A stretch of DNA of 64,000 bases from Membranipora membranacea (taxonomy: Eukaryota > Bryozoa > Gymnolaemata > Cheilostomatida > Membraniporidae), in NCBI GenBank assembly GCA_914767715.1, contig OU612072.1, positions 372,001 to 436,000 of the forward strand, given 5' to 3'. The position numbers and the translations under genes are program-made. The notes under the pieces were generated by a model. The model did not search any database and was not told where the DNA came from. It was given only the letters and a program-made list of their open reading frames with translations. Below, piece after piece: positions 1 through 64,000 of the stretch (positions are counted from its first letter, which is position 1; the number at the start of each line of letters is the position of its first letter).

Positions 1-1640
1 TAGTCTGTCGGGTCCAGCTCCTTTCCTAGTGTTGATTGTTTTGAGTTATTTCAGTACATTTTCTTCATTCACTTCAAATGGAGGAGCAGTCATTTTAGGT
101 TCATCGATATCTGGGTTATTTACTTTAGGTTTCTCATAGCGTGCAAAGAATGTGTTCAGGTCGTCTGGTTTGTATTTCATCTCATGTTCAGTTGTAGACG
201 TTGATGTAGGAAGTCCATTTAATTTTTTTATATCTTTCCAAGCTCTGGCCGGCTCATTGATTAGACATTGTTGAATTCTTTTAGAGTATTCCACTTTGGA
301 TTTGGTGATTGCTTTTGTGACTGATTTTTTAATTTTATGATACAGTTTTCTATTTCCACTTTGGTGCGCCTTTTGTTTCTGAACAATCAAACCATCTATG
401 TGCTTGGTAACCAATGGTTACTGATTTGCATGCTTTTTAAATGTCTTCGTCGGTATACACAGGTCCGTACAGAAGTTTATGTATTCGGAGATCACATCTG
501 TCTGTTTATCAATGCAGGGTTCATCAAGAAGATTGTCCCACAGGGTGATATCTAAACTAGTCTGTAGAGCTTCGCAGTTCTCATCTGTGTATTGACGGCA
601 TGTGATATATGAAGGTTTAGTTTTAGACAGAGGCTTGTAGCTAGTTATTAAATGCATGACATGATGATATCAGAAAGGCCCAGTTTAGCAAGTTGGTGGC
701 AGTGACTGTAGCCGTTCTTGATTCTAGTGAAGCATTTATCCAGTATTTTATTGTTCCGAGTAGGTTTCTTGATTATTTGGTAGTAGTTGTTGAGTTTGAT
801 TGGAAGTTGATTAAAGTCTCCCATAAGTAGTATGCAGGCATTAGGGTATTTAGATTCAATTTTTTTCAGATGTGAAGTTATTGCGTTTATAGTCGAGGCG
901 GTTGAATCTTTAAGTCTTGATTTTCCAGTGAAAGGCGTATAGCATGAGATAGAGATGATTGAAGAGAATTATCTGGGTAGCCAGTGTGGTCTAGATTTAA
1001 TTGTCATGATCTCGCAGTGATTGTAGATAGTCTGATTATTTGTTGACCAGCACTTATTGATGTACATCAAAATGCCTCCTCCTATTGTTTTACCGCTGTC
1101 CTCCGGCAGCCTATCATTTCTAAACTGTTCATATCCATCTAGTTCTGTCCGTGATTTTGAGATGTCAGGGGTAAGCCAGGATTCGGTGATACATCTAACA
1201 TGAGAGAGATTTTTAAGTCGTTTGGTGTTTAGCAGTCCATATAATTCATCAAGTTTATTACATACAGAGTTAGCATTTGTAAGTAAAATTGCTGGTAGAG
1301 GGACTCTGCCTTGGTTCCTGCTTATGTTGACTCGTACACCTGATCGCCTTCCTCGTTTCTTAGTTTTTAGTAATCCAGGATCAGTTTGTTTTACAAGTTT
1401 TTTTATAGTCAGTTTTCCAAATTTCTTTTATTTGATCTCGTTGCAGGGAATTTTTAATGTCCATAATAGTAGCATAGTTCGAAGGCTCCTCACTCCTCTT
1501 GGATGTAATATAAGGGTGAATATGAGCAGAAGTATAAGCAGAGGCTGCAATAACTGCTCCATAGTTGCTAGCAGTAATTATCACACAGGTAATAATTGTA
1601 TTATAAACAACCCAAATCACAATCTGATCGCTCCCTCAAT
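1..1640 (-). mobile_element. LINE (CR1/L2-like), endonuclease and start of RT, decayed
   Basis: Minus-strand remnant of a non-LTR retrotransposon. Reading leftward there is a basic stretch (KKRGRRSGVRV, near 1350), then ILLTNANSVCNKLDELYGL, then the APE-endonuclease motif CITESWLTPDI (near 1190), ILLMGDFNQLPIKL (near 815) and KLGLSD (near 680). A linker region follows, and the frame reaches KGAGPDR, the first reverse-transcriptase block, at the left edge. The copy is dead: there are in-frame stops at 969-971, about 416-418 and 46-48, and a frame change near 655-670. The rest of the RT lies outside the window. Clade assignment rests on motif style only. Confidence 0.85.
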
Positions 1641-1840
1641 GAGTGATTTAGACCTGCTAGGGTCATACCCAGAAACCGCTCATTCATTGTCGGACTAGCT
1701 GTATACACATATTTTGCATGAGGAATTTTTGGGACGATTTTGTCCATGTGAGCGATTTGTAGAGCAATAGTGTGATAATGATGATTTGCTTTAGTAAAGC
1801 AGCACTCATCCTTTATAATTGAAAGACCCCCCTGGTTCAC
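1612..1840. repeat. Dispersed repeat, copy 1 (copy 2 at 44515-44740)
   Basis: Shares the opening AATCACAATCTGATCGCTC, several internal blocks (TGCTTTAGTAAA) and the ending AATTGAAAGAC with 44515-44740 in the same orientation. No coding potential. It is probably a short non-autonomous element; ends and target duplication are not resolved. Confidence 0.6.
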
Positions 1841-1954
1841 AATTTGTTTTTGTTATCGCTGGTTTGTTTAGTACAGAACGCACATAGAGTTATTATATAC
1901 TCTAGAGTGGACAATGTGTACAAAAATAGCATCAGGTCTTGTCCTACTTAATTA

Positions 1955-2280
1955 TTGTGAAATCCATGACACAACGCAATCTGGTTGTGCATGGCTAGTG
2001 CCTGTATCATATAACTTGTCATTGAGAATATATGTATTGGGCATGGAAATTTAGATTTTGAGAGCGCTTATAGCCATTTTTTCGAAAAAAAAATTTATGC
2101 GACACTATTTGGATCACTTGCAGGTATTTTCACTCGCAGCCAGTGGAAAATGTGTCCATGTTTTCCCATTAAAATAAACCAAAATCTCAACCGCAAACAC
2201 ATCATTGTGATGAAATAGAAACTACCGGGCTAGCTTAATTTTTTTCACTGCCACCTGCCAGCCATATTAGCTGTGTCCTG
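1955..2280 (-). repeat. Dispersed repeat, inverted copy of 3400-3885
   Basis: The reverse complement matches the plus strand at about 3400-3885. Shared blocks include the one around GTGTCGCATAAAAAAATTT, the block around GTTATATGATACAGGCAC, and a GGCTGGCAGG/ACAGGACACAG block. The two copies face each other across about 1.2 kb. Function unknown; probably arms of a foldback or copies of one MITE family. Confidence 0.6.
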
Positions 2281-3035
2281 TTTGTACCCAACCCCACCCC
2301 TCCCTGAAACAAATTATCTCTTATTTTGAGTATGGTGAGAAATCAGAAATATCTGTTAACTTAAAAATGTCACATTGGTGAGAGAACGAAATTATATCGG
2401 CTTTCTCAGGACTAATATAACCATGTTAATATCAGTCTTGTTGGGATAATTTTCTGAATTTCGGTAAAATGCAAGTAGAAAGACTTGGACCAATGATGTA
2501 TATAACATTGGTTGAAACATTTTAATTCATATTGTCTAGTATTATATGTGCCTAACAATGAAATATTATTAAAGTCTCTAATAACGCCCTCTGTACTCTT
2601 CTCAACAGAAGATTTGAGTTGCAAAGACGAAATATTATGGTGTTTTCTCCATTATGTTTTGCATTGCAACTGGTAACTGATTGCCATTTTCATACAATTT
2701 CCCAGACTGAGTGAGGGAATTTAATAAAATCTAGAGTCAATCTTGACAAGTATGTGTATTGAGTTGTCCTTTCGACGTTTTCTTGTTATCCAGCGACTCA
2801 ACAGAAGAGTTTATGGATCTACTGATTTAACCTGCTGTGTTTGCTTGAATTGTTTTGGCAATACAAAGACGAGTGGCCACCCAGGAGAGGGAATTAAGAG
2901 CTATAAAGGACATAGCCAAACCAAAACCGAGATCTTAAAGCTGAAAATTTTGAGCCACAGGTTACTTGCACATCTTGTATAATTGGAAGTCATTATACTT
3001 CACAAATAAAATGAACTCATTGAGTGTATAACATT
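2281..3035. other. No gene recognised
   Basis: AT-rich sequence between the inverted repeat copies. Open frames here are short, start and stop at random and show no splice-flanked coding pattern. Confidence 0.5.
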
Positions 3036-3885
3036 TTAGTTAGAGAGACAGGACACAGTTTAACTGGCTGGCAGGCAAGTGGCAGGGCATAAAACCGGCT
3101 ATCCATGTAATTGTGATTTTATCGCGATGTTGTGTTTGCAGTTGAGATTTTGGTGTATTAAGGGGATAACACAAATCTTTTTGTCACCTGTCTGCCCCCT
3201 GAAAGGAATCACTTGTCATCTAATAGTGTGGCATGAAAAATATTGCTACAAATGTTCTAAAAATCGATAAAGGCAAGCGGCCAACTTTTTCACCTCCAAT
3301 CACATTTCCACAGGCTACTTTTACCCCATGTTATCACATATCATCGTCAGTAGCTGGAACTGAACAGATACAATAAACCGACCGAGTGTGCAACATATTA
3401 GTTAGAGAGACAGCACACAGCAAAATACCTGGCAAGCGGCAAAAACCAGCTGGCCCTGTCATTGCGATTTAAGCTCATGTATTTGCAGTTGATATTTGGC
3501 TTATTTTAAAGGGAGAATAAGAAAGGAAGAGAAAATACCTGCAGGTGTGGTAAGCGGTGTACATGTGAAATTATCTGATAAATTGGCTTTAAGTGCTCTA
3601 TAAACTTAATTTGTATGTCCAGTTCTAATATTTTTAATGATATAGTCAATGATTCATGCACTATCCACGGACAACCAGTTTTCGTTGCGTCATGGAATTG
3701 AAAGTGAAAATACTGACAAGTGATCCACATAGTGTCGCATAAAAAAATTTCTGAAAATATGGCTGTAAGCGCTCTAAAAATCTAAATTACCATGCCCAAT
3801 ACGCATTTCTCAATGATAAGTTATATGATACAGGCACAAGCCATGCACAACCAGATTGTGTTGTGTCATGGATTTTGCTGTTTTT
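3036..3885 (+). repeat. Direct copies of the repeat seen inverted at 1955-2280
   Basis: A partial copy starts near 3036 (TTAGTTAGAGAGACAGGACA...TGCAGTTGAGATTTTGG) and a second near 3388 (TTAGTTAGAGAGACAGCACA...). The second continues through two tandem versions of a block of about 180 bp, each opening with GAAAATAC and containing GCTGTAAGCGCTC or its variant, at about 3522-3690 and 3703-3880. Divergence between copies shows they are old. Confidence 0.6.
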
Positions 3886-4204
3886 AATAATAAAGAGATA
3901 ATGTGACTCTGAAAAATAAAGTTCAGCTGTGTAATTCCTGTTACCTGAGTTTCAAGCCAGCCAGTGGGTTTACATAGACATGAATGTGTTGCTGGGTACT
4001 CTCTTGATCCATCTTACTTACTAGCTTGCAATCATGGAGCAATGTAGGGCTTAGTTCTCAATCTAGAAAACCTGCTGCGTAGGCCTACTAATTGTTTAAA
4101 TCATCCTGTTTTGTTAATTAAAGAGACAAAATATCAACGAAGGTTTTGTTTAGCTTGTTACACAAATAATCTTTTTTTTTCAGTTCACATTTTGATGCAC
4201 TAAG
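3886..4204. other. Upstream region of the Ig pseudogene, no feature assigned
   Basis: AT-rich sequence before the signal-peptide exon at 4205. A short T-run lies at about 4173-4180. No promoter motif can be assigned with confidence. Confidence 0.4.
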
Positions 4205-6931
4205 ATGATTTCATCGACTGAATCAAGACAATGTCTTGCAGTTATATGCATATCTGTGGTGACTATATTGCAGTTCTCAGTTGGAGGTTTGTTGCTACTA
4301 GGACTTCATTTTAACTGAGGCATTATGGCTCTTTGATGAACGCCCACATGACAGTAATTTTACATCTTGCCAATCCAATGACTAAATATTTTACCGCTGT
4401 GAGCCTGCATGCATCTTGGAGAGGTCCAGCTTTTCTCAAGAACCTGCACATCAGTCAAGTTTATCATAAGTTTTATTCAATTATCACATATAACAAATAT
4501 GTAGGCCTACTACTACTACATGAACCCTGATGAAACATATTCAGAATTTTTTGCTTCAGAAAAAGTTGATGACTCTCATTATACCAGATACAGTAGAATT
4601 TGCTATCACTGTTGTGATTTAGAAGAATGGACAGATTTATATTAAATGACTGTTTATTTATTATCATTGTAGAAGTATTAACACTTAATAAAGCTACAAC
4701 TACAGGTGACAGTTGTTATCTCGGTGAACCGCTCACAATAACATGTCAATCTTCTGAGATACCGGCTTCTGGTAGTGTATATGGTTTGGTTATGAAGTTG
4801 GACGATGCAGAGATTCAATGTGTTCGATTCAGCACGACATTTATTCTTGGGAATAATTGGCCAGTTCAAGTTGAAGCTCCTGTTAATGATGATCAGTGTA
4901 ACCTAACTGAGAATGATAAAACTCTGACTCTCAAACTCAACATCCCACAGGAACTGTCTACTCAATCAACAACTTGTATAAGTTCGACACAAGGATCTAC
5001 TCCGTTAGTTATCCAGCCCCAACCTGTATTAAGTGAGTATGTATGCAAGCAAGGGTAAAGCTTCAGACATATCCGATGGCTTTTCTTATATACAATGTTT
5101 ATCAAAGTTGGGACAGGGTTAACTCAATATGTAAGGTTCGGCGGTCTGTCAGTAATGGGTTGACTATTCCAATTGATAAACCTGCTAATTATAGTGATCA
5201 GTGCAACCTTCCCGGGATGGATGACTCTCAAACTCATTTTCAAAATACTCATCTGCATTTAACCTTGTTCAACATTTAATTATCATCTTGGAAGACAATA
5301 TAATATGTGGATAATACTAAGAAATAATAATTGGCAACAATAAGAAATTAATATATTATGTTTTATTTATACCAGTACCACCGACAAATCTGACATTATC
5401 TGTTGATAAAGAACCTGTAGTTGAGAATGAGACTATCACTGTCAGTCAGACTCTCCGAAAAGCTCTTACTTATATGGTAATTATACATTAGACACTACAG
5501 CAGGTTTATACCACTTCATCTCGTTATCTGAAAACTGCGATACATGAATTTGTTACACATGTTATTATAACAAAAAAAACCTTACCATGAGAACAGTACC
5601 GTGGAAGATAGAACATAATGATATACAGACAGTCAATGACTCATACAAAAGAGAATTAGTCCTGGTCGACCTCCATTATTAATTGATGTTTATTACAGAA
5701 TTAGTCAGAGAATCTGGAGAGACTCAATTAACTGGTGGATTATACACTACAAAGATGATCTTGTTAAGACAAAGGAAATCAGGCCTCAATGTGAGTCTAT
5801 ATGTATTTGATATCAAACTCAACCAAAACTTTCACCCTCATTAGCCGCTGTTTGATGTAGATGTAACTAGGTGTTGTAGATGCGTATATATGACCCACCA
5901 AATTGCAAGCTCTGTTATCAACTTGACTTTAATCATAACACAATTTCAGATATCACTCGTGACTTGGATCAGGTATCACAAAGATCTACAGAGAATAATC
6001 CCGAATCACCAACTCCACTGATATGTGATATAGAGGGTTACCCTACACCTAACTACACCTGGACATCAAATCGAACAGATATAACCTCTACAGAAACCAG
6101 CACACTAACTTTTAGAGAAACTAGAAATAATGGAGAGGTAGAAGAGGTTACTTGTGAAGGATCTGTTGATGGAGCTGGTGAGTGTTTACTCCTCCAATTC
6201 TGTTTTCATCTTGAGAATATTCAATAGACCTGGGGAGACACTAAAACGCTTTTGATCAATGTAATATCTTTGTGACTGTCTAAACTGGCTAAACATCAAG
6301 TTCTGGTACTTTGATATTTTGTGTCATAAAGTTAATTATTTCAATTTTGATTTTCTATTAGCCTATTGTAATTCGGGATTTACCAATGATCAACTATGTG
6401 TGTCTGTCCGTTGTATTTAGCATTTATCAAGATTTTAAACTTCCTTTGAATACTAATTCTTTCTATTCTGATTTTGATCAAAATGTTATTATTAAATTGT
6501 TGTGGGTTGTGTGTATTCCAAAATAGCTTTGCTCCTGGTATTATTATGTAACTTTGTTGATGGTTATAGTAATGAGTATTGTCACTTAATTTTTACTCTT
6601 AAAAGATAACGATACCTATCAAACTTGATCATCCATTATTGAGGTAAATGAATAAATCAACAGTTGAATAAAACGGGCAAGTGAGAAGTACAATTATACC
6701 TGTAAATCTTGTAGGTCTAAGTCCAATATCTATTACTTGGAAAATCATATGGCGTGGCACCAGCCAATCCTCTATCAACATTGTCCACTAGAACTATACC
6801 TACTGAGGCTGTACCGACTAAAGCTGTTTCCCATTCATCCGCAGCTACTATTGGTGGAGCATTAGGAGGAGTGATTTCGGCCATTTTTATAACTACTTCC
6901 ATCGGAATCTACTGCAGGAATAAACGCAAAG
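4205..6931 (+). pseudogene. Immunoglobulin-superfamily membrane receptor, pseudogene (paralogue of 59859-63704)
   Basis: Six exons match the gene at 59.9 kb one for one: signal peptide 4205-4286 (82 nt, MISSTESRQCLAVICISVV...), Ig-like domain 1 4673-5032 (360 nt, LGEPLTITC), first half of domain 2 5376-5476 (101 nt), second half 5699-5790 (92 nt), domain 3 5950-6177 (228 nt, CDIEGYPTPNYTWTSNRTD), and stalk plus membrane span 6715-6931 (217 nt, IGGALGGVISAIFITTSIGIYC). Splice sites are canonical and mostly phase 1. The paralogue's exons at the third, fourth and sixth positions are all multiples of three (108, 168, 201), while here they are 101, 92 and 217. The cysteine block of domain 2 is therefore damaged, and the stalk exon meets TAG at 6789-6791 when read in phase. 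Loss of function is inferred from these lengths; an unusual isoform is less likely. Confidence 0.8.
5100..5280 (+). pseudogene. Decayed partial duplicate of the Ig domain 1 exon
   Basis: Just after the domain 1 exon (4673-5032), the intron holds a degenerate copy of its second half. Both contain the block TGATCAGTG(T/C)AACCT followed by ACTCTCAAACTCA, in the same order and spacing (PANYSDQCNL versus PVNDDQCNL). It lacks splice sites and appears to be a failed internal duplication. Confidence 0.55.
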
Positions 6932-8440
6932 GTGAGATAGTACAGTCTGTACAGGAAATAAGGAACAACCCAAACTGCCACACTTGGTTACCTCAGATAC
7001 CAGCAGCTCAGCTTGAATTTAGCTCAGCTGTTACAAACTGCATCAATTGTAAATGGCAATATTTGTTCTTTATAGTTGACCCTGACTGTAAACTATCTCA
7101 CTCATGTATTCTTTAACGTAGACTGTGTTTAATTAAGTGAGACAGCCAACAAAAGTGTTTAGAAAAAATGGAAACTAGTTGTTAAATTTATGTAGACACT
7201 TGAAAGCAGTAAAATTCATAATTAGATCATGTGAGCCAGAGAAAAAGATACTTTACTACGTTGAATTGTAGGCAAACAATAGCAGCCCCTCATAATGAGG
7301 CAGCTAAAGAGAGGAAACTATTTGTGAAATTTATGTACACACCTGAATGCATTAATATTCATAATATTACTGAATTCTAACTTTAATTTATTGAAATATT
7401 TAAATTAAAGGGGTAACATGAAGTAGCTAAAGCGACAGAATAACTGCGAATAGTGTATTTACTTTCAATATTAGGCAGCATTGTGCAATCAAACATGTAA
7501 GTAAGACTGAGGGCAAAATATTCTTATTATAGGGAGAACACTATCAACCCCGCTATAAATAAGCGAAGATGATGAAAGATAAGTGTGTCTGAAATAATGA
7601 AGATTCAGTAAGCACCGAACCAAGGTATATAAGGAAGAGGATAGGGATGAAAGTTATCCAGTTGTTACAGGATTACACACACACACGCACGCACACGCAC
7701 ACACACGCACACACACACACACACACACACACTCGAGCAGCAGTACCATGGAGGATGAACAACTTATTATTTGAATACAGATCTGATTGTATTCAGACAT
7801 TTTGAAAAGATTGATTTTTTTTAGAACATCTTTATTGGATATACAATTAAGCCTTGAATTAACTGAACTACAGACAAAAAAGGGGCACTCAGTTATTTAA
7901 AGTCAAAGATGCTCAGTTGTAGTATCTCTTCCTTACTTTTCAAAAAGCTATCTCCTTCCTACAGTTTTTAATTCAGAATAACCACATTTGATCAACTGGA
8001 TTGTTATTCTGTCAGCTAACTATTCATTTCTTTTTTCTGTAAAAAACTCAAAATCAGACAAAATATCTCCAAGTTTATGTTTTTCTGTTTGGGCAGAGTT
8101 ACATTTCGACATGGTAAGTTACAGTGATCTGGTTTGTTTTTAGCATCAGTTTATGACATTATCTAAAAAAGCTTTTGAGGGCATGTTTGGAATAATTTTT
8201 TAACACATTTTAAATGCGATTTACTTTTTTTTTACGGTGTTTATTTCATCAATCAGTGATGTGGCATTGTTACGCAATGCAGTGCAAAGAGCCTATCTTT
8301 GTAGTTTCTATGGCATTGTGTACAGTTTCAAGCAAATTTCAACTGCCTTTTATCAAAGGAGTGGAGCAATTAACAAATGACAATGTAGGTGCTATACTGA
8401 ACTGAACAAAAGAATATTTCTGTTGGTTACTAAGTTTTCA
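6932..8440. other. No gene recognised; downstream of the Ig pseudogene
   Basis: AT-rich sequence. No equivalent of the cytoplasmic-tail exon of the intact paralogue could be recognised. The only distinct feature is the CA microsatellite at 7671-7732. Confidence 0.5.
7671..7732. repeat. (CA)n microsatellite with CG interruptions
   Basis: About 60 bp of ACACAC with interspersed ACGC units. Confidence 0.95.
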
Positions 8441-9301
8441 GTGAAGACTGTTGGGACGGATTGGCAGCCACCCATCAAATTCTATCAGAATGACTATAAA
8501 TATAACTTAAAATTATTAATCTTCACTATTCCACAGATGACACTTGTGTAATTGGATTAGTTGGTGATGATTTAGACTTATGTAATTATTTTTCTGAAAT
8601 TAATAGAATCTCCAAACAATGCATAATTTAGATTTACTACTTAATTCTTCTAAGACAAAGAAATGCTTTTCTTTACTAAACATCTCAAACCTGATAATCC
8701 TAAACTGACTCTAGATGGCACCGATATATCGTTTTGTGAAAAGGTAAAATACCTTGGTGTAGAGATTGACAACAGACGGAGATTCGAAGATTATGTGCAT
8801 AAAATAACTGGAAAAGCAAGTCAAAGGATTTATGTTGTCAAAAATCTTATGTATCTGAGTTCAAGACCATTAGCTTCCATGCTGTTCAAAAGTTTTGTAG
8901 TTTCACTCTTAATGTAATGTCTGCCTGTTTTGCACACTAGCATATATGCTAAAGACAAGAAATTACTAAGAAAAGTTTTCAATGATGCCAAGAATTTAGG
9001 GCTTGACGTATTTGACCTAAATACTATTGTTAAACAGAGAACTAAATCCATTATCATGTGCTGTTTTTCTGATGAAGATCATTTTATACACGATTTTCTT
9101 GAATTTCGCCCTTCTGGTCGTCTAAGACATGTTAAATATAGCAGCTCATGGGGCAAAGACTGTTTTCTAAGACAATGTGCATCACACTTAATGAGATTGT
9201 TTTTTTTTTAAACGAAAGTTCCATACACTAGTAGCAAGCTCTGATTATGACAAAGTATATCCATCCTTTTTTCGCAACATTCAATGTTTGTGATAGTAGT
9301 A

Positions 9302-9344
<43 letters not shown>

Positions 9345-9345
9345 T
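8440..9345 (+). mobile_element. LINE (CR1/L2-like) 3' fragment with simple-repeat tail
   Basis: 5'-truncated copy of the C-terminal third of a reverse transcriptase. DDTCVIGLVGDDLDLCNYF (near 8536) follows the catalytic block, then LLNSSKTKK, KYLGVEIDNRRRFEDYVHKI (near 8748) and MYLSSRPLASMLFKSF. A second frame, with the shift near 8915, continues as AKDKKLLRKVFNDAKNLGLD to about 9210. Stops and the frame change show it is inactive. It ends in (AATC)n at 9300-9343, the kind of simple-repeat 3' end used by this LINE group. A more decayed relative lies at 54840-55070. Confidence 0.85.
9300..9343 (+). repeat. (AATC)n tail of the LINE fragment
   Basis: About eleven perfect AATC units directly after the LINE 3' end. 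Confidence 0.95.
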
Positions 9346-10530
9346 CCACATACATATTCAGAATTTTCCAGAATCTCAATATGATTGATATATGCAGCGC
9401 TAGATATTTTGTAACTCCTGCTCTGACCGAATATATTTTCCAACCAGTATCCAAAGTCCAAAACCCCAGTTCTGACAAAAAAATGGCCTGTATTGATTGT
9501 GCACCTTTTTTTTATACCAAATATATTGCATCTAAATTATTTCGTATATGTTGAATCAGTAGGCTACTAATGTATTTATATTTTTGCAATCGACCATGCC
9601 ACCTTGTCGAAATTCAGTTATCAACATTATCTTAACTAAACCAATCCATGGTCCATGCTTCTAAAAATTGTACAAGGTTGCGATCACTTCACTCTTGGCT
9701 AGCCTAGTTAACCTTCTTACCGGGAGTTAATGCACAACCAAGTAGAGAGTGCTCATTTTACGCCAAGACAAGTCTGAGGCAGGATGTTGCAAAGATGTTG
9801 CCAGCTCCAATGGATATTGTTCAAGAATAGCATTTTCAAAATGATCCTAAATGTTTGAGGTTAAATTTTACACGAATGTGTATTGCTGAGTTGATCTTCT
9901 ATGGTATTTAATCATCCAGATATTTTGATCATTGAAAAACACTGATGTAATTATGTTGGATGGGTATATGATTATAATAACCATGTGTCTGGATGGCTCA
10001 CCACTAATAACACACAGTATACTCTTTGTGAAATATTCTGCCGCATAGTCAGTGAGCTAGCATCTGCATGATCGACCTTGGTTTATTTATCACCATTTAG
10101 GAATAAAGTTTGTGAAAGGACAGGGCCAGTGACAGAATTAGTGTGACTGTTGAATTTGTGCATTTTCTCAAAATCTTGCTCTGGGACTGCATCTATATTA
10201 CAGCAAGTTATATTGTTGTTACTATTGAGGATTCAGTTAGCCAAACAGGTGGGCTGCCTTCCTAAAGAAAAAATCTGCGCTGGCCTCCAAACAAAATTCA
10301 AAGCATTTCTTCACGCAGTACATTGCAAAATTCCAAGTACCATTGAGACCTAAGCTGGATGAAGATATCAGTGTATTGTAGTTGGAGCAATTACAGACAA
10401 TGTTTTCTCTGAATTTTCTAATTCCTCGAGCAAATCTTATTTGTAAACAACAAGTTGTATTATAGTCTCTGTCTTACATTACAGTGGAAGAATTTGTTAC
10501 TGTTGTGCCTTGTTTATCTATTCCAAAGGA
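9346..10530. other. No gene recognised
   Basis: AT-rich sequence with only short random open frames; no repeat structure seen. Confidence 0.5.
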
Positions 10531-10909
10531 TTTAAAGGGCATCCAAGGTTTCGCAGCAATGCATTAGTGGGTAGTAAATAATGTGCTAGGCAGCATCAGC
10601 TTTGTGCATGACGCGGCGCAAAACTCAAAGTAGTTGCTGACTCTAACCTGGGTAACACTTCAGTTTAGGGGAGGTTCCAAGACATTGCTTTAATAATGAT
10701 AGAGCACAGCCTAAATAATAACAGGAACAGGAAACTGCTCTGTGGTATACTATTTTAGCTGAGTTTGAGTACTTGATGGATGGATTGTTTCACAAGAATT
10801 CTGGCTGAATAATCATCAGAATTAGATTTTGTCGTTTTCCCCATGCAGAAGGTGCAATCTGCTATCAATCGATGAGAACTTGTTTGAAACCTTGGTTGCC
10901 CTTTAAAGG
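10530..10909. mobile_element. MITE, TTAA-target type, copy 1 (copy 2 at 57900-58284)
   Basis: About 370 bp bounded by inverted termini: AGGGCATCCAAGGTTTC at the left and its near-complement GAAACCTTGGTTGCCCT at the right. Both ends abut TTAA (TTTAAAGGG... and ...CCCTTTAAA), which suggests a piggyBac- or Kolobok-type target. The whole length aligns with 57900-58284. No coding capacity. Confidence 0.75.
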
Positions 10910-11045
10910 CAATGTTATATTATAATATCAAACCCTGAGGTTAACCTTTGTGTCTCAAGACTTGTTGCTTCTTATGAGATTTATTACATCAGATTTAAAT
11001 TGAAGGTTGATTTAAATCAGATTTCTTGCCACAAACCACATCCCG

Positions 11046-11140
11046 GAGCATGGGCGGCGAAATTATTCTTTGTTTGCAGGCAGGTCGGAGCACACCTGGG
11101 TGCCAACCAAAGCCCAGTAGTCCATGGACCGCAGATACGT
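11046..11140 (-). mobile_element. Fragment of tRNA-derived SINE
   Basis: Contains GGCAGGTCGGAGCACACCTG and CCCAGTAGTC, also found in the SINE at 15050-15240. It breaks off before the tRNA-like head, so only the body is present. Confidence 0.65.
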
Positions 11141-14100
11141 TTGATATAAGGCCCTTTCGATAAATTTAAGGTTCATTGATTGCACAGACCAAGGGAACAT
11201 TGTGGCAGAATCATTCCAAGATTGTAATAGTTATTCCTATGATTACAACAGTCGCAATACTGCTTACCTAGCTACCCACCTTACTAATTTTGCTAGAATA
11301 GTTACAGGTTTAACTTAAGCATAAAATATCAAGTCTCATCGTGGAGTGATGGTGTACAGAAGGAATGTTTTTTACTGGAAAGCCTGCATATTCTATTCTT
11401 TACTGCAATCAAAAACTTTGAATTCAGTTCATGCTCCAGAACCCCATTTTTGAATGAAAGGAGTTTTTGGCATCAATATTTACATAATTCTCCCCTTGAC
11501 ACAAAGCTTGCAGGTACCTTGACCAAGGAGTAAAGATCTCTTTGAAAAATTTACTCTGTATCGCTTTACTTGAATGTGAATTATGATTCCATATGAGGAA
11601 GAGTATGAAGAGAGACTTTCTTCACTAAAGCTTGGAGAGCTAAAAATAAATCTTGATATTCTTTGTTTCCGATATGTTGCAAAGGTTAAAGAATAGGAGA
11701 ATCATCCGTGCAAAACATTTTTGGAAATCACCATTCTATAAATAGGACAGCATTTATAGACAATGATATTTTTCAATGCATAGCTTCTTTTCAGCAAGGA
11801 TTTCAAGAGAAGATTGGAAACGAGCTGTATTTTATTATCCATGTATGTCACCATTAAGTGTTGTCATGGCAATAAAAAAGTAAGTAAGCAGCCGATCAAC
11901 AGTTGTTATTCACCTCCTTTTTATATAAAAAGAATTTTAGTTGAACCGCTATATATTTTCAGACAATGAGAGCAATACATCAGCCTGGAATTCCACTTCA
12001 TCTGAGGGTGTCAGAGCATCCAACAGTAGATGTTTAAGAGGGAGTTTAGGTACTTTGGCCAGTTAGCCCAGTAACATAATCCTATTTCAGTTGATCTCCA
12101 TATCTCCAACCATAGATAAGTTTGAACAAACAGAGCATACTCGGTCTGGACTTCAGATGAGATGGTTTATAAATATGGTGACATGTGAATGATTTATTGC
12201 TTAATTCTTGATAGAAATGGAACATTTTTATGTTTAACAGAGGTAGGTTGTGGTTAATCTGTGTTTTATGTTCTCTATTTTCTTGCATTCACTGTCCAAA
12301 ACAAATCATGCTAAACTTTACCAGTTCAATTCATTCCCAGTATAAAACAGTGTGACCACTGATTATTAAACTGAATTCTAGATGAGTAAGTCAGTGCTTT
12401 TGTATGGTGGTTATTGTTGCTTTACCAGGATTATTGAATCATCAAAAGTAATAGATGAAAGGTAAAAATAGGGCTTGATAGTGTCACAATGTTTGGAAAT
12501 TGATTCACAGCGGACAATGAGACCAAAGAACAAGGTTAACATAACCGGACACACCAAGGCAGCAACCCCACTGTAATAGCTATGGTCATACAAAGGACTG
12601 TAAATCACCCAGGGATGTGCAGACAGTAATGAATCAACAAGTTTTGCAATTGGGAATCAAATCACTAAAATAAAGCTGTTTCGCTGTTTTGTGGTAAATG
12701 TAAATGAAATCAAACTTTCCTAAAGTTATTTGTTAGACTGAAATCAAGCCAAAACAAAGTATCAAGTATCCCATCGCATTTCCAAATTTGAGGGTTGTCT
12801 AGCCCTCTACAAGGATATGACAACTCCGTCTTAGTTTACCATGTTCTTTGCCACAAATGAATCATGTGACCACTGTCTATTGGATTGTGGGAATTCTAAA
12901 ATTACCAGTCCTTCGATTGTTTGCCCTGAATCTGAGAACTACTGTATCTCTGTTACCTCTGCAGCTGCCTGAGATTACTTGGAAGTCAGGACTTCTATTA
13001 CATTGGTAAGTTGCTAGGTGGTGTTTTCATACCGATGTTGAGATTGTTTGAACTGACTTGAATAAATTGAATAGATATATGTAATGTAATGACCTCATAA
13101 TCCTACAGTACAGAGTATGAGCCAAATATTAAACATAACTAGATAGCTTCTTTACATGTACTGCAACACACGACACAGATTAGTCTTTGATTTAACTGCT
13201 ACTGCAGTCCTTCCTCTCATCATCAACCGTTTAATCATTTCCTCATCTCTTCCCAGAGCACACCTAGATCAACTTTGCTCCAATTTTCCTCCGTTGGAAT
13301 TGCCCCCCCCCCCCCTCTACTGACACGCCGAAGGAAAAAGGTATCAAGAACATTCATGCTACATGTTAAAATTACCTCCAACCGCCCATGAATAAAAACA
13401 AGCAAGAGAACACAACTCGTGTTTTGATAATCTCCCACAATGCATTTGCTTTTGTAAATATCCCGCCAAAGAGCTCCACTACAATTCTTGCTCTCTCAGA
13501 GATAGAAGTAACTCTTAGCTCAGAGTCTGTTTTAAGTTTTTGATTTGTACAGACTAGATAGAGGGTCCTGTGAGTACGCACTCATCTCTTTTTTAACTTT
13601 TGCGCATAAAGAGTCTATCATGAGTTTGCCGTATCCTTGTCCCTGTAACTCATTCTGTAGATACAGGCGGTCGTCATTTCAAAAGGCTTCAATTAGTTTC
13701 ACTTCAGAAAAGCTGAGATTCTGCAATAGATGAGAAATAAGTACAAATATACTTTTTTGCTACCATTCAATAATTTGCTTCCCTTTTTTGTGGTAAGATA
13801 CTGAGCATTATAATTAAAAATTTTCTCCTGTTTCTGTACGAGTCATTTAGTAGGCATAATTGGATTTCACATTAATAACAAGTTGTATATAGCGTAGGGC
13901 TGTCCGAACCACTGAAACAATAACAACCCAGCAGTATAATATGATCGAAACACTGGTCAAGACTACAATTATACGAGTACCACCAATAACCAAATTGAGA
14001 AATTGAGCGTGAATACTTTGGTGGTCTGCTATTATATTAGCAATAAGATTTAAGGGTTAGCAAAGATATGTTAGCTCCAACTTGGCTAAATTGATTTTTC

Positions 14101-15045
14101 ATAGCTATAGTTCTTACAATATTATTTTACCGTTGCACACCCGCAACATGTTCACAGACATATGCACAACACCATTTCCACACTACTCCAAGCCTGTTAG
14201 CGAAAAATTTTGCCATTTTTCATACGCTTGAAATAGCTAAATATAAGGCTAGCTATCATTTATGCACGTACTCTTCTTTACATAGACTCCCTCCAAACCC
14301 AGCCAAAATATAGGGCTAGGTAAAATCTGACAACTGGCTCATGATGCAAAGCTCTGGAACCTGGCAGACCACTTTAGCAGCATCAACAGCGGAAAGCCAG
14401 ACAAACACCAAATTCAAGTTGCCACAACCAACATATATTTATATCAAGACCAGTAACCTTATTTTGCTAATAAATTAGTTGCTCACTTTACTAGATCAAT
14501 AATGAAGCATTTGGCAGAAGCTAAAATGTGCCTTGGAAAGAAAATTGTTTTTCAATAATCAACTTAAATCCCATAAACAGTCACTCACAACTGTGTATAG
14601 GATTTTACATTGATAATTAATTTTCTTTCCACAGCACATCAGCTTTTGCCTATTATGTCAAAGATTATAAATACATTGATGTAGATTTTAAATACATTGA
14701 TGTTTGAATCACAGGTGACTGAGAGGGTTTTTATCACACGTTTGAATGTAGCTGCATATTAGTGAGCAGGGCGCTCCATCAGGTAGCAGTCTCAGTGGTG
14801 ATAATGAAGACCTGCCTAGAGGTGGTTGATTTGTGTGATTACAGCCAGTGATCAAACAAATAATAATAAAAAAAGAAAATCCATATAGAGGGTTACAGGC
14901 ATGCAAACCAATAGTTGCCGGTAGTTGTTGGTTCCAAAGATAAAAATTTAAGCAGTGGATATGCGATATCAGGTGAAAAGTCAAGCATATGTTGGTTAAA
15001 ATGTTGGTTAAAATTGCAAGGGTTCGTCACTCGCCACGGTGAAAT
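11141..15045. other. No gene recognised
   Basis: Nearly 4 kb of AT-rich sequence without convincing exons. It holds a poly-C run at about 13303-13316 and a short direct duplication (AAATACATTGATGT) near 14670 and 14690. A weak acetyltransferase-like reading near 13600-13740 (minus) was considered and rejected. Confidence 0.45.
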
Positions 15046-15049
15046 AGTG

Positions 15050-15240
15050 TGTGCCTTAAGGGCGAGGCTGCAATGACTGCGCCATTTTGCTCTCAGTTTT
15101 TAGGCAGGTCGGAGCACACCTGGGGGTCCAACAACTCCCAGTAGTCAGTAGACTGCAGTGGGATTCGAACCCACGACCTTCAACACTTGCGTGCTGAAGG
15201 ATCGGCGCTCTAACCACTGAGCCACCTCCTACTCCTAGCC
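15050..15240 (-). mobile_element. tRNA-derived SINE
   Basis: On the minus strand the head reads GGTGGCTCAGTGGTTAGAGC (A box, near 15228-15209), then a stem-loop region, then GGTTCGAATCCC (B box, near 15165). A body follows with CCCAGGTGTGCTCCGACCTG. The pol III split promoter and the body shared with 11046-11140 mark it as a SINE rather than a functional tRNA. The open frame across it is a by-product. Confidence 0.85.
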
Positions 15241-15474
15241 AGTGAAGCATACATATAAAAAGTTAGCCTGTTCAATACCTACCACAGACAGTTGAATGCA
15301 TCTGGTATTGTCGTCACAAAGAGCTGTCAATTAAGTAAAAGTAATAATCATACCAATGCAGGCAACAAGATATACATAATAAAGATATAGTCCATTTCAC
15401 AGAATATATGGTAATAGTCAGCAGAGCATTTTTGCTATGAATGCGGCAGCTAGATGTATTTCTAATGAGGGCAA

Positions 15475-15665
15475 TCATTAACCATTTCATAGGGATGTTC
15501 AGAATCAGATTTTCTGGAAGTTGTTAGGATTGTCTCCATTGACTCCAGATTATCATTGAAACTTCCTTGGCTTGCAGCAGATGCTGATGGTGCGGCATCA
15601 GGTGAAAACATGAGTCCTCTTCTTGGCATTGGCATTTTGTGGAAGGATATGTTCTTTTATTGGTC
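15475..15665 (-). CDS. Possible coding exon, unidentified
   Basis: Reading leftward from 15628 the minus strand gives MPMPRRGLMFSPDAAPSASA and continues in frame, serine-rich and low in hydrophobic residues, to a stop near 15475. A splice-acceptor-like ACTAGCAG precedes it. It lies downstream of the exons at 17148-16154, but joining it to them in phase meets a stop, so either the frame is broken or it is unrelated. No family recognised. Confidence 0.25.
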
Positions 15666-15796
15666 TCTGCTAGTAAAAAATAACATTTCAATGTCACTCA
15701 ATTGAAATAATATTTTGATGGGTAATCATGTAAAAAGACAGATTACTGGCAAATTAATCAAGACTTGATCAATCGGCCAAAATTTTGTGATTGTGA

Positions 15797-15985
15797 TCAA
15801 TCAATCAATCAATCAATGATGGGAAGAATTGTGGACGTTGAACCTATCCATTCTTGACATCACAATTTTCTTCTCCCGACCTAATGGCTAAGGCTACGAT
15901 CACCTAATGATACTGTGTTCCACATAGTATATATATATATATATTTATGTATATATATATACACACCTAGTCATATATATATAAG
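15797..15985. repeat. Short (ATCA)n and (TA)n repeats
   Basis: Five ATCA units sit at about 15797-15820. An AT/TA-rich stretch with several pure (TA) blocks lies at about 15929-15985. Confidence 0.85.
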
Positions 15986-16153
15986 ACAATATCATAAAAT
16001 ATGAGCTAGCCACATCACGGTAATATCCATGTAGTAATAAAAAGGTCTTGTGAATTTATCAAGTTGACACAACTTTTGAGTGAAGCCAGAACCGGTTGTT
16101 TAAAAAAAAACCCATATAAAATTTGGAGTACCAGTAGTCTGGTTGAAACTTAC

Positions 16154-17148
16154 AGCCTCCCCTTCTTTATGGAACCAGGAAACACTTTCTTCAGAACTTT
16201 TCCGAGGGTGAAGAAACTGCAGGTTGTCCCTAACTTTTTTTCAATCTTAACCATGATGGCGTCGCGAGATACCAGAGCTCCTTCATCATATTTAAGGCAG
16301 TTCATCAAGCCATCCTAAAATAAGCACATAATAGTGATGATTATAACAACATCCATGCTAAATGCTATCTTGAGGCTTGAATGGAGCTTATTTTTGGTAA
16401 TTGCTCTAAAAATCAATTAAAGTGTGAACCATATCTCTCAGTTAATAAGAATATGGACACTAAAAGGATCATTGCTAGACAATAATCTTGATGTTCTAGT
16501 TTCTGGAATGATGAAATATCTACGATTACTTTTGTAACAATCGTGTAAAATATATCCATCATCAAGCCTGCCCAGATCATAGAAATGCTCAATCACATAA
16601 ATCGCATTACTGAGATTTTTAAGTTTGGGATTTTGAAAAGTAAATAGAACCACAGGACAACACAATGCAATTATAATTATAAGTAAACAATCAGATGGGT
16701 TGAAGGAAAGGATCATGCTCTATCCAATTTATCATATAAAGAAACATGAAAGGGATCCAAGATTAGTCAAGCTGCTACGATTTGCTATTCAACATCTAAC
16801 AAATGCAGTAAATTATAGACCGAAGCGAAGTCCCACTAAGAAGAGACGTTGTAGACCGTGACACCAATTTTTATGTAAGCTGAAAAACTAAACTAAAGTC
16901 ATCAAATCGATTGGTGTTCGATCAAGCTATACTACTGTTGTGTGATAAATAATCAATAAAATCCTACCTCGATGTCTGGAATCCTTGGGATCCTGACCTT
17001 AGCCTTGGTGTATATCCTGAAGGAGAAGACTCTGGGAAAGAGTGTTTGAGCTGCTTTGTTGGTGTGCTCGTAGCCAAAAGTTGATCCGTTAGAGATAAAA
17101 AGTGGATTGTTGCTTCTCTGTGCACTGAGTTGTACCAAGAGCAAGAGC
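16154..17148 (-). CDS. Unidentified gene, two consecutive exons
   Basis: Exon 17148-16968 follows acceptor TTAG and ends at GAG|GTAGGA; exon 16314-16154 follows TTTTAG and ends at GGCT|GTAAGT. They join in frame (PRIPDIE then DGLMNCLKYDEG). The exons encode about 114 residues with blocks such as STFGYEHTNKAAQTLFPRV and VKIEKKLGTTCSFFTLGKVL. There are no stops, codon use looks protein-like, and phases agree (first exon ends phase 0, second ends phase 2). No membrane span or signal peptide is visible and no family is recognised. The 5' and 3' ends are not found; a coding-like block at 15475-15665 may belong to it. Confidence 0.5.
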
Positions 17149-17900
17149 CTAATTTTACACAAACAATAACCTCCAATCAGAGAAAAATCCTGTGCTGTTG
17201 CATAGTTTTCCTGTATTAGTTTTTGTTTTGTTAAAAACTGCCTCTCATTGAGTGTAGTTCAAGGCACCTGAATTGCAATTTGACCTAAACTAATAAGTGA
17301 AGAGCAAATGCTAGTGGCTCTTCCTTGCTTGCACCCAGCCACCATGTCCATTCAAATCCATAGCTAAACTAACTTGAGAAAACACAGCGGTAAAATGATG
17401 ATGATCCCTATCTACACATTTAATTGATGCAAATCCTCATGTATTTACTGATTCCATACAGTGATAGCCTGCTAGAAATTTACTCACCATTTCACTTTCT
17501 CCTAGCCACACACTTTTTTCTAACTTAGTTCTATCCATGTTGCAGACAATCTTTCCACTGATCCACATGAGTTACATGTGTTAAAGTAATGAACTTTAAA
17601 TTTAGCCTCGTAGGATGTTTTGGTTTAGTAGTGCATGGTGGGTAATTTACAATGCATTGTGGGGACAAGACAATATGGCAGTTCAGAGTAGCCTGTCTTG
17701 ACAAGCTTGCAAGACAGGTTAAGTTCAGATAAGGTTATGAAGATTGAAGCACTTTTTTCCCAATCAAATTACCCCTTCCTCACATTGTAAGACTAGGTTT
17801 TATTAGGTTGAAATTCAGATGCACTTAGACAACAAGAGAATACGAGACAGGCGGTCACTTGATTCAAGTCAAATTCAATATGCAGCATTTCCTTGTTAGA
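17149..17900. other. No gene recognised
   Basis: AT-rich sequence between the minus-strand gene and the Harbinger element. A short inverted repeat around CCTGTCTTGACAAGCTTGCAAGACAGG lies near 17692. Confidence 0.45.
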
Positions 17901-18139
17901 CTTAAGCTGCGTTTACACGTTTGACAAATCGGCTAATAATAACAACTCCGACACAGTTCATCGATTTGACTGACCGTGTAAACAGCTAATCTGTGTTTAA
18001 ATCGGTGTTTAAATCTGTATTGTTCAAAATCGTTCACTTGTGACAATGTCACAAGTGAAAGACAAATCTCAACGATTATGAATGGTTCAGCCAATAACAG
18101 CACAGCAGTGATTCAGTGCTGGGTTGCTTGGCTGACAAG

Positions 18140-20187
18140 ATGGAAGATATAAATAAAGTTGAGGCCAAGGGAGAAGTTAAAAATTTATTAAAAAATGTTG
18201 ATACTGGTGAATTCATTAAACAACTTGAGCCTCTGGTCAATATATGGAATCATATGTTACCTGACCACCACAAAAAAAGCCAAAGATGAGTACAGAGCTC
18301 TTGCTGTGGCAATGAAATCCACTAGTAAGTAAATATTATGAACAAGTCAAATATAAATAAACATGCATGCCTTTTTTAATGTTATCTATTGTTATTTGCA
18401 TAGAGATTGCCTGCACTAGGACTGGCCATCAGACAGTTGGGGTGGGGCCAGCAGTCCTAGTGTAGGGAGTCCACTCAGGGGGCATGGGCACATTCCATCA
18501 AATTCAAATGTAACCAAGGGGGAACCAAGGAGTTACTTTTCATGCAAACCTCCACAAATATTAAATACAACAACATATAATATAATGTATATATATAATA
18601 GATTGTGATTATTTTGAATTTGAAACAATAAAACTGGCCCATCATTGAGTTAAAAATTGCCTCATTCACTCAATTGTTCCACTTTGGGATGGGCATGTGT
18701 GTAAAGGAAAGGGCCTTGTGACCAGACTGCCCATTGCCCGCGCTCGAACTGCTGGCAGGGGTGGGGTGCCAGAACAGAGTTACCTCTAGATGTAAAGTTA
18801 CATCTAGATGTAACTCTTTAGAGTCAGCCAGTAGTCTGAGCGTGGGAAGTCCGTTCACATGGCCGTAGCGTATGCTTCAATCTACAGGTTTTGATATAGT
18901 GTTTTGTTTGTTGCAGTCCAGCTCTGTAAAGCAAAGTATACCAATATCCGTACATACTACAGAAAAGAGCGGACAAAGGTAAATGAGTCTAAAAAGAGTG
19001 GCAGTAGTACCCAAGAAACATATACACCTTCATGGCCCTTTTTTCAGGAGCTAAACTTTATGGCCCCTACAGTGGATGTTGATGACGACACGGAAGGATC
19101 TATTATCAGGAATAATCACAACCAACAACAGCATGAAGAGGTACTTTGACAACGATGTATTTGTATTTAGGAGAAATAGCCGCCACATGCGGCTGTCTTC
19201 GTCTATTTATATGTCTGTCTATGTATGTGTAATGTATATTTCGCCAGTCACACACCGCCATGCCATCTCACAGCCCCAACAATCCCAGCTAGGGTGATAA
19301 CATGACACATAGTTTTACTGAAACCACGTAGGCCCATATCTGTATGTATATTTATATGCCTGTCTATGACTATGTCTGTTTATCTATATGTCTATATATG
19401 TCCCATGCTCTATAGACAATGTATATGTCCAAGTCCGTCTATTTATATATGTATAATGTAGGATCTTTGTCTATGATGATGTCTATATTTTCTATGTCTG
19501 AATATATGTCTATGTCTACGTATGTTTCTATGTTTCTATGTCTTCGTAGAACATCTTTCAATTAATGGATATGTGGAGGGCAGTTACCAAATAACACTTG
19601 TTGTTTATGCTTTTCAGGATGTTGCTGGCGATAAGGACAATGTGACGAGCCCCACCCCTAGCGTATCAAGCAGATCAGCAAATGCCAGTCATGCGGCGGC
19701 TCTTCAAAATGATGGTATCCAAGCTCGCAGTAACGCTCAGAAAGAATCTTCTACCTTTAATAGTATCAGAGGAAGGAAACGACGCATTGACACTGTGGAC
19801 CCAACCAGCTTAATGGGTGACGTTTCAAACACTCTTAAAACATTGGTTGACACCAAAGCCAGTCGAAAAGCTATGGATCGGTATGATCATTTTGGGTGCA
19901 TGATTGCTGCGCAGGTGAGAAATCTGCCGACAAACTTCCTACGGAGTACAGCAATGTTAAAAATCCAGGAGTCAATAAATCAGGTTGAATTTTTGCCCCT
20001 GTCACACAGCTCCGCCCTGCCATCTCACAATCAAACAATCACTGCTAGTGTGGTACCACATAGGCCTGCTGAAACCATGCAGCGTCAGCAACAGATGTCT
20101 TCAGATACCACCGAAGAATTCACTACATTATCGAGTATCAGTTCTCCAAGTTCTCCGTACAACGTCCCTGCGGATTGGTACCACTAG
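18140..20187 (+). CDS. MADF-BESS-like DNA-binding protein of Harbinger transposon
   Basis: In these transposons the second gene encodes a Myb/SANT- or MADF-type protein that helps the nuclease reach the nucleus and bind DNA. Three exons are seen: 18140-18324, 18917-19140 and 19618-20187, all with GT-AG sites and matching phases 1 and 0. Exon 1 starts MEDINKVEAKGEVKNLLKN. Exons 1-2 hold the MADF-like core (AKYTNIRTYYRKERTKV, then SKKSGS and WPFFQELNF). Exon 3 has a basic RGRKRR, a likely nuclear signal, and a BESS-like end (DHFGCMIAAQVRNLP). A run of seven A at 18272-18278 puts exon 1 one base out of phase with its donor. This is either a real inactivating indel or a sequencing error. Confidence 0.7.
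18413..18860. repeat. Foldback insertions in the first intron of the MADF gene
   Basis: Two hairpins are visible: CACTAGGACTGGCC pairing with GGCCAGCAGTCCTAGTG (about 18413-18462), and a near-perfect 42-bp palindrome of AGAGTTAC...GTAACTCT at 18776-18817. The intron appears to have received a MITE. Confidence 0.6.
19190..19550 (+). repeat. Degenerate TATGTCTATG tandem repeat in second intron of the MADF gene
   Basis: Many imperfect copies of TATGTCTATG, TATATGTCTG and related units fill most of the intron between 19141 and 19617. The period is about 10-14 bp and irregular. Confidence 0.8.
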
Positions 20188-20549
20188 ACCCTACATTTTA
20201 CTTTAGACATTATACTTGGTATGCCTACTCGAATATCAAGCGTAAAGCTTACAACTGTTTGTTGATTTGTTGAAATCAAAGCCGTTTTATTTTTATTTTT
20301 CTTAGCAAACATCTTTATTTTATTGGTTATAAAATTGGTGATGTTAAACATTTTACTCGATACTCCATGTGGATCTCAAACCTAAGGCTGATAACTGTTT
20401 GTGGTTTTCGAAGTTAAAGCTGTTTTATTTTTATAGGTTTTATAAATCTTTAATAAAATAAAGGATAATTTGTTAACATTTTTCTCAAAATTAAAATAAA
20501 ATTTGCAACCAAGTAACAGGAGTTAATCCCTAATGTAACACTCATCAGC

Positions 20550-22135
20550 CTAATCGTCAACATTGGCCATCCTGTTCTGCCAAGGCACAGCCCCAACACC
20601 ATCAACATAGTCACAAATGCTTTCCCTTATGTCAGACGCTCTTCCACCAGGCCTATCTCCGTTGCGAACTATAGAGGGCAGAGCATCATCTGTAGTTGTT
20701 TCTGTCGGCTCTGCGTCTGGTTCTCCGCCTACAGGTGGTGCCTTTGATATTCTGAACGAACAAAAGAAAATATTACTAAAATCAAAAACAGTAAATTTGA
20801 CTCAAGTTTTGGTATTGTCAAATTATTTCGTCTTTCAATGCTTACGACCGGACTGCTACCATGGCCATGATAGCAGTCCGGTCGTGGACAGCCCGAGCCT
20901 AGTGATAATAAGATTTGTGTAGCTACCTGACAAGATTATGTAAGCAGCAGCACGCTAGAGCTAAGACTTTAACTTTGTCAGGTTCAAGATCGATCCTGCG
21001 GTATAAAATCCTCCAGGCTGATGATAAAATCCCGAAAGCATTCTCAATGAGCCGTCTGCACCGTGACAATCGGTAGTTGAAAATCTATAAGTGAAGACGA
21101 TTTACAATTAGAACTACAGGTTTAAATTTTTGAAGAGTTGGATAAGATGACAGGAGTCGGGTTCTTGCTAGATTGAAACTATAAAAAACCATCCAAAAGT
21201 AAACGAAAACAGGTAGTTTGATTGGCTTTGACAAATACGATCAAAGCTTTACATGTTAGAAAACTTACACGTTTCTGCTTGTTCAGGACTCTTTGCGGGT
21301 ACGGTCTCATGAGATAGGGTTTTAATGGAAACGCTTCATCTCCTAACATACAGTAAGGCAACGCTGTGTCAAAGCCTGCCGGCTTACGATCGTGGGGCAA
21401 CTGAATGACCCCATTCTGTATTGCTCTGTCTAAAGAACACCGAGCATATACTCCTCCATCGGAAGCTCTTCCCTGCGCTCCGATATCGACAAATGTGAAA
21501 CTGCAAAAAGAATTGGGTATCAAATCGATACCATAAAGATAGCACAACTTTCCAATTTCCAGCATATATTTTGATATTGTTTTCCTACTGCCGCTATCAT
21601 AGTACAAGCCCTCAGACTGCAAATCGGAGGAGTTGTGGCACATTGCTATCAACTCCTCTCCTCTTCAAAAGAGTAGAGTAGTTGATGATAACAAGGTGCC
21701 ACAACTCCCCGATTTTCAGTCTGAGGGCTGCAAAGAACCGCTCTCGAATTACCACGCGCATGTGCAAAATTAACAGTATAACTTTCCAAGTCATGGTTGT
21801 ATAATATTATATAAAATGGACTTGGAAATAATATAATAAATAAAGAGCAGCCTGACCAACCAAACTGGTCATTCAAACTACACCAGCTAAGCCATAGCAC
21901 TATGGTCAATATATGAATAAGGTTGTCCACCCCCTCCGTCACAGGACAAGCGAAACTACTCTCTCGTCGGGCTGAGGCGAGGCATTGTATTAAAATTACG
22001 CACCTGTAATTGGCGTCACAGAGGGCCATTAGTATGATCGATTCCTGACCTTTATAGTTGTGGTATTCAGAGCCGGCATTGTATGGCTTAGTTGTCACCA
22101 AATGTTTCCCGTCGATTGCTCCTACAATTACAAAC
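20550..22135 (-). CDS. Harbinger/PIF transposase (HARBI1-like DDE nuclease)
   Basis: Cuts and pastes the transposon. Four exons read leftward: 22135-22004, 21500-21269, 21084-20927 and 20751-20550 (TAG). Phases agree at every junction (2, 0, 2) and all introns are GT-AG. Exon a has VGAIDGKH with the first catalytic Asp, then [20 protein letters not shown]. Exon b has [14 protein letters not shown] and [17 protein letters not shown] with the second Asp. Exon c has [19 protein letters not shown] with the catalytic Glu and ends CCCLHNLVR. Exon d has the family's usual [17 protein letters not shown] tail. No stop or frameshift is seen in these exons. The N-terminal exons (helix-turn-helix region) were not found beyond 22135, so the gene may be truncated or they may be displaced by insertions. 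Confidence 0.85.
20844..20885. repeat. Perfect-arm hairpin in transposase intron
   Basis: ACGACCGGACTGCTA pairs with TAGCAGTCCGGTCGT around a 12-base centre. It lies in the intron between exons 21084-20927 and 20751-20550. Confidence 0.85.
21606..21736. repeat. Foldback repeat inside transposase intron
   Basis: GCCCTCAGACTGCAAATCGG...GAGTTGTGGCAC pairs with GTGCCACAACTC...CGATTTTCAGTCTGAGGGC. The arms are about 37 bp with few mismatches. It explains several spurious open frames at 21612-22101. Confidence 0.75.
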
Positions 22136-22239
22136 CTACATAAATAATGTCACACCAAATTAAAAGACCGCCCAACCTCAAAAATTAATGATTTTTAATT
22201 TTCAAATGAATTCAATGTCACAGTTTAATGTGACATACA

Positions 22240-22450
22240 TTTCTAATATAAAAAGACCCCAAAATTGTTTGCGCTATGCGCATTTAATTTCTCTGCTATG
22301 ACAAGGTATGATATGACTTGATAGGAATGAGTATTACTTGGTATGATTTATCATGGTATGATATGATTTAGTATGTCCTGATATGAATTATTATGACTTG
22401 GTATGAAATTTAGCAAGGTCTGACATTATAGCGTGACCCGATATGAACAT
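22240..22450 (+). repeat. Degenerate TATGATATGACTTG tandem repeat
   Basis: Imperfect units such as GGTATGATATGACTTG, GGTATGATTTATCAT and GATATGAATTATTATGACTTG recur with a period of roughly 15 bp. No function assigned. Confidence 0.6.
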
Positions 22451-23400
22451 ACTTGCCAAGTCTCCCGATTTAGGCGTGACCCTCCAGATTCTGACACCCA
22501 CCTCCCACTCTCACTATTTCCCCCAGATTTTAGAGAAAACAGTCCAATCGCAATTTTTTGATAGTTATCCAAGCACATGTTGTTGTTGACTAGTTACTGT
22601 TAAGGTCTTTGCACACAAAATTGAAAGGAATTATCAAATTAAACAATCCTAACAAATTTACCTGTTTGGTTAAAATTCAGCCTATTATTGTAAATGACCA
22701 ATAGCATCCTCTCATAACTCACAACACTGACTGTCATTGGGCACAATAAAAGTAGCTAGTCAAGTGCATACATTTAGTTTTCATTTCCTTTCAGATCACA
22801 CATTTTTTAGTATTAATTTTGTACTGTCTACTCTAGTTAAATTTATGTGAAGGAAAATAGAGACCTAACAATTCCAAAGGTAGGTCCACTACAATTTAAC
22901 AAAGCTCAGACCAAAGACTTTGAAACATATTTAATGTTAGTCAAACAGGAATATAGTACCTTATCTGGATTCTCACTGCCTGTGACTGAGCACATTTTCA
23001 GATCTTGATGATACATGGGCACTTGTAGCCTGTCTTGACAGGCAAGGGCCCCTGGGACTTACATGCCTCTACTTTGCCAATGGGGTGTTTGATACTGGAC
23101 ATTGACAATGTAAAGGCATGTATGTAAGAGTCCCAGGGGCCCATGGATTGATTGTAATTGTTTACAGTGTATTTCACCTCAGTTTGATATTTTAGTACTA
23201 GTACAAACATGAAACTATTTGGGGTAAAATATACCTTTTTAGCCCTTCCTAGTGGCTGGAAACGCTCTCAGAGCTTCTGCCCCCCAAACCCCCAGGTGGG
23301 TGACTCGGGTGCTTCGCACCCTCGAAGCACCACGTTGTGGTGCAGTATCGCCGTAAAATGGAATCTCCCTATTTTGTATTTAGATTACTTGGCAAGTATG
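22449..23400. mobile_element. Non-autonomous DNA element with CATACTTGCCAAGT termini
   Basis: CATACTTGCCAAGT at 22449 is matched by its complement ACTTGGCAAGTATG ending near 23400, giving an element of about 950 bp. Inside are an inverted repeat (GGGCCCCTGGGACTTACATGCCT with its partner, about 23047-23140) and two adjacent short hairpins (23307-23321 and 23327-23343). No transposase frame is present. The target duplication is unclear, so the superfamily is left open. Confidence 0.6.
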
Positions 23401-24074
23401 CATTAGTACACCATGATACCTTAATTCAGTGTTTTTGCTATGCTCAAATATTCCTCACATCATGCTGTAATGTCCAAATTTTGTTCTCACCCTGACCTTT
23501 ACATATTAGTCTCAGTAAAAAGACCAGTGAGGGTCCTCTGTGAGCTCCCCAAACCTAATTTTAAAGCATTGTAACTTTGCTAAAAAATGAGTCAGATCTA
23601 GTAGAGTTAAAATGATTGGCCAATTCTGATTATGACATCATATGGCGCCAAATTTATACTGTGTTTATATATACGTTGTAAGGAGTTGTGCCCACTATTA
23701 ACTATAGCAGCAGAGGCAACATAGGGTAACTGAAATGCTTAGATTTCACACCTCTCTTTTACTCCTTGGTGAAACAATCAGGTTTTCTTTGGTATTACTA
23801 TGGAATGCCCAGTCTATTTTACAATTCTGCTCCAGGTTCAAAAACTGCCTTTGGTTCAGGTTCAACTGATTATCACTCAAATTGAAACATACTTTAAAGC
23901 TACTTTTTCCATGTAATTAAATGAATAAGACTGAGAACTCAAAATGATTCCAAAAACCTGAGTCTTTCACAATCACTTTGACCGTTTTGCAGCAAAATAA
24001 AATATTACAAAATATGAATACTATAATGGTTTTTTAACGTAATGCATGAATTCTGTGGCTTAATTAAATGATCC
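23401..24074. other. No gene recognised
   Basis: AT-rich flank. The phrase CCTCTCTTTTACTCCTTGGT at about 23751 recurs near 24301 as a short dispersed repeat. Confidence 0.45.
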
Positions 24075-24078
24075 TCAG

Positions 24079-24280
24079 GACATGCAGATATAAACTGTAA
24101 GGACAGCAGAGGGCAGACTCCGCTGATGATTGCTGCTAGACGGGAACATATGGTGGTGGCCAAATGTCTGCTCAGTCCCGGGGCGAACCACATAGCCTGT
24201 GATTATGAAGCCTTAGAACCACTAGAATACTGCAAACGAGGTTCCATGAAGAACCGGAAGTGCCATTACACCTCATTGTA
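24079..24280 (+). CDS. Ankyrin-repeat exon
   Basis: After a good acceptor (ATCCTCAG) the frame reads one ankyrin repeat: ADINCKDSRGQTPLMIAARR followed by EHMVVAKCLLSPGAN. The TPLMIAA and LL..GAN signatures are clear. It then runs through DYEALEPLEYCKRG to a stop at about 24280. Ankyrin repeats mediate protein binding. Only this exon is recognisable, so it is either the last exon of a gene whose other exons are remote or a displaced fragment. A minus-strand ankyrin exon lies 150 bp downstream. Confidence 0.55.
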
Positions 24281-24424
24281 AACAAAGCTTAGATGCCACT
24301 CCTCTCTTTTACTCCTTGGTTTCACATTCACTTTACCTCATGCAAGCACAATAAAACACGCATCGTTAAATACAGCCAACGGCTATCGATTGCGCAATTT
24401 GAAACAGTTATTCCATTACACCAT

Positions 24425-24640
24425 TATTATTAACACCCTTCCTTTGTTGCATAGTAGCCTGATTGTAGTGAGGCTAGGTGAGCTCTGATCCACACAATAA
24501 TGTAGAGCTGTTTTAAACTTTCCGTCAGTCATATTAACCCTAGCAACGTGTTTGATAAGATTGGCCACAGTATGTGTGTGACCCCAGGCTGCGGCTATCA
24601 TCAGAGGTGTACATTCATTTTCATCTAGTCCATTCTACAT
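24425..24640 (-). CDS. Ankyrin-repeat exon, opposite strand
   Basis: The minus strand after an acceptor-like TTATGTAG reads NGLDENECTPLMIAAAWGHT, then VANLIKHVARVNMTDGKF, then TALHYCV and TTIRLLCNKG. These are one full and one following partial ankyrin repeat without a stop. A donor is not obvious where the similarity ends. It is oriented against the ankyrin exon at 24079-24280, so the two cannot belong to one transcript without an inversion. Confidence 0.55.
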
Positions 24641-25990
24641 AAAATATATTACCTATTATTATTAATCAGAATAAGATTACCACTATATTATGAAGTGTGT
24701 TTTAAAAAATAAGGAGTTGCTTCTTCCTTGATGTTTGTATGATAGCTCCCTGTAAGAGGCAGATTCCTTAAATAGACATAAATGTTGTGAGTTTTTGTCT
24801 AATGGTACTAAAACTGTCACAAAGTTCATAAACAATGGGGAAATATTTTGAAATTTATATTTATATAGTACATGTTAAACAAGCAACAATCCATCTTGAG
24901 GATAAAGAAGATTTCTCCACTGCTAAATCCTTTTAGCGCAATTATCAGAGTTAGATATAGTATACAGACAGGGGGCTCAAAGTTGATTTCAGTAATGTTT
25001 AGCAGGGAAATTTTGGTTGTTGAGTCTGTTTCTGAGAATGTTTTGGTGGTCAGCTCAGTGTCCAGATGCAACTGTTATGATTTAGTTATGTTTGGAAGTC
25101 ATGGTCATTGAACTTCCAGCTTTCGTATGAATTACAAAATTATTGACTTTACCGTTAAATAAACTTTTACCACCCCTTGTTTATACTGATGGCACTGTCG
25201 ACCAACAAAAGGGTTTCTTCTGAATTGAAATTCCCTGAATTTGTGTCATGTTCAATTACGTTGTGAAACAATTTTAGCCCACTCCCATATGACTGTTAGC
25301 TGAATTAATGCTACCATGACATTTGAATTAAAATGTAAAGGTGATGTACTAACAGTGTACCATAACAAAATTGTGCCACTACATAGTGTTTCATGCTTTA
25401 TGGCCTGGGTGCATCACCTGCAAATTTGCGTATTATATCCATACATTTCTGGAATGCAAACAAAAAATGCAAGACACAAAATTAACTTGTCTTCTTGTTT
25501 ACTATCAACACCCGAAATAATTACCAATAACCAATTAAGGTATAGTAACGCCTAAAAAAGTTGTCCGAATTAGTTGATTTTGGCATATATGGAAGACCAT
25601 CTAGGTAGGAGTATATTTCTATGAGAGTCGAGGACGTAACGTCTTTTGACGTCGCGTCATGACTGCACGAAAATCACGTATTTTGCTGGAAAGGAAACTT
25701 TCAGGCAGCTGTAGCATAGAGATGGAATTGGTTTTCTTCTTGATTTTTGAATAGCGGTTTATAAAGAAGGCGAGGTTGAATTATTTATCATCATATTCCT
25801 TCAATTTGGCTCCTGAGTGCTTTTTTGTGCACGATGAAGTAACGCATAATTTTGTGCCAGACATGAGGTTTCTTATTGGTATCCTCACAGCTGAATTCTA
25901 ATCTGACAGCATAAAAAACACTAGTTAACAATTCTAGAGACTTCAAAATGTATATATATGGAAAAAATATTCTCCTACATAGACAATGGG
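24641..25990. other. No gene recognised; insertion-site flank of the LTR element
   Basis: AT-rich sequence with short random frames. It ends in AGTG, the target site duplicated by the LTR retrotransposon. Confidence 0.45.
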
Positions 25991-25994
25991 AGTG

Positions 25995-26723
25995 TGATAT
26001 GAACAGGCAAAAGCCATCAATAATTGTTAATCATAAAATCATATTGTTAATCATGAAATGTACAGACATTCTTATGTAAATAGATTATACAAATAGTTAT
26101 ACAAGTAGTTTCCCTGCATTAATACTCACATTTGTAAAGAATTATCTAAAGCCACTCTTCATTGGCTAATCTCTTTATTTGCGCCTCTATTGTTCTCTAA
26201 GCATAAAAGGCGATGCTTAACCATATTTTACTCAGACCTGTTAACTCTATCTCACTCTACACTACAATAAAAGAACTCAGGAAACTAAACCTTAATCTTA
26301 TCTTATTACTCAGTAATAGATAAACAGGAAAAGGCAGGATTACTCATTGGACAAGGCTATTGAGCAAGTCTATTGAGATACAGTTTATCAGACAAAGTCT
26401 TTTGGACAAGGTTTTCAGACAAGGTTCATTAAGTGGAACTTGGTAATAACCTAATCCTAAGTAGCACTAAGCTTCGAGATTAATTATAAACTCAGCATAA
26501 TAATCATAAGACAAACTCACTCCATATCACAAGTAATCTCTTAGAAGCTACCAACTATCAAATACAGAACTCTGCCTAATTATACAATCTTTTGGTAACA
26601 AATCCACACAACTGAGTACAGGAGTACTAGTTGTATGTGATAACACCTTGGCTGTTTTCTTGCATCATAGCCAAGTACAGGAATACTTGTTATATGTAAA
26701 CTGCACCCTTGCTGTTTATTACA
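25995..26723 (+). repeat. 5' LTR
   Basis: 729 bp, TGATATGAACAGG...TTATTACA. AGCATAAAAGGCGATGC (near 26201) may serve as the TATA region and the two AATAAA-type signals nearby as polyadenylation signals; both are guesses from motif position. It differs from the 3' LTR at about five sites. Confidence 0.95.
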
Positions 26724-26725
26724 TT

Positions 26726-26743
26726 TGGTGGCAGCAGTGGGAT
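26726..26743 (+). promoter_or_regulatory. Primer-binding site, tRNA-Leu type
   Basis: TGGTGGCAGCAGTGGGAT starts two bases after the 5' LTR. Its complement ends in TGCCACCA and resembles the 3' end of a metazoan tRNA-Leu (AAG class), with about one mismatch by recall of that tRNA. It primes minus-strand DNA synthesis. Confidence 0.75.
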
Positions 26744-26768
26744 CAAATTACCAAGCTAGATTATAATT

Positions 26769-27863
26769 ATGGCTAGAAGAGCAAGAAGAAGATCCATGGA
26801 ACAAGAGCTAATAAACAATAATATGGATGAACAAAATCAAAACGCAGAGGCCAATCCAGGACCAGCCGACATGTTGACAATGGCAACACTCGTCACGGCA
26901 CTCAGAGCAGCTACCCAAATAAACCAACCACGAAGACAACAGATTAAAGCACCCAAATATGATGGCATAGGTGATGTCGAACAATTCATATCAGCATTCC
27001 AAGAAATTGCTGACACCAATGAATGGACAAACCAAGAAACACTTATACATCTACGAGGAAGTCTATCTGGGAAAGCTTTAGATTGTGGGAAAGGAAACAA
27101 TATCGAAACTCTATTGTTAAATCTAAGAACCACATTCGGGCTAACAATAAAACAAGCCAGAGACAAGTTAGAGAAGATTAAGAAGAAATCTACACAAAGC
27201 TTTCTGGAGTATGGAAAAGAAATCAAGAATTATGTAGAGATAGCTTATCCTACCATGGCTGAAGAAGACCAAGAGGATATCGCGCTAGACAAATTCTTAC
27301 GAAATACCAACAACCAAGAACTCAGGAAACATTTGTGCACATCAAGACCAACCACTGTCCGGGCCGCAGTAACACTATCTGATGAATTCATGTCACTATG
27401 GAGTGAAAACAAGACCAGGGTGACGGCTATCTCCGAGGAACCGGACATGCTACTGGAGACTCTCAAAATCATGCAAAACACACTGAAGGAAATCTCGACA
27501 GGAGCGACAAAAACAGAAGATAACTCCCCATATTTCCCCAACCAATCATATCCCCTTCATATGATGCCCGGACAGCCCATGCTACCAGGACAGCAGATGA
27601 TGCCTCAGTTACCATTTAATCCCCAGGAGTTCTATGGACATCAGGATAACAGAATGTATATGCCAGGAGGATATACAGGACATCTGTTCCCAAACCCACC
27701 ATCAAAGAAGAACTTTACAAAGAAGACTCTAAGCTGTTTCCAATGTGGAGGGCCACATCTGAAAAAAAACTGTCCTCAGCTGAACCAAGGAGCTAATAGT
27801 CAGGAGAATTTCCAGTCTGGAAAAACCCAGCCGACTTTAAACTCCCAAGGTCCAGCTCAGTAA
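26769..27863 (+). CDS. gag: Gag polyprotein of Ty3/Gypsy element
   Basis: An intact frame of 364 codons starting 45 bases after the 5' LTR. It forms the particle and packages RNA. The N-terminal part is basic (MARRARRRSMEQEL). The middle holds a retrotransposon-gag-type helical region (YDGIGDVEQFISAFQEIAD, LRGSLSGKALD, REL-like LEKIKKKSTQSFLEYGKEI). A Met/Pro/Gln-rich linker follows near residues 265-305. A single zinc knuckle CFQCGGPHLKKNC lies near residue 323, spaced CX2CX3HX4C, one residue shorter than the classical spacing. The frame ends at TAA 27861-27863, 19 bases after the slippery heptamer that leads into pol. Confidence 0.9.
   Translation: MARRARRRSMEQELINNNMDEQNQNAEANPGPADMLTMATLVTALRAATQINQPRRQQIKAPKYDGIGDVEQFISAFQEIADTNEWTNQETLIHLRGSLSGKALDCGKGNNIETLLLNLRTTFGLTIKQARDKLEKIKKKSTQSFLEYGKEIKNYVEIAYPTMAEEDQEDIALDKFLRNTNNQELRKHLCTSRPTTVRAAVTLSDEFMSLWSENKTRVTAISEEPDMLLETLKIMQNTLKEISTGATKTEDNSPYFPNQSYPLHMMPGQPMLPGQQMMPQLPFNPQEFYGHQDNRMYMPGGYTGHLFPNPPSKKNFTKKTLSCFQCGGPHLKKNCPQLNQGANSQENFQSGKTQPTLNSQGPAQ
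27836..27842 (+). promoter_or_regulatory. -1 ribosomal frameshift heptamer between gag and pol
   Basis: TTTAAAC sits exactly in the X XXY YYZ register of the gag frame (ACT TTA AAC). The -1 frame is open from here through all of the protease, with no stop until the frame break in the reverse transcriptase. The heptamer is one of the most efficient known eukaryotic slip sites. A downstream pseudoknot was not modelled. Confidence 0.75.
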
Positions 27864-30309
27864 AGGATTCTGCTCAGCATGGACCTCGTCAGAAAGAGTC
27901 TAATCAGACTGCTAGGCGTGCTAAATCCTCTGGTAAAACCCAAGTTCGAGATGTGGATTGGACAAATTATGACTGCTTATACATACCTGGCAAAGTAGAG
28001 AGTCAGCCTCTCCAATACTTGCTTGACAGCGGCAGTACCGAAAATATCCTATCCAGACATCTCTATAACAGATTACCAGAAAGGATCAAAACACAATTAG
28101 CAGCAAATGAGACTACTGCCAGCCTTGCTGATGGAAGTGGCCTACTTGTTTATGGGACAATCACACTGACCTGCAAAATCAGGACTATTCATGTGACCAT
28201 ACTATTTAAAGTGGCCAACATCACTGATGACGCAATCTTAGGAATGAAATTCTTCACTGAAAATCAATGCACTATGATATTTGATAAAGGAATTCTAATC
28301 ATGCAGGACCAATCTCTGGCCTGTACCAGTAGAAATGGGGCCTTACTTTGTAACAAAGTACAGATTGTCTCCCCTACTACGGTACCTCCAGGCTCAGAAG
28401 CTCAGTTGGTCTGCAGATTAACTAGTCCCCCAGCTCACCATATCGGCATTGTGGAGAATTCAGCAGAAAATCATTCCGAAGTTATGCTGGCAGCTACTCT
28501 TACCAAAGTCAACTCTAGGAGAAGGATTCTTGTAAGGTGCTTAAATCCAAGGCAAGCCCCAATCACAATCAGGGCTGGGACCACATTGGGTTTATTCACT
28601 CCAATTACAGAAGATCAAATACACACTCCCCAAGAGATACAGACAAACCACAGAAGCAACTCACCAAGAGAGGACAACTCTATAAAGTGTCACCATATAA
28701 ACTCCTCAGTCTCTTTACCTGAACATATATTCCCTCTGTATGAGAAAGCTGTAAAAAGCTGTAACTCTCCTTCACAGGAACAGACTCTGGCCAGAATTCT
28801 GGTGGAAAATCAAGATGTATTCAGTAAAAATGACTCAGACATCGGCAGAACTAATCTTGTATCACATGGGATACCTGTGGAACCTGGCACCAAACCAATC
28901 AGGCAGCCTCCTAGAAGGCTAGGCATGGAAAAGGACCAGGAGGTGGAAAGACAGGTCAAGGATTTGGTACAGAGAGGACTAGTAGAGCCAACTAATTCAG
29001 GATGGTGTAGTGGGGTGGTATTAGTGAAGGAAGGTTCAGGTTGGAGACTGTATAGATTACAGGCAACTGAACGCTGTCACAAATCAGGATGCCTACCCCC
29101 TACCCAGGATTGACGATAGCTTAGATGCACTCTCCGGCAGCATGCTGTTCAGTACTTTGGACATGGCGTCTGGGTACTGGCAGGTCCCATTGGATGAGGA
29201 TGCACAGGAGAAGTCAGCATTTGTAACCAGAGGAGGGTTATGGAAGTGGAAAGTGCTGCCGTTTGGATTAACTTCCGCGCCAGCAACTTTTGAAAGGCTG
29301 ATGGAGCAAATACTATCAGGATTACAGTGGAACAGTTTGCTACTTTACCTGGATGATGTTATAGTCTTTTCACAAGACTTTGACTCTCATATCACCAGGT
29401 TGGAAACAGTATTCAAACGGTTCAGGTCTGCAAATCTTAAGCTGAAACCATCCAAGTGTGAACTTCTACAAACAGAGGTAAAATATCTTGGGCACATGGT
29501 CAGCAAAGATGGAGTGTCTACAGATCCGGCAAAAGTTAAAGCTGTAATGGATTGGAAGAGACCACAGAATCAATCAGAAGTAAGGACCTTCTTATGATTT
29601 GTGGGATACTACAGGAAGTTCTGTCCTGACTACGCTACAGTTGCCAAACCCATGAACAAATTGACCATCAAAGGATCAACTTTTGTATGGGGCAGTGAGG
29701 AGGAGAAAGCTTTTCAAACTCTAAAAAGCTTCATCACTGAATCACCAGTACTTGCGTATCCAGATTACAGTAAAGACTTTATATTAGACACAGATGCTAG
29801 CCTAGATGGAGCAGGAGCTGTCTTGTCTCAGATCCATGATGGTGAGGAGAGGGTAATAGCTTACTGGAGTAAGACTTTTTCCCCGGCAGAGAGAAATTAC
29901 TGCGTCACCAGGAGGGAACTGCTAGCAGTCATATTATCAGTCAAGCATTTTAGACCATACCTGTATGGCAGAAAATTCCTCTGCAGAACTGATCATGCAT
30001 CTCTACAGTGGCTCTATAAGCGAAGGGAACCATCTCACCAAGTGGCCAGATGGCTGGAAACTTTGTCAGAATTTTCTTTCTCCCTACAACATAGAGCTGG
30101 TATAAAGCATGGAAATGCAGATGGTCTATCAAGACAATGTATGGACTGTAAGCAGTGCACCAGAATAACAGACAGAGATGGAGGACCACATTGGTAAGAG
30201 ATGGTCATATCTCACCAGATGGTATTAGACGATGGTATAGTTTTGGAAGGGAGAGGAGAGAAGACAACTACCATTAAATCTATACCACAATCTTTGGTAC
30301 TGGAAGGGA

Positions 30310-30640
30310 GGAAACCTGAATATTACGATTGGATCAGGCCCACTTACACAAAAGGGATAGATCCACATTATCCACAGTCTACCTCTGCGACCATGCCTCA
30401 GAACTCAGGACTATTTGATAGAGAAGAAGAGAGAACCCAGCACCGATACCATGATAAGATAAGACCCACCTATATGAAAGGGATTGATCTTATAGATGGT
30501 AACCCGCCAGTTCAGACTTCAAATCTACAAAACTCAGAAAGAACACATCAAGGATTGGAAGGGAGAAGCAAGCTTCATGGTGAAAGAATCAGGCCCACCT
30601 ACATGAAAGGGATGGATTCTCACAACAGACAGCCAGCCAA
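30310..30640 (+). repeat. Three protein-level repeats in pol spacer between RNase H and integrase
   Basis: WIRPTYTKGIDPH, KIRPTYMKGIDLI and RIRPTYMKGMDSH occur at intervals of about 45 residues, each preceded by a charged stretch. This spacer is unusual in length for Ty3/Gypsy pol and has no recognised domain. The repeats look like duplicated linear motifs. Confidence 0.8.
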
Positions 30641-32207
30641 CCCTATTCAACTCCAAGATACAGAAGTCCACAGAATCCAAATATCATCAGATCTAGAGAA
30701 AGACATCATTCCCTTACAATCAAAAGAAGGAAGTGAACTCTCTCTCATCAGAAAGATGGTAATATCTGGAGAAACACCACGGAAAGAAATCATCAACCAA
30801 GGGAGCACAGAATTTAAAAAACTCTGTGAAATGCTGCCAACTCTAAGGATCATGAATGGTATCCTTAGAGTAAGAATACAAATCAATAGGAGAGATGTTT
30901 GGAGTATTGTCGGCCCTACAGAGATGAGACCATTGGTTATACAACAACACCACACTCAACACCATTCTGGCATAAACAAAACCTATCAAAGAATCAAATT
31001 GACTTGGTTTTGGCCTGGAATGGTGTCACAGATAAGAAGAGCAATCAACTCTTGTGAAATCTGCCAGGCAGCTAAGCACAGCAGGGATATCAAAACTAAT
31101 TATCAGCAAAGGTTATTCGCTGGAAGGCCTTGGCAAGTGTTAAGTCTAGATCTGGTAGGACCATTTCAGAAGACTCCGCGAGGAAACACCATGATTTTAG
31201 TGATATCAGATCATTTCACAAGATGGAAAGATGCTATTGCAATACCAAATGGAACCACTTTCACTATAATTGAGACTCTGGAAAGACAAGTATTCAATTA
31301 CTTTGGACTTCCAGAGAGGATACATACAGACAGAGGGGCACAATTTGAAGGCCAGCTAATGAAAGAACTGTGTCAGCTCTGGAAAGTGGATAAAAGCAAA
31401 ACTACACCTTACCATCCTCAAGGTAATGGTGTAGTGGAACGAGGAAACAAAGACCTAGGAAACTCTCTTCGCTCTCTCTTACTGGAAAGAGATGATGAAG
31501 ACTGGGATTTGGTGCTACCACACTTAACCAGGTCTTTGCGAGGGGTTCCTCACAGCTTTACAGGTGAAACTCCTAATTATCTCATGTTTGGGAGGGAGCT
31601 CACACTTCCAGATAATCTGCTATCAGGTCCGTCAGAAGATACAAGCAGCAGAGAAGACTATGCTGCCAGAATCCATAACAGACTAACGGAAGCTTATGAG
31701 ATGCTACGCCACAAACAAGAGGAAATTAGAACTTCAGACCTTCAAGAACCACCATTGCTCACAAAAGGTGATCAAGTATGGATAAAAAACAAGAGACACC
31801 GGAAAAATACTACAGCAAAGTTGCAGCCTAAATGGATTGGTCCCTACACCATTATTCAGGCCAACTCTAACCATACCTACCTACTGGAAATCAACGGCAG
31901 ACAGACTCTAGAGCATGAAGGGAGACTTAAGCTTCATGTCTAAGCTACCCAAAGTTGGGGAAGAGCTCCTCGAATCCCAGAAATAACAAAACAACCCACA
32001 AGATCTGGGTATCCAAAGCCAATCCCCAAACAGATAGCTGAAACAGAAGAAACTCTACCTAGTCACTTACCAGAGGTCTCACTCGATACAAATCCAGCTC
32101 AAGCAGTCCCAGAATCCTGGAGTGAAGTAGAAGTCACTCCCAAAATCACAAAGAAAGAATTTCTCCCAGTCATTTCAGAAGAAAATGAAGAAAATTCTGA
32201 ACCGGAA

Positions 32208-33740
32208 ATGGAAACAAATGAGATAACTACACCCGCCACAACCGGAAACAATAGAACAGCTAGAAACAGGAAAATCCCAGAAAAACTTCGGGATTTCGTT
32301 GTCTACAAAGTGTCCCAAAGTGAAACTACTTCTACTTTGGATGACAAAGATTGGCCACGCCTCCTACCACAAAAATTAGATAATTACCCAATTAGACAAC
32401 TGCCTAAATTGGGGAGAAATTATCCAATTAAGAGGCAGAGTTACGTAACTCCCAGCATAAAAAGCCCTGCAGCAGCTGGAGAGAGTCAGACAACATCAAC
32501 AACCGCAACTATGAGGACTAAATATCAATCAGCAGACACTCTCAGCTCAAGCTCAAGCTCCAGCTCTTCAGATAACGACTCGGATATGGAATTGGACAAG
32601 GTTTTGGCGGAGATGGATAAGGTTCTGGATGACACTACGAAACAAGGACATGAACTAACTCAGCTGCTGAAATCACCCGAAAAGAAACCACTTATTACTA
32701 GGATCAAAGCTCCAACCCCATCCAAGGTGAGCAATGAACCTAAAAGTGACATTTATTCTTCACTGGGCTTAGAGTTAGTCAGCAAAGAACTTGATTTCCT
32801 AAGGGAGACAAGTAAAGTTGATAACTTAGATAAAAAGGAGCCTGTTTTCTCTAGGGAGACAGGTCGGGCAGGAGCCAAGCTCTCCACTGTAGACAATCGT
32901 AAAATCAGAATTAGTAGAATAAAAATGGCTAATTATGATGTTGATTCTTTACAGGGGGACAATTATGTGTCAGAGAATACCATCAGGAAACAGAGGGAGC
33001 TGTATCACTACATCTTAGACCACAACAAGTGTCGAACATGTAACATAACAGTTGACAAGTCAGCCGAACAAGCTCGATTACATTCCTGGACACATTATGT
33101 CATACATGCCTGTCGGGAGTGTGATTTCACCGCAGCCTATAGTACATCTGTATGGAGACACTCCAAAGTACACACGCATAGAAACTACGGTGCTAAAGTG
33201 GATAGAGAATCATGGCAGGTGGCTCGAGATTATCTTCAGCTACAGAAGACTTGTCCCCCTCTCCCCTATAAACCAGAGACCTCTCACAGGAAGCCTTCCA
33301 TACCAAAGAGGACTCACCACTCATCTCCCAGACGAAAGCCTTCTCCAAGGAAATTCTCTCCTGAGATGGGCACTATATTCAAGAGGATGGTCCATACAAC
33401 TACCAAGCCTGTATCTCCCATACCTCCTAGACGGCGAACTCCTGTACCAGTACCAGATGGCAGACTAAGACCAGAAGTTAAACAGACAGTGTTCGAGAAG
33501 CCTACACCAGACATCCAGAAACAACCAGTACGATCTCCAGTCAATCAACATCCTGAGAAGCAACCATATCGAGTCTCAGCCGGTGAACAACAGAGGTCCT
33601 TGAACCAAAACAACAAGAATCTAGCATTCTTACACCACATGAGAGCTTCTCATCAACGGATTATAGCTGACATCGAGTTGGAAATAGCTATCAACAAAAG
33701 GGAGCAAGTTAAACTCCAGACTCCACATATCACATACTAA
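32208..33740 (+). CDS. Extra retrotransposon frame with two C2H2 zinc fingers
   Basis: 510 codons from the first ATG, but the frame is open from 31944, directly after the pol stop and in the same frame. It may therefore be a C-terminal pol extension reached by readthrough or cut off by a late nonsense change. The N-terminal part (RNRKIPEKLRDFVVYK) resembles the usual last residues of Gypsy pol. Then come a serine run and acidic patch (near 32540-32600), a predicted helical acidic region, two finger-like units at about 33030-33180 (first CX2CX13HX3H, second the canonical CX2CX12HX3H in CRECDFTAAYSTSVWRHSKV), and a Pro/Arg/Lys-rich tail. It has no signal peptide, furin site or membrane span, so it is not an envelope. 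A nucleic-acid-binding role is inferred from the fingers and basic tail. Confidence 0.75.
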   Translation: METNEITTPATTGNNRTARNRKIPEKLRDFVVYKVSQSETTSTLDDKDWPRLLPQKLDNYPIRQLPKLGRNYPIKRQSYVTPSIKSPAAAGESQTTSTTATMRTKYQSADTLSSSSSSSSSDNDSDMELDKVLAEMDKVLDDTTKQGHELTQLLKSPEKKPLITRIKAPTPSKVSNEPKSDIYSSLGLELVSKELDFLRETSKVDNLDKKEPVFSRETGRAGAKLSTVDNRKIRISRIKMANYDVDSLQGDNYVSENTIRKQRELYHYILDHNKCRTCNITVDKSAEQARLHSWTHYVIHACRECDFTAAYSTSVWRHSKVHTHRNYGAKVDRESWQVARDYLQLQKTCPPLPYKPETSHRKPSIPKRTHHSSPRRKPSPRKFSPEMGTIFKRMVHTTTKPVSPIPPRRRTPVPVPDGRLRPEVKQTVFEKPTPDIQKQPVRSPVNQHPEKQPYRVSAGEQQRSLNQNNKNLAFLHHMRASHQRIIADIELEIAINKREQVKLQTPHITY

Positions 33741-33832
33741 GTATCATGAACTCTGAAAAATAGTATGTGTCGGACAATGTATTACTAACCCTAAGCTTTT
33801 GCTTTCAATCTTTTATCGCACTATTAAGTGCT

Positions 33833-33843
33833 GGAAAGGAGAG
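33833..33843 (+). promoter_or_regulatory. Polypurine tract
   Basis: GGAAAGGAGAG immediately precedes the 3' LTR, the position expected for the plus-strand primer. Confidence 0.85.
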
Positions 33844-34572
33844 TGATATGAACAGGCAAAAGCCATCAATAATTGTTAATCATAAAATCATATTGTTAAT
33901 CATGAAATGTACAGACATTCTTATGTAAATAGATTATACAAATAGTTATACAAGTAGTTTCCCTGCAATAATACTAATATTTGTAAAGAATTATCTAAAG
34001 CCACTCTTCATTGGCTAATCTCTTTATTTGCGCCTCTATTGTTCTCTAAGCATAAAAGGCGATGCTTAACCATATTTTACTCAGACCTGTTAACTCTATC
34101 TCACTCTACACTACAATAAAAGAACTCAGGAAACTAAACCTTAATCTTATCTTATTACTCAGTAATAGATAAACCGGAAAAGGCAGGATTACTCATTGGA
34201 CAAGGCTATTGAGCAAGTCTATTGAGATACAGTTTATCAGACAAGGTCTTTTGGACAAGGTTTTCAGACAAGGTTCATTAAGTGGAACTTGGTAATAACC
34301 TAATCCTAAGTAGCACTAAGCTTCGAGATTAATTATAAACTCAGCATAATAATCATAAGACAAACTCACTCCATATCACAAGTAATCTCTTAGAAGCTAC
34401 CAACTATCAAATACAGAACTCTGCCTAATTATACAATCTTTTGGTAACAAATCCACACAACTGAGTACAGGAGTACTAGTTGTATGTGATAACACCTTGG
34501 CTGTTTTCTTGCATCATAGCCAAGTACAGGAATACTTGTTATATGTAAACTGCACCCTTGCTGTTTATTACA
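33844..34572 (+). repeat. 3' LTR
   Basis: 729 bp, same ends as the 5' LTR. Differences by eye: three clustered near 33968-33979 (GCAATAATACTAAT versus GCATTAATACTCAC), one near 34175 (AACCGG versus AACAGG) and one near 34245 (CAAGGTC versus CAAAGTC). Confidence 0.95.
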
Positions 34573-34576
34573 AGTG

Positions 34577-35885
34577 GACTCCACCGTGTATAGGAAAGTA
34601 ATATTTGCTCATTAGCTCAACTGTGCATTTAGTTATTTATCTAACACAATTTGAGCACCTGACATGATTTATTGTATCTGTTGCATGCATTGACTCCTCA
34701 TGACAACGGCGTGACCAATGTGTAAGTGATAAACAATCATTGATGCTCTACATGCTCTGATTTCTATCAGTAGGGGATTTTTGGTTATTTTCTCAATGAC
34801 AAAACATGGTGTGATGTGGAGTTATTTTTCTGAAGATATAGAAGGCCTCAGCCTTGATTGATTGCCAATTATTTTAGTAAACCAACTTATAACAGTGGCG
34901 TGATGTTGTTCTTCAACTTAGCTACCATAGCAACAACTGTATCACCTCTCAAAGTTGACCTACTGAACACAGGAAGCAAATCTGCTCTATGGGGGTGACT
35001 CACCTCTTAAATCACAATTTGTCACTTATCCCCTTTGAATTCCATATTCATATTCCTTGGAAGGTGTGGGTTTTGATTTCATCTTTGTTTTATGATGGTT
35101 TTTGACGAGTTTGGACATGTTTATCCAAATCTGTTGCGAATAATACAACATAATCTCCACTTCGGTAATCAGATAATAATTTTTTATGAATGAAACAGAG
35201 ATGTTTCCGGTTGACCTAATTTGATGACCAATAATTTGGGAATCGGCAGGATATTTCAACATCAGCTGTAAAAAAGACAGAGTGAATTGTCTTCCTCCTG
35301 ACATTGAAAAGACAACTTTGTGCATTTTTAGCCTGTTCTGACATATTCAAGTATCCTATTGTTTCATGATCAATGCTGTCATTATCCTCTGATTGCCATG
35401 CCAAAAGCAGTTGTTTGTGTTATCAGACTGCTATTACACCACCATTTCCAGCTGATAGCTGCCTTTCACACACTGCTGGTATAGCTCGTTGCGTCATGCG
35501 CAAAGTGTGAATAATTTCATTCATAAATAATTTTCTCGCGCTCTGTTTCATAGTATTCGTAGTAATTGTAGTAAATACTGTAATTAGCAATAAAAAATAA
35601 ATCGATGAAGATATTGCAAAAATTTTTTTTGAATAACCAATAGTTTCAAATTACCTATCCGACTATAATAGTATCATAAAAATTCACCGTTACTATACCT
35701 TAATGCCAATAGCCAATTGGAAAGTATTCACTTTGTTTTGAAAACTGCATTAATTGTATGTCTAAGATGGTGTCATTCTATTATCTCTCTTGTCATAAGC
35801 CACTCTGATCATTCAAAGCTACCACAATTGATAGAAACAGTCTCCTAAAAATCAGAAAGACCACAAAGGACACTCAAAAACAGGT
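34577..35885. other. No gene recognised
   Basis: AT-rich 3' flank of the LTR element; open frames are short and without splice context. Confidence 0.45.
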
Positions 35886-36640
35886 GTGGACTGATAATTA
35901 TAAGGAGTCAATCATGTGCAGACATCCAGAGCTGCTCAGGAGCAAGAAAAGAGGCAAACGAGCTGGAGTCAGACAAAGTCTCAGGGAGCTCAAGTACAAA
36001 GGAAAGATCAAAGCAGCACTACCATCTATACTGCTAGCTAATACTAACCGTTTGTAAAACAAGTTTGATCAACTTGAAGCCTTGCTGACCACAAGTTTAT
36101 TGCAAAACTGCTGTCTAATTGCAATAGCACGGATAAAACAATAGGTGGTGGATTAGTACTGTATATCAATAGACATTGGTGCGATTCATTTCATGTCATA
36201 TGGACCCACTCCAGCCATTATTTGGAAACTATGGCTATCTCCCTGCGGCCATTTTGGACCCCACGAGAAGTCTCAGCTATCACGGTATTGTTGATATATG
36301 CAGCTGTGTTTGAGTCAACACCTAACAACGTTGCCAAGGAAACCATAAAAACAATCAATCACCAAATAGATGCCTTTGAGAAAGTCAACCCTAATGCCAC
36401 TATAATAGCACTTGGTGACCTCAACCACATTGATATTAAACTCCCTAGCTTCTACCAGCAGGTCACTTGTCCAACTAGGAAGTCAAAAACATTGGATAAG
36501 TGTTATATAAAGTTCAAGAATGCATTCAAGAGCTACCCTCTAAGAAAACTTGGCAAGTCAGACCACAATCCAGTAGCTCTCATCCCTCGTTATAAACCTG
36601 TAAGCAGACATCTACTCAGGGCATATAAGGTAATTTTGTG
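35886..36640 (+). mobile_element. LINE (CR1/L2-like) endonuclease fragment
   Basis: The plus strand reads LLRSKKRGKRAGVRQSL (near 35935) and ALPSILLANTNRL (near 36015), then after breaks the frame 36222-36641 with IIALGDLNHIDIKLPSFYQQ, KTLDKCYIKFKNAF and LGKSDHNPVALIPRYKP. These are the same blocks, in the same order, as in the minus-strand LINE at 1-1640. The copy stops before the reverse transcriptase. In-frame stops near 36050 and frame changes show it is dead. Confidence 0.85.
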
Positions 36641-36689
36641 AACCAGAGTTATCTCCACATCTCGAAAAGGCCAAAATTCATATAAATTA

Positions 36690-38020
36690 TAAAGCGAAAA
36701 ACTTCTTTTGTGGCTGGCATAAAAAGTTATCAAGCTACAGACCTCAAATTTTCAGGACACACTCGCAAACTGTGTATTTCTTTGCCCCCCATGAAAGTGG
36801 AATAATTGCATACATAAGCCGGCAGCAGGGCAGCAATTTATATCATTTTTTAACCGTTTTCCGTAAAGCTTTCGATATGTTGGTAGATATTTTCCTTGTT
36901 TACTAAAGAAAATAACCACTATGTTCCTCAGAAGATGAGCAATCTAATGATATAAAAATTTGTGGTGTCAGACCATTTGAAGCCATGCTGCTGCTCAAAA
37001 GAAAATGTGCTTCTACATTATTTTATTGATTTGCGATGATTTAGCTGTGCACAAATATGCTGATTGTGTGTGTATTCATCATCAGTAATGTAATGTAATT
37101 GTTGTAATACAGAATTCATGCTCCACTAAATTTAAGGCAGACACTCTTATTTTGATACAACATGTCTGTGTAGCTCAGTGGATAATTCTCTATTTCGTCA
37201 ACGCAGATCTCTGGGTTCGAGTTGGTGCCAAATTTTTTATACTCTCAATATGGCTATAAATCATAATGATTGTAAAGAGGAAGCCATTTTTGTTGCAAAC
37301 AAAATAAGTTGTCGAGCTACAGACCTCAGATATTCAGATCATACTCAAAAAATGCCCGCCATGAAAATGGAGTAGTTGCATACATATGCCGGCAGCAGGG
37401 CAGCAATTTTATCATTTTCAAACTGTTTTCACTAATGTTGGAAGATGTTTTCCTTTTTTACTAAAAAAATTAACACTATGTTCCTCGGGAGATGAGGAAT
37501 CCAATGATATAAAAATTTGTGCTGTCAGACCTTTAGAAGTTATGCTGCTGCTCAAAAGATAATTTGGCTACACATTGTTTTACTGATTTGTGATGCTTTA
37601 GAAAAAGCTTCTTTTGTAGCTGGCACAAGAAAATATTGAGCTACAGACCTCAGATTTTCAGGACACACTCACAAACTGTGTATTTCTTTGCCCCCCCATG
37701 AAAGTGGAATAATTTTATACATAAGCCGGCAGCAGGTCAGCAATTTATATCATTTTTTAACTGTTTTCCATCAAGCTTTTGATGTGTTAATAGATATTTT
37801 CCTTGTTTACTAAAGAAAGTAACCACTGCGTTCCTCAGAAGATGAGCAATCCAATGATATAAAAATTTGTGGTGTCAGACCATTCGAAGCCATGCTGCTG
37901 CTAAAAAGAAAATGTGCCTACACATTATGTTACTGATTTGTGATGCTTTAGAGAAAGCTTCTTTTGTAGCTGGCATAATAAGCAATTATTGAGCTACAGA
38001 CCTCAGATTTTCAGGACATA
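36690..38020 (+). repeat. Tandem repeat, about 3.2 units of 325-355 bp
   Basis: The phrase GAGCTACAGACCTCA (or CAAGCTACAGACCTCA) recurs at about 36732, 37314, 37639 and 37991. Each is followed by GCCGGCAGCAGG (first three units), a C-run, and GATATAAAAATTTGTG. The first interval is about 230 bp longer than the others because it contains the tRNA-like insert at 37163-37232. Units differ by many substitutions, so the array is old. Confidence 0.85.
37163..37232 (+). mobile_element. tRNA-like sequence (SINE head) in tandem repeat
   Basis: GTGTAGCTCAGTGG (A box) and GGGTTCGAGTT (B box) are 30-odd bases apart in a 70-bp tRNA-like block. The stems are imperfect and it is embedded in extra sequence within a repeat unit, so a SINE remnant is more likely than a working tRNA gene. 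Confidence 0.55.
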
Positions 38021-38606
38021 CACTGAGTTTCATGCCCCATATATCATTACCCAACCAGCAACATTATTGTATAATTAACCCTGCCTGCCAAATAAACTAC
38101 ATTCATTATTGCTATTGTATTGTTATAGTATAATCCTTTACAGTTCTAGCCCAGTTCTAGTCAATATTATATAATTGGATTGACATTGTATTCAATGAGT
38201 CTGTATTTAGATGACCAGGCAAGTTAGCTGCTACAATGAAAGCATTCCATTCGAATTGTCCTCCTCACAATTTTTGTAAGCACAACTCTTAGTATTGAGT
38301 ATGATGAGTCGACAAAATACCTATGTTCAACTCTTCTGTGTTGTACTGTAGGCCTACCCTAAGCTATATCTTGTGCAATCTGAGAATGTAGGCAGCAACT
38401 GCATAAATAGAATACATCAGCTAAATTATGCTAGCAGAATGATCACAAAACTTTGCTACTAATAAAAAAGTACAACATCGCTCACCAGTTGAGCGAGGAT
38501 CTACTTTGTATTAATCGCCCTACATGCCTAAGTGGAGAAAAGTGATATGCGAATGAGGCCATATTCTCCACAGAACTACCGAAAATATGCTGACTGATGC
38601 TAGAAA

Positions 38607-38995
38607 CAGTGGCGTATATTAGCACTCATATTAGCTCAGTGTGTAGAGCGTCTGCCTAATAATCACTGTTAATAAGATTGTTGTTGGTTCGAATCCCTTC
38701 GGGGTCAGTTTTTTTTCAAATGGGTGCTTTATAACTGGAGCATTTTTACCATAATCTTCTACTGCTATTGAGTTGTTTTCTGAAAGTACCCAACAGCTCA
38801 GTGAGCTATTGAAATACCTCTCTGCTTGCACTATTTTGCTACCGATATGCAAACATTTCCGTGGTGGAAGGGCGCTTAAGCGCCCCTCCCACACCCTCCC
38901 CGCCACGCCTACGGCGTGTGGATCGGGCTGTGCCCGATCATTATGCTCATCTCTAAAAAGTCAGTGAGTGAAATTTTTTAGAATATACGCCCCTG
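38607..38995 (+). mobile_element. hAT-type MITE carrying a tRNA-like pol III promoter
   Basis: Termini CAGTGGCGTATATT and its complement AATATACGCCCCTG bound 389 bp. Both sides carry the identical 8-bp GCTAGAAA (38599-38606 and 38996-39003), the target size of hAT transposases. Inside, near 38633-38705, TTAGCTCAGTGTGTAGAGC and GGTTCGAATCCC form A and B boxes ending GGGGTC, as in a tRNA. Farther right are three adjacent hairpins (38869-38940). No protein is encoded; it would need an hAT transposase supplied elsewhere. Confidence 0.9.
38869..38940. repeat. Three consecutive short hairpins within the hAT MITE
   Basis: GGGCGCTTAAGCGCCC, then CCACGCCTACGGCGTG, then GATCGGGCTGTGCCCGATC, each able to fold on itself, with only short spacers. 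Confidence 0.8.
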
Positions 38996-39058
38996 GCTAG
39001 AAAACATACTTGGTGTCAAAGCATGCAGTATTAATACTGATTATTGGCATAGTCTTAA

Positions 39059-41096
39059 TCTACGCTCCTTGGGATTTTTGAGATTGAATGGCTCTGAGCA
39101 AGGATTTAGCTCTGAATGCTATGGTATGTGGGTAAAATGAGGCAAAGGTAAATCTATTGTAAGCCTGGTATACATTCATTACCTGTCTACAAAGGAGCTC
39201 TTGATGTTAAACTTTATCATTCCCAGCCATCTCAGTTATATGGTGTACGGGAAGCAATTGTGGCATTTTTCTCTCTCACTCTTGGATGGTAGTTCCCTAG
39301 CAGGTGTTGGCACTAGTACAGATAGTATTTAAATGTTAGGCTAGTGACAAGACAACAACGTTTACAGTAATACATTTTAAGCTGTCAGCTTGTGTGCCAC
39401 AAGCAGGGAGGTTAGCCTTTAACAGGCATAATGACTTAATTACCTCAATATTCCTTGTCAACATTTTTAATTATCGAATTAATTGTCGCTGGTAGTTAAT
39501 CCTACACACACATTCCATCGCACTTGTAACAAGTCATCATGACACACTTGTGGAATTAGAGAGACAGGATGTCATCGTAAGCTGACCTAACTGTCTTTTG
39601 CCGTTGATAATGAATGCGGTTAATTTTTAATTTTGCAAATGTACATGTTTACAATGATGGTTGTTTTGGTGAAAGTACAATCATGATCATTCTTTGACAG
39701 AAGAGTGAGGGGGTGGGAAGTTTTAACCTTTTATGAAAAATACTAGATGGTTGACCAAATTCCATTTGTATATTTTCATCAAATTATTTCACCAAACTCT
39801 GCTTCCAAGCTCATAATAGTACAGAGTAACTATGCCAAACATGAGATTGCTTTGCAAAAAAATCTCTTGCGCCCTTATTATCCGGTGTTTCATTGATTTT
39901 CCTCTGCTACTTGGTCAACTACAAGAGCTGAGCCCGATACAACATACAGTGGTTGTATCTGGCTCAGCTCTTGATAATCTGCTGCTAGCTCATTACGATA
40001 ATCTGTGTGTTTACCCAAAGGGTTAACCATTTTTAAATCTACTGGTACCTTTTAAGTTCTGTGCAGGTTGCCTATGATTGCCAATGTCAACAAAATTAAC
40101 ATTCTGACTGGCTTATCTTGATTATGACTTCTGTGGGTAAACAACTTGGATAACAACAATACATCCAATTATGCTTGAACTCAGCTGCTTGGCTAAGATG
40201 TTGATGTCAAGTAAAAAGTAATTGGCAAATAGACACTGAGAATCTTGTTCAATTCAATAAGCTAATCCCATTGAAAGTGATCAGGCAGATTGAACTGTAC
40301 ATTGTAGCCACTGAATGCATGCATTGAAAAGTTTGGTATGTTGAAAGTTCTTTCAACCTAAAGGTTTATCAATGAATATCAAGACTGATTTCACCAACCT
40401 ACTCCAGATTAATACAATTTTCAACTAAAAAGGTTTAATTTTTTTAGCATTTAATTTCAAATCAATTGCATGTAATTGAGTGATGTGGCTAGTATCGGGC
40501 AAAACAACATCGATGCATCAGTTCCATGTGGACTACCAAATACATTTCCTTGAAGTTTCGACCATTACGACAGGATTTCCACAATGCAGCTATAGTCTGG
40601 AGTTCCAATCAAGGAGTACTTTTACTCCTTGTTCCAATCATTTCAACAAATTCCTGCCAAAGGAATACCCACACTGATATTTATTCTGTTATATATGAGA
40701 CCGGTAGCTTAGACAGGCGGCTGGGTTGCCAGATTAGGGGCTTGTAGGGCCATTACATCAGTTAAGATTTAGAGCGATAAATAATTGCCTGGACAGTCTT
40801 GTAGCAGATAATCTTTCAAAGCTATCAGCTTAATATTATCGCCTGCATTGATATATTTAGAATTTACAATGACCATCAGAAATTCCGTACAAACGAGTTC
40901 TATTGTGTCATTGAACTATAGGTCTGTTTGATCAAGAAGTAACAGGGGAAGCTGTTACTCCTTGGTTTGATTTACCCTTGCTTCTCTCTACCCACATTCC
41001 ATAAAATTCAGAGCTTGCGCTCCATGCCCAGAACATCTTCATCCAACAAACAGCTAATGAAAGCCATCCACGCTAAAAAATCCCAAGGAGCGTAGA
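39059..41096. mobile_element. 2-kb non-autonomous element flanked by TTAA
   Basis: TCTACGCTCCTTGGGATTTTT at 39059 is matched by its exact complement ending at 41096. TTAA lies directly outside both ends (39055-39058 and 41097-41100), pointing to a piggyBac- or Kolobok-like transposase. The interior has no recognisable transposase, only short frames, a hairpin at 39922-39973 and AT-rich sequence. It is a deletion derivative or an unrelated cargo. Confidence 0.75.
39922..39973. repeat. Hairpin, 22-bp arms
   Basis: CAAGAGCTGAGCCCGATACAAC pairs with GTTGTATCTGGCTCAGCTCTTG, with one mismatch region, across an 8-base loop. Confidence 0.85.
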
Positions 41097-41100
41097 TTAA

Positions 41101-42520
41101 CCCTTAGTGTGTCATCTATATAATCCCTCTGGTTAGCTATTCTTGTTGAAATTCCTAAAAATGATAAGGGGTTGTAAAAATTGATATATCTTAAAATCTA
41201 GAGGGTGTAGAAGGAAAGTTTAAATAGGCTTCTTCTAAACAAGATTCCTGATCTATCTATATAACTTTTAACCACCCAGCAATAACTGAAATGATTGATG
41301 AGGTGTTGAAACACACAAAAAAGTGTACAACTAGACTTATTTTGTATATATCTGAACACAAATACTCTCACACCGGTCTTACAGAATCATAATTTGTACC
41401 ACTGGACAGGGAATTTTGTTTAGATGAGAAATAAAAAAATAACTAACTCTTTACGAGCAATGATACTACCATGGTGATGATTATAGCAAGGAGGGTTCAA
41501 TATTAGCAAAGTTTATGCAAGCAGTGCCATCGTACTATAATCCTCTATCAATTGGTAAGCTGCTTTGTACTAATTTCTAAAAATTATTAAACTGCCTTGT
41601 ACTAACTACTAACCAGGATAGTAGCCTTGGACCTCACTAACCAAAAAATGTGTACTAGCAGCACCGATTCCCACCTAACTGCAACCCTCTATGAGCCATA
41701 AGAAGCTTAACACAGGGATAAACCGACTTGTAAATTTGCCTGCCATTGCTAAACACAATGCCTGAGAAACCATTCTGTGATCAATGAAGAGGGAGTTCAT
41801 TGCTGTGATCAAACCTCAATATGTATGTGTGTGCTATACAAATGACACTTCTTGTTTCGGACATACAGAGGTAGACCGACCCTCTCACCAACCTCAACCA
41901 CCCACCTCACCCACACAGTTCAGTGACAACCGACAACCGAATGTATCATGTAATGATATATGACAAGATGTAAGATCAGTGCATCAACGTGAACCTAGTG
42001 CTCAGCCTATATGTCGAGTGATGAACCTTTTGATCATGTTTTGGAAATGAATTGAAAGCTGTTTATTTTAAAAAACAAGTCGTACTCATTGTACTCTTAA
42101 ATATAACTGATATACATGTTAATCCACAGTAGGAATACCTGCATTGAACTAAAGTTCACTGATACCTGAATAGGATGCAAAGCATTGGAATGAAAAATTA
42201 TGAATAATCGACGAGGTGAGAACAATAAACTGTCCAAAAGAAAAATTGAATCAGTAAAAAATACTAAAAATTTTAGATGTTATTCTTGCATATGTTAACC
42301 CACAAAACATTGGCATTCACAATCAACAACGCTAGAAGGCCTCCTGCGATTGTCAACAGGATTATAAAATACCATTAGGCGCAAGAAATGCCCTAAAGTC
42401 AATTGATATATCAATACAAATGTGAACACTGAACAGCTTGAAACTTTGATAAAATGAGAGCATGTGCCCATCCCTATCAATTATCATATGGGGAAAGTTT
42501 ATGTGGCACTACTTTTTGAT
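41101..42520. other. No gene recognised
   Basis: AT-rich sequence without splice-flanked coding blocks or clear repeats. Confidence 0.45.
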
Positions 42521-42524
42521 CTAT

Positions 42525-43137
42525 TGATTCAACAGTGTGCAGTGACAACATAGTGCTGCGCAGATATAAGAGTGTGACTTTTGTGACAGTTCACTATCGG
42601 AGGAGGTGCTTATGGTGCATATTTGATGTGTCATGACTGGTGTCCGCTCTATACCACCATGAGTCTCAATTATAGTCTGAAAAGAAGAAAAATGTATATC
42701 AATCACCGTGTCATACTTTCAGAGCGATTGTGGCTAAATTAGGGGGAGGGTGTCAACGTGTCGCTGGCTAAAGTATTCCAATTTGATATATTTGGTATAT
42801 TCGATATTTACCGCAACCCATCACCAAAAAAAACTATATATAATACGCGTCTAAGTGATGTAGCAACAATCATGAATCAGAGGATTACATTGTTTGACAT
42901 AATAATTTTCCTGGTGACTCCCAAAATATTGATAGATAAGCATTGGTGATCATTCAAGCCCATACATACCTTGGGTAGGGGGGGGGGGGGGTATTTGTCC
43001 CTGGTGTCTTCTCAACTTCAGTTCCAAGTGTAACAAAGAGAGCATCAGCAGAGTGTGCTTCTTTGAAGCTGGAGTTATTGGTGGTGGGTGACAAGGTGTG
43101 AGAAAACTGCTGAGTATGATGCTCTGTCGTATATCTT
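42525..43137 (-). CDS. Two candidate exons, unidentified
   Basis: The minus-strand block 43137-42970 reads NNSSFKEAHSADALFVTLGT and on to a poly-Pro stretch before AAG|GTATGT. Block 42676-42525 follows TTTTCAG and reads THGGIERTPVMTHQICTIST, then SSDSELSQKSHSYICAAL to a stop. Both look like serine-rich intracellular sequence and have splice-like borders. Their phases do not agree, but the first block ends in a run of about 12 C whose length is unreliable. They could be the 3' end of the gene at 46789-45757. Confidence 0.25.
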
Positions 43138-43566
43138 CTGAGTCACTGTCCCCATTCTACGTTCACTCCTCCAAATAGTAAAACTGTAGAAAATAATCTT
43201 GTATGTAGAAATTAATTCATGATGTGAAGTCAAAAAAACGGTAAGATTGTTGTAGAAAAAAATTATGTGCGGAGTTTGGGACACCATATATGAGTATATC
43301 TGTGAGAAATGACCTGACAGCTATCTATTGTATGCCGTCTATAGAATATGATGAAGCTATGACTGTCCACTAAACTACGAATTGAGATGTATGTAGGCCC
43401 ACGCGGCCACATCAAAACAGCACTTTTTGAAGTACCATACTATCACAAAAGACAAAAGTATGCAAAGCGAAAGCAGATATAATATATATAAGCTCAGTGT
43501 CAGGCCCAAGGTGAAACAACCTTAGCAAATGCTCACTCCGATGGTTTGTTCAAAAGCTTCAGGTGT

Positions 43567-43579
43567 CATACAATAACCC
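43567..43579. repeat. Poly-C run
   Basis: About 13 C in a row; a similar G-run lies at about 42979-42990. Both are places where read errors are likely. Confidence 0.9.
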
Positions 43580-44463
43580 CCCCCCCCCCTAATTCCCTTC
43601 TAACAGAGGCACTGTTGAAGTTTAGATCAGAGTACACAATATGACGCAAAAATCATTGCTCAGAATAATTCATTTTAGCAATCAGGAGTGGGGAAACTTT
43701 TCAATATGGAGTAGCGTTGGTTGGGTGGTTGGCGATCAATAATGTTAAGTTGGTTGGATGAAGACATATTTCTTCTTTCTTTGATCCAGAACCATTGCAA
43801 GTTCTGTGATAAATGCCTACATTTCAAGTTCCTCCCATTTTACTGGTGACACCAGAAGCGAATCCAAATGCAGAAAAATTGGATAAAACGATAGGGATAA
43901 TGACATAACATACACTGTGACATTGCATTGACTAGATTGGAAAGCAAGCACTATCTGCTCGACATCTAGTTGACTCTTTGTTAGGTTATTTACTGAGCAT
44001 GGTGACAAAAAGTAAAACATTCTCTACCTCAAGAAAAATTTTAATCTAATTTGCATATATTTGGAGCTGCCCCCCTCCAGCCATCAACACAAGACAACAT
44101 CGTTTTACTTGGATTTTACTAGGATTGGAGCAACCGGAAATGCAGGGGTGAAAATATTTTAATTGACATACAACTTATATTATAATCATGTTGGAATTTG
44201 CCAACAGCATTTACAGCCATGCTTTTTTTATTGTTATTCAGCAGACTGTTAGTACTGCAATGGTTGTCTGCACTTAGTTTTTGTAATAGAGGTGAACTCC
44301 GAAGACACTTGGGTGCCTTTCTCAAGAATTGGATGTGACAACCCTGTCACAACCATCCAATGAGCTTATTAAAACCCAAGATGTATTATTACTGATGAAA
44401 CCGTGTAAGCCCTTTTTCTTTCACCCATCTAGATATGAAGTTAGGGCACTGAGATCATTGCAT

Positions 44464-44520
44464 TTGGAGCCGGATTCTAACATTTTAACAAATTACAAAT
44501 AACACAACACTTAAAAACCA
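44464..44520. repeat. Short dispersed repeat, also at 46018-46072
   Basis: The block GATTCTA...AAATTACAAATAACACAACACTTAAA is shared by both positions in the same orientation and then diverges. Confidence 0.7.
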
Positions 44521-44740
44521 AAATCACAATCTGATCGCTCACCAGGTGAGTGAGCAATACCTGCTAGGGGTCTCACTTTCAAATCGTTCAGTCAATGATT
44601 GAACTATATACATTCTGAGTGAGCGATTTGGGAGTGATTTTGTCTAATTGAAAGACCAAGTGGGCAATAATTTCGAGTGATGTGATAGTGATAAATTGCT
44701 TTAGTAAAATATCGCTCTTTCTAATTGAAAGACACCCCTG
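44515..44740. repeat. Dispersed repeat, copy 2 (copy 1 at 1612-1840)
   Basis: Starts AATCACAATCTGATCGCTC and ends AATTGAAAGACACCCC. It aligns along its length with 1612-1840. Confidence 0.6.
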
Positions 44741-44749
44741 ATTGGCAAA

Positions 44750-44935
44750 CTACTGAAGGCTACTAGTAGTGATAATAACTAACAGTTACTAGCTAGACTT
44801 CTTAGTTAGTCTACTCATTCTTCACGACTGAGTAGTAGAGTACTACTCTACTACTCAGTCGTGAAGAATGAGTAGACTTACAGAGTAGTGTGAGAGTAGC
44901 TTACCACTTTATCTGATGAATACTTGTTCTTCCTA
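44750..44935. repeat. Palindromic repeat (partial copy at 48470-48590)
   Basis: Contains a perfect 71-bp palindrome at 44808-44878, centred on C 44843 (AGTCTACTCATTCTTCACGA... and its complement). The preceding 60 bp (GGCTACTAGTAGTGATAATAACTAACAGTTACTAG...) recurs at 48480-48545. Confidence 0.85.
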
Positions 44936-45451
44936 CACTAACTGCCTTCAAGTTGTTTGACGCGGTAGTCAAATGTCAATAGGTGCCAACATCCTGCTAA
45001 TCCAATGCCTCAGGTACGTTCTAAAATGTAAGGTACAGTAATCAAAATCAAGCAGATATAATGTTCATAAAAATTTCCATAGAGGAGTAAAGTATTCATA
45101 GGAGGAAATTTTCTTCATTTTGCGCAGGCTTGAAAAAGCTAACTTCAAGAGTAGCAAACATACGCCCACCCTTTTTTTCTTTTTATGGACTTCAACCTTC
45201 ACTAGCCAAAATTTAATGCTAGCTTACATTAAGTCATCTCAAGACTAGCTAAACTAAACTTTAGCTAATACTTACTCCCAAGGCTATACGTTTAGTTGAC
45301 TATAAGTTAGAAACAAGTTTTATGCTGTTTAATTTTTTTTAGGGCCTGTGACCTAGAATTACCCACACACCAACATATGTTGGGAAGTTAAATGCCCCAT
45401 GATAACCACAATCAAACAATTGACAATACTTTAAGAGACAGATTTCATTCA

Positions 45452-45552
45452 CCCCCCCCCCTTCCTTCACCTGCAATCTACCTTATCAATCTAATTAGTT
45501 AACCACTAATTAGGTTGATAAGGTAGATAGCAGGTGAAGGGAGGGAGGGGGG
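45452..45552. repeat. Long hairpin
   Basis: CCTTCCTTCACCTGC..ATCTACCTTATCAA.CTAATTAGT pairs with CACTAATTAGGTTGATAAGGTAGAT.GCAGGTGAAGG. The arms are over 40 bp, with a C-run and a G-run at the outer ends. Confidence 0.85.
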
Positions 45553-45591
45553 TCTTTCAATGAGTATGAGATATGGTTACCAATTAGGCTA

Positions 45592-45679
45592 CCGATGGTA
45601 TCCTTGATTTGGACAATCAAATACAAATGATCACTGCGATGGTATCCTTGATTTGGACAATCAAATACAAATGATCACT
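45592..45679. repeat. Exact 44-bp tandem duplication
   Basis: CGATGGTATCCTTGATTTGG...CAAATGATCACT occurs twice in a row with no visible difference, so it is recent. Confidence 0.9.
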
Positions 45680-45756
45680 TTGTCAGGGTAGCGAAGAGTA
45701 TATCATGACCCATCATGAATCATAATAATGTAACTATTTGACACTCAGACACTCAC

Positions 45757-46789
45757 TCGGTACATCAAGATTTCTCAGGACAGAATTCAAACCACCAAAG
45801 GTTCTGATGCGTAACTCTGCCATTATCATGCCATACTGAATCAGTCTTTCTCCTGTATTCTCTGCAACAAATATTTAGTTGATGATGTGATAAAGTATGA
45901 ATATAATACATTCCAATGTCCTAAGTACATTATTTGCATTCAAATTATTTGCAGTCTTATAACAAGGCTTTGCTGCTACAAGGTTCATCCCTGGACCCTT
46001 CAATTTTCTCTGCATTGAGAGCCTGATTCTAGCATGTTGCCAAATTACAAATAACACAACACTTAAAGACCTGGTTAAATCTACAATCCCTATGATGGAA
46101 ACAGATTTGCCAGCCGTTGGAGAAGAAGTTTGTGAAATTTTATATCTGGTGTCTTGGAATGGAAACACTCGATCTATAGGTTTGATCAGCACATAACGCC
46201 AGCGAATTTGTAACTAAAATGATCATTCAAGATAATGAGCTGTGGCAAGGAGGGTGGAATATAGGGAAGAGGTGACTTGATGTTGCGAGATGGAATGAGT
46301 TGTTCCCTCCATGAAAAAAAGAGCACAACTCCGATAGTCACTGAACTCGTAATTACACTAACTGGCCGGCTTCAATGAAAATTTCTTGCTGAGGCCTGCC
46401 AGTGTTCAAGCAGTTTTTACCAAATTTATGCCATGATACTTCAACGATTACACCGACGCAATTATCATCAGTTAGCCTACACATATCACCTGACATTTAT
46501 ATCATTATATTACTAACGATGCTCGATGCAAGTGTAACAGTGGAGATATCGATGCTTATAACCCCAGCCATCTCAAGCCTTTCTGGGTCAGTTCCCTGCT
46601 GCAACTTAATTAAATTTTACAACCGAAAATGAAAATTTGATTGTCTGCTTACCTGTTTGAATTGAGTAAGCTGAACGACTATTGATACTACGAGTTGTAT
46701 CTCATCTGCTATAAACCACCCAAACACTCTCTTCTTCATTGTACTGTTCTCAGTACTATTCTGCGGTCTGTGTTGCTTTACAATGTAGA
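45757..46789 (-). CDS. Unidentified multi-exon gene
   Basis: Exons read leftward: 46789-46653 (TTTTAG acceptor, CAG|GTAAGC; VYIVKQHRPQNSTENSTMKK, then RVFGWFIADEIQLVVSIVVQ), 46598-46518 (TTGCAG; QGTDPERLEMAGVISIDIST; ends GTTAGT), 46213-46071 (TTTTAG; LQIRWRYVLIKPIDRVFPFQ, then DTRYKISQTSSPTAGKSVSI) and 45861-45757 (TTGCAG; NTGERLIQYGMIMAELRIRT, then FGGLNSVLRNLDVP; GTGAGT). The first three join in phase. The last needs a different phase, and the donor of the third coincides with the edge of a dispersed repeat (46018-46072), so an exon may be missing or the gene disrupted. One hydrophobic helix (EIQLVVSIVVQL) could be a membrane span. No family recognised; 5' end not found. Confidence 0.5.
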
Positions 46790-47476
46790 CTAAAATACAA
46801 AAAAATCTGCAATCAAAAGGAGTCATTTCTTGTATCTAGGCCTATCTACTTTTTTCCCAAATTAACAAGACGAATAATTATACCAGCGTTATACTCTAGA
46901 GAGCTAGTACCTCTACAACACTTGAATACACCATTCTATTGATGAAGATTTACATTTGGGAAACTTTTGCAATTGTGTGCAAGCTGGCAATGGTCTAGTT
47001 TCTCTCAGTAACCAATTTCTCTACTCTCCAACTACAGACCACTATAACCAATGGTTGTCAGTGGTTGACCTTGAATTAAGGCGAAGTACATGCTTGCAAC
47101 TCAAAGAGCCCACACATGTAATATTATATGCAATCCGCCCCCCTCCCCGATCACTGCTTATTATAATGAAATGACCACTGTGACGTAGTTGAGACTCTGT
47201 ACAGCCAACAAATCATTTGAATTCAATACCATTGGCAAAAGGCAAGGTCTGCACTGGTTTCCTTCCTCTGGTGATCGGGGTTGGTATATTCTTTATTACA
47301 TTATAGACCAGGGAATATTTCAATTAGCATGAGCTGTGCTTTGTAAACCGAAAGATCATTACAACTTAAATGCTCAATATCCTCGCTCCTTAGATAAATT
47401 TGTTCGCAAATAGTTCACACAAGAGTGAGCATAGTTCAATTGATTAGTGGCCAATTCTCGAACGAAGCTAAAAGCA
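46790..47476. other. No gene recognised
   Basis: AT-rich sequence upstream of the minus-strand gene; may contain its promoter or earlier exons, none recognised. Confidence 0.4.
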
Positions 47477-47960
47477 GGGGCTGGTTTCAATTAGAGATTT
47501 AGCCGTGCTTTCACGGCTACAGGCCAGCTAAAGCTCAGCCACTCACCAAATCGGGTTTCAATTAGGATAAATTTAACACACTCATAGCTGATCCTGAGCG
47601 AATCTTGGCTGTTCTGTTTCAAACGGCTATCACTCAGCCACCATGCAATTTTATATGTAAGATATGCTAATTTATTGAATGGTTTCATACTATCGTAATT
47701 TATGATAAATTACGATTCATCAAAGTGTAATTAATCTGCAATGACAATAGACATAAAACCACTGACTCATAAACTCTGTCGTAATTAGTGATAATGTGAA
47801 ATCTCTCCAAAATGAATATCAATCTACTAACCTGAGTGACAACTGAGTGGTAGCAGGGCCTAATTGAAACATGATTAAAGTGGCTGCTAAGATCTGGCTA
47901 CAGCTCAGGTTTACGTGTGCTAAATACAATTTAGCCGGATCCTAATTGAAACCAGCCCCA
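47477..47960. mobile_element. MITE with 18-bp inverted termini
   Basis: GGGGCTGGTTTCAATTAG at the left and CTAATTGAAACCAGCCCC at the right bound 484 bp. An internal GGGTTTCAATTAGGAT near 47552 repeats part of the terminus. No coding capacity and no clear target duplication. Confidence 0.75.
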
Positions 47961-48469
47961 GGTCTCGCCTACTAAGCTAGATGATGATGTACCACTTGGT
48001 CTTATATGCGCATGCTTGATCAGTAAATAAAGTGTATACTAATATGTATATAGTTTTGCTGTTTGTATTTAAGGGTGACCCCACCAGTCTCAGACAGTTG
48101 GGAATGGTTGACATGAAGCAATAATGATCCGTCAGTTGCGCCGAGGCAAAGCCTATGCACACACTTTATACAAATTCAAGACCCAGCCTTCATAGGCTGT
48201 AGTTGTAGTAAAGAGAGGGGGCATTTCCTTACAATGTAAAGTATGTAGGCCTACATGTAGCCATAGTAGATTAGCAATAACAGTTCTAGACAATTAGTTG
48301 CACGAGAGTTGCCCACCTAAACATGCCACCACCAACAAACAACAAAGCGAGGAGTAAGGAGTAAACTCCTTGGACTTGTATGAGCCTTCCCCCCCCCTCT
48401 TACAACTCTTAGGAGTCCTTCTCCTTGCTTGATATTACACTGCACATGTACATTGGACTGGTACCATTG
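47961..48469. other. No gene recognised
   Basis: AT-rich sequence with a poly-C run near 48390. No coding or repeat structure assigned. Confidence 0.4.
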
Positions 48470-48590
48470 GCAAACTACAGAAAGCTACTAGTAGTGATAG
48501 TAACTAACAGTTACTAGCTAGACTTCTTAGTTAGTCTACTCATTTTTCACTCACAACTGAGTAGTAGAATAGTAGTGTACCAAATATAAA
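48470..48590. repeat. Partial copy of the palindromic repeat at 44750-44935
   Basis: GCTACTAGTAGTGATAGTAACTAACAGTTACTAG...TTAGTCTACTCATTTTTCAC...ACTGAGTAGTAGAAT. The second palindrome arm is missing or degraded. Confidence 0.8.
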
Positions 48591-50199
48591 TACTAAATAA
48601 CATTTATTTACCTGAGAGCTACAACAAATTGATTCAATCAAGTCCATTCACAGCTGTTCTAATTTCATTCTTCTTCTTCTTGTGAAGCCGAGTTGGCTCA
48701 TCATCTCTTCATCGTGGTCTTATGTGTCTGTGAAGTAACTGATTGGTGCCACTGAGTCTGACTGCTGTTCAGAAAGTTGACTACTAGCAATATCGATAAC
48801 TAACTCAGTGTTCTCCAACACAGATATTGTAATCAGTATGAAGTTATTGAACAGGCCAATTAGAAAAAAGTAAGATGTAATGGGCCAATCATATCAAAGC
48901 CTGTGAAAATTCGAAGAGAGAGGGCAACTCTTCATTTTGGAAGGTTTTAACGTGAGAGGGCAATTCCGAACCAGTTACCTTATTACCCTGGAGTAGTGAA
49001 AACTACAGTTCCTGTCCGTAAGTGGAATGATGATACCACAGAGAAGCTGCTATCTGCTATCGAAACTACTGATTGGTCTGTGCTGACAGACAATGTAAGT
49101 GACTCTTCTGAGAAAGCAGAAATAATATCAGATTACCTAGCTTTTTGCCTTGATGAATGCGTTCCAACTGTTAATCTAGTTGTCAGTAATGACAAAACAT
49201 GGATAACTGGCAAGATCTGAACGCTCCTGACGGCTTGGACCGCTACACTAAATTCATGCGATCGTGCCAAACTCAATGATATAGAAACTGAGCTACAATG
49301 TGAAATACGGAGAGCAAAAAGAAGCTATGCTAAGACCGTAGAGCAGGAATTCAAAACAAGTGATAGGCAATCCTGGAAACGTTTGAAAGAAGTTATTAAA
49401 CTAAACAATCAGCCTCCAAAGGAGTGTAATGTAGACCCTAACGCTCTTAATGAGTTCTATCTTCGTTTCAAGAAAACCCAGGACCCTCCCAAGCTACCTC
49501 CACTCTGCAGCGATAATATCCCTAAGCTGGTTGCTGGTGACGTCATCAAAACCCTACGTCAAACTGACACCAGAAAAAGCTGTGGACCAGATGGCATTCC
49601 AGGTAAATAACTCAAAACTGCAGCCTATGCACTTGGTGACCCTCTATGTGATTTATTCAATGATTGTATCAAGGAGGGTAAATATCCAGATGTATGGAAA
49701 AATGCTGTTATCAAGCCAATCCCAAAGTCAAACACTGCAAATGTGGCCAAGGACTATCGACCGATAGCCCTTACATCAGTCTTCTCTAAGACCTTTGAGC
49801 GAGTCACGAAGCCACTACTTACCAAATGTTTGACAGATGACAGTCAATTTGCCTACAGAGAGCATCGCTCAACAGAAGATGCACTCACTGTCCTCTTAGA
49901 TACGTTTAAGGAGCACCTCGATGCAAATTCTAAGAACTATGCACGCTGCCTCTTTGTGGACTTTACTAGCGCTTTTAATACCATAAGCCCTACACTTCTC
50001 GTAGACAAGCTGAAGTCCGCTTCAATACACAACGACATGCTGAACCTGATACATAGCTTCCTGGTGAATCGTAAGCAGCGGGTGGCTACGAAAGAAGCCA
50101 AATCTCTCGTTAAGACATCTTCAACAGGCTCGCCCCAGGGCTGTGTATGGAGCCCAATCCTGTTCTCAATTTATGCAATTTATGTCATTTATATGCCGG

Positions 50200-53100
50200 T
50201 GTAGTATTGTAAACTGTCCCCCGCGCGAAAACAACCCCGGGACACTTTACAATATTGTAAACTGTCCCGGGGACACTTTACAAAAAAAACAGGCCTATTG
50301 TAAACTGTCACCCCCTATTGTAAACTGTCCCCCCTATTGTAAACCGTCCCCCCCTATTGTAAACTGTCCCCCCTATTTGTGACTGTCCATATCAAGGGCC
50401 CAGATTTTTATCACCATTCTAAATGGGTCAGATCATCTAACTGGAGCATACCATGATGTTCTGGCTGCCACTATGATGGCCAAAGTTGTACCATGGGATG
50501 GTGGTGGTATCTCATTGAAATTATGAATGAGTGTATAACGACACTTTTTCATATGGTACTTTGTAGATCTATTTTTCGCAAACTTTAGCTGTTATTTGAA
50601 GCTCCTATGATTTAGAGATGTCTGGTTTGCGAAGAAAGGTGCACTAAGCCAACAGTGAATAGATGTGTAGTTGCCACATCACAGAACACACATACTTTCA
50701 TTGCAGGTTCATGAGCTGCGCGAAAACAACCACCCCATTCATTCATCATAAAATCTACCTCCGTCAAGCATTTGCCTAGGAGTGATGACAGTCAGAAATA
50801 ATTACTTTTGAGCTTTTCATATTGTGAGGCCTGGTATTGCACTGTAAAATATTGCTTAAGCCGCGAGAAAACAACCACCCCCCAAGCTGTCTTATCTTGT
50901 CTATCTGTTAGAAAGTCTCAAACATAATTAACCATGGTTTTGCAGCCATAATGTGATTGTCATGAGGTGACTGTCTACCAAATTTTAGATTGAAAGGTTA
51001 AAACTTAATGACACAATGGATGATATGTCATTCTTGGCAAATTCATGAGCCGCGCGAAAACAACCACCCCATTCATTCATCTTAAAATCTATCTCGACCA
51101 AGCATTTGGCTGTGAGTGATGACAGTCAGTCACAATTGTGACTGGTAGAAATAACCACTTTTGAGCTTTTCATATTGTGGGGCCTGGTATTGCACTGTAA
51201 AATATTGCTTGAGCCGCGCGAAAACAACCACCCCATGGGAGGGATGGCAATCAGTCACAAGTGTGACTTGGAGAAATAACCGCTTTTGAGGTTTTCATAT
51301 TGAGACTTTTTAACAGATAATCTTTATAAGACAGCTTGGGGGGTGGTTGTTTTCACGCGGCTTATGCAATAGTTTACAGTGCAATACCAGGCAGCACAAT
51401 GTGAAAAGCTCAAAAGCGGTTATTTCTCCAAGTCACACTTGTGACTGACTGTCATCACTCACAGCCAAATGCTTGGTCGAGGTAGATTTCAAGATGTATG
51501 ACTGGGGTGGTTGTTTTTGCGCGGCTCATGAACTTGCAAAGAACGACATATCATCTGTTGTGTCATTAAGTTCTGACCTACTAATCTGAAATTTGATACA
51601 CAGTCACTTTATGACAATCACAATATGGCTGCCAAATCATGGTTCATTATGTTCGAGACTTTTTGACAGATAATCTTTATAAGACAGCTTGGGGGATGGT
51701 TGTTTTTGCGCGGCTTAAGCAATGTTTTACAGTGCAATACCAGGCTGCGCTATATGAAACCCTCAAAAGTGGTTATTTCTCCAAGTCACACTTGTGACTG
51801 ACTTTCATCACTCACAGGCAAATGCTTGATTGAGGTAGATTTCAAGATGCATGAATGGGATGGTTGTTTTCGCGCGGCTCATGAACTTGCAAAGAACGAC
51901 ATATCATCCATTGTGTCATTAAGTTCTGACCTACTAATCTGAAATTTGGTACACTGTCACCTTATGACAATCACATTATGGCTGCCAAACCATGGTTCAT
52001 TATGTTCGAGAAATTTTGACAGATAATCATTATAAGACAGTTTGGGGGGTGGTTGTTTTCGCGCGGCTCAAGCAATATTTTACAGTGCAATACCAGGCCG
52101 CACAATATGAAAAGCTCAAAAGTGGTTATTTCTACCAGTCACAATTGTGTCTGACTGTCATCACTCACAGCCAAATGCTTGGTCGAGGCTCATTATGTTT
52201 GAGACTTTTTGACAGGTAATATTTATAAGACAGTTTGGAGGGTGGTTGTTTTCGCACGGCTTAAGCAATTGGTTTATATGCAGGGTTACAGTGTTAAGTG
52301 TGACAAGTAATGCAGCAGAAGCCTTTTCAGCAGGACACACACAAAAATACTGAATAGCAGTGCCATTCTAGATGGGTGTTTTGGGGGGGGGGGGGGGGTT
52401 GTTTTCGCGCGGCTTATTGAGCTTCTGTGAAACGCAAAACACCTGTTATGCTGATTACATTGCGAAGCATTCATCCGAAAATGGACAAATAGTATCATTA
52501 TGACGCCTACACAATGGTTGTAAAATAACATAAGATTCCACCTGTCATTTTTGAGCATACAGTTTCAAAAAGTATCTGTTGGGGGATGGTTGTTTTTGCA
52601 CGGCTCAAACAAAGCTTTGTTGAGGTGTAGCGAAAATTCTGGCCTCAACGTATTACGAAAGCAGCACTAGTACACATTGCCGCTAGTTGGTTTGTTCAGC
52701 CATCACTGCGTGAGAGAGTATATCATCATCAAGGTGCCTAAGTACGATTTTGATAATTGTTCTTACTTCGGCAATGGTAACTGTTTGCAAGGCACTCCAA
52801 GAACAGCGCGTTCTGCAATGTGGGAACTACACATTTTTTCACTGTTGGCTTTGTGCACCTTTCTTCGCAAGCCAGACATCTCTGAATCATAGGAGCGTCA
52901 TATAACAAATAGTGTTTGTGAAAAATAGATCTATCAAGTACCACATGAAAAAGTGTCGTTATACACTCATTCATAATGTCAATGAGATACCATCACCATC
53001 CCATGGTACAACTTTGGCCATCATAGTGGCAGCCAGAACATCATGGTATGCTCCAGTTAGATGATCTGACCCATTTAGAATGGTGATAAACAGCTGGGCC

Positions 53101-53261
53101 CTTGATATGGACAGTCAAAAATAGGGGGGGCAGTTTACAATAGGGGGGGGGGACAGTTTACAATAGGCCTGTTTTTATTGTAAAGTGTCCCCGGGACAGT
53201 TTACAATATTGTAAAGTGTCCCGGGGTTGTTTTCGCGCGGGGGACAGTTTACAATACTACA
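50200..53261. mobile_element. Large foldback element with head-to-head motif arrays
   Basis: 3,062 bp inserted into the LINE RT. The outer arms, about 490 bp each (50200-50690 and about 52775-53261), are near-perfect inverted copies starting TGTAGTATTGTAAACTGTCC. Just inside the ends are several TATTGTAAACTGTCCCCC units. The core holds units of about 350 bp carrying the motif CCGCGCGAAAACAACC(A)CCCC: five copies on plus (50221, 50715, 50861, 51050, 51214) and nine on minus (about 51343, 51506, 51694, 51860, 52048, 52240, 52397, 52584, 53222). Orientation switches near 51300. Many units also contain the palindrome-like TCACAAGTGTGACT. Flanks are CCGG (50196-50199) and CTGG (53262-53265), a possible 4-bp target duplication with one CpG-type change. 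No protein frame. Superfamily unknown. Confidence 0.9.
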
Positions 53262-54076
53262 CTGGTACCATCGATGGGTAACTATCACCTTATCAAATAT
53301 GCAGATGATACAATCTTACTAGAGCTATGCTATCCTAATGTACCATCTACATTACCTGCTGCAACAGAATGTCTAACCAGCTGGTTCAACTCGCAAGATC
53401 TGCTCCTCAATGCCTCTAAGACTAAAGAACTCATATTTACCAACATGAGAGACAACCGTGCATGTGATCCCCTGGTAATCAATGGCACAGTTGTCGAGCA
53501 GGTCGAGTCATTTGTATATTTAGGTACCACTGTTGACCACAAGTTGAGCTTTAAGGCACATTCTGAGGCAGTAATCAAGAAAGCTCGTAAGCGCCTGTTT
53601 ATTATGAAGAAGTTGTCCTCTCTTGACATTTCTAAACCAATCAGAATGCGATGTTACTATACTTTCATTGGATGCGTTTTTATTTATCATTTATGTACAT
53701 TATTTGGCCGTATATCCAAAACATGTCGCAACTCCATTAATGATGTTATATCGACCGCTAGCTTTTTAGCTGACTGTGAAGTCCCATCTCTGTGTGAGGT
53801 TTTTACCAGAGTTTTTAAGAACCGTTGTCTTCGTATGTATGCAACAGACAATGAGCCAATATTAGCCCTAGCTACGCTTCCATCAGGGCGCTACTGTAAT
53901 ATCAAATGTAGGATAGAGCTACGGAGACAATGCTTTAGAGCACAATGTGTGAAATTTTTAAACTCCGTTTTCTTCAAAAGATAATATTTTTATAATGTGC
54001 AGACTTTTATATCACTAGTAACTTTTTAGCTCCACAAAACCAATATTTCTTAACCATAACGGCAGAGACAGAATAA

Positions 54077-54078
54077 AG

Positions 54079-54106
<28 letters not shown>
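54077..54106. repeat. (TA)n microsatellite at LINE 3' end
   Basis: About 14 TA units directly after AATAAAG. Confidence 0.95.
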
Positions 54107-54110
<4 letters not shown>

Positions 54111-54111
<1 letters not shown>

Positions 54112-54839
54112 GTACTGTGGCTTGTGCATCAATTTTGTTTATTATTATGATGATTCTGCCAAATATTTTGTCGTTGCAGATTTGTTTTATAAGCTTTGTA
54201 ATAATTTACAAGAGGATTGCAATTAATTTATTAAGAAAATACCATAAATTCATCAGTTTATCAGCCCGGCTTGTTTTGTGCATATTTTTTATCGCTAATC
54301 TACAATACTGTTAAAATGAGTGCTGTGTTGATTTGGCACAGACCTAGACTGCGATATTAATTTTGGCGAAAATCCGCAATCTTCCTTACACTCAGATTTG
54401 GATTTTTGGCAGAAGATTTTCACAAAAATTTGATTGTAACATCTAAACTAGATTGAAAAACATCCATATGTTTTGTAAAATGGTGTTGTGACTGCAGATT
54501 GACTATGACAAGTATGATCAGCTTCAAACAGACAGACCAGTCTACTAAAAAAGGAGAGTATACTAGCTCAAACAGAATCCAAAGCTCTGTAAAACCATTC
54601 TAAGAATTTTTGACAATACCACCTTGTCTATAACATCTTTTCTTCTCCCTATCCCTCTCTGGATGGCAGAGAATTCGGATACCATTTCTAGCAGTCATGA
54701 CCGTGATAGTCGGTCATTTATTTTTCTCTTTACTGATGTTTAATGCCTTACAAACTCTTTATAATTTGTTGTAATTAAACCGAAATAAAATGTCTTGAAG
54801 GGAACAAACCATTTAGTTGTAAATTAAGTTGACGGAGGA
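54111..54839. other. No gene recognised
   Basis: AT-rich sequence between two LINE remnants. Confidence 0.45.
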
Positions 54840-55070
54840 AAAAAATGTTTTTAACAACGCCAAGAATTTAGCGCTTGATGTAGGGGACCTGGAAACTTTT
54901 GTTAAACAGAAAACTTGAACCATTATTAAGTGCAGTTTTGCTGAGGAAGATCACATCATACACAACTTGCTGTTTAATAAGAAACATTTGAAGTACCACA
55001 GCTCATGGGCAAAGACTGTTTCTAGAGGCAAATGTGCATCATGAAATTATATCTGAAATTTGGGGTATTA
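54840..55070 (+). mobile_element. Decayed LINE 3' fragment, relative of 8440-9345
   Basis: AACGCCAAGAATTTAGCGCTTGATGT...GTTAAACAGAAAACTTGAACCATTATTAAG...AGCTCATGGGCAAAGACTGTTTCTA follows the same order as 8985-9175, with indels and substitutions. It has no tail repeat. Confidence 0.8.
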
Positions 55071-55920
55071 GGATAACCAATGCAACTAAACTCAAAACAA
55101 TCGATAGAAAGGCTCACCTCAATCCTTTGTTACGAATATCTGACTTGCTCAAGTAAGTTCCTCTCAGTACAGAGCTATCAGTGGATTGTCCTCTCTACTA
55201 GCCGCCAGCCTTTTGTGGTGACTCTACAGGTAATATTATCCTCATATGAGTAATCTAGCTGTCCTCGTGAGTATAGACCCTACTTGTTGTACAGTAGACA
55301 GTGATAAATAGAGTCCCTGTCCGGATCTCGCCTCCTTCATTTTTTTTGTATCGTCTCTTTTTGGGGTTTTTCCTTTCTTTCAAAGGATCCATAATATAGT
55401 AGGTTAATTATTTATGTGTAGTTGGTACAAAGGTAAAATATAATTTCTCAGTACGAAATATGATAGTAGTCTGCACTATCTGTTTGCCGCTATGTGACCC
55501 GCTGGTTTCTGGCTGAGTCATGTTACTTATACTTAATGTACTATATTATGGCTATTAGAATGTTGTTGGTATTCAATAGGCCTATAACAATGATCAATGA
55601 GATTATTTTTGAAATGCAAGTTCCAACAGAAACAACTGCTTTGAAACGGCCTTGTCACAGCAAGAGTTTGTCATTATAGCCGGCCACTTGGTGTAATTTC
55701 GGTGTTGTGCCCTTTTGATCTGGGAGAGGACAACTCATTCCGTCCCAGTCCTAACAATAAAGGAGCTGATTTGAAAAGGTAACTTTAGTGTTGTGACCTT
55801 TTGACCAGGGAGGATGGTGGCGGTGTGCTGGTATGTGTGTCCGTACTATAAATTGCCAACTGACCTGTGGGTTATGATTTTATTTTGAAGACCGGACCTA
55901 TATAAAATACTGACAATGTA
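55071..55920. other. No gene recognised
   Basis: AT-rich sequence. A phrase around GTGTTGTG(A/C)CCTTTTGA occurs twice (55703 and 55790), a weak direct repeat. Confidence 0.4.
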
Positions 55921-56115
55921 AAGATAGAACAGGACAAGACGAAACGATCCAACATGTGGTATGCAATGAAGCTAAACATAAAATTAAGTTTTCAATAGAA
56001 TTACAAACAAGACAAAAAACAATAAACAAAGTAGACGAATTACAAAATGAATTTAAGCTCTTACAATTTGTGATAGGAGTGGACGTAGAATTAACCAGCA
56101 AAGAACATTACTCCT
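55921..56115 (+). mobile_element. Coding fragment of a LINE-type element
   Basis: The plus strand reads DRTGQDETIQHVVCNEAKHK, then FSIELQTRQKTINKVDELQN to a stop near 56120. GQDETIQHVV followed by a Cys resembles the zinc-binding tail of non-LTR polyproteins. It lies 150 bp upstream of another LINE-tail fragment. Confidence 0.4.
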
Positions 56116-56273
56116 CCAAGTAGATAATTTACAGCGCTAAAAAGGGTATGGATAGTTTAATAGAACATTTGGTTTGATGATATCTATAGAATACTTGACT
56201 ATACTATACTAATACTTGACATAGTACTATATGCTCAAAAATTCAATATACAATCATAGCAATCGATAAAAGT

Positions 56274-56440
56274 CCCCTCTAAGAAGCCACGAGGTAGACA
56301 GCGGACAACCTGGCTAAGCACAATCTCCAAAAACCTAACAGAAAAAGAACTAGACATAGATAGAGCATACCAAATAGCCCAAAATCGGTTTGAGTGGAGG
56401 AGTGTAGTTAAAAGGGAGTTACCAGAAATTAACGTTTATG
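56274..56440 (+). mobile_element. C-terminal LINE protein fragment
   Basis: Reads PRGRQRTTWLSTISKNLTEK, then ELDIDRAYQIAQNRFEWRSV and VKREL. The pattern RGR.RTTWL...A...AQ.R.EWR.V is the common C-terminal signature of RTE/Jockey-type LINE proteins. No reverse transcriptase is attached. Confidence 0.65.
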
Positions 56441-57899
56441 TGCACCTGCACGTTCTACAGGCGAACCAGACGACGAATACTTGTTATATTTTATTAGGAG
56501 TTATCGTTTCGGTCAGATTTTATTGTCATGGGAAGACAACTATTTAATCAGCATGGGAAAGTATAGGGAAAAAAGAAGACAATCTCATATCACAACACAT
56601 AACATAGCCTAAGGACCATTTCTAGCGAGCCCAAATTTACATAAATCATTTTCGAGTCTCCGAAAAGTGCCGTGTCTGAGAATGCCCAGACATAGGAGAA
56701 GACAACCATTAATAAGTCTGCACATTTATGTTACTTTATTGATGTGACAACATGGATGTATGTTTTAAGGTATGAGGAATCTGAAAAACAGGGTTAGAAC
56801 TCTGTGAGATGAGGCAAAAGCGCTGTAAACAGGTGCTAAAGTTAATAAAGTGATAAATTGCAAAAAAAGGAGTTTCCTAGCTTACCACCCACCCCCCTTA
56901 ACAACCGCCTACGGCCGCGATCGCCATCCCGAACGTTTTTAAGGGCTGGCTGTGGTTATAAGAAGGACAAATAATAATAATAATGCTAATTACCTTAATT
57001 AACTGGTCTTTTTAAATTTGTTATTGCATCCAAAAAATATTCATAAATAAAAATGTCCATCTCAAAACAGATGGGTCTCCAACCTCTATGTTTTGACCAC
57101 CTGGAATTCCCAATTCCAGAGGACTGAGTTTAAATATTAATTTGGGAGTTATCCCCTCAATAAACAGGTCCCCAAAACTGCTTCAGATATATATTATTAT
57201 TTGGAGTTATGGTTCCAATTTGCCATAACAGGAAGTTCAGATTCATAAACCAGAGCAAGGTCACGCTCCACCTAAAATCAAATTCGTCATTTACACTGGC
57301 AAAGAGTGAAATCATTTTGTTAAAGTTCCGTTTTTGCTCAAAGTGGTCAAATGTCACTTGTATGGTTCTAGTAGATGAACCGCTCACTTGACTATCTTCT
57401 ATTGAATTACATCAAAATCACAAAGAAACGGAAGGTTGTCAGACTTTGAAAGGAGTAAGGAGAAGTTCCATCATCAATGTTGTTGTCTGTTGTTTTGAAC
57501 AACATATGCAAGTCATAGTGATAGTCAAGGACTCACTCACTCAGGAGAGTACTTAAACAAAAAGGTTTGGAATTTTACTCCTCCTTCCTTGCATAGGTAG
57601 ACAGATGTGAGTGACAGATTGTTGCATGATAGTTACTTTTTAACTACTCTGTTATCTGTAAACTTTCTAGAAGACCTCTTTAAACAAGTAAATAAATAAC
57701 ATATCAATATTGGTTCGCAATAAACTGGAGCGACACTATCCAGTCACTCTGCCTTGTGCCGATTGTGAGGTGTACAGGGGAAACTGTTCTGAAAGGTAAC
57801 ATCAGTTCCATGAAATTAGGGTAATGGTAGGGTGTTTTTTTTCGATATCCATCCTAACATGTTTAATTGTCACATGAAAAGAAGGTTGTATACAAATAA
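56441..57899. other. No gene recognised
   Basis: AT-rich sequence; the overlapping frames near 57157-57391 on both strands show no splice context or family match. Confidence 0.4.
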
Positions 57900-58284
57900 G
57901 GCCTTGAAGGGCAGCCAAGGTTTCGCAGCAATGCATTAATGGGTGTGGTAAAAAATGTGCTAGGCAGCATTAGCTTTGTGCATTACGCGATGCAAAACTC
58001 AAGGTAGTTGATGACTCTAAGCTGGGTAACACTTCAGTTTAGGAGAGGTTCCAAGACATTGCTGTAATAATGATAGAGCACAGGCTTAATAATACCAGGA
58101 ACAGGAAACTGCTTTCTGGTATTCTATTTAAGCTGAGATTGAGTAGCTGATGCATGAAATGTTTCACAAGAATTCCGGCTGAATAATCATCCGAATTAGA
58201 TTTTGTCTTTTTCCATATGCAGAAGGCGCCATCTGCTGTTAATCAATGAGAAGTTGTTTGAAACCTTGGTTGCCCTTAAAGACT
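57900..58284. mobile_element. MITE, TTAA-target type, copy 2 (copy 1 at 10530-10909)
   Basis: AGGGCAGCCAAGGTTTCGCAGCAATGCATTA...GTTTGAAACCTTGGTTGCCCTTAA. It aligns end to end with 10530-10909. The right end abuts TTAA; the left has the variant TTGA. Confidence 0.75.
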
Positions 58285-58772
58285 GTGTACAGCTCCTCGC
58301 AAGACTCACCGACAACGGATCATGTCTGTTAGCAGCGTCTTTCAACATGTCTCCATGCACCGATCGTCTACGACTGGTTAAAGTTTCCTTTCAGAACACT
58401 GATTAATCAAATTTAATGGTTGTACTAAAGTTCCTGGCCTGGTGTATAGGGTCTTGGCTTTGGCATTTTAATATTCTTTTTACTATTTAGAGGGGATAGG
58501 CCTATTCTCTTGTACATCTATACATGGATAAAGACATTGAATAGCAATGGTTTGAAGAATGAGGGATCTAACAGACATTACAGAACAATTCCAGTTCTGT
58601 ATAGGATCCTTATTCTTAAGCTGCTTATGACGACATAAGATTATTCAATTATTATAGTTGTGTAGACCACGTCTAAGTCCACTGTGAATTTTATTCAGCT
58701 TACAAGAAGGAGTGGGAAGCCTCCCCTGCCGCACTGTCCTTCGGAGGCACTGCCTAGTAGGCCTAGTAGCTC
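58285..58772. other. No gene recognised
   Basis: AT-rich sequence between two MITEs. Confidence 0.4.
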
Positions 58773-59063
58773 TTAAACTACTGCTGCCACTCATGCAAAT
58801 TTGTGCTCATCGAATTCTGCATAGCTCCAAGATGGACAAATAATTTGCACAAAATGATCTTCAAAATCAGGGCATGAAATCTACGTTAACTATGTCACCT
58901 GATATGGTAGATAATTAATTTCATACCCTAATTTTGCAGATCAGTTTGTACAAATTATTTGCTCATTAGGTGACAATGCTGAGATTGCAGCCTTATTTCA
59001 TTAGTTTTGAGCTACACAGAATTCTATGAGCACATATTTGCCTGTGTGGCAGCAGTGGTTTAA
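58773..59063. mobile_element. Palindromic MITE flanked by TTAA
   Basis: Almost the entire 290 bp folds on itself. CTACTGCTGCCAC...GCAAATTTGTGCTCAT.GAATTCTG.ATAGCTC pairs with GAGCTACACAGAATTCTATGAGCACATATTTGC..GTGGCAGCAGTGG. Inner blocks (CAAATAATTTG, CATGAAAT/ATTTCATACC) pair too. TTAA is present at both outer ends. Confidence 0.75.
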
Positions 59064-59858
59064 GAAGAATATGATGATGATTATGTTATGACTATTTTAT
59101 CAATATTGTTATTTGTAAGAATATCTCTTTATTATAATTAGGTGTGTACCACTCTCTCCCGCACAAAATTTAGATGCTATCTTCTGTGTGTTTTGCAGTG
59201 GTACGCGCACCACTGTATGTTGTATCATTGAGCTTTAACTTAGGTCTTGATTTATGTTTTTTAGTAGGCCTACATGCCACAAAAAATACCACAGCCCGTC
59301 AAACATGACAAGGCTAGCAGGGGCGTAGCAATGGATGTTTCCCTTTTCTCAGGTCTTCAAGACGCCTCTGAAGACTAAATTGGATCGCCCAAATTCTGAA
59401 CTATCGCAAGTGCATGTTATTAGGCCTAGACCAAGTTCGATCCAATGATCCAAGATGTTTGAATTTTCCAATATCAGCGATTGGACTATTTTTTGCGCAA
59501 TTTCTTCTTTTTTACTGCATCGCAACCCAACTGTACAAAGATAATGATCTGTACTATATGTTAGCTCTTTATTTTCAGGACAGACATGTTCTATAACACA
59601 GCTGTACAAGCTGGAGAAAGCTTGATCAAGACAGGTTTCTCTTTAAGCAGGAGATTAAAAGCCCTCTTGTCTCAAAGATGCAATTATCGCTTTTATCACT
59701 CGTATACGCATAGCGCACGCAGAATAAACTCATGTTTCCATCGTCAAAGGGAGCTTTTCTCAGGCCCATGCTTAGATTTTTGTAAACTTTCACTTTGCTC
59801 TAACCTGTCTTTTTTTTTAGTTGTTTGGTTCGCGGCAGGTATTTACCTCTTAGCAGTA
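59064..59858. other. Upstream region of the Ig receptor gene
   Basis: AT-rich sequence. A GTGTACCACT/AGTGGTACGCGCACCACT repeat lies near 59143-59214. The frame of the signal-peptide exon is open upstream to 59586, which is probably 5' untranslated sequence. No promoter motif assigned. Confidence 0.4.
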
Positions 59859-62800
59859 ATGGCAATTTGGTGTGGCATATTGAGATTGCCATTGATATTT
59901 GGGGTTCTCATAACTCTTGTTCAACAAGTGGTGACACAAGGTTAGTTCATACTGATAGTGTTAAATGCCAATTAATTTAAATAAAAAAACTTCAATGTTG
60001 AACTGAAATCATGTCAGATTATTTATCATGCTCAATTAAGATTTATGATGTTCAAGAGAACCTAAATCTTTTGAGATCTAGAATAAATTGCTTTGAAAGT
60101 TCTAGGCAGAGGCATGAATCATGGCAAACCAAGCAATGAAAACTTGATGGTTTTTGATGTAGGGTTGTGGTCAGCATCTCTCAGTAATACCAGTTATACA
60201 TGACCTCTGCCCCTGATTTCGTTCCTGTCCTTACAGGCGGTAAGCACAGCTGTTTTCTTTTTGTAGGGACGGTGGTATTCAACGCTGAGACTACTACTAC
60301 AGGTGATAGTTACTACATCGGTCAACCACTCACAGTAACCTGTAAGCGTATAGGGCTCCCAGCGTCAGGAAGTGTAACGTTTGGTGTATCATTCGTAGAC
60401 GATGGATCTGTATTTGCCGGCTGTTTTCGTTCTTTTCAAAATTCGGACCAGTGGACACCCTCCAACCTACCACCTGGTGACAGTTTCCCGGATGGTATAA
60501 TGCACCAACCAGATTGTGATGTACTTGCTAACGATGACACTGCTACCATAGTACTCAATATAACTCAGGAGTTGGCTACATACAATATGAAGTGTGTAGA
60601 CAATGCTGGTATTATATCTGACGCATCCCTCAGCATTGAAACTGTGAAAGGTATGGTATGATTCTAACAGCGATATAGCAATCCACATAGTGCAAACTAA
60701 ATTTCTCCATGTAACATATTGCAATATTTCATGATAAATATGACCTGATATGAGTAACCAAAGATCACCACCATCATGTCCAAGGAGTTTTTATTTTAAT
60801 GACCGAATGTGAGTTTTCCTATCTGTTTCTTGATTTTGTAGAGCCACCACAGAACCTTGAGATGAGCTTCAGTCCTGAGCAAATCATAGAGAATCAGACT
60901 CTCACAGTCACTTGTGCTTCATCTTTTTCAGCAAGCTCTTATAAATATGGTAAGGTTTGCACATGTAGTATTTTCACTGACCAACACTAGGTACTCGTCA
61001 CTGGGTAGAGTGACATTTCTAGCTAGAGCCAAACTATCTAGGGCCTGAGTTGTCACTTATCTATCCAGAGGGAACAATTTTAACTTTTGGCTTCAAAACA
61101 TGCCTGAGCACTGTCACTGGCCAACACAAAGGCATTATTGTCAAAAGAAAGGAGAGCAACAGATACCTAACTCGTTATTTGAAAACTAATTAGTCTAAAG
61201 GTATAAGCCCCTACTACACATGAGTTTTGTAACACAATGTACACGAAGATAGTTTAATTTCTGCTATGCAAAGATGTTCGATATTAAAATTGTTGCTTCT
61301 GTATATCTATGGGTTTCGAATTTGATATCAGAGGCTGGAGACTTCTCTACAATAGATGATTCTATTTTTGGCAGCGCATAGTCCCTGACATATTTTTACA
61401 TGGTCCTGTCATTGATCTATCCACAACCCCCCCCCCCCCCCCTATCCCTCCAGCAGTTGGTGACCTTCAGTCATTTATTGGTAATCAGCAACACCAGCAG
61501 CTTGTGAGTGATTGGCGTATTGCTGGTCCCTACAGTTGATTTAATAAACACATTTTGCTTGATTAATAAACACATTTGTTGATTTAATAAACACATTTAA
61601 TAAACACTTTTGCAAGGGTCAGAAAACAATATATTATATTGTTTTCTGACCCTTGCAAAAGTTCTCCGAAGACATGCTTCAAGCTTACCAAAATTGATGT
61701 TTGGGAGACGCTCAACAGTACAAAAAACATGGCAATATGTAGAGATTAAATGTTCTCATACTAAAAAAGCCCACAAAATCTAAACGGTAGCTGGTGTTTT
61801 TACCTGATCACAGAGCATAGATAGGTTCAAATATTTGTTTTTCTGTAACAGAATTAATAAAAGATGGTGCCACTACAGAAATTCCAAGTGGAGAATATAC
61901 ACCCACAGCTGAAGACAGGAATAACGGTTTCAAAGTTAAATGTTCAGATACTGCCAATGAGGAATGGAGAGTTATATTCGTCCGAGACGTAGAAGTAACG
62001 ACTGAGGTCTTCCCGAGATGTAAGTATCTATTCTAAGTGTTTACAGTACATCAGGAGTGATATACTAATGATATATGAATTTACATACTCATATAATGGT
62101 TCGATCACTTTGTATTCCTCCTAATCTAGCTCCTATGTATCCATTGTAGACATAACACGAGACTGGGATCAGTCAGAATCCCGCCCGATAAAGCTCAACC
62201 CTGCAAACCCACAGCCGTTATCTTGTGATATTGAGGGCAGACCAACACCTACTTATACCTGGACTTCCAACAGAACTGATCTCTCTGGTGTGACTGGGAA
62301 TACATTGTCATTCGAAATGAACTCTAGAGAGAATAAAGATATAGAGGAGACCACATGTACAGCATCTGTAGATGGAGTCAGTGAGTGTGATCTATTGATT
62401 AATATTCCATGCTGCACAATTTACAAAACAATCTTCTACTTGTCTCCAGTCTGTACCCACAGGTATGTTTTTTCTTCACCATTTTGAGTGATTTCTCTTT
62501 TTCAGCCCTGCAGCAGCCGGTTCTCATTACATGGATAATCACATGGGATGATGAGGCACCGACTAACCCTCCGCCAAGTCCAGGTACAACTGAGGGAAAA
62601 AATGCCTCACCAGTCGGAGCAGCTGTAGGCGGAGCAGTGGGAGGGGTTATAGTCCTCATTATTATCATTGCTATCATCGGATTCTGCTGCTGGAAGAAGC
62701 GCCAAGGTAATGGACTCGGCCAATATTGTGACCTTTGAACATGTCATATATATATGGTAGATGAAGATCAGGGTGATCATTTATCTTTTGTCTTTTACTT

Positions 62801-63704
62801 TACTTTGGTAAGATTGTTTTAAACCACAACACCTCAAATGTAGAAGAAGATTCAGTCATAGCAGCTATTCTCTAGGTAACATTTCCCCTCTCTATAAATG
62901 CTGGTTTGCCATACCTATATTCTGAATATGTTCCAGGTCGGCAAAATACCATTACTGGTAATACAATGAAGCATGTGTAGGGCCTAAATTTCCTATGGCA
63001 AGAATCGATCATGTTCTTCTATGTCTCTTGGTTGGGGTTTTAATAAATTTGATAGGTGATTGAGGTGATACGCCCCTAAAAATCACAATCAATAAGTTGA
63101 CCGATATCCCAATTGAAACCATTTTGAAGTAGAGGAAAACTGGTCATTGATTAAAAACTTTCACAAGCACAATTTCCTCTCTACTAGTGACAGCCAGAGT
63201 TGTGATAACTTCACTATATCAGCTTATCTATATTTCTAGACTTATCGTAGATCAGGTGGATGGGCTGATTTTAGTGTATCTTTATGATTGCACAAATCGA
63301 CTTTGGTGGTATTAAATAAGTACTCATAAATGATATCTTGTGTTTTAGTTTTACAGACACTAAGATCCTCGCTTTTTGTTCTCGATAGCTAGAGACCCCA
63401 CAATATGCAGCTCAATGTTTGTTTTCTTCTTTCAGCTTCTCAGGAATCTGGAAAGAAAGGAGCAGATCTACCTCTTAATGAGAACGGAGACACTAGACCA
63501 AGGTAAATAATATACAAAAATCTCCCAACTGACAACTCTGATAATAGCTCTGAATAATTCAAAATTTCTCATTATTTCAGGTCCATGAAAACAAAGCAAT
63601 AATCAATGCTAAGTTGGATGTTATTAAATCTTTTTAAATCTAAACTTGTCCACTTTATCTCACAATTTTGTGTTTTATTTTATTTTACAGTCGTCCGACT
63701 AAAG
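59859..63704 (+). CDS. Immunoglobulin-superfamily type I membrane receptor (runs off right edge)
   Basis: Exons: 59859-59940 (signal peptide, MAIWCGILRLPLIFGVLITL), 60267-60650 (Ig-like domain 1; IGQPLTVTCKRIGLPASGSV to YNMKCVDNAG), 60842-60949 and 61852-62019 (domain 2 in two halves; NQTLTVTC and GFKVKC), 62150-62380 (domain 3; LSCDIEGRPTPTYTWTSNRT to TTCTAS), 62506-62706 (stalk and membrane span, GGVIVLIIIIAIIGFCCWKK), 63436-63502 (tail, ASQESGKKGADLPLNENGDT). All joints before the tail are phase 1, typical of Ig genes, and no stop interrupts them. Four N-glycosylation sequons are visible (NIT, NQT, NRT, NAS). Two alternative next exons follow: 63581-63602 with an immediate TAA, or a 14-nt microexon 63691-63704 keeping the frame open. 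Cell-surface recognition or adhesion is inferred; the ligand is unknown. Confidence 0.8.
61425..61441. repeat. Poly-C run in Ig gene intron
   Basis: About 16 C in a row. Confidence 0.9.
61606..61662. repeat. Perfect 57-bp palindrome in Ig gene intron
   Basis: ACTTTTGCAAGGGTCAGAAA... is mirrored by ...TTTCTGACCCTTGCAAAAGT, with essentially no loop. Several copies of TTTAATAAACACA precede it (61538-61606). Confidence 0.9.
62707..63435 (+). other. Intron of the Ig receptor gene, no further feature
   Basis: AT-rich sequence between the membrane-span exon and the tail exon. No other coding block recognised. Confidence 0.5.
63691..63704 (+). CDS. 14-nt microexon of the Ig receptor tail
   Basis: TCGTCCGACTAAAG lies between TTTTACAG and GTGAGT, both strong splice signals. 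Entered from the exon ending at 63502 (phase 2) it encodes S-R-P-T-K and leaves phase 1, so more tail exons are expected to the right of the window. Confidence 0.55.
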
Positions 63705-63932
63705 GTGAGTGTTTATAACAGTCTCTCCTTATGTGTCTCTGTAGTGTGGCCTGCTAAGCTCTCACAGATAACAGGAACATCTTAGTGTGAAGTGTCATGT
63801 TAGATATTTGAATTTGAGCATTTAGGCTCGGAAAATTCTTCTATTGTTTCTGCCATTAGAAAAACTGAAGAAATGTAGGACTCTTGGGTAAAATAGTCCG
63901 GTGCACCTAGCCTGAACACTTCTGCATGTTTA

Positions 63933-64000
63933 TGTGGTGTGGTGTGGTGTGGTGTGGTGTGGTGTGGTGTGGTGTGGTGTGGTGTGGTGTGGTGTGGTGT
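63933..64000. repeat. (GTGTG)n pentanucleotide repeat, reaches window edge
   Basis: At least 13 units of GTGTG/GGTGT without interruption. Confidence 0.95.

Follow-up and report, generated by a model that had tools for sequence, protein, structure and literature searches.

What kind of element carries a mirrored array of one short motif across most of its length, and what might that motif do? The question is raised by positions 50200..53261 of the window, the 64,000-nucleotide stretch analysed here (C8:372001-436000 of a 339-Mb assembly in 18 contigs). Alignment with other genomic copies fixed the boundaries of the element (3,062 bp, ends TGTAG...CTACA), and judged in this way the limits of 50200 and 53261 given by the original prediction are exact. 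Comparison of 23 two-ended copies identified the flanking CCGG at 50196..50199 as the left target-site duplication, and CTGG at 53262..53265, one transition from CCGG at a CpG, as the right one. Read from the window alone, the duplication had at first been taken as GGT or 6 bp, a reading that was dropped once other copies fixed the ends.

The element interrupts a plus-strand frame whose 5' part (49611..50199) matches a reverse transcriptase (RVT_1, E 6.2e-21) and whose remainder lies at 53266..53984. A protein search with the first part of this host frame gave 129 matches; among the 120 listed, many were without a name and the named ones were fish proteins of 35-49% identity. One unnamed match, P0098, continues uninterrupted through the insertion site, and the flanks joined at the 4-bp duplication match it across the site: they form an open stretch of 435 codons in which the ...MPVPSMGNYHLIKYADDT... 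of P0098 recurs. Since the joined flanks restore an open reverse-transcriptase frame, the element is an insertion: removing it together with one 4-bp copy leaves the host frame whole. Directly left of the insertion (50170-50195) the host frame reads SIYAIYVIYMPV where P0098 has SIYVQDMPV, which is a small local repeat expansion. P0098 had no confirmed relative in GTDB or IMG/VR contigs. Elsewhere in the window, the plus strand of 26760-33740 holds the frames of a Gypsy-type LTR retrotransposon (aspartyl protease, RVT_1, RNase H and integrase (rve) domains), and the minus strand of 21179-22146 holds two frames with DDE_Tnp_4 matches (E 2.7e-6, above the Pfam cut-off, and E 0.0029, below it), which we take to be a probably broken PIF/Harbinger-type transposase. 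Frames at 4618-7116 and 60188-62487 resemble immunoglobulin-like cell-surface receptors, for which Pfam gave only a weak Ig match (62125-62484, E 2.7e-5, 25 bits against a cut-off of 30). These receptor-like frames, the retrotransposons and a depletion of CpG suggest that the host is an animal, a marine sponge being no more than a guess.

Each end of the element starts with the tip and has its first motif copy 21 bp further inward; inverted TTGTAAACTGTCC pairs follow, then tandem ~20-bp TTGTAAACTGTCC copies, an arm piece of ~340 bp and finally the motif array. The outer terminal inverted repeats lie at 50200..50315 (plus strand, with motif copy 1 and the inverted TTGTAAACTGTCC pairs) and at 53147..53261 (minus strand, with motif copy 14), and the complementarity between 50196-50315 and 53146-53265 amounts to 98% over 120 bp. 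Tandem ~20-bp repeats TATTGTAAACTGTCCCCCC occupy 50296..50391 (plus strand), with fewer copies in the right arm, and the left inner arm (50348..50687, plus strand), in which a coding signal is absent, is 93% complementary to the right inner arm (52810..53149, minus strand). Alignment of the complete outer arms, 50196-50687 with 52810-53265, shows 87% likeness in 492 columns and includes one 36-bp gap, in agreement with the predicted arm length of about 490 bp. The subterminal TTGTAAACTGTCC repeats and the recurrent AGTCACAAGTGTGACT palindrome noticed at the outset are likewise present: 14 of the 18 window matches to the former (up to 2 mismatches) fall inside the element, and the latter occurs there at five places. 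The palindrome AGTCACAATTGTGACT lies at 51128..51143, and related copies begin at 51253, 51431, 51784 and 52137.

The motif itself, CCGCGCGAAAACAACC, was found 14 times in the window when up to 3 mismatches were allowed (mean of 0.03 matches in 100 shuffled windows). All copies lie between 50221 and 53240, seven are exact, and five on the plus strand are followed by nine on the minus strand, so the head-to-head arrangement stands as predicted. Between the terminal copies, the left array (50716..51229, plus strand) has motifs at 50716, 50861, 51050 and 51214, the orientation switches in the centre (51230..51344), and the right array (51345..52603, minus strand) has motifs at 51345, 51509, 51698, 51862, 52051, 52244, 52397 and 52588. 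The successive spacings are 495, 145, 189, 164, 131 (centre), 164, 189, 164, 189, 193, 153, 191 and 637 bp; the alternation that had been described is present, but it is less even than claimed. In 14 two-ended loci including the window, same-strand spacings peak at 164 bp (77 cases) and 188-189 bp (66 cases), defining a repeat unit of 353 bp with two copies of the 16-bp motif at spacings of 164 and 188/189 bp. The two halves of this unit have the motif in common and are otherwise without clear similarity.

As had been noted, the element has no protein frame: the longest stop-to-stop frame wholly inside it is 92 aa, and a 52-codon frame common to both arms has no codon-position bias (10 differences, split 4/3/3). 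No protein was matched in a search with a translated array piece, nor did an Rfam search of 49000-54500 give a match. The arrangement might be kept as a source of a long double-stranded RNA hairpin feeding small-RNA silencing, and in the fold predicted for 50201-53260 (MFE -1885 kcal/mol) 82% of the bases are paired. However, any inverted repeat so long folds likewise, and pairing does not explain the conservation of the motif letters described below; we hold this explanation to be highly improbable, the predicted pairing being a consequence of the structure and not evidence of function.

The objections that the element might be a single copy or an assembly artefact both fail. A search of the genome with the first 505 bp from 50196 gave 409 arm candidates, and the best-scored 40 arm matches that were read covered nearly the whole arm at 94-100% (the 40 other rows among the 80 scored were a short inner palindrome and not the arm). 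These 40 arms represent 33 loci including the window, which are the best matches and not a random sample. The 20-bp tip occurs at 326 places with up to 2 mismatches (163 forward and 163 reverse; 3 for the reversed-pattern control, 2 + 1), and the exact motif occurs 904 times (465 + 439; 0 + 0 for the control). Both ends are present in 23 of the 33 loci and ten are not two-ended; L043, whose right "end" is an internal repeat, was left out of the two-ended set and is still counted among the 48 arms considered below. Every one of the 23 two-ended copies has a single orientation switch, with 6-36 motifs in 1,284-6,892 bp, and exactly one plus-to-minus switch is found in 29 of the 33 loci; L023, L034 and L044 have only plus-strand motifs, and L031 alone is irregular and breaks the single-switch rule. 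A sister copy of the window element, L022 on contig C6, differs from it by 16 mismatches and 2 gap openings in 3,063 columns (99.2% identity); it lies in the opposite orientation between other flanks and has its own CCGG/CCGG duplication. Such a full-length match with other flanks means that the whole arrangement moved or was copied as a unit and, together with the differences between the arms, excludes an artefact of two identical halves. An ordinary MITE is a short element, well under 1 kb, of near-uniform size, and the size range of the 23 copies bears out the original statement that the structure matches no recognised standard MITE.

Many arms at different sites differ by less than 1%, and only 4 of 48 arms (24 loci, L043 included) are closest to their own partner, so recent spread dominates over copying between arms. 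Motif counts per arm vary (5/9, 6/16, 9/27, 23/13), and arm lengths that differ so freely fit unequal exchange within an arm. A second process is suggested by one case: the outer 1.4 kb of L016 (1,440 bp) repeats the opposite arm in inverted form at 98.3%, and this stretch carries an inserted reverse-transcriptase piece in both arms that is missing from L017, as if one L016 arm had been rewritten from the other. L016 and L017 have the same flanks and lie about 190 kb apart on C7. The range from 6 to 36 motifs and the apparently rewritten arm would both suit an array that has no function, that is, a satellite-like repeat resized by unequal exchange in a foldback transposon, its motif conserved by chance or by short-range homogenisation; Tetris of Drosophila virilis (PMC4079207) is a precedent. 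This reading is taken up again with the motif conservation. Outside the genome, the motif and tip patterns were found in 3 + 3 IMG/VR contigs, with one chance-like match each and arrays absent, the longer arm and unit patterns were not found in the viral, phage and bacterial collections searched, a 21-mer gave nothing in GTDB contigs, and the phage collection held no match.

The aligned ends across copies read TGTAGTATTGTAAACTGTCC, and the duplications next to them are identical 4-bp sequences in 14 of 23 copies (CCGG/CCGG 11, CCGT/CCGT 2, ACGG/ACGG 1). CCGT and ACGG read the same way left and right of the element, which makes them direct duplications that lie outside the inverted repeat. The remaining nine pairs are unequal and differ at one base (CAGG/CCGG in six copies; CCGG/TCGG, ACGG/ACTG and, in the window, CCGG/CTGG in one each). 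CAGG stands on the left and CCGG on the right in L015, L016, L017, L018, L027 and L042, always so on the plus strand of the genome, and the class represents at most five events since L016 and L017 share flanks. It involves a transversion in one duplication copy and is hence not CpG decay, and plain duplication does not explain it.

Ends and targets of this kind have been described for Ginger1 (Bao, Kapitonov and Jurka 2010), for which the consulted portion of PMC2836005 gives 4-bp duplications of CCGG (75%) and CCGT/ACGG (24%), TGTNR ends and terminal inverted repeats of about 40-270 bp. The present element is alike in its aligned TGTAG ends, with 326 tip matches at up to 2 mismatches, in the CCGG and CCGT/ACGG duplications of the 14 copies, in the 98% complementarity of its outer 120 bp and in its near-identical copies, which suggest recent activity. 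It differs in being without a transposase gene and in having ~0.5-kb arms (about 490 bp) that run into mirrored motif arrays; PMC2836005 mentions non-autonomous copies of one family, and its main text uses neither "subterminal" nor "internal repeats". The fit of ends and target site to Ginger1 is specific as a match of sequence features; the original prediction had recognised no standard type. IS481EU elements of parabasalid hosts also have TGT...ACA ends, with duplications of 4 bp or ~15 bp, so that the ends and the 4-bp length fit them too; Ginger1 is favoured on the basis of the CCGG specificity and the probably animal host.

A Ginger1 transposase is Gypsy-integrase-like, with an OTU or Ulp1 domain, and is encoded between the same ends. 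The expectation of a full-length copy with a transposase between these termini was disappointed: comparison by eye of 150 scored of 613 rve candidates with 111 of the 326 tips revealed no rve within 12 kb inside a tip. As no coding copy with these ends was found among those compared, the membership of Ginger1 is putative and read from ends and target. At C3:32991021 and C5:24290991 an rve place does occur some 5 kb away from a tip, but in both cases on the outer side. Twenty exact tips are without G at position 24; most of them seem to be point mutants, and no rve place of the list is close to any of them. Several candidates for a coding copy were rejected. L044 (G000:C5:26796100-26803000) carries, about 5.8 kb inward of its left end, a domain of MULE transposase type (E 1.3e-8). 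However, 10.8 kb passed without a right end or a minus-strand motif, and apart from one 93-bp piece all matches to the other copies fetched stop by position 1500; it is taken as a truncated left end beside an unrelated MULE gene, probably a chance neighbourhood. The frames of L016 are the reverse transcriptase present in both arms. C2:25086178-25097857 has mirror arms around an 8.7-kb middle, of which 3.6 kb were examined and had no frame above 93 aa. This middle, of which L054 is part, contains a 100% inverted repeat whose arms of at least 1,421 bp reach the edge of the examined 3.6 kb; it is a palindrome of very recent origin or else a fold in the assembly. L023, L024 and L034 have one end only, and the one frame scanned in each had no transposase domain.

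The motif is better kept than the sequence around it. In the 68 young units compared, which come from 14 loci, its non-CpG columns have a conservation of 0.980 versus 0.940 outside, and its CpG columns one of 0.963 versus 0.814; the motif stayed above the outside in 200 of 200 draws of one unit per locus. Three AAAACAACC 9-bp windows within young units rank 88, 1 and 111 of 361, and the contrast is real on average and not extreme. The window is CpG-poor (observed/expected 0.44). Across 228 motif copies, 158 are exact and 50 of 87 changes are CpG transitions, the commonest change being G7 to A (30 of 228 copies). An old, strongly diverged unit at 52244..52603 (minus strand) agrees with two young units in no more than 222 and 232 of 381 columns, yet 14-16 of the 16 positions are still alike in each of its three motifs; 303 16-bp windows outside the motifs average 8.3 and 8.8 of 16 in the same comparison (maximum 14 and 13), part of the contrast coming from gaps in the flanks. 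The 175-bp half of the old unit agrees with three young halves at 55-66% of aligned positions, with scores of 23, 7 and 6 that none of 500 shuffles each reached (means -31 to -33; other-class controls, 4 and 81 of 500). Its 137-bp half is weakly related, the scores against four own-class segments being reached by 0, 1, 20 and 4 of 500 shuffles (other-class control, 93 of 500).

Retention of the motif while the surrounding repeat decays supports docking of a putative protein. Functionless resizing accounts poorly for a motif that recurs in contexts without shared flanks, that is kept in an old unit otherwise near 60% and that holds its CpGs while other CpG columns decay, and we therefore consider it quite unlikely. 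We take it instead that selection probably acted on the motif during the spread of the family, and at this level a role in transposition would most simply explain it; that foldback arms can hold additional transposase sites has a tested precedent in Galileo (PMC3688188).

A protein of the host might also be the one that docks. The E2F consensus is TTTSGCGCS, the motif complement fits it (GGTTGTTTTCGCGCGG contains TTTCGCGCG), and plant MITEs with E2F sites are known; the motif could be a site for a host transcription factor, for example an E2F-like one, that times transposition or drives transcription. The transposase would then bind only TTGTAAACTGTCC, whose repeats cluster near the ends, as is to be expected of transposase sites. 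This we judge unlikely: the conserved stretch extends through AAAACAACC, past the E2F core, the G7-to-A change (30 of 228 copies) affects the E2F-like core and leaves the rest unchanged, and both terminal repeats of the window element contain a copy of the motif, as expected of a site for transposition.

On balance, the element is probably a non-autonomous foldback transposon of Ginger1 type that is moved in trans, with the motif serving most likely to bind the transposase or else a protein that partners it. A transposase resembling Gypsy integrase and encoded elsewhere would join the TGTAG/CTACA ends to CCGG-like sites and leave 4-bp duplications, and many bound motifs on two opposed arms, at near-nucleosome spacing, could help recruit the protein, raise its local concentration and pair the ends; the arms could in addition be rewritten from each other, as in L016. 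The original proposal of a binding platform for a transposase encoded elsewhere accordingly draws support from the conservation of the motif, whereas the transposase gene with the same termini that it called for was not found among the tips and rve candidates compared; this and the unequal duplications of nine of the 23 copies count against our explanation. It is conceivable, if rather doubtful, that a Ginger1 parasite has turned its whole body into a landing platform able to grow, on which it competes with coding copies for the transposase or for a host cell-cycle factor, and that it may have outlived or silenced those copies, its CpG-rich opposed sites being selected in a CpG-depleted, probably methylated genome.

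The long, internally repetitive inverted arms that make up most of the element place it in the foldback structural class, in which three known systems are comparable. Galileo of Drosophila (P superfamily; PMC3688188) likewise has foldback-like long inverted repeats with several transposase-binding sites, demonstrated by footprint and gel shift; it differs in superfamily, in the binding itself, which at the window motif is a matter of inference, and in number, its two additional sites lying in the first two of four tandem arm repeats as against 6-36 motifs per element here. Tetris (PMC4079207) is also a non-autonomous foldback element with variable-number tandem repeats in both arms and without a known transposase copy, but it has 8-10 bp duplications and ~220-bp repeats, and no such 16-bp motif is described in the part of that source at hand. 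Tm1 of root-knot nematodes, a Mutator/foldback family with non-coding and coding members, is similar in its composite inverted repeats of short tandem motifs and different in its 9-bp duplications and Mutator (Phantom) transposase (excerpts of PMC3169594). One table in PMC8268682 gives a satellite of Crassostrea gigas the label DNA/Ginger1; a foldback element with Ginger1 ends was not among the literature matches listed, and the motif and tip letters had no match in the literature searched. Foldback elements with repeated arm sites or motifs are thus known, within the extracts consulted, from the P and Mutator superfamilies and from the unclassified Tetris, and their combination with Ginger1 ends is new among the literature matches listed. 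The element joins the retrovirus-integrase-like ends of Ginger1 with the foldback architecture of P- and Mutator-type transposons, which we found described only separately. If the motif is a transposase site, the family offers a natural range of elements that have otherwise similar ends and between 6 and 36 binding sites, and why foldback arms exist, and whether more sites bring more transposition, becomes directly testable.
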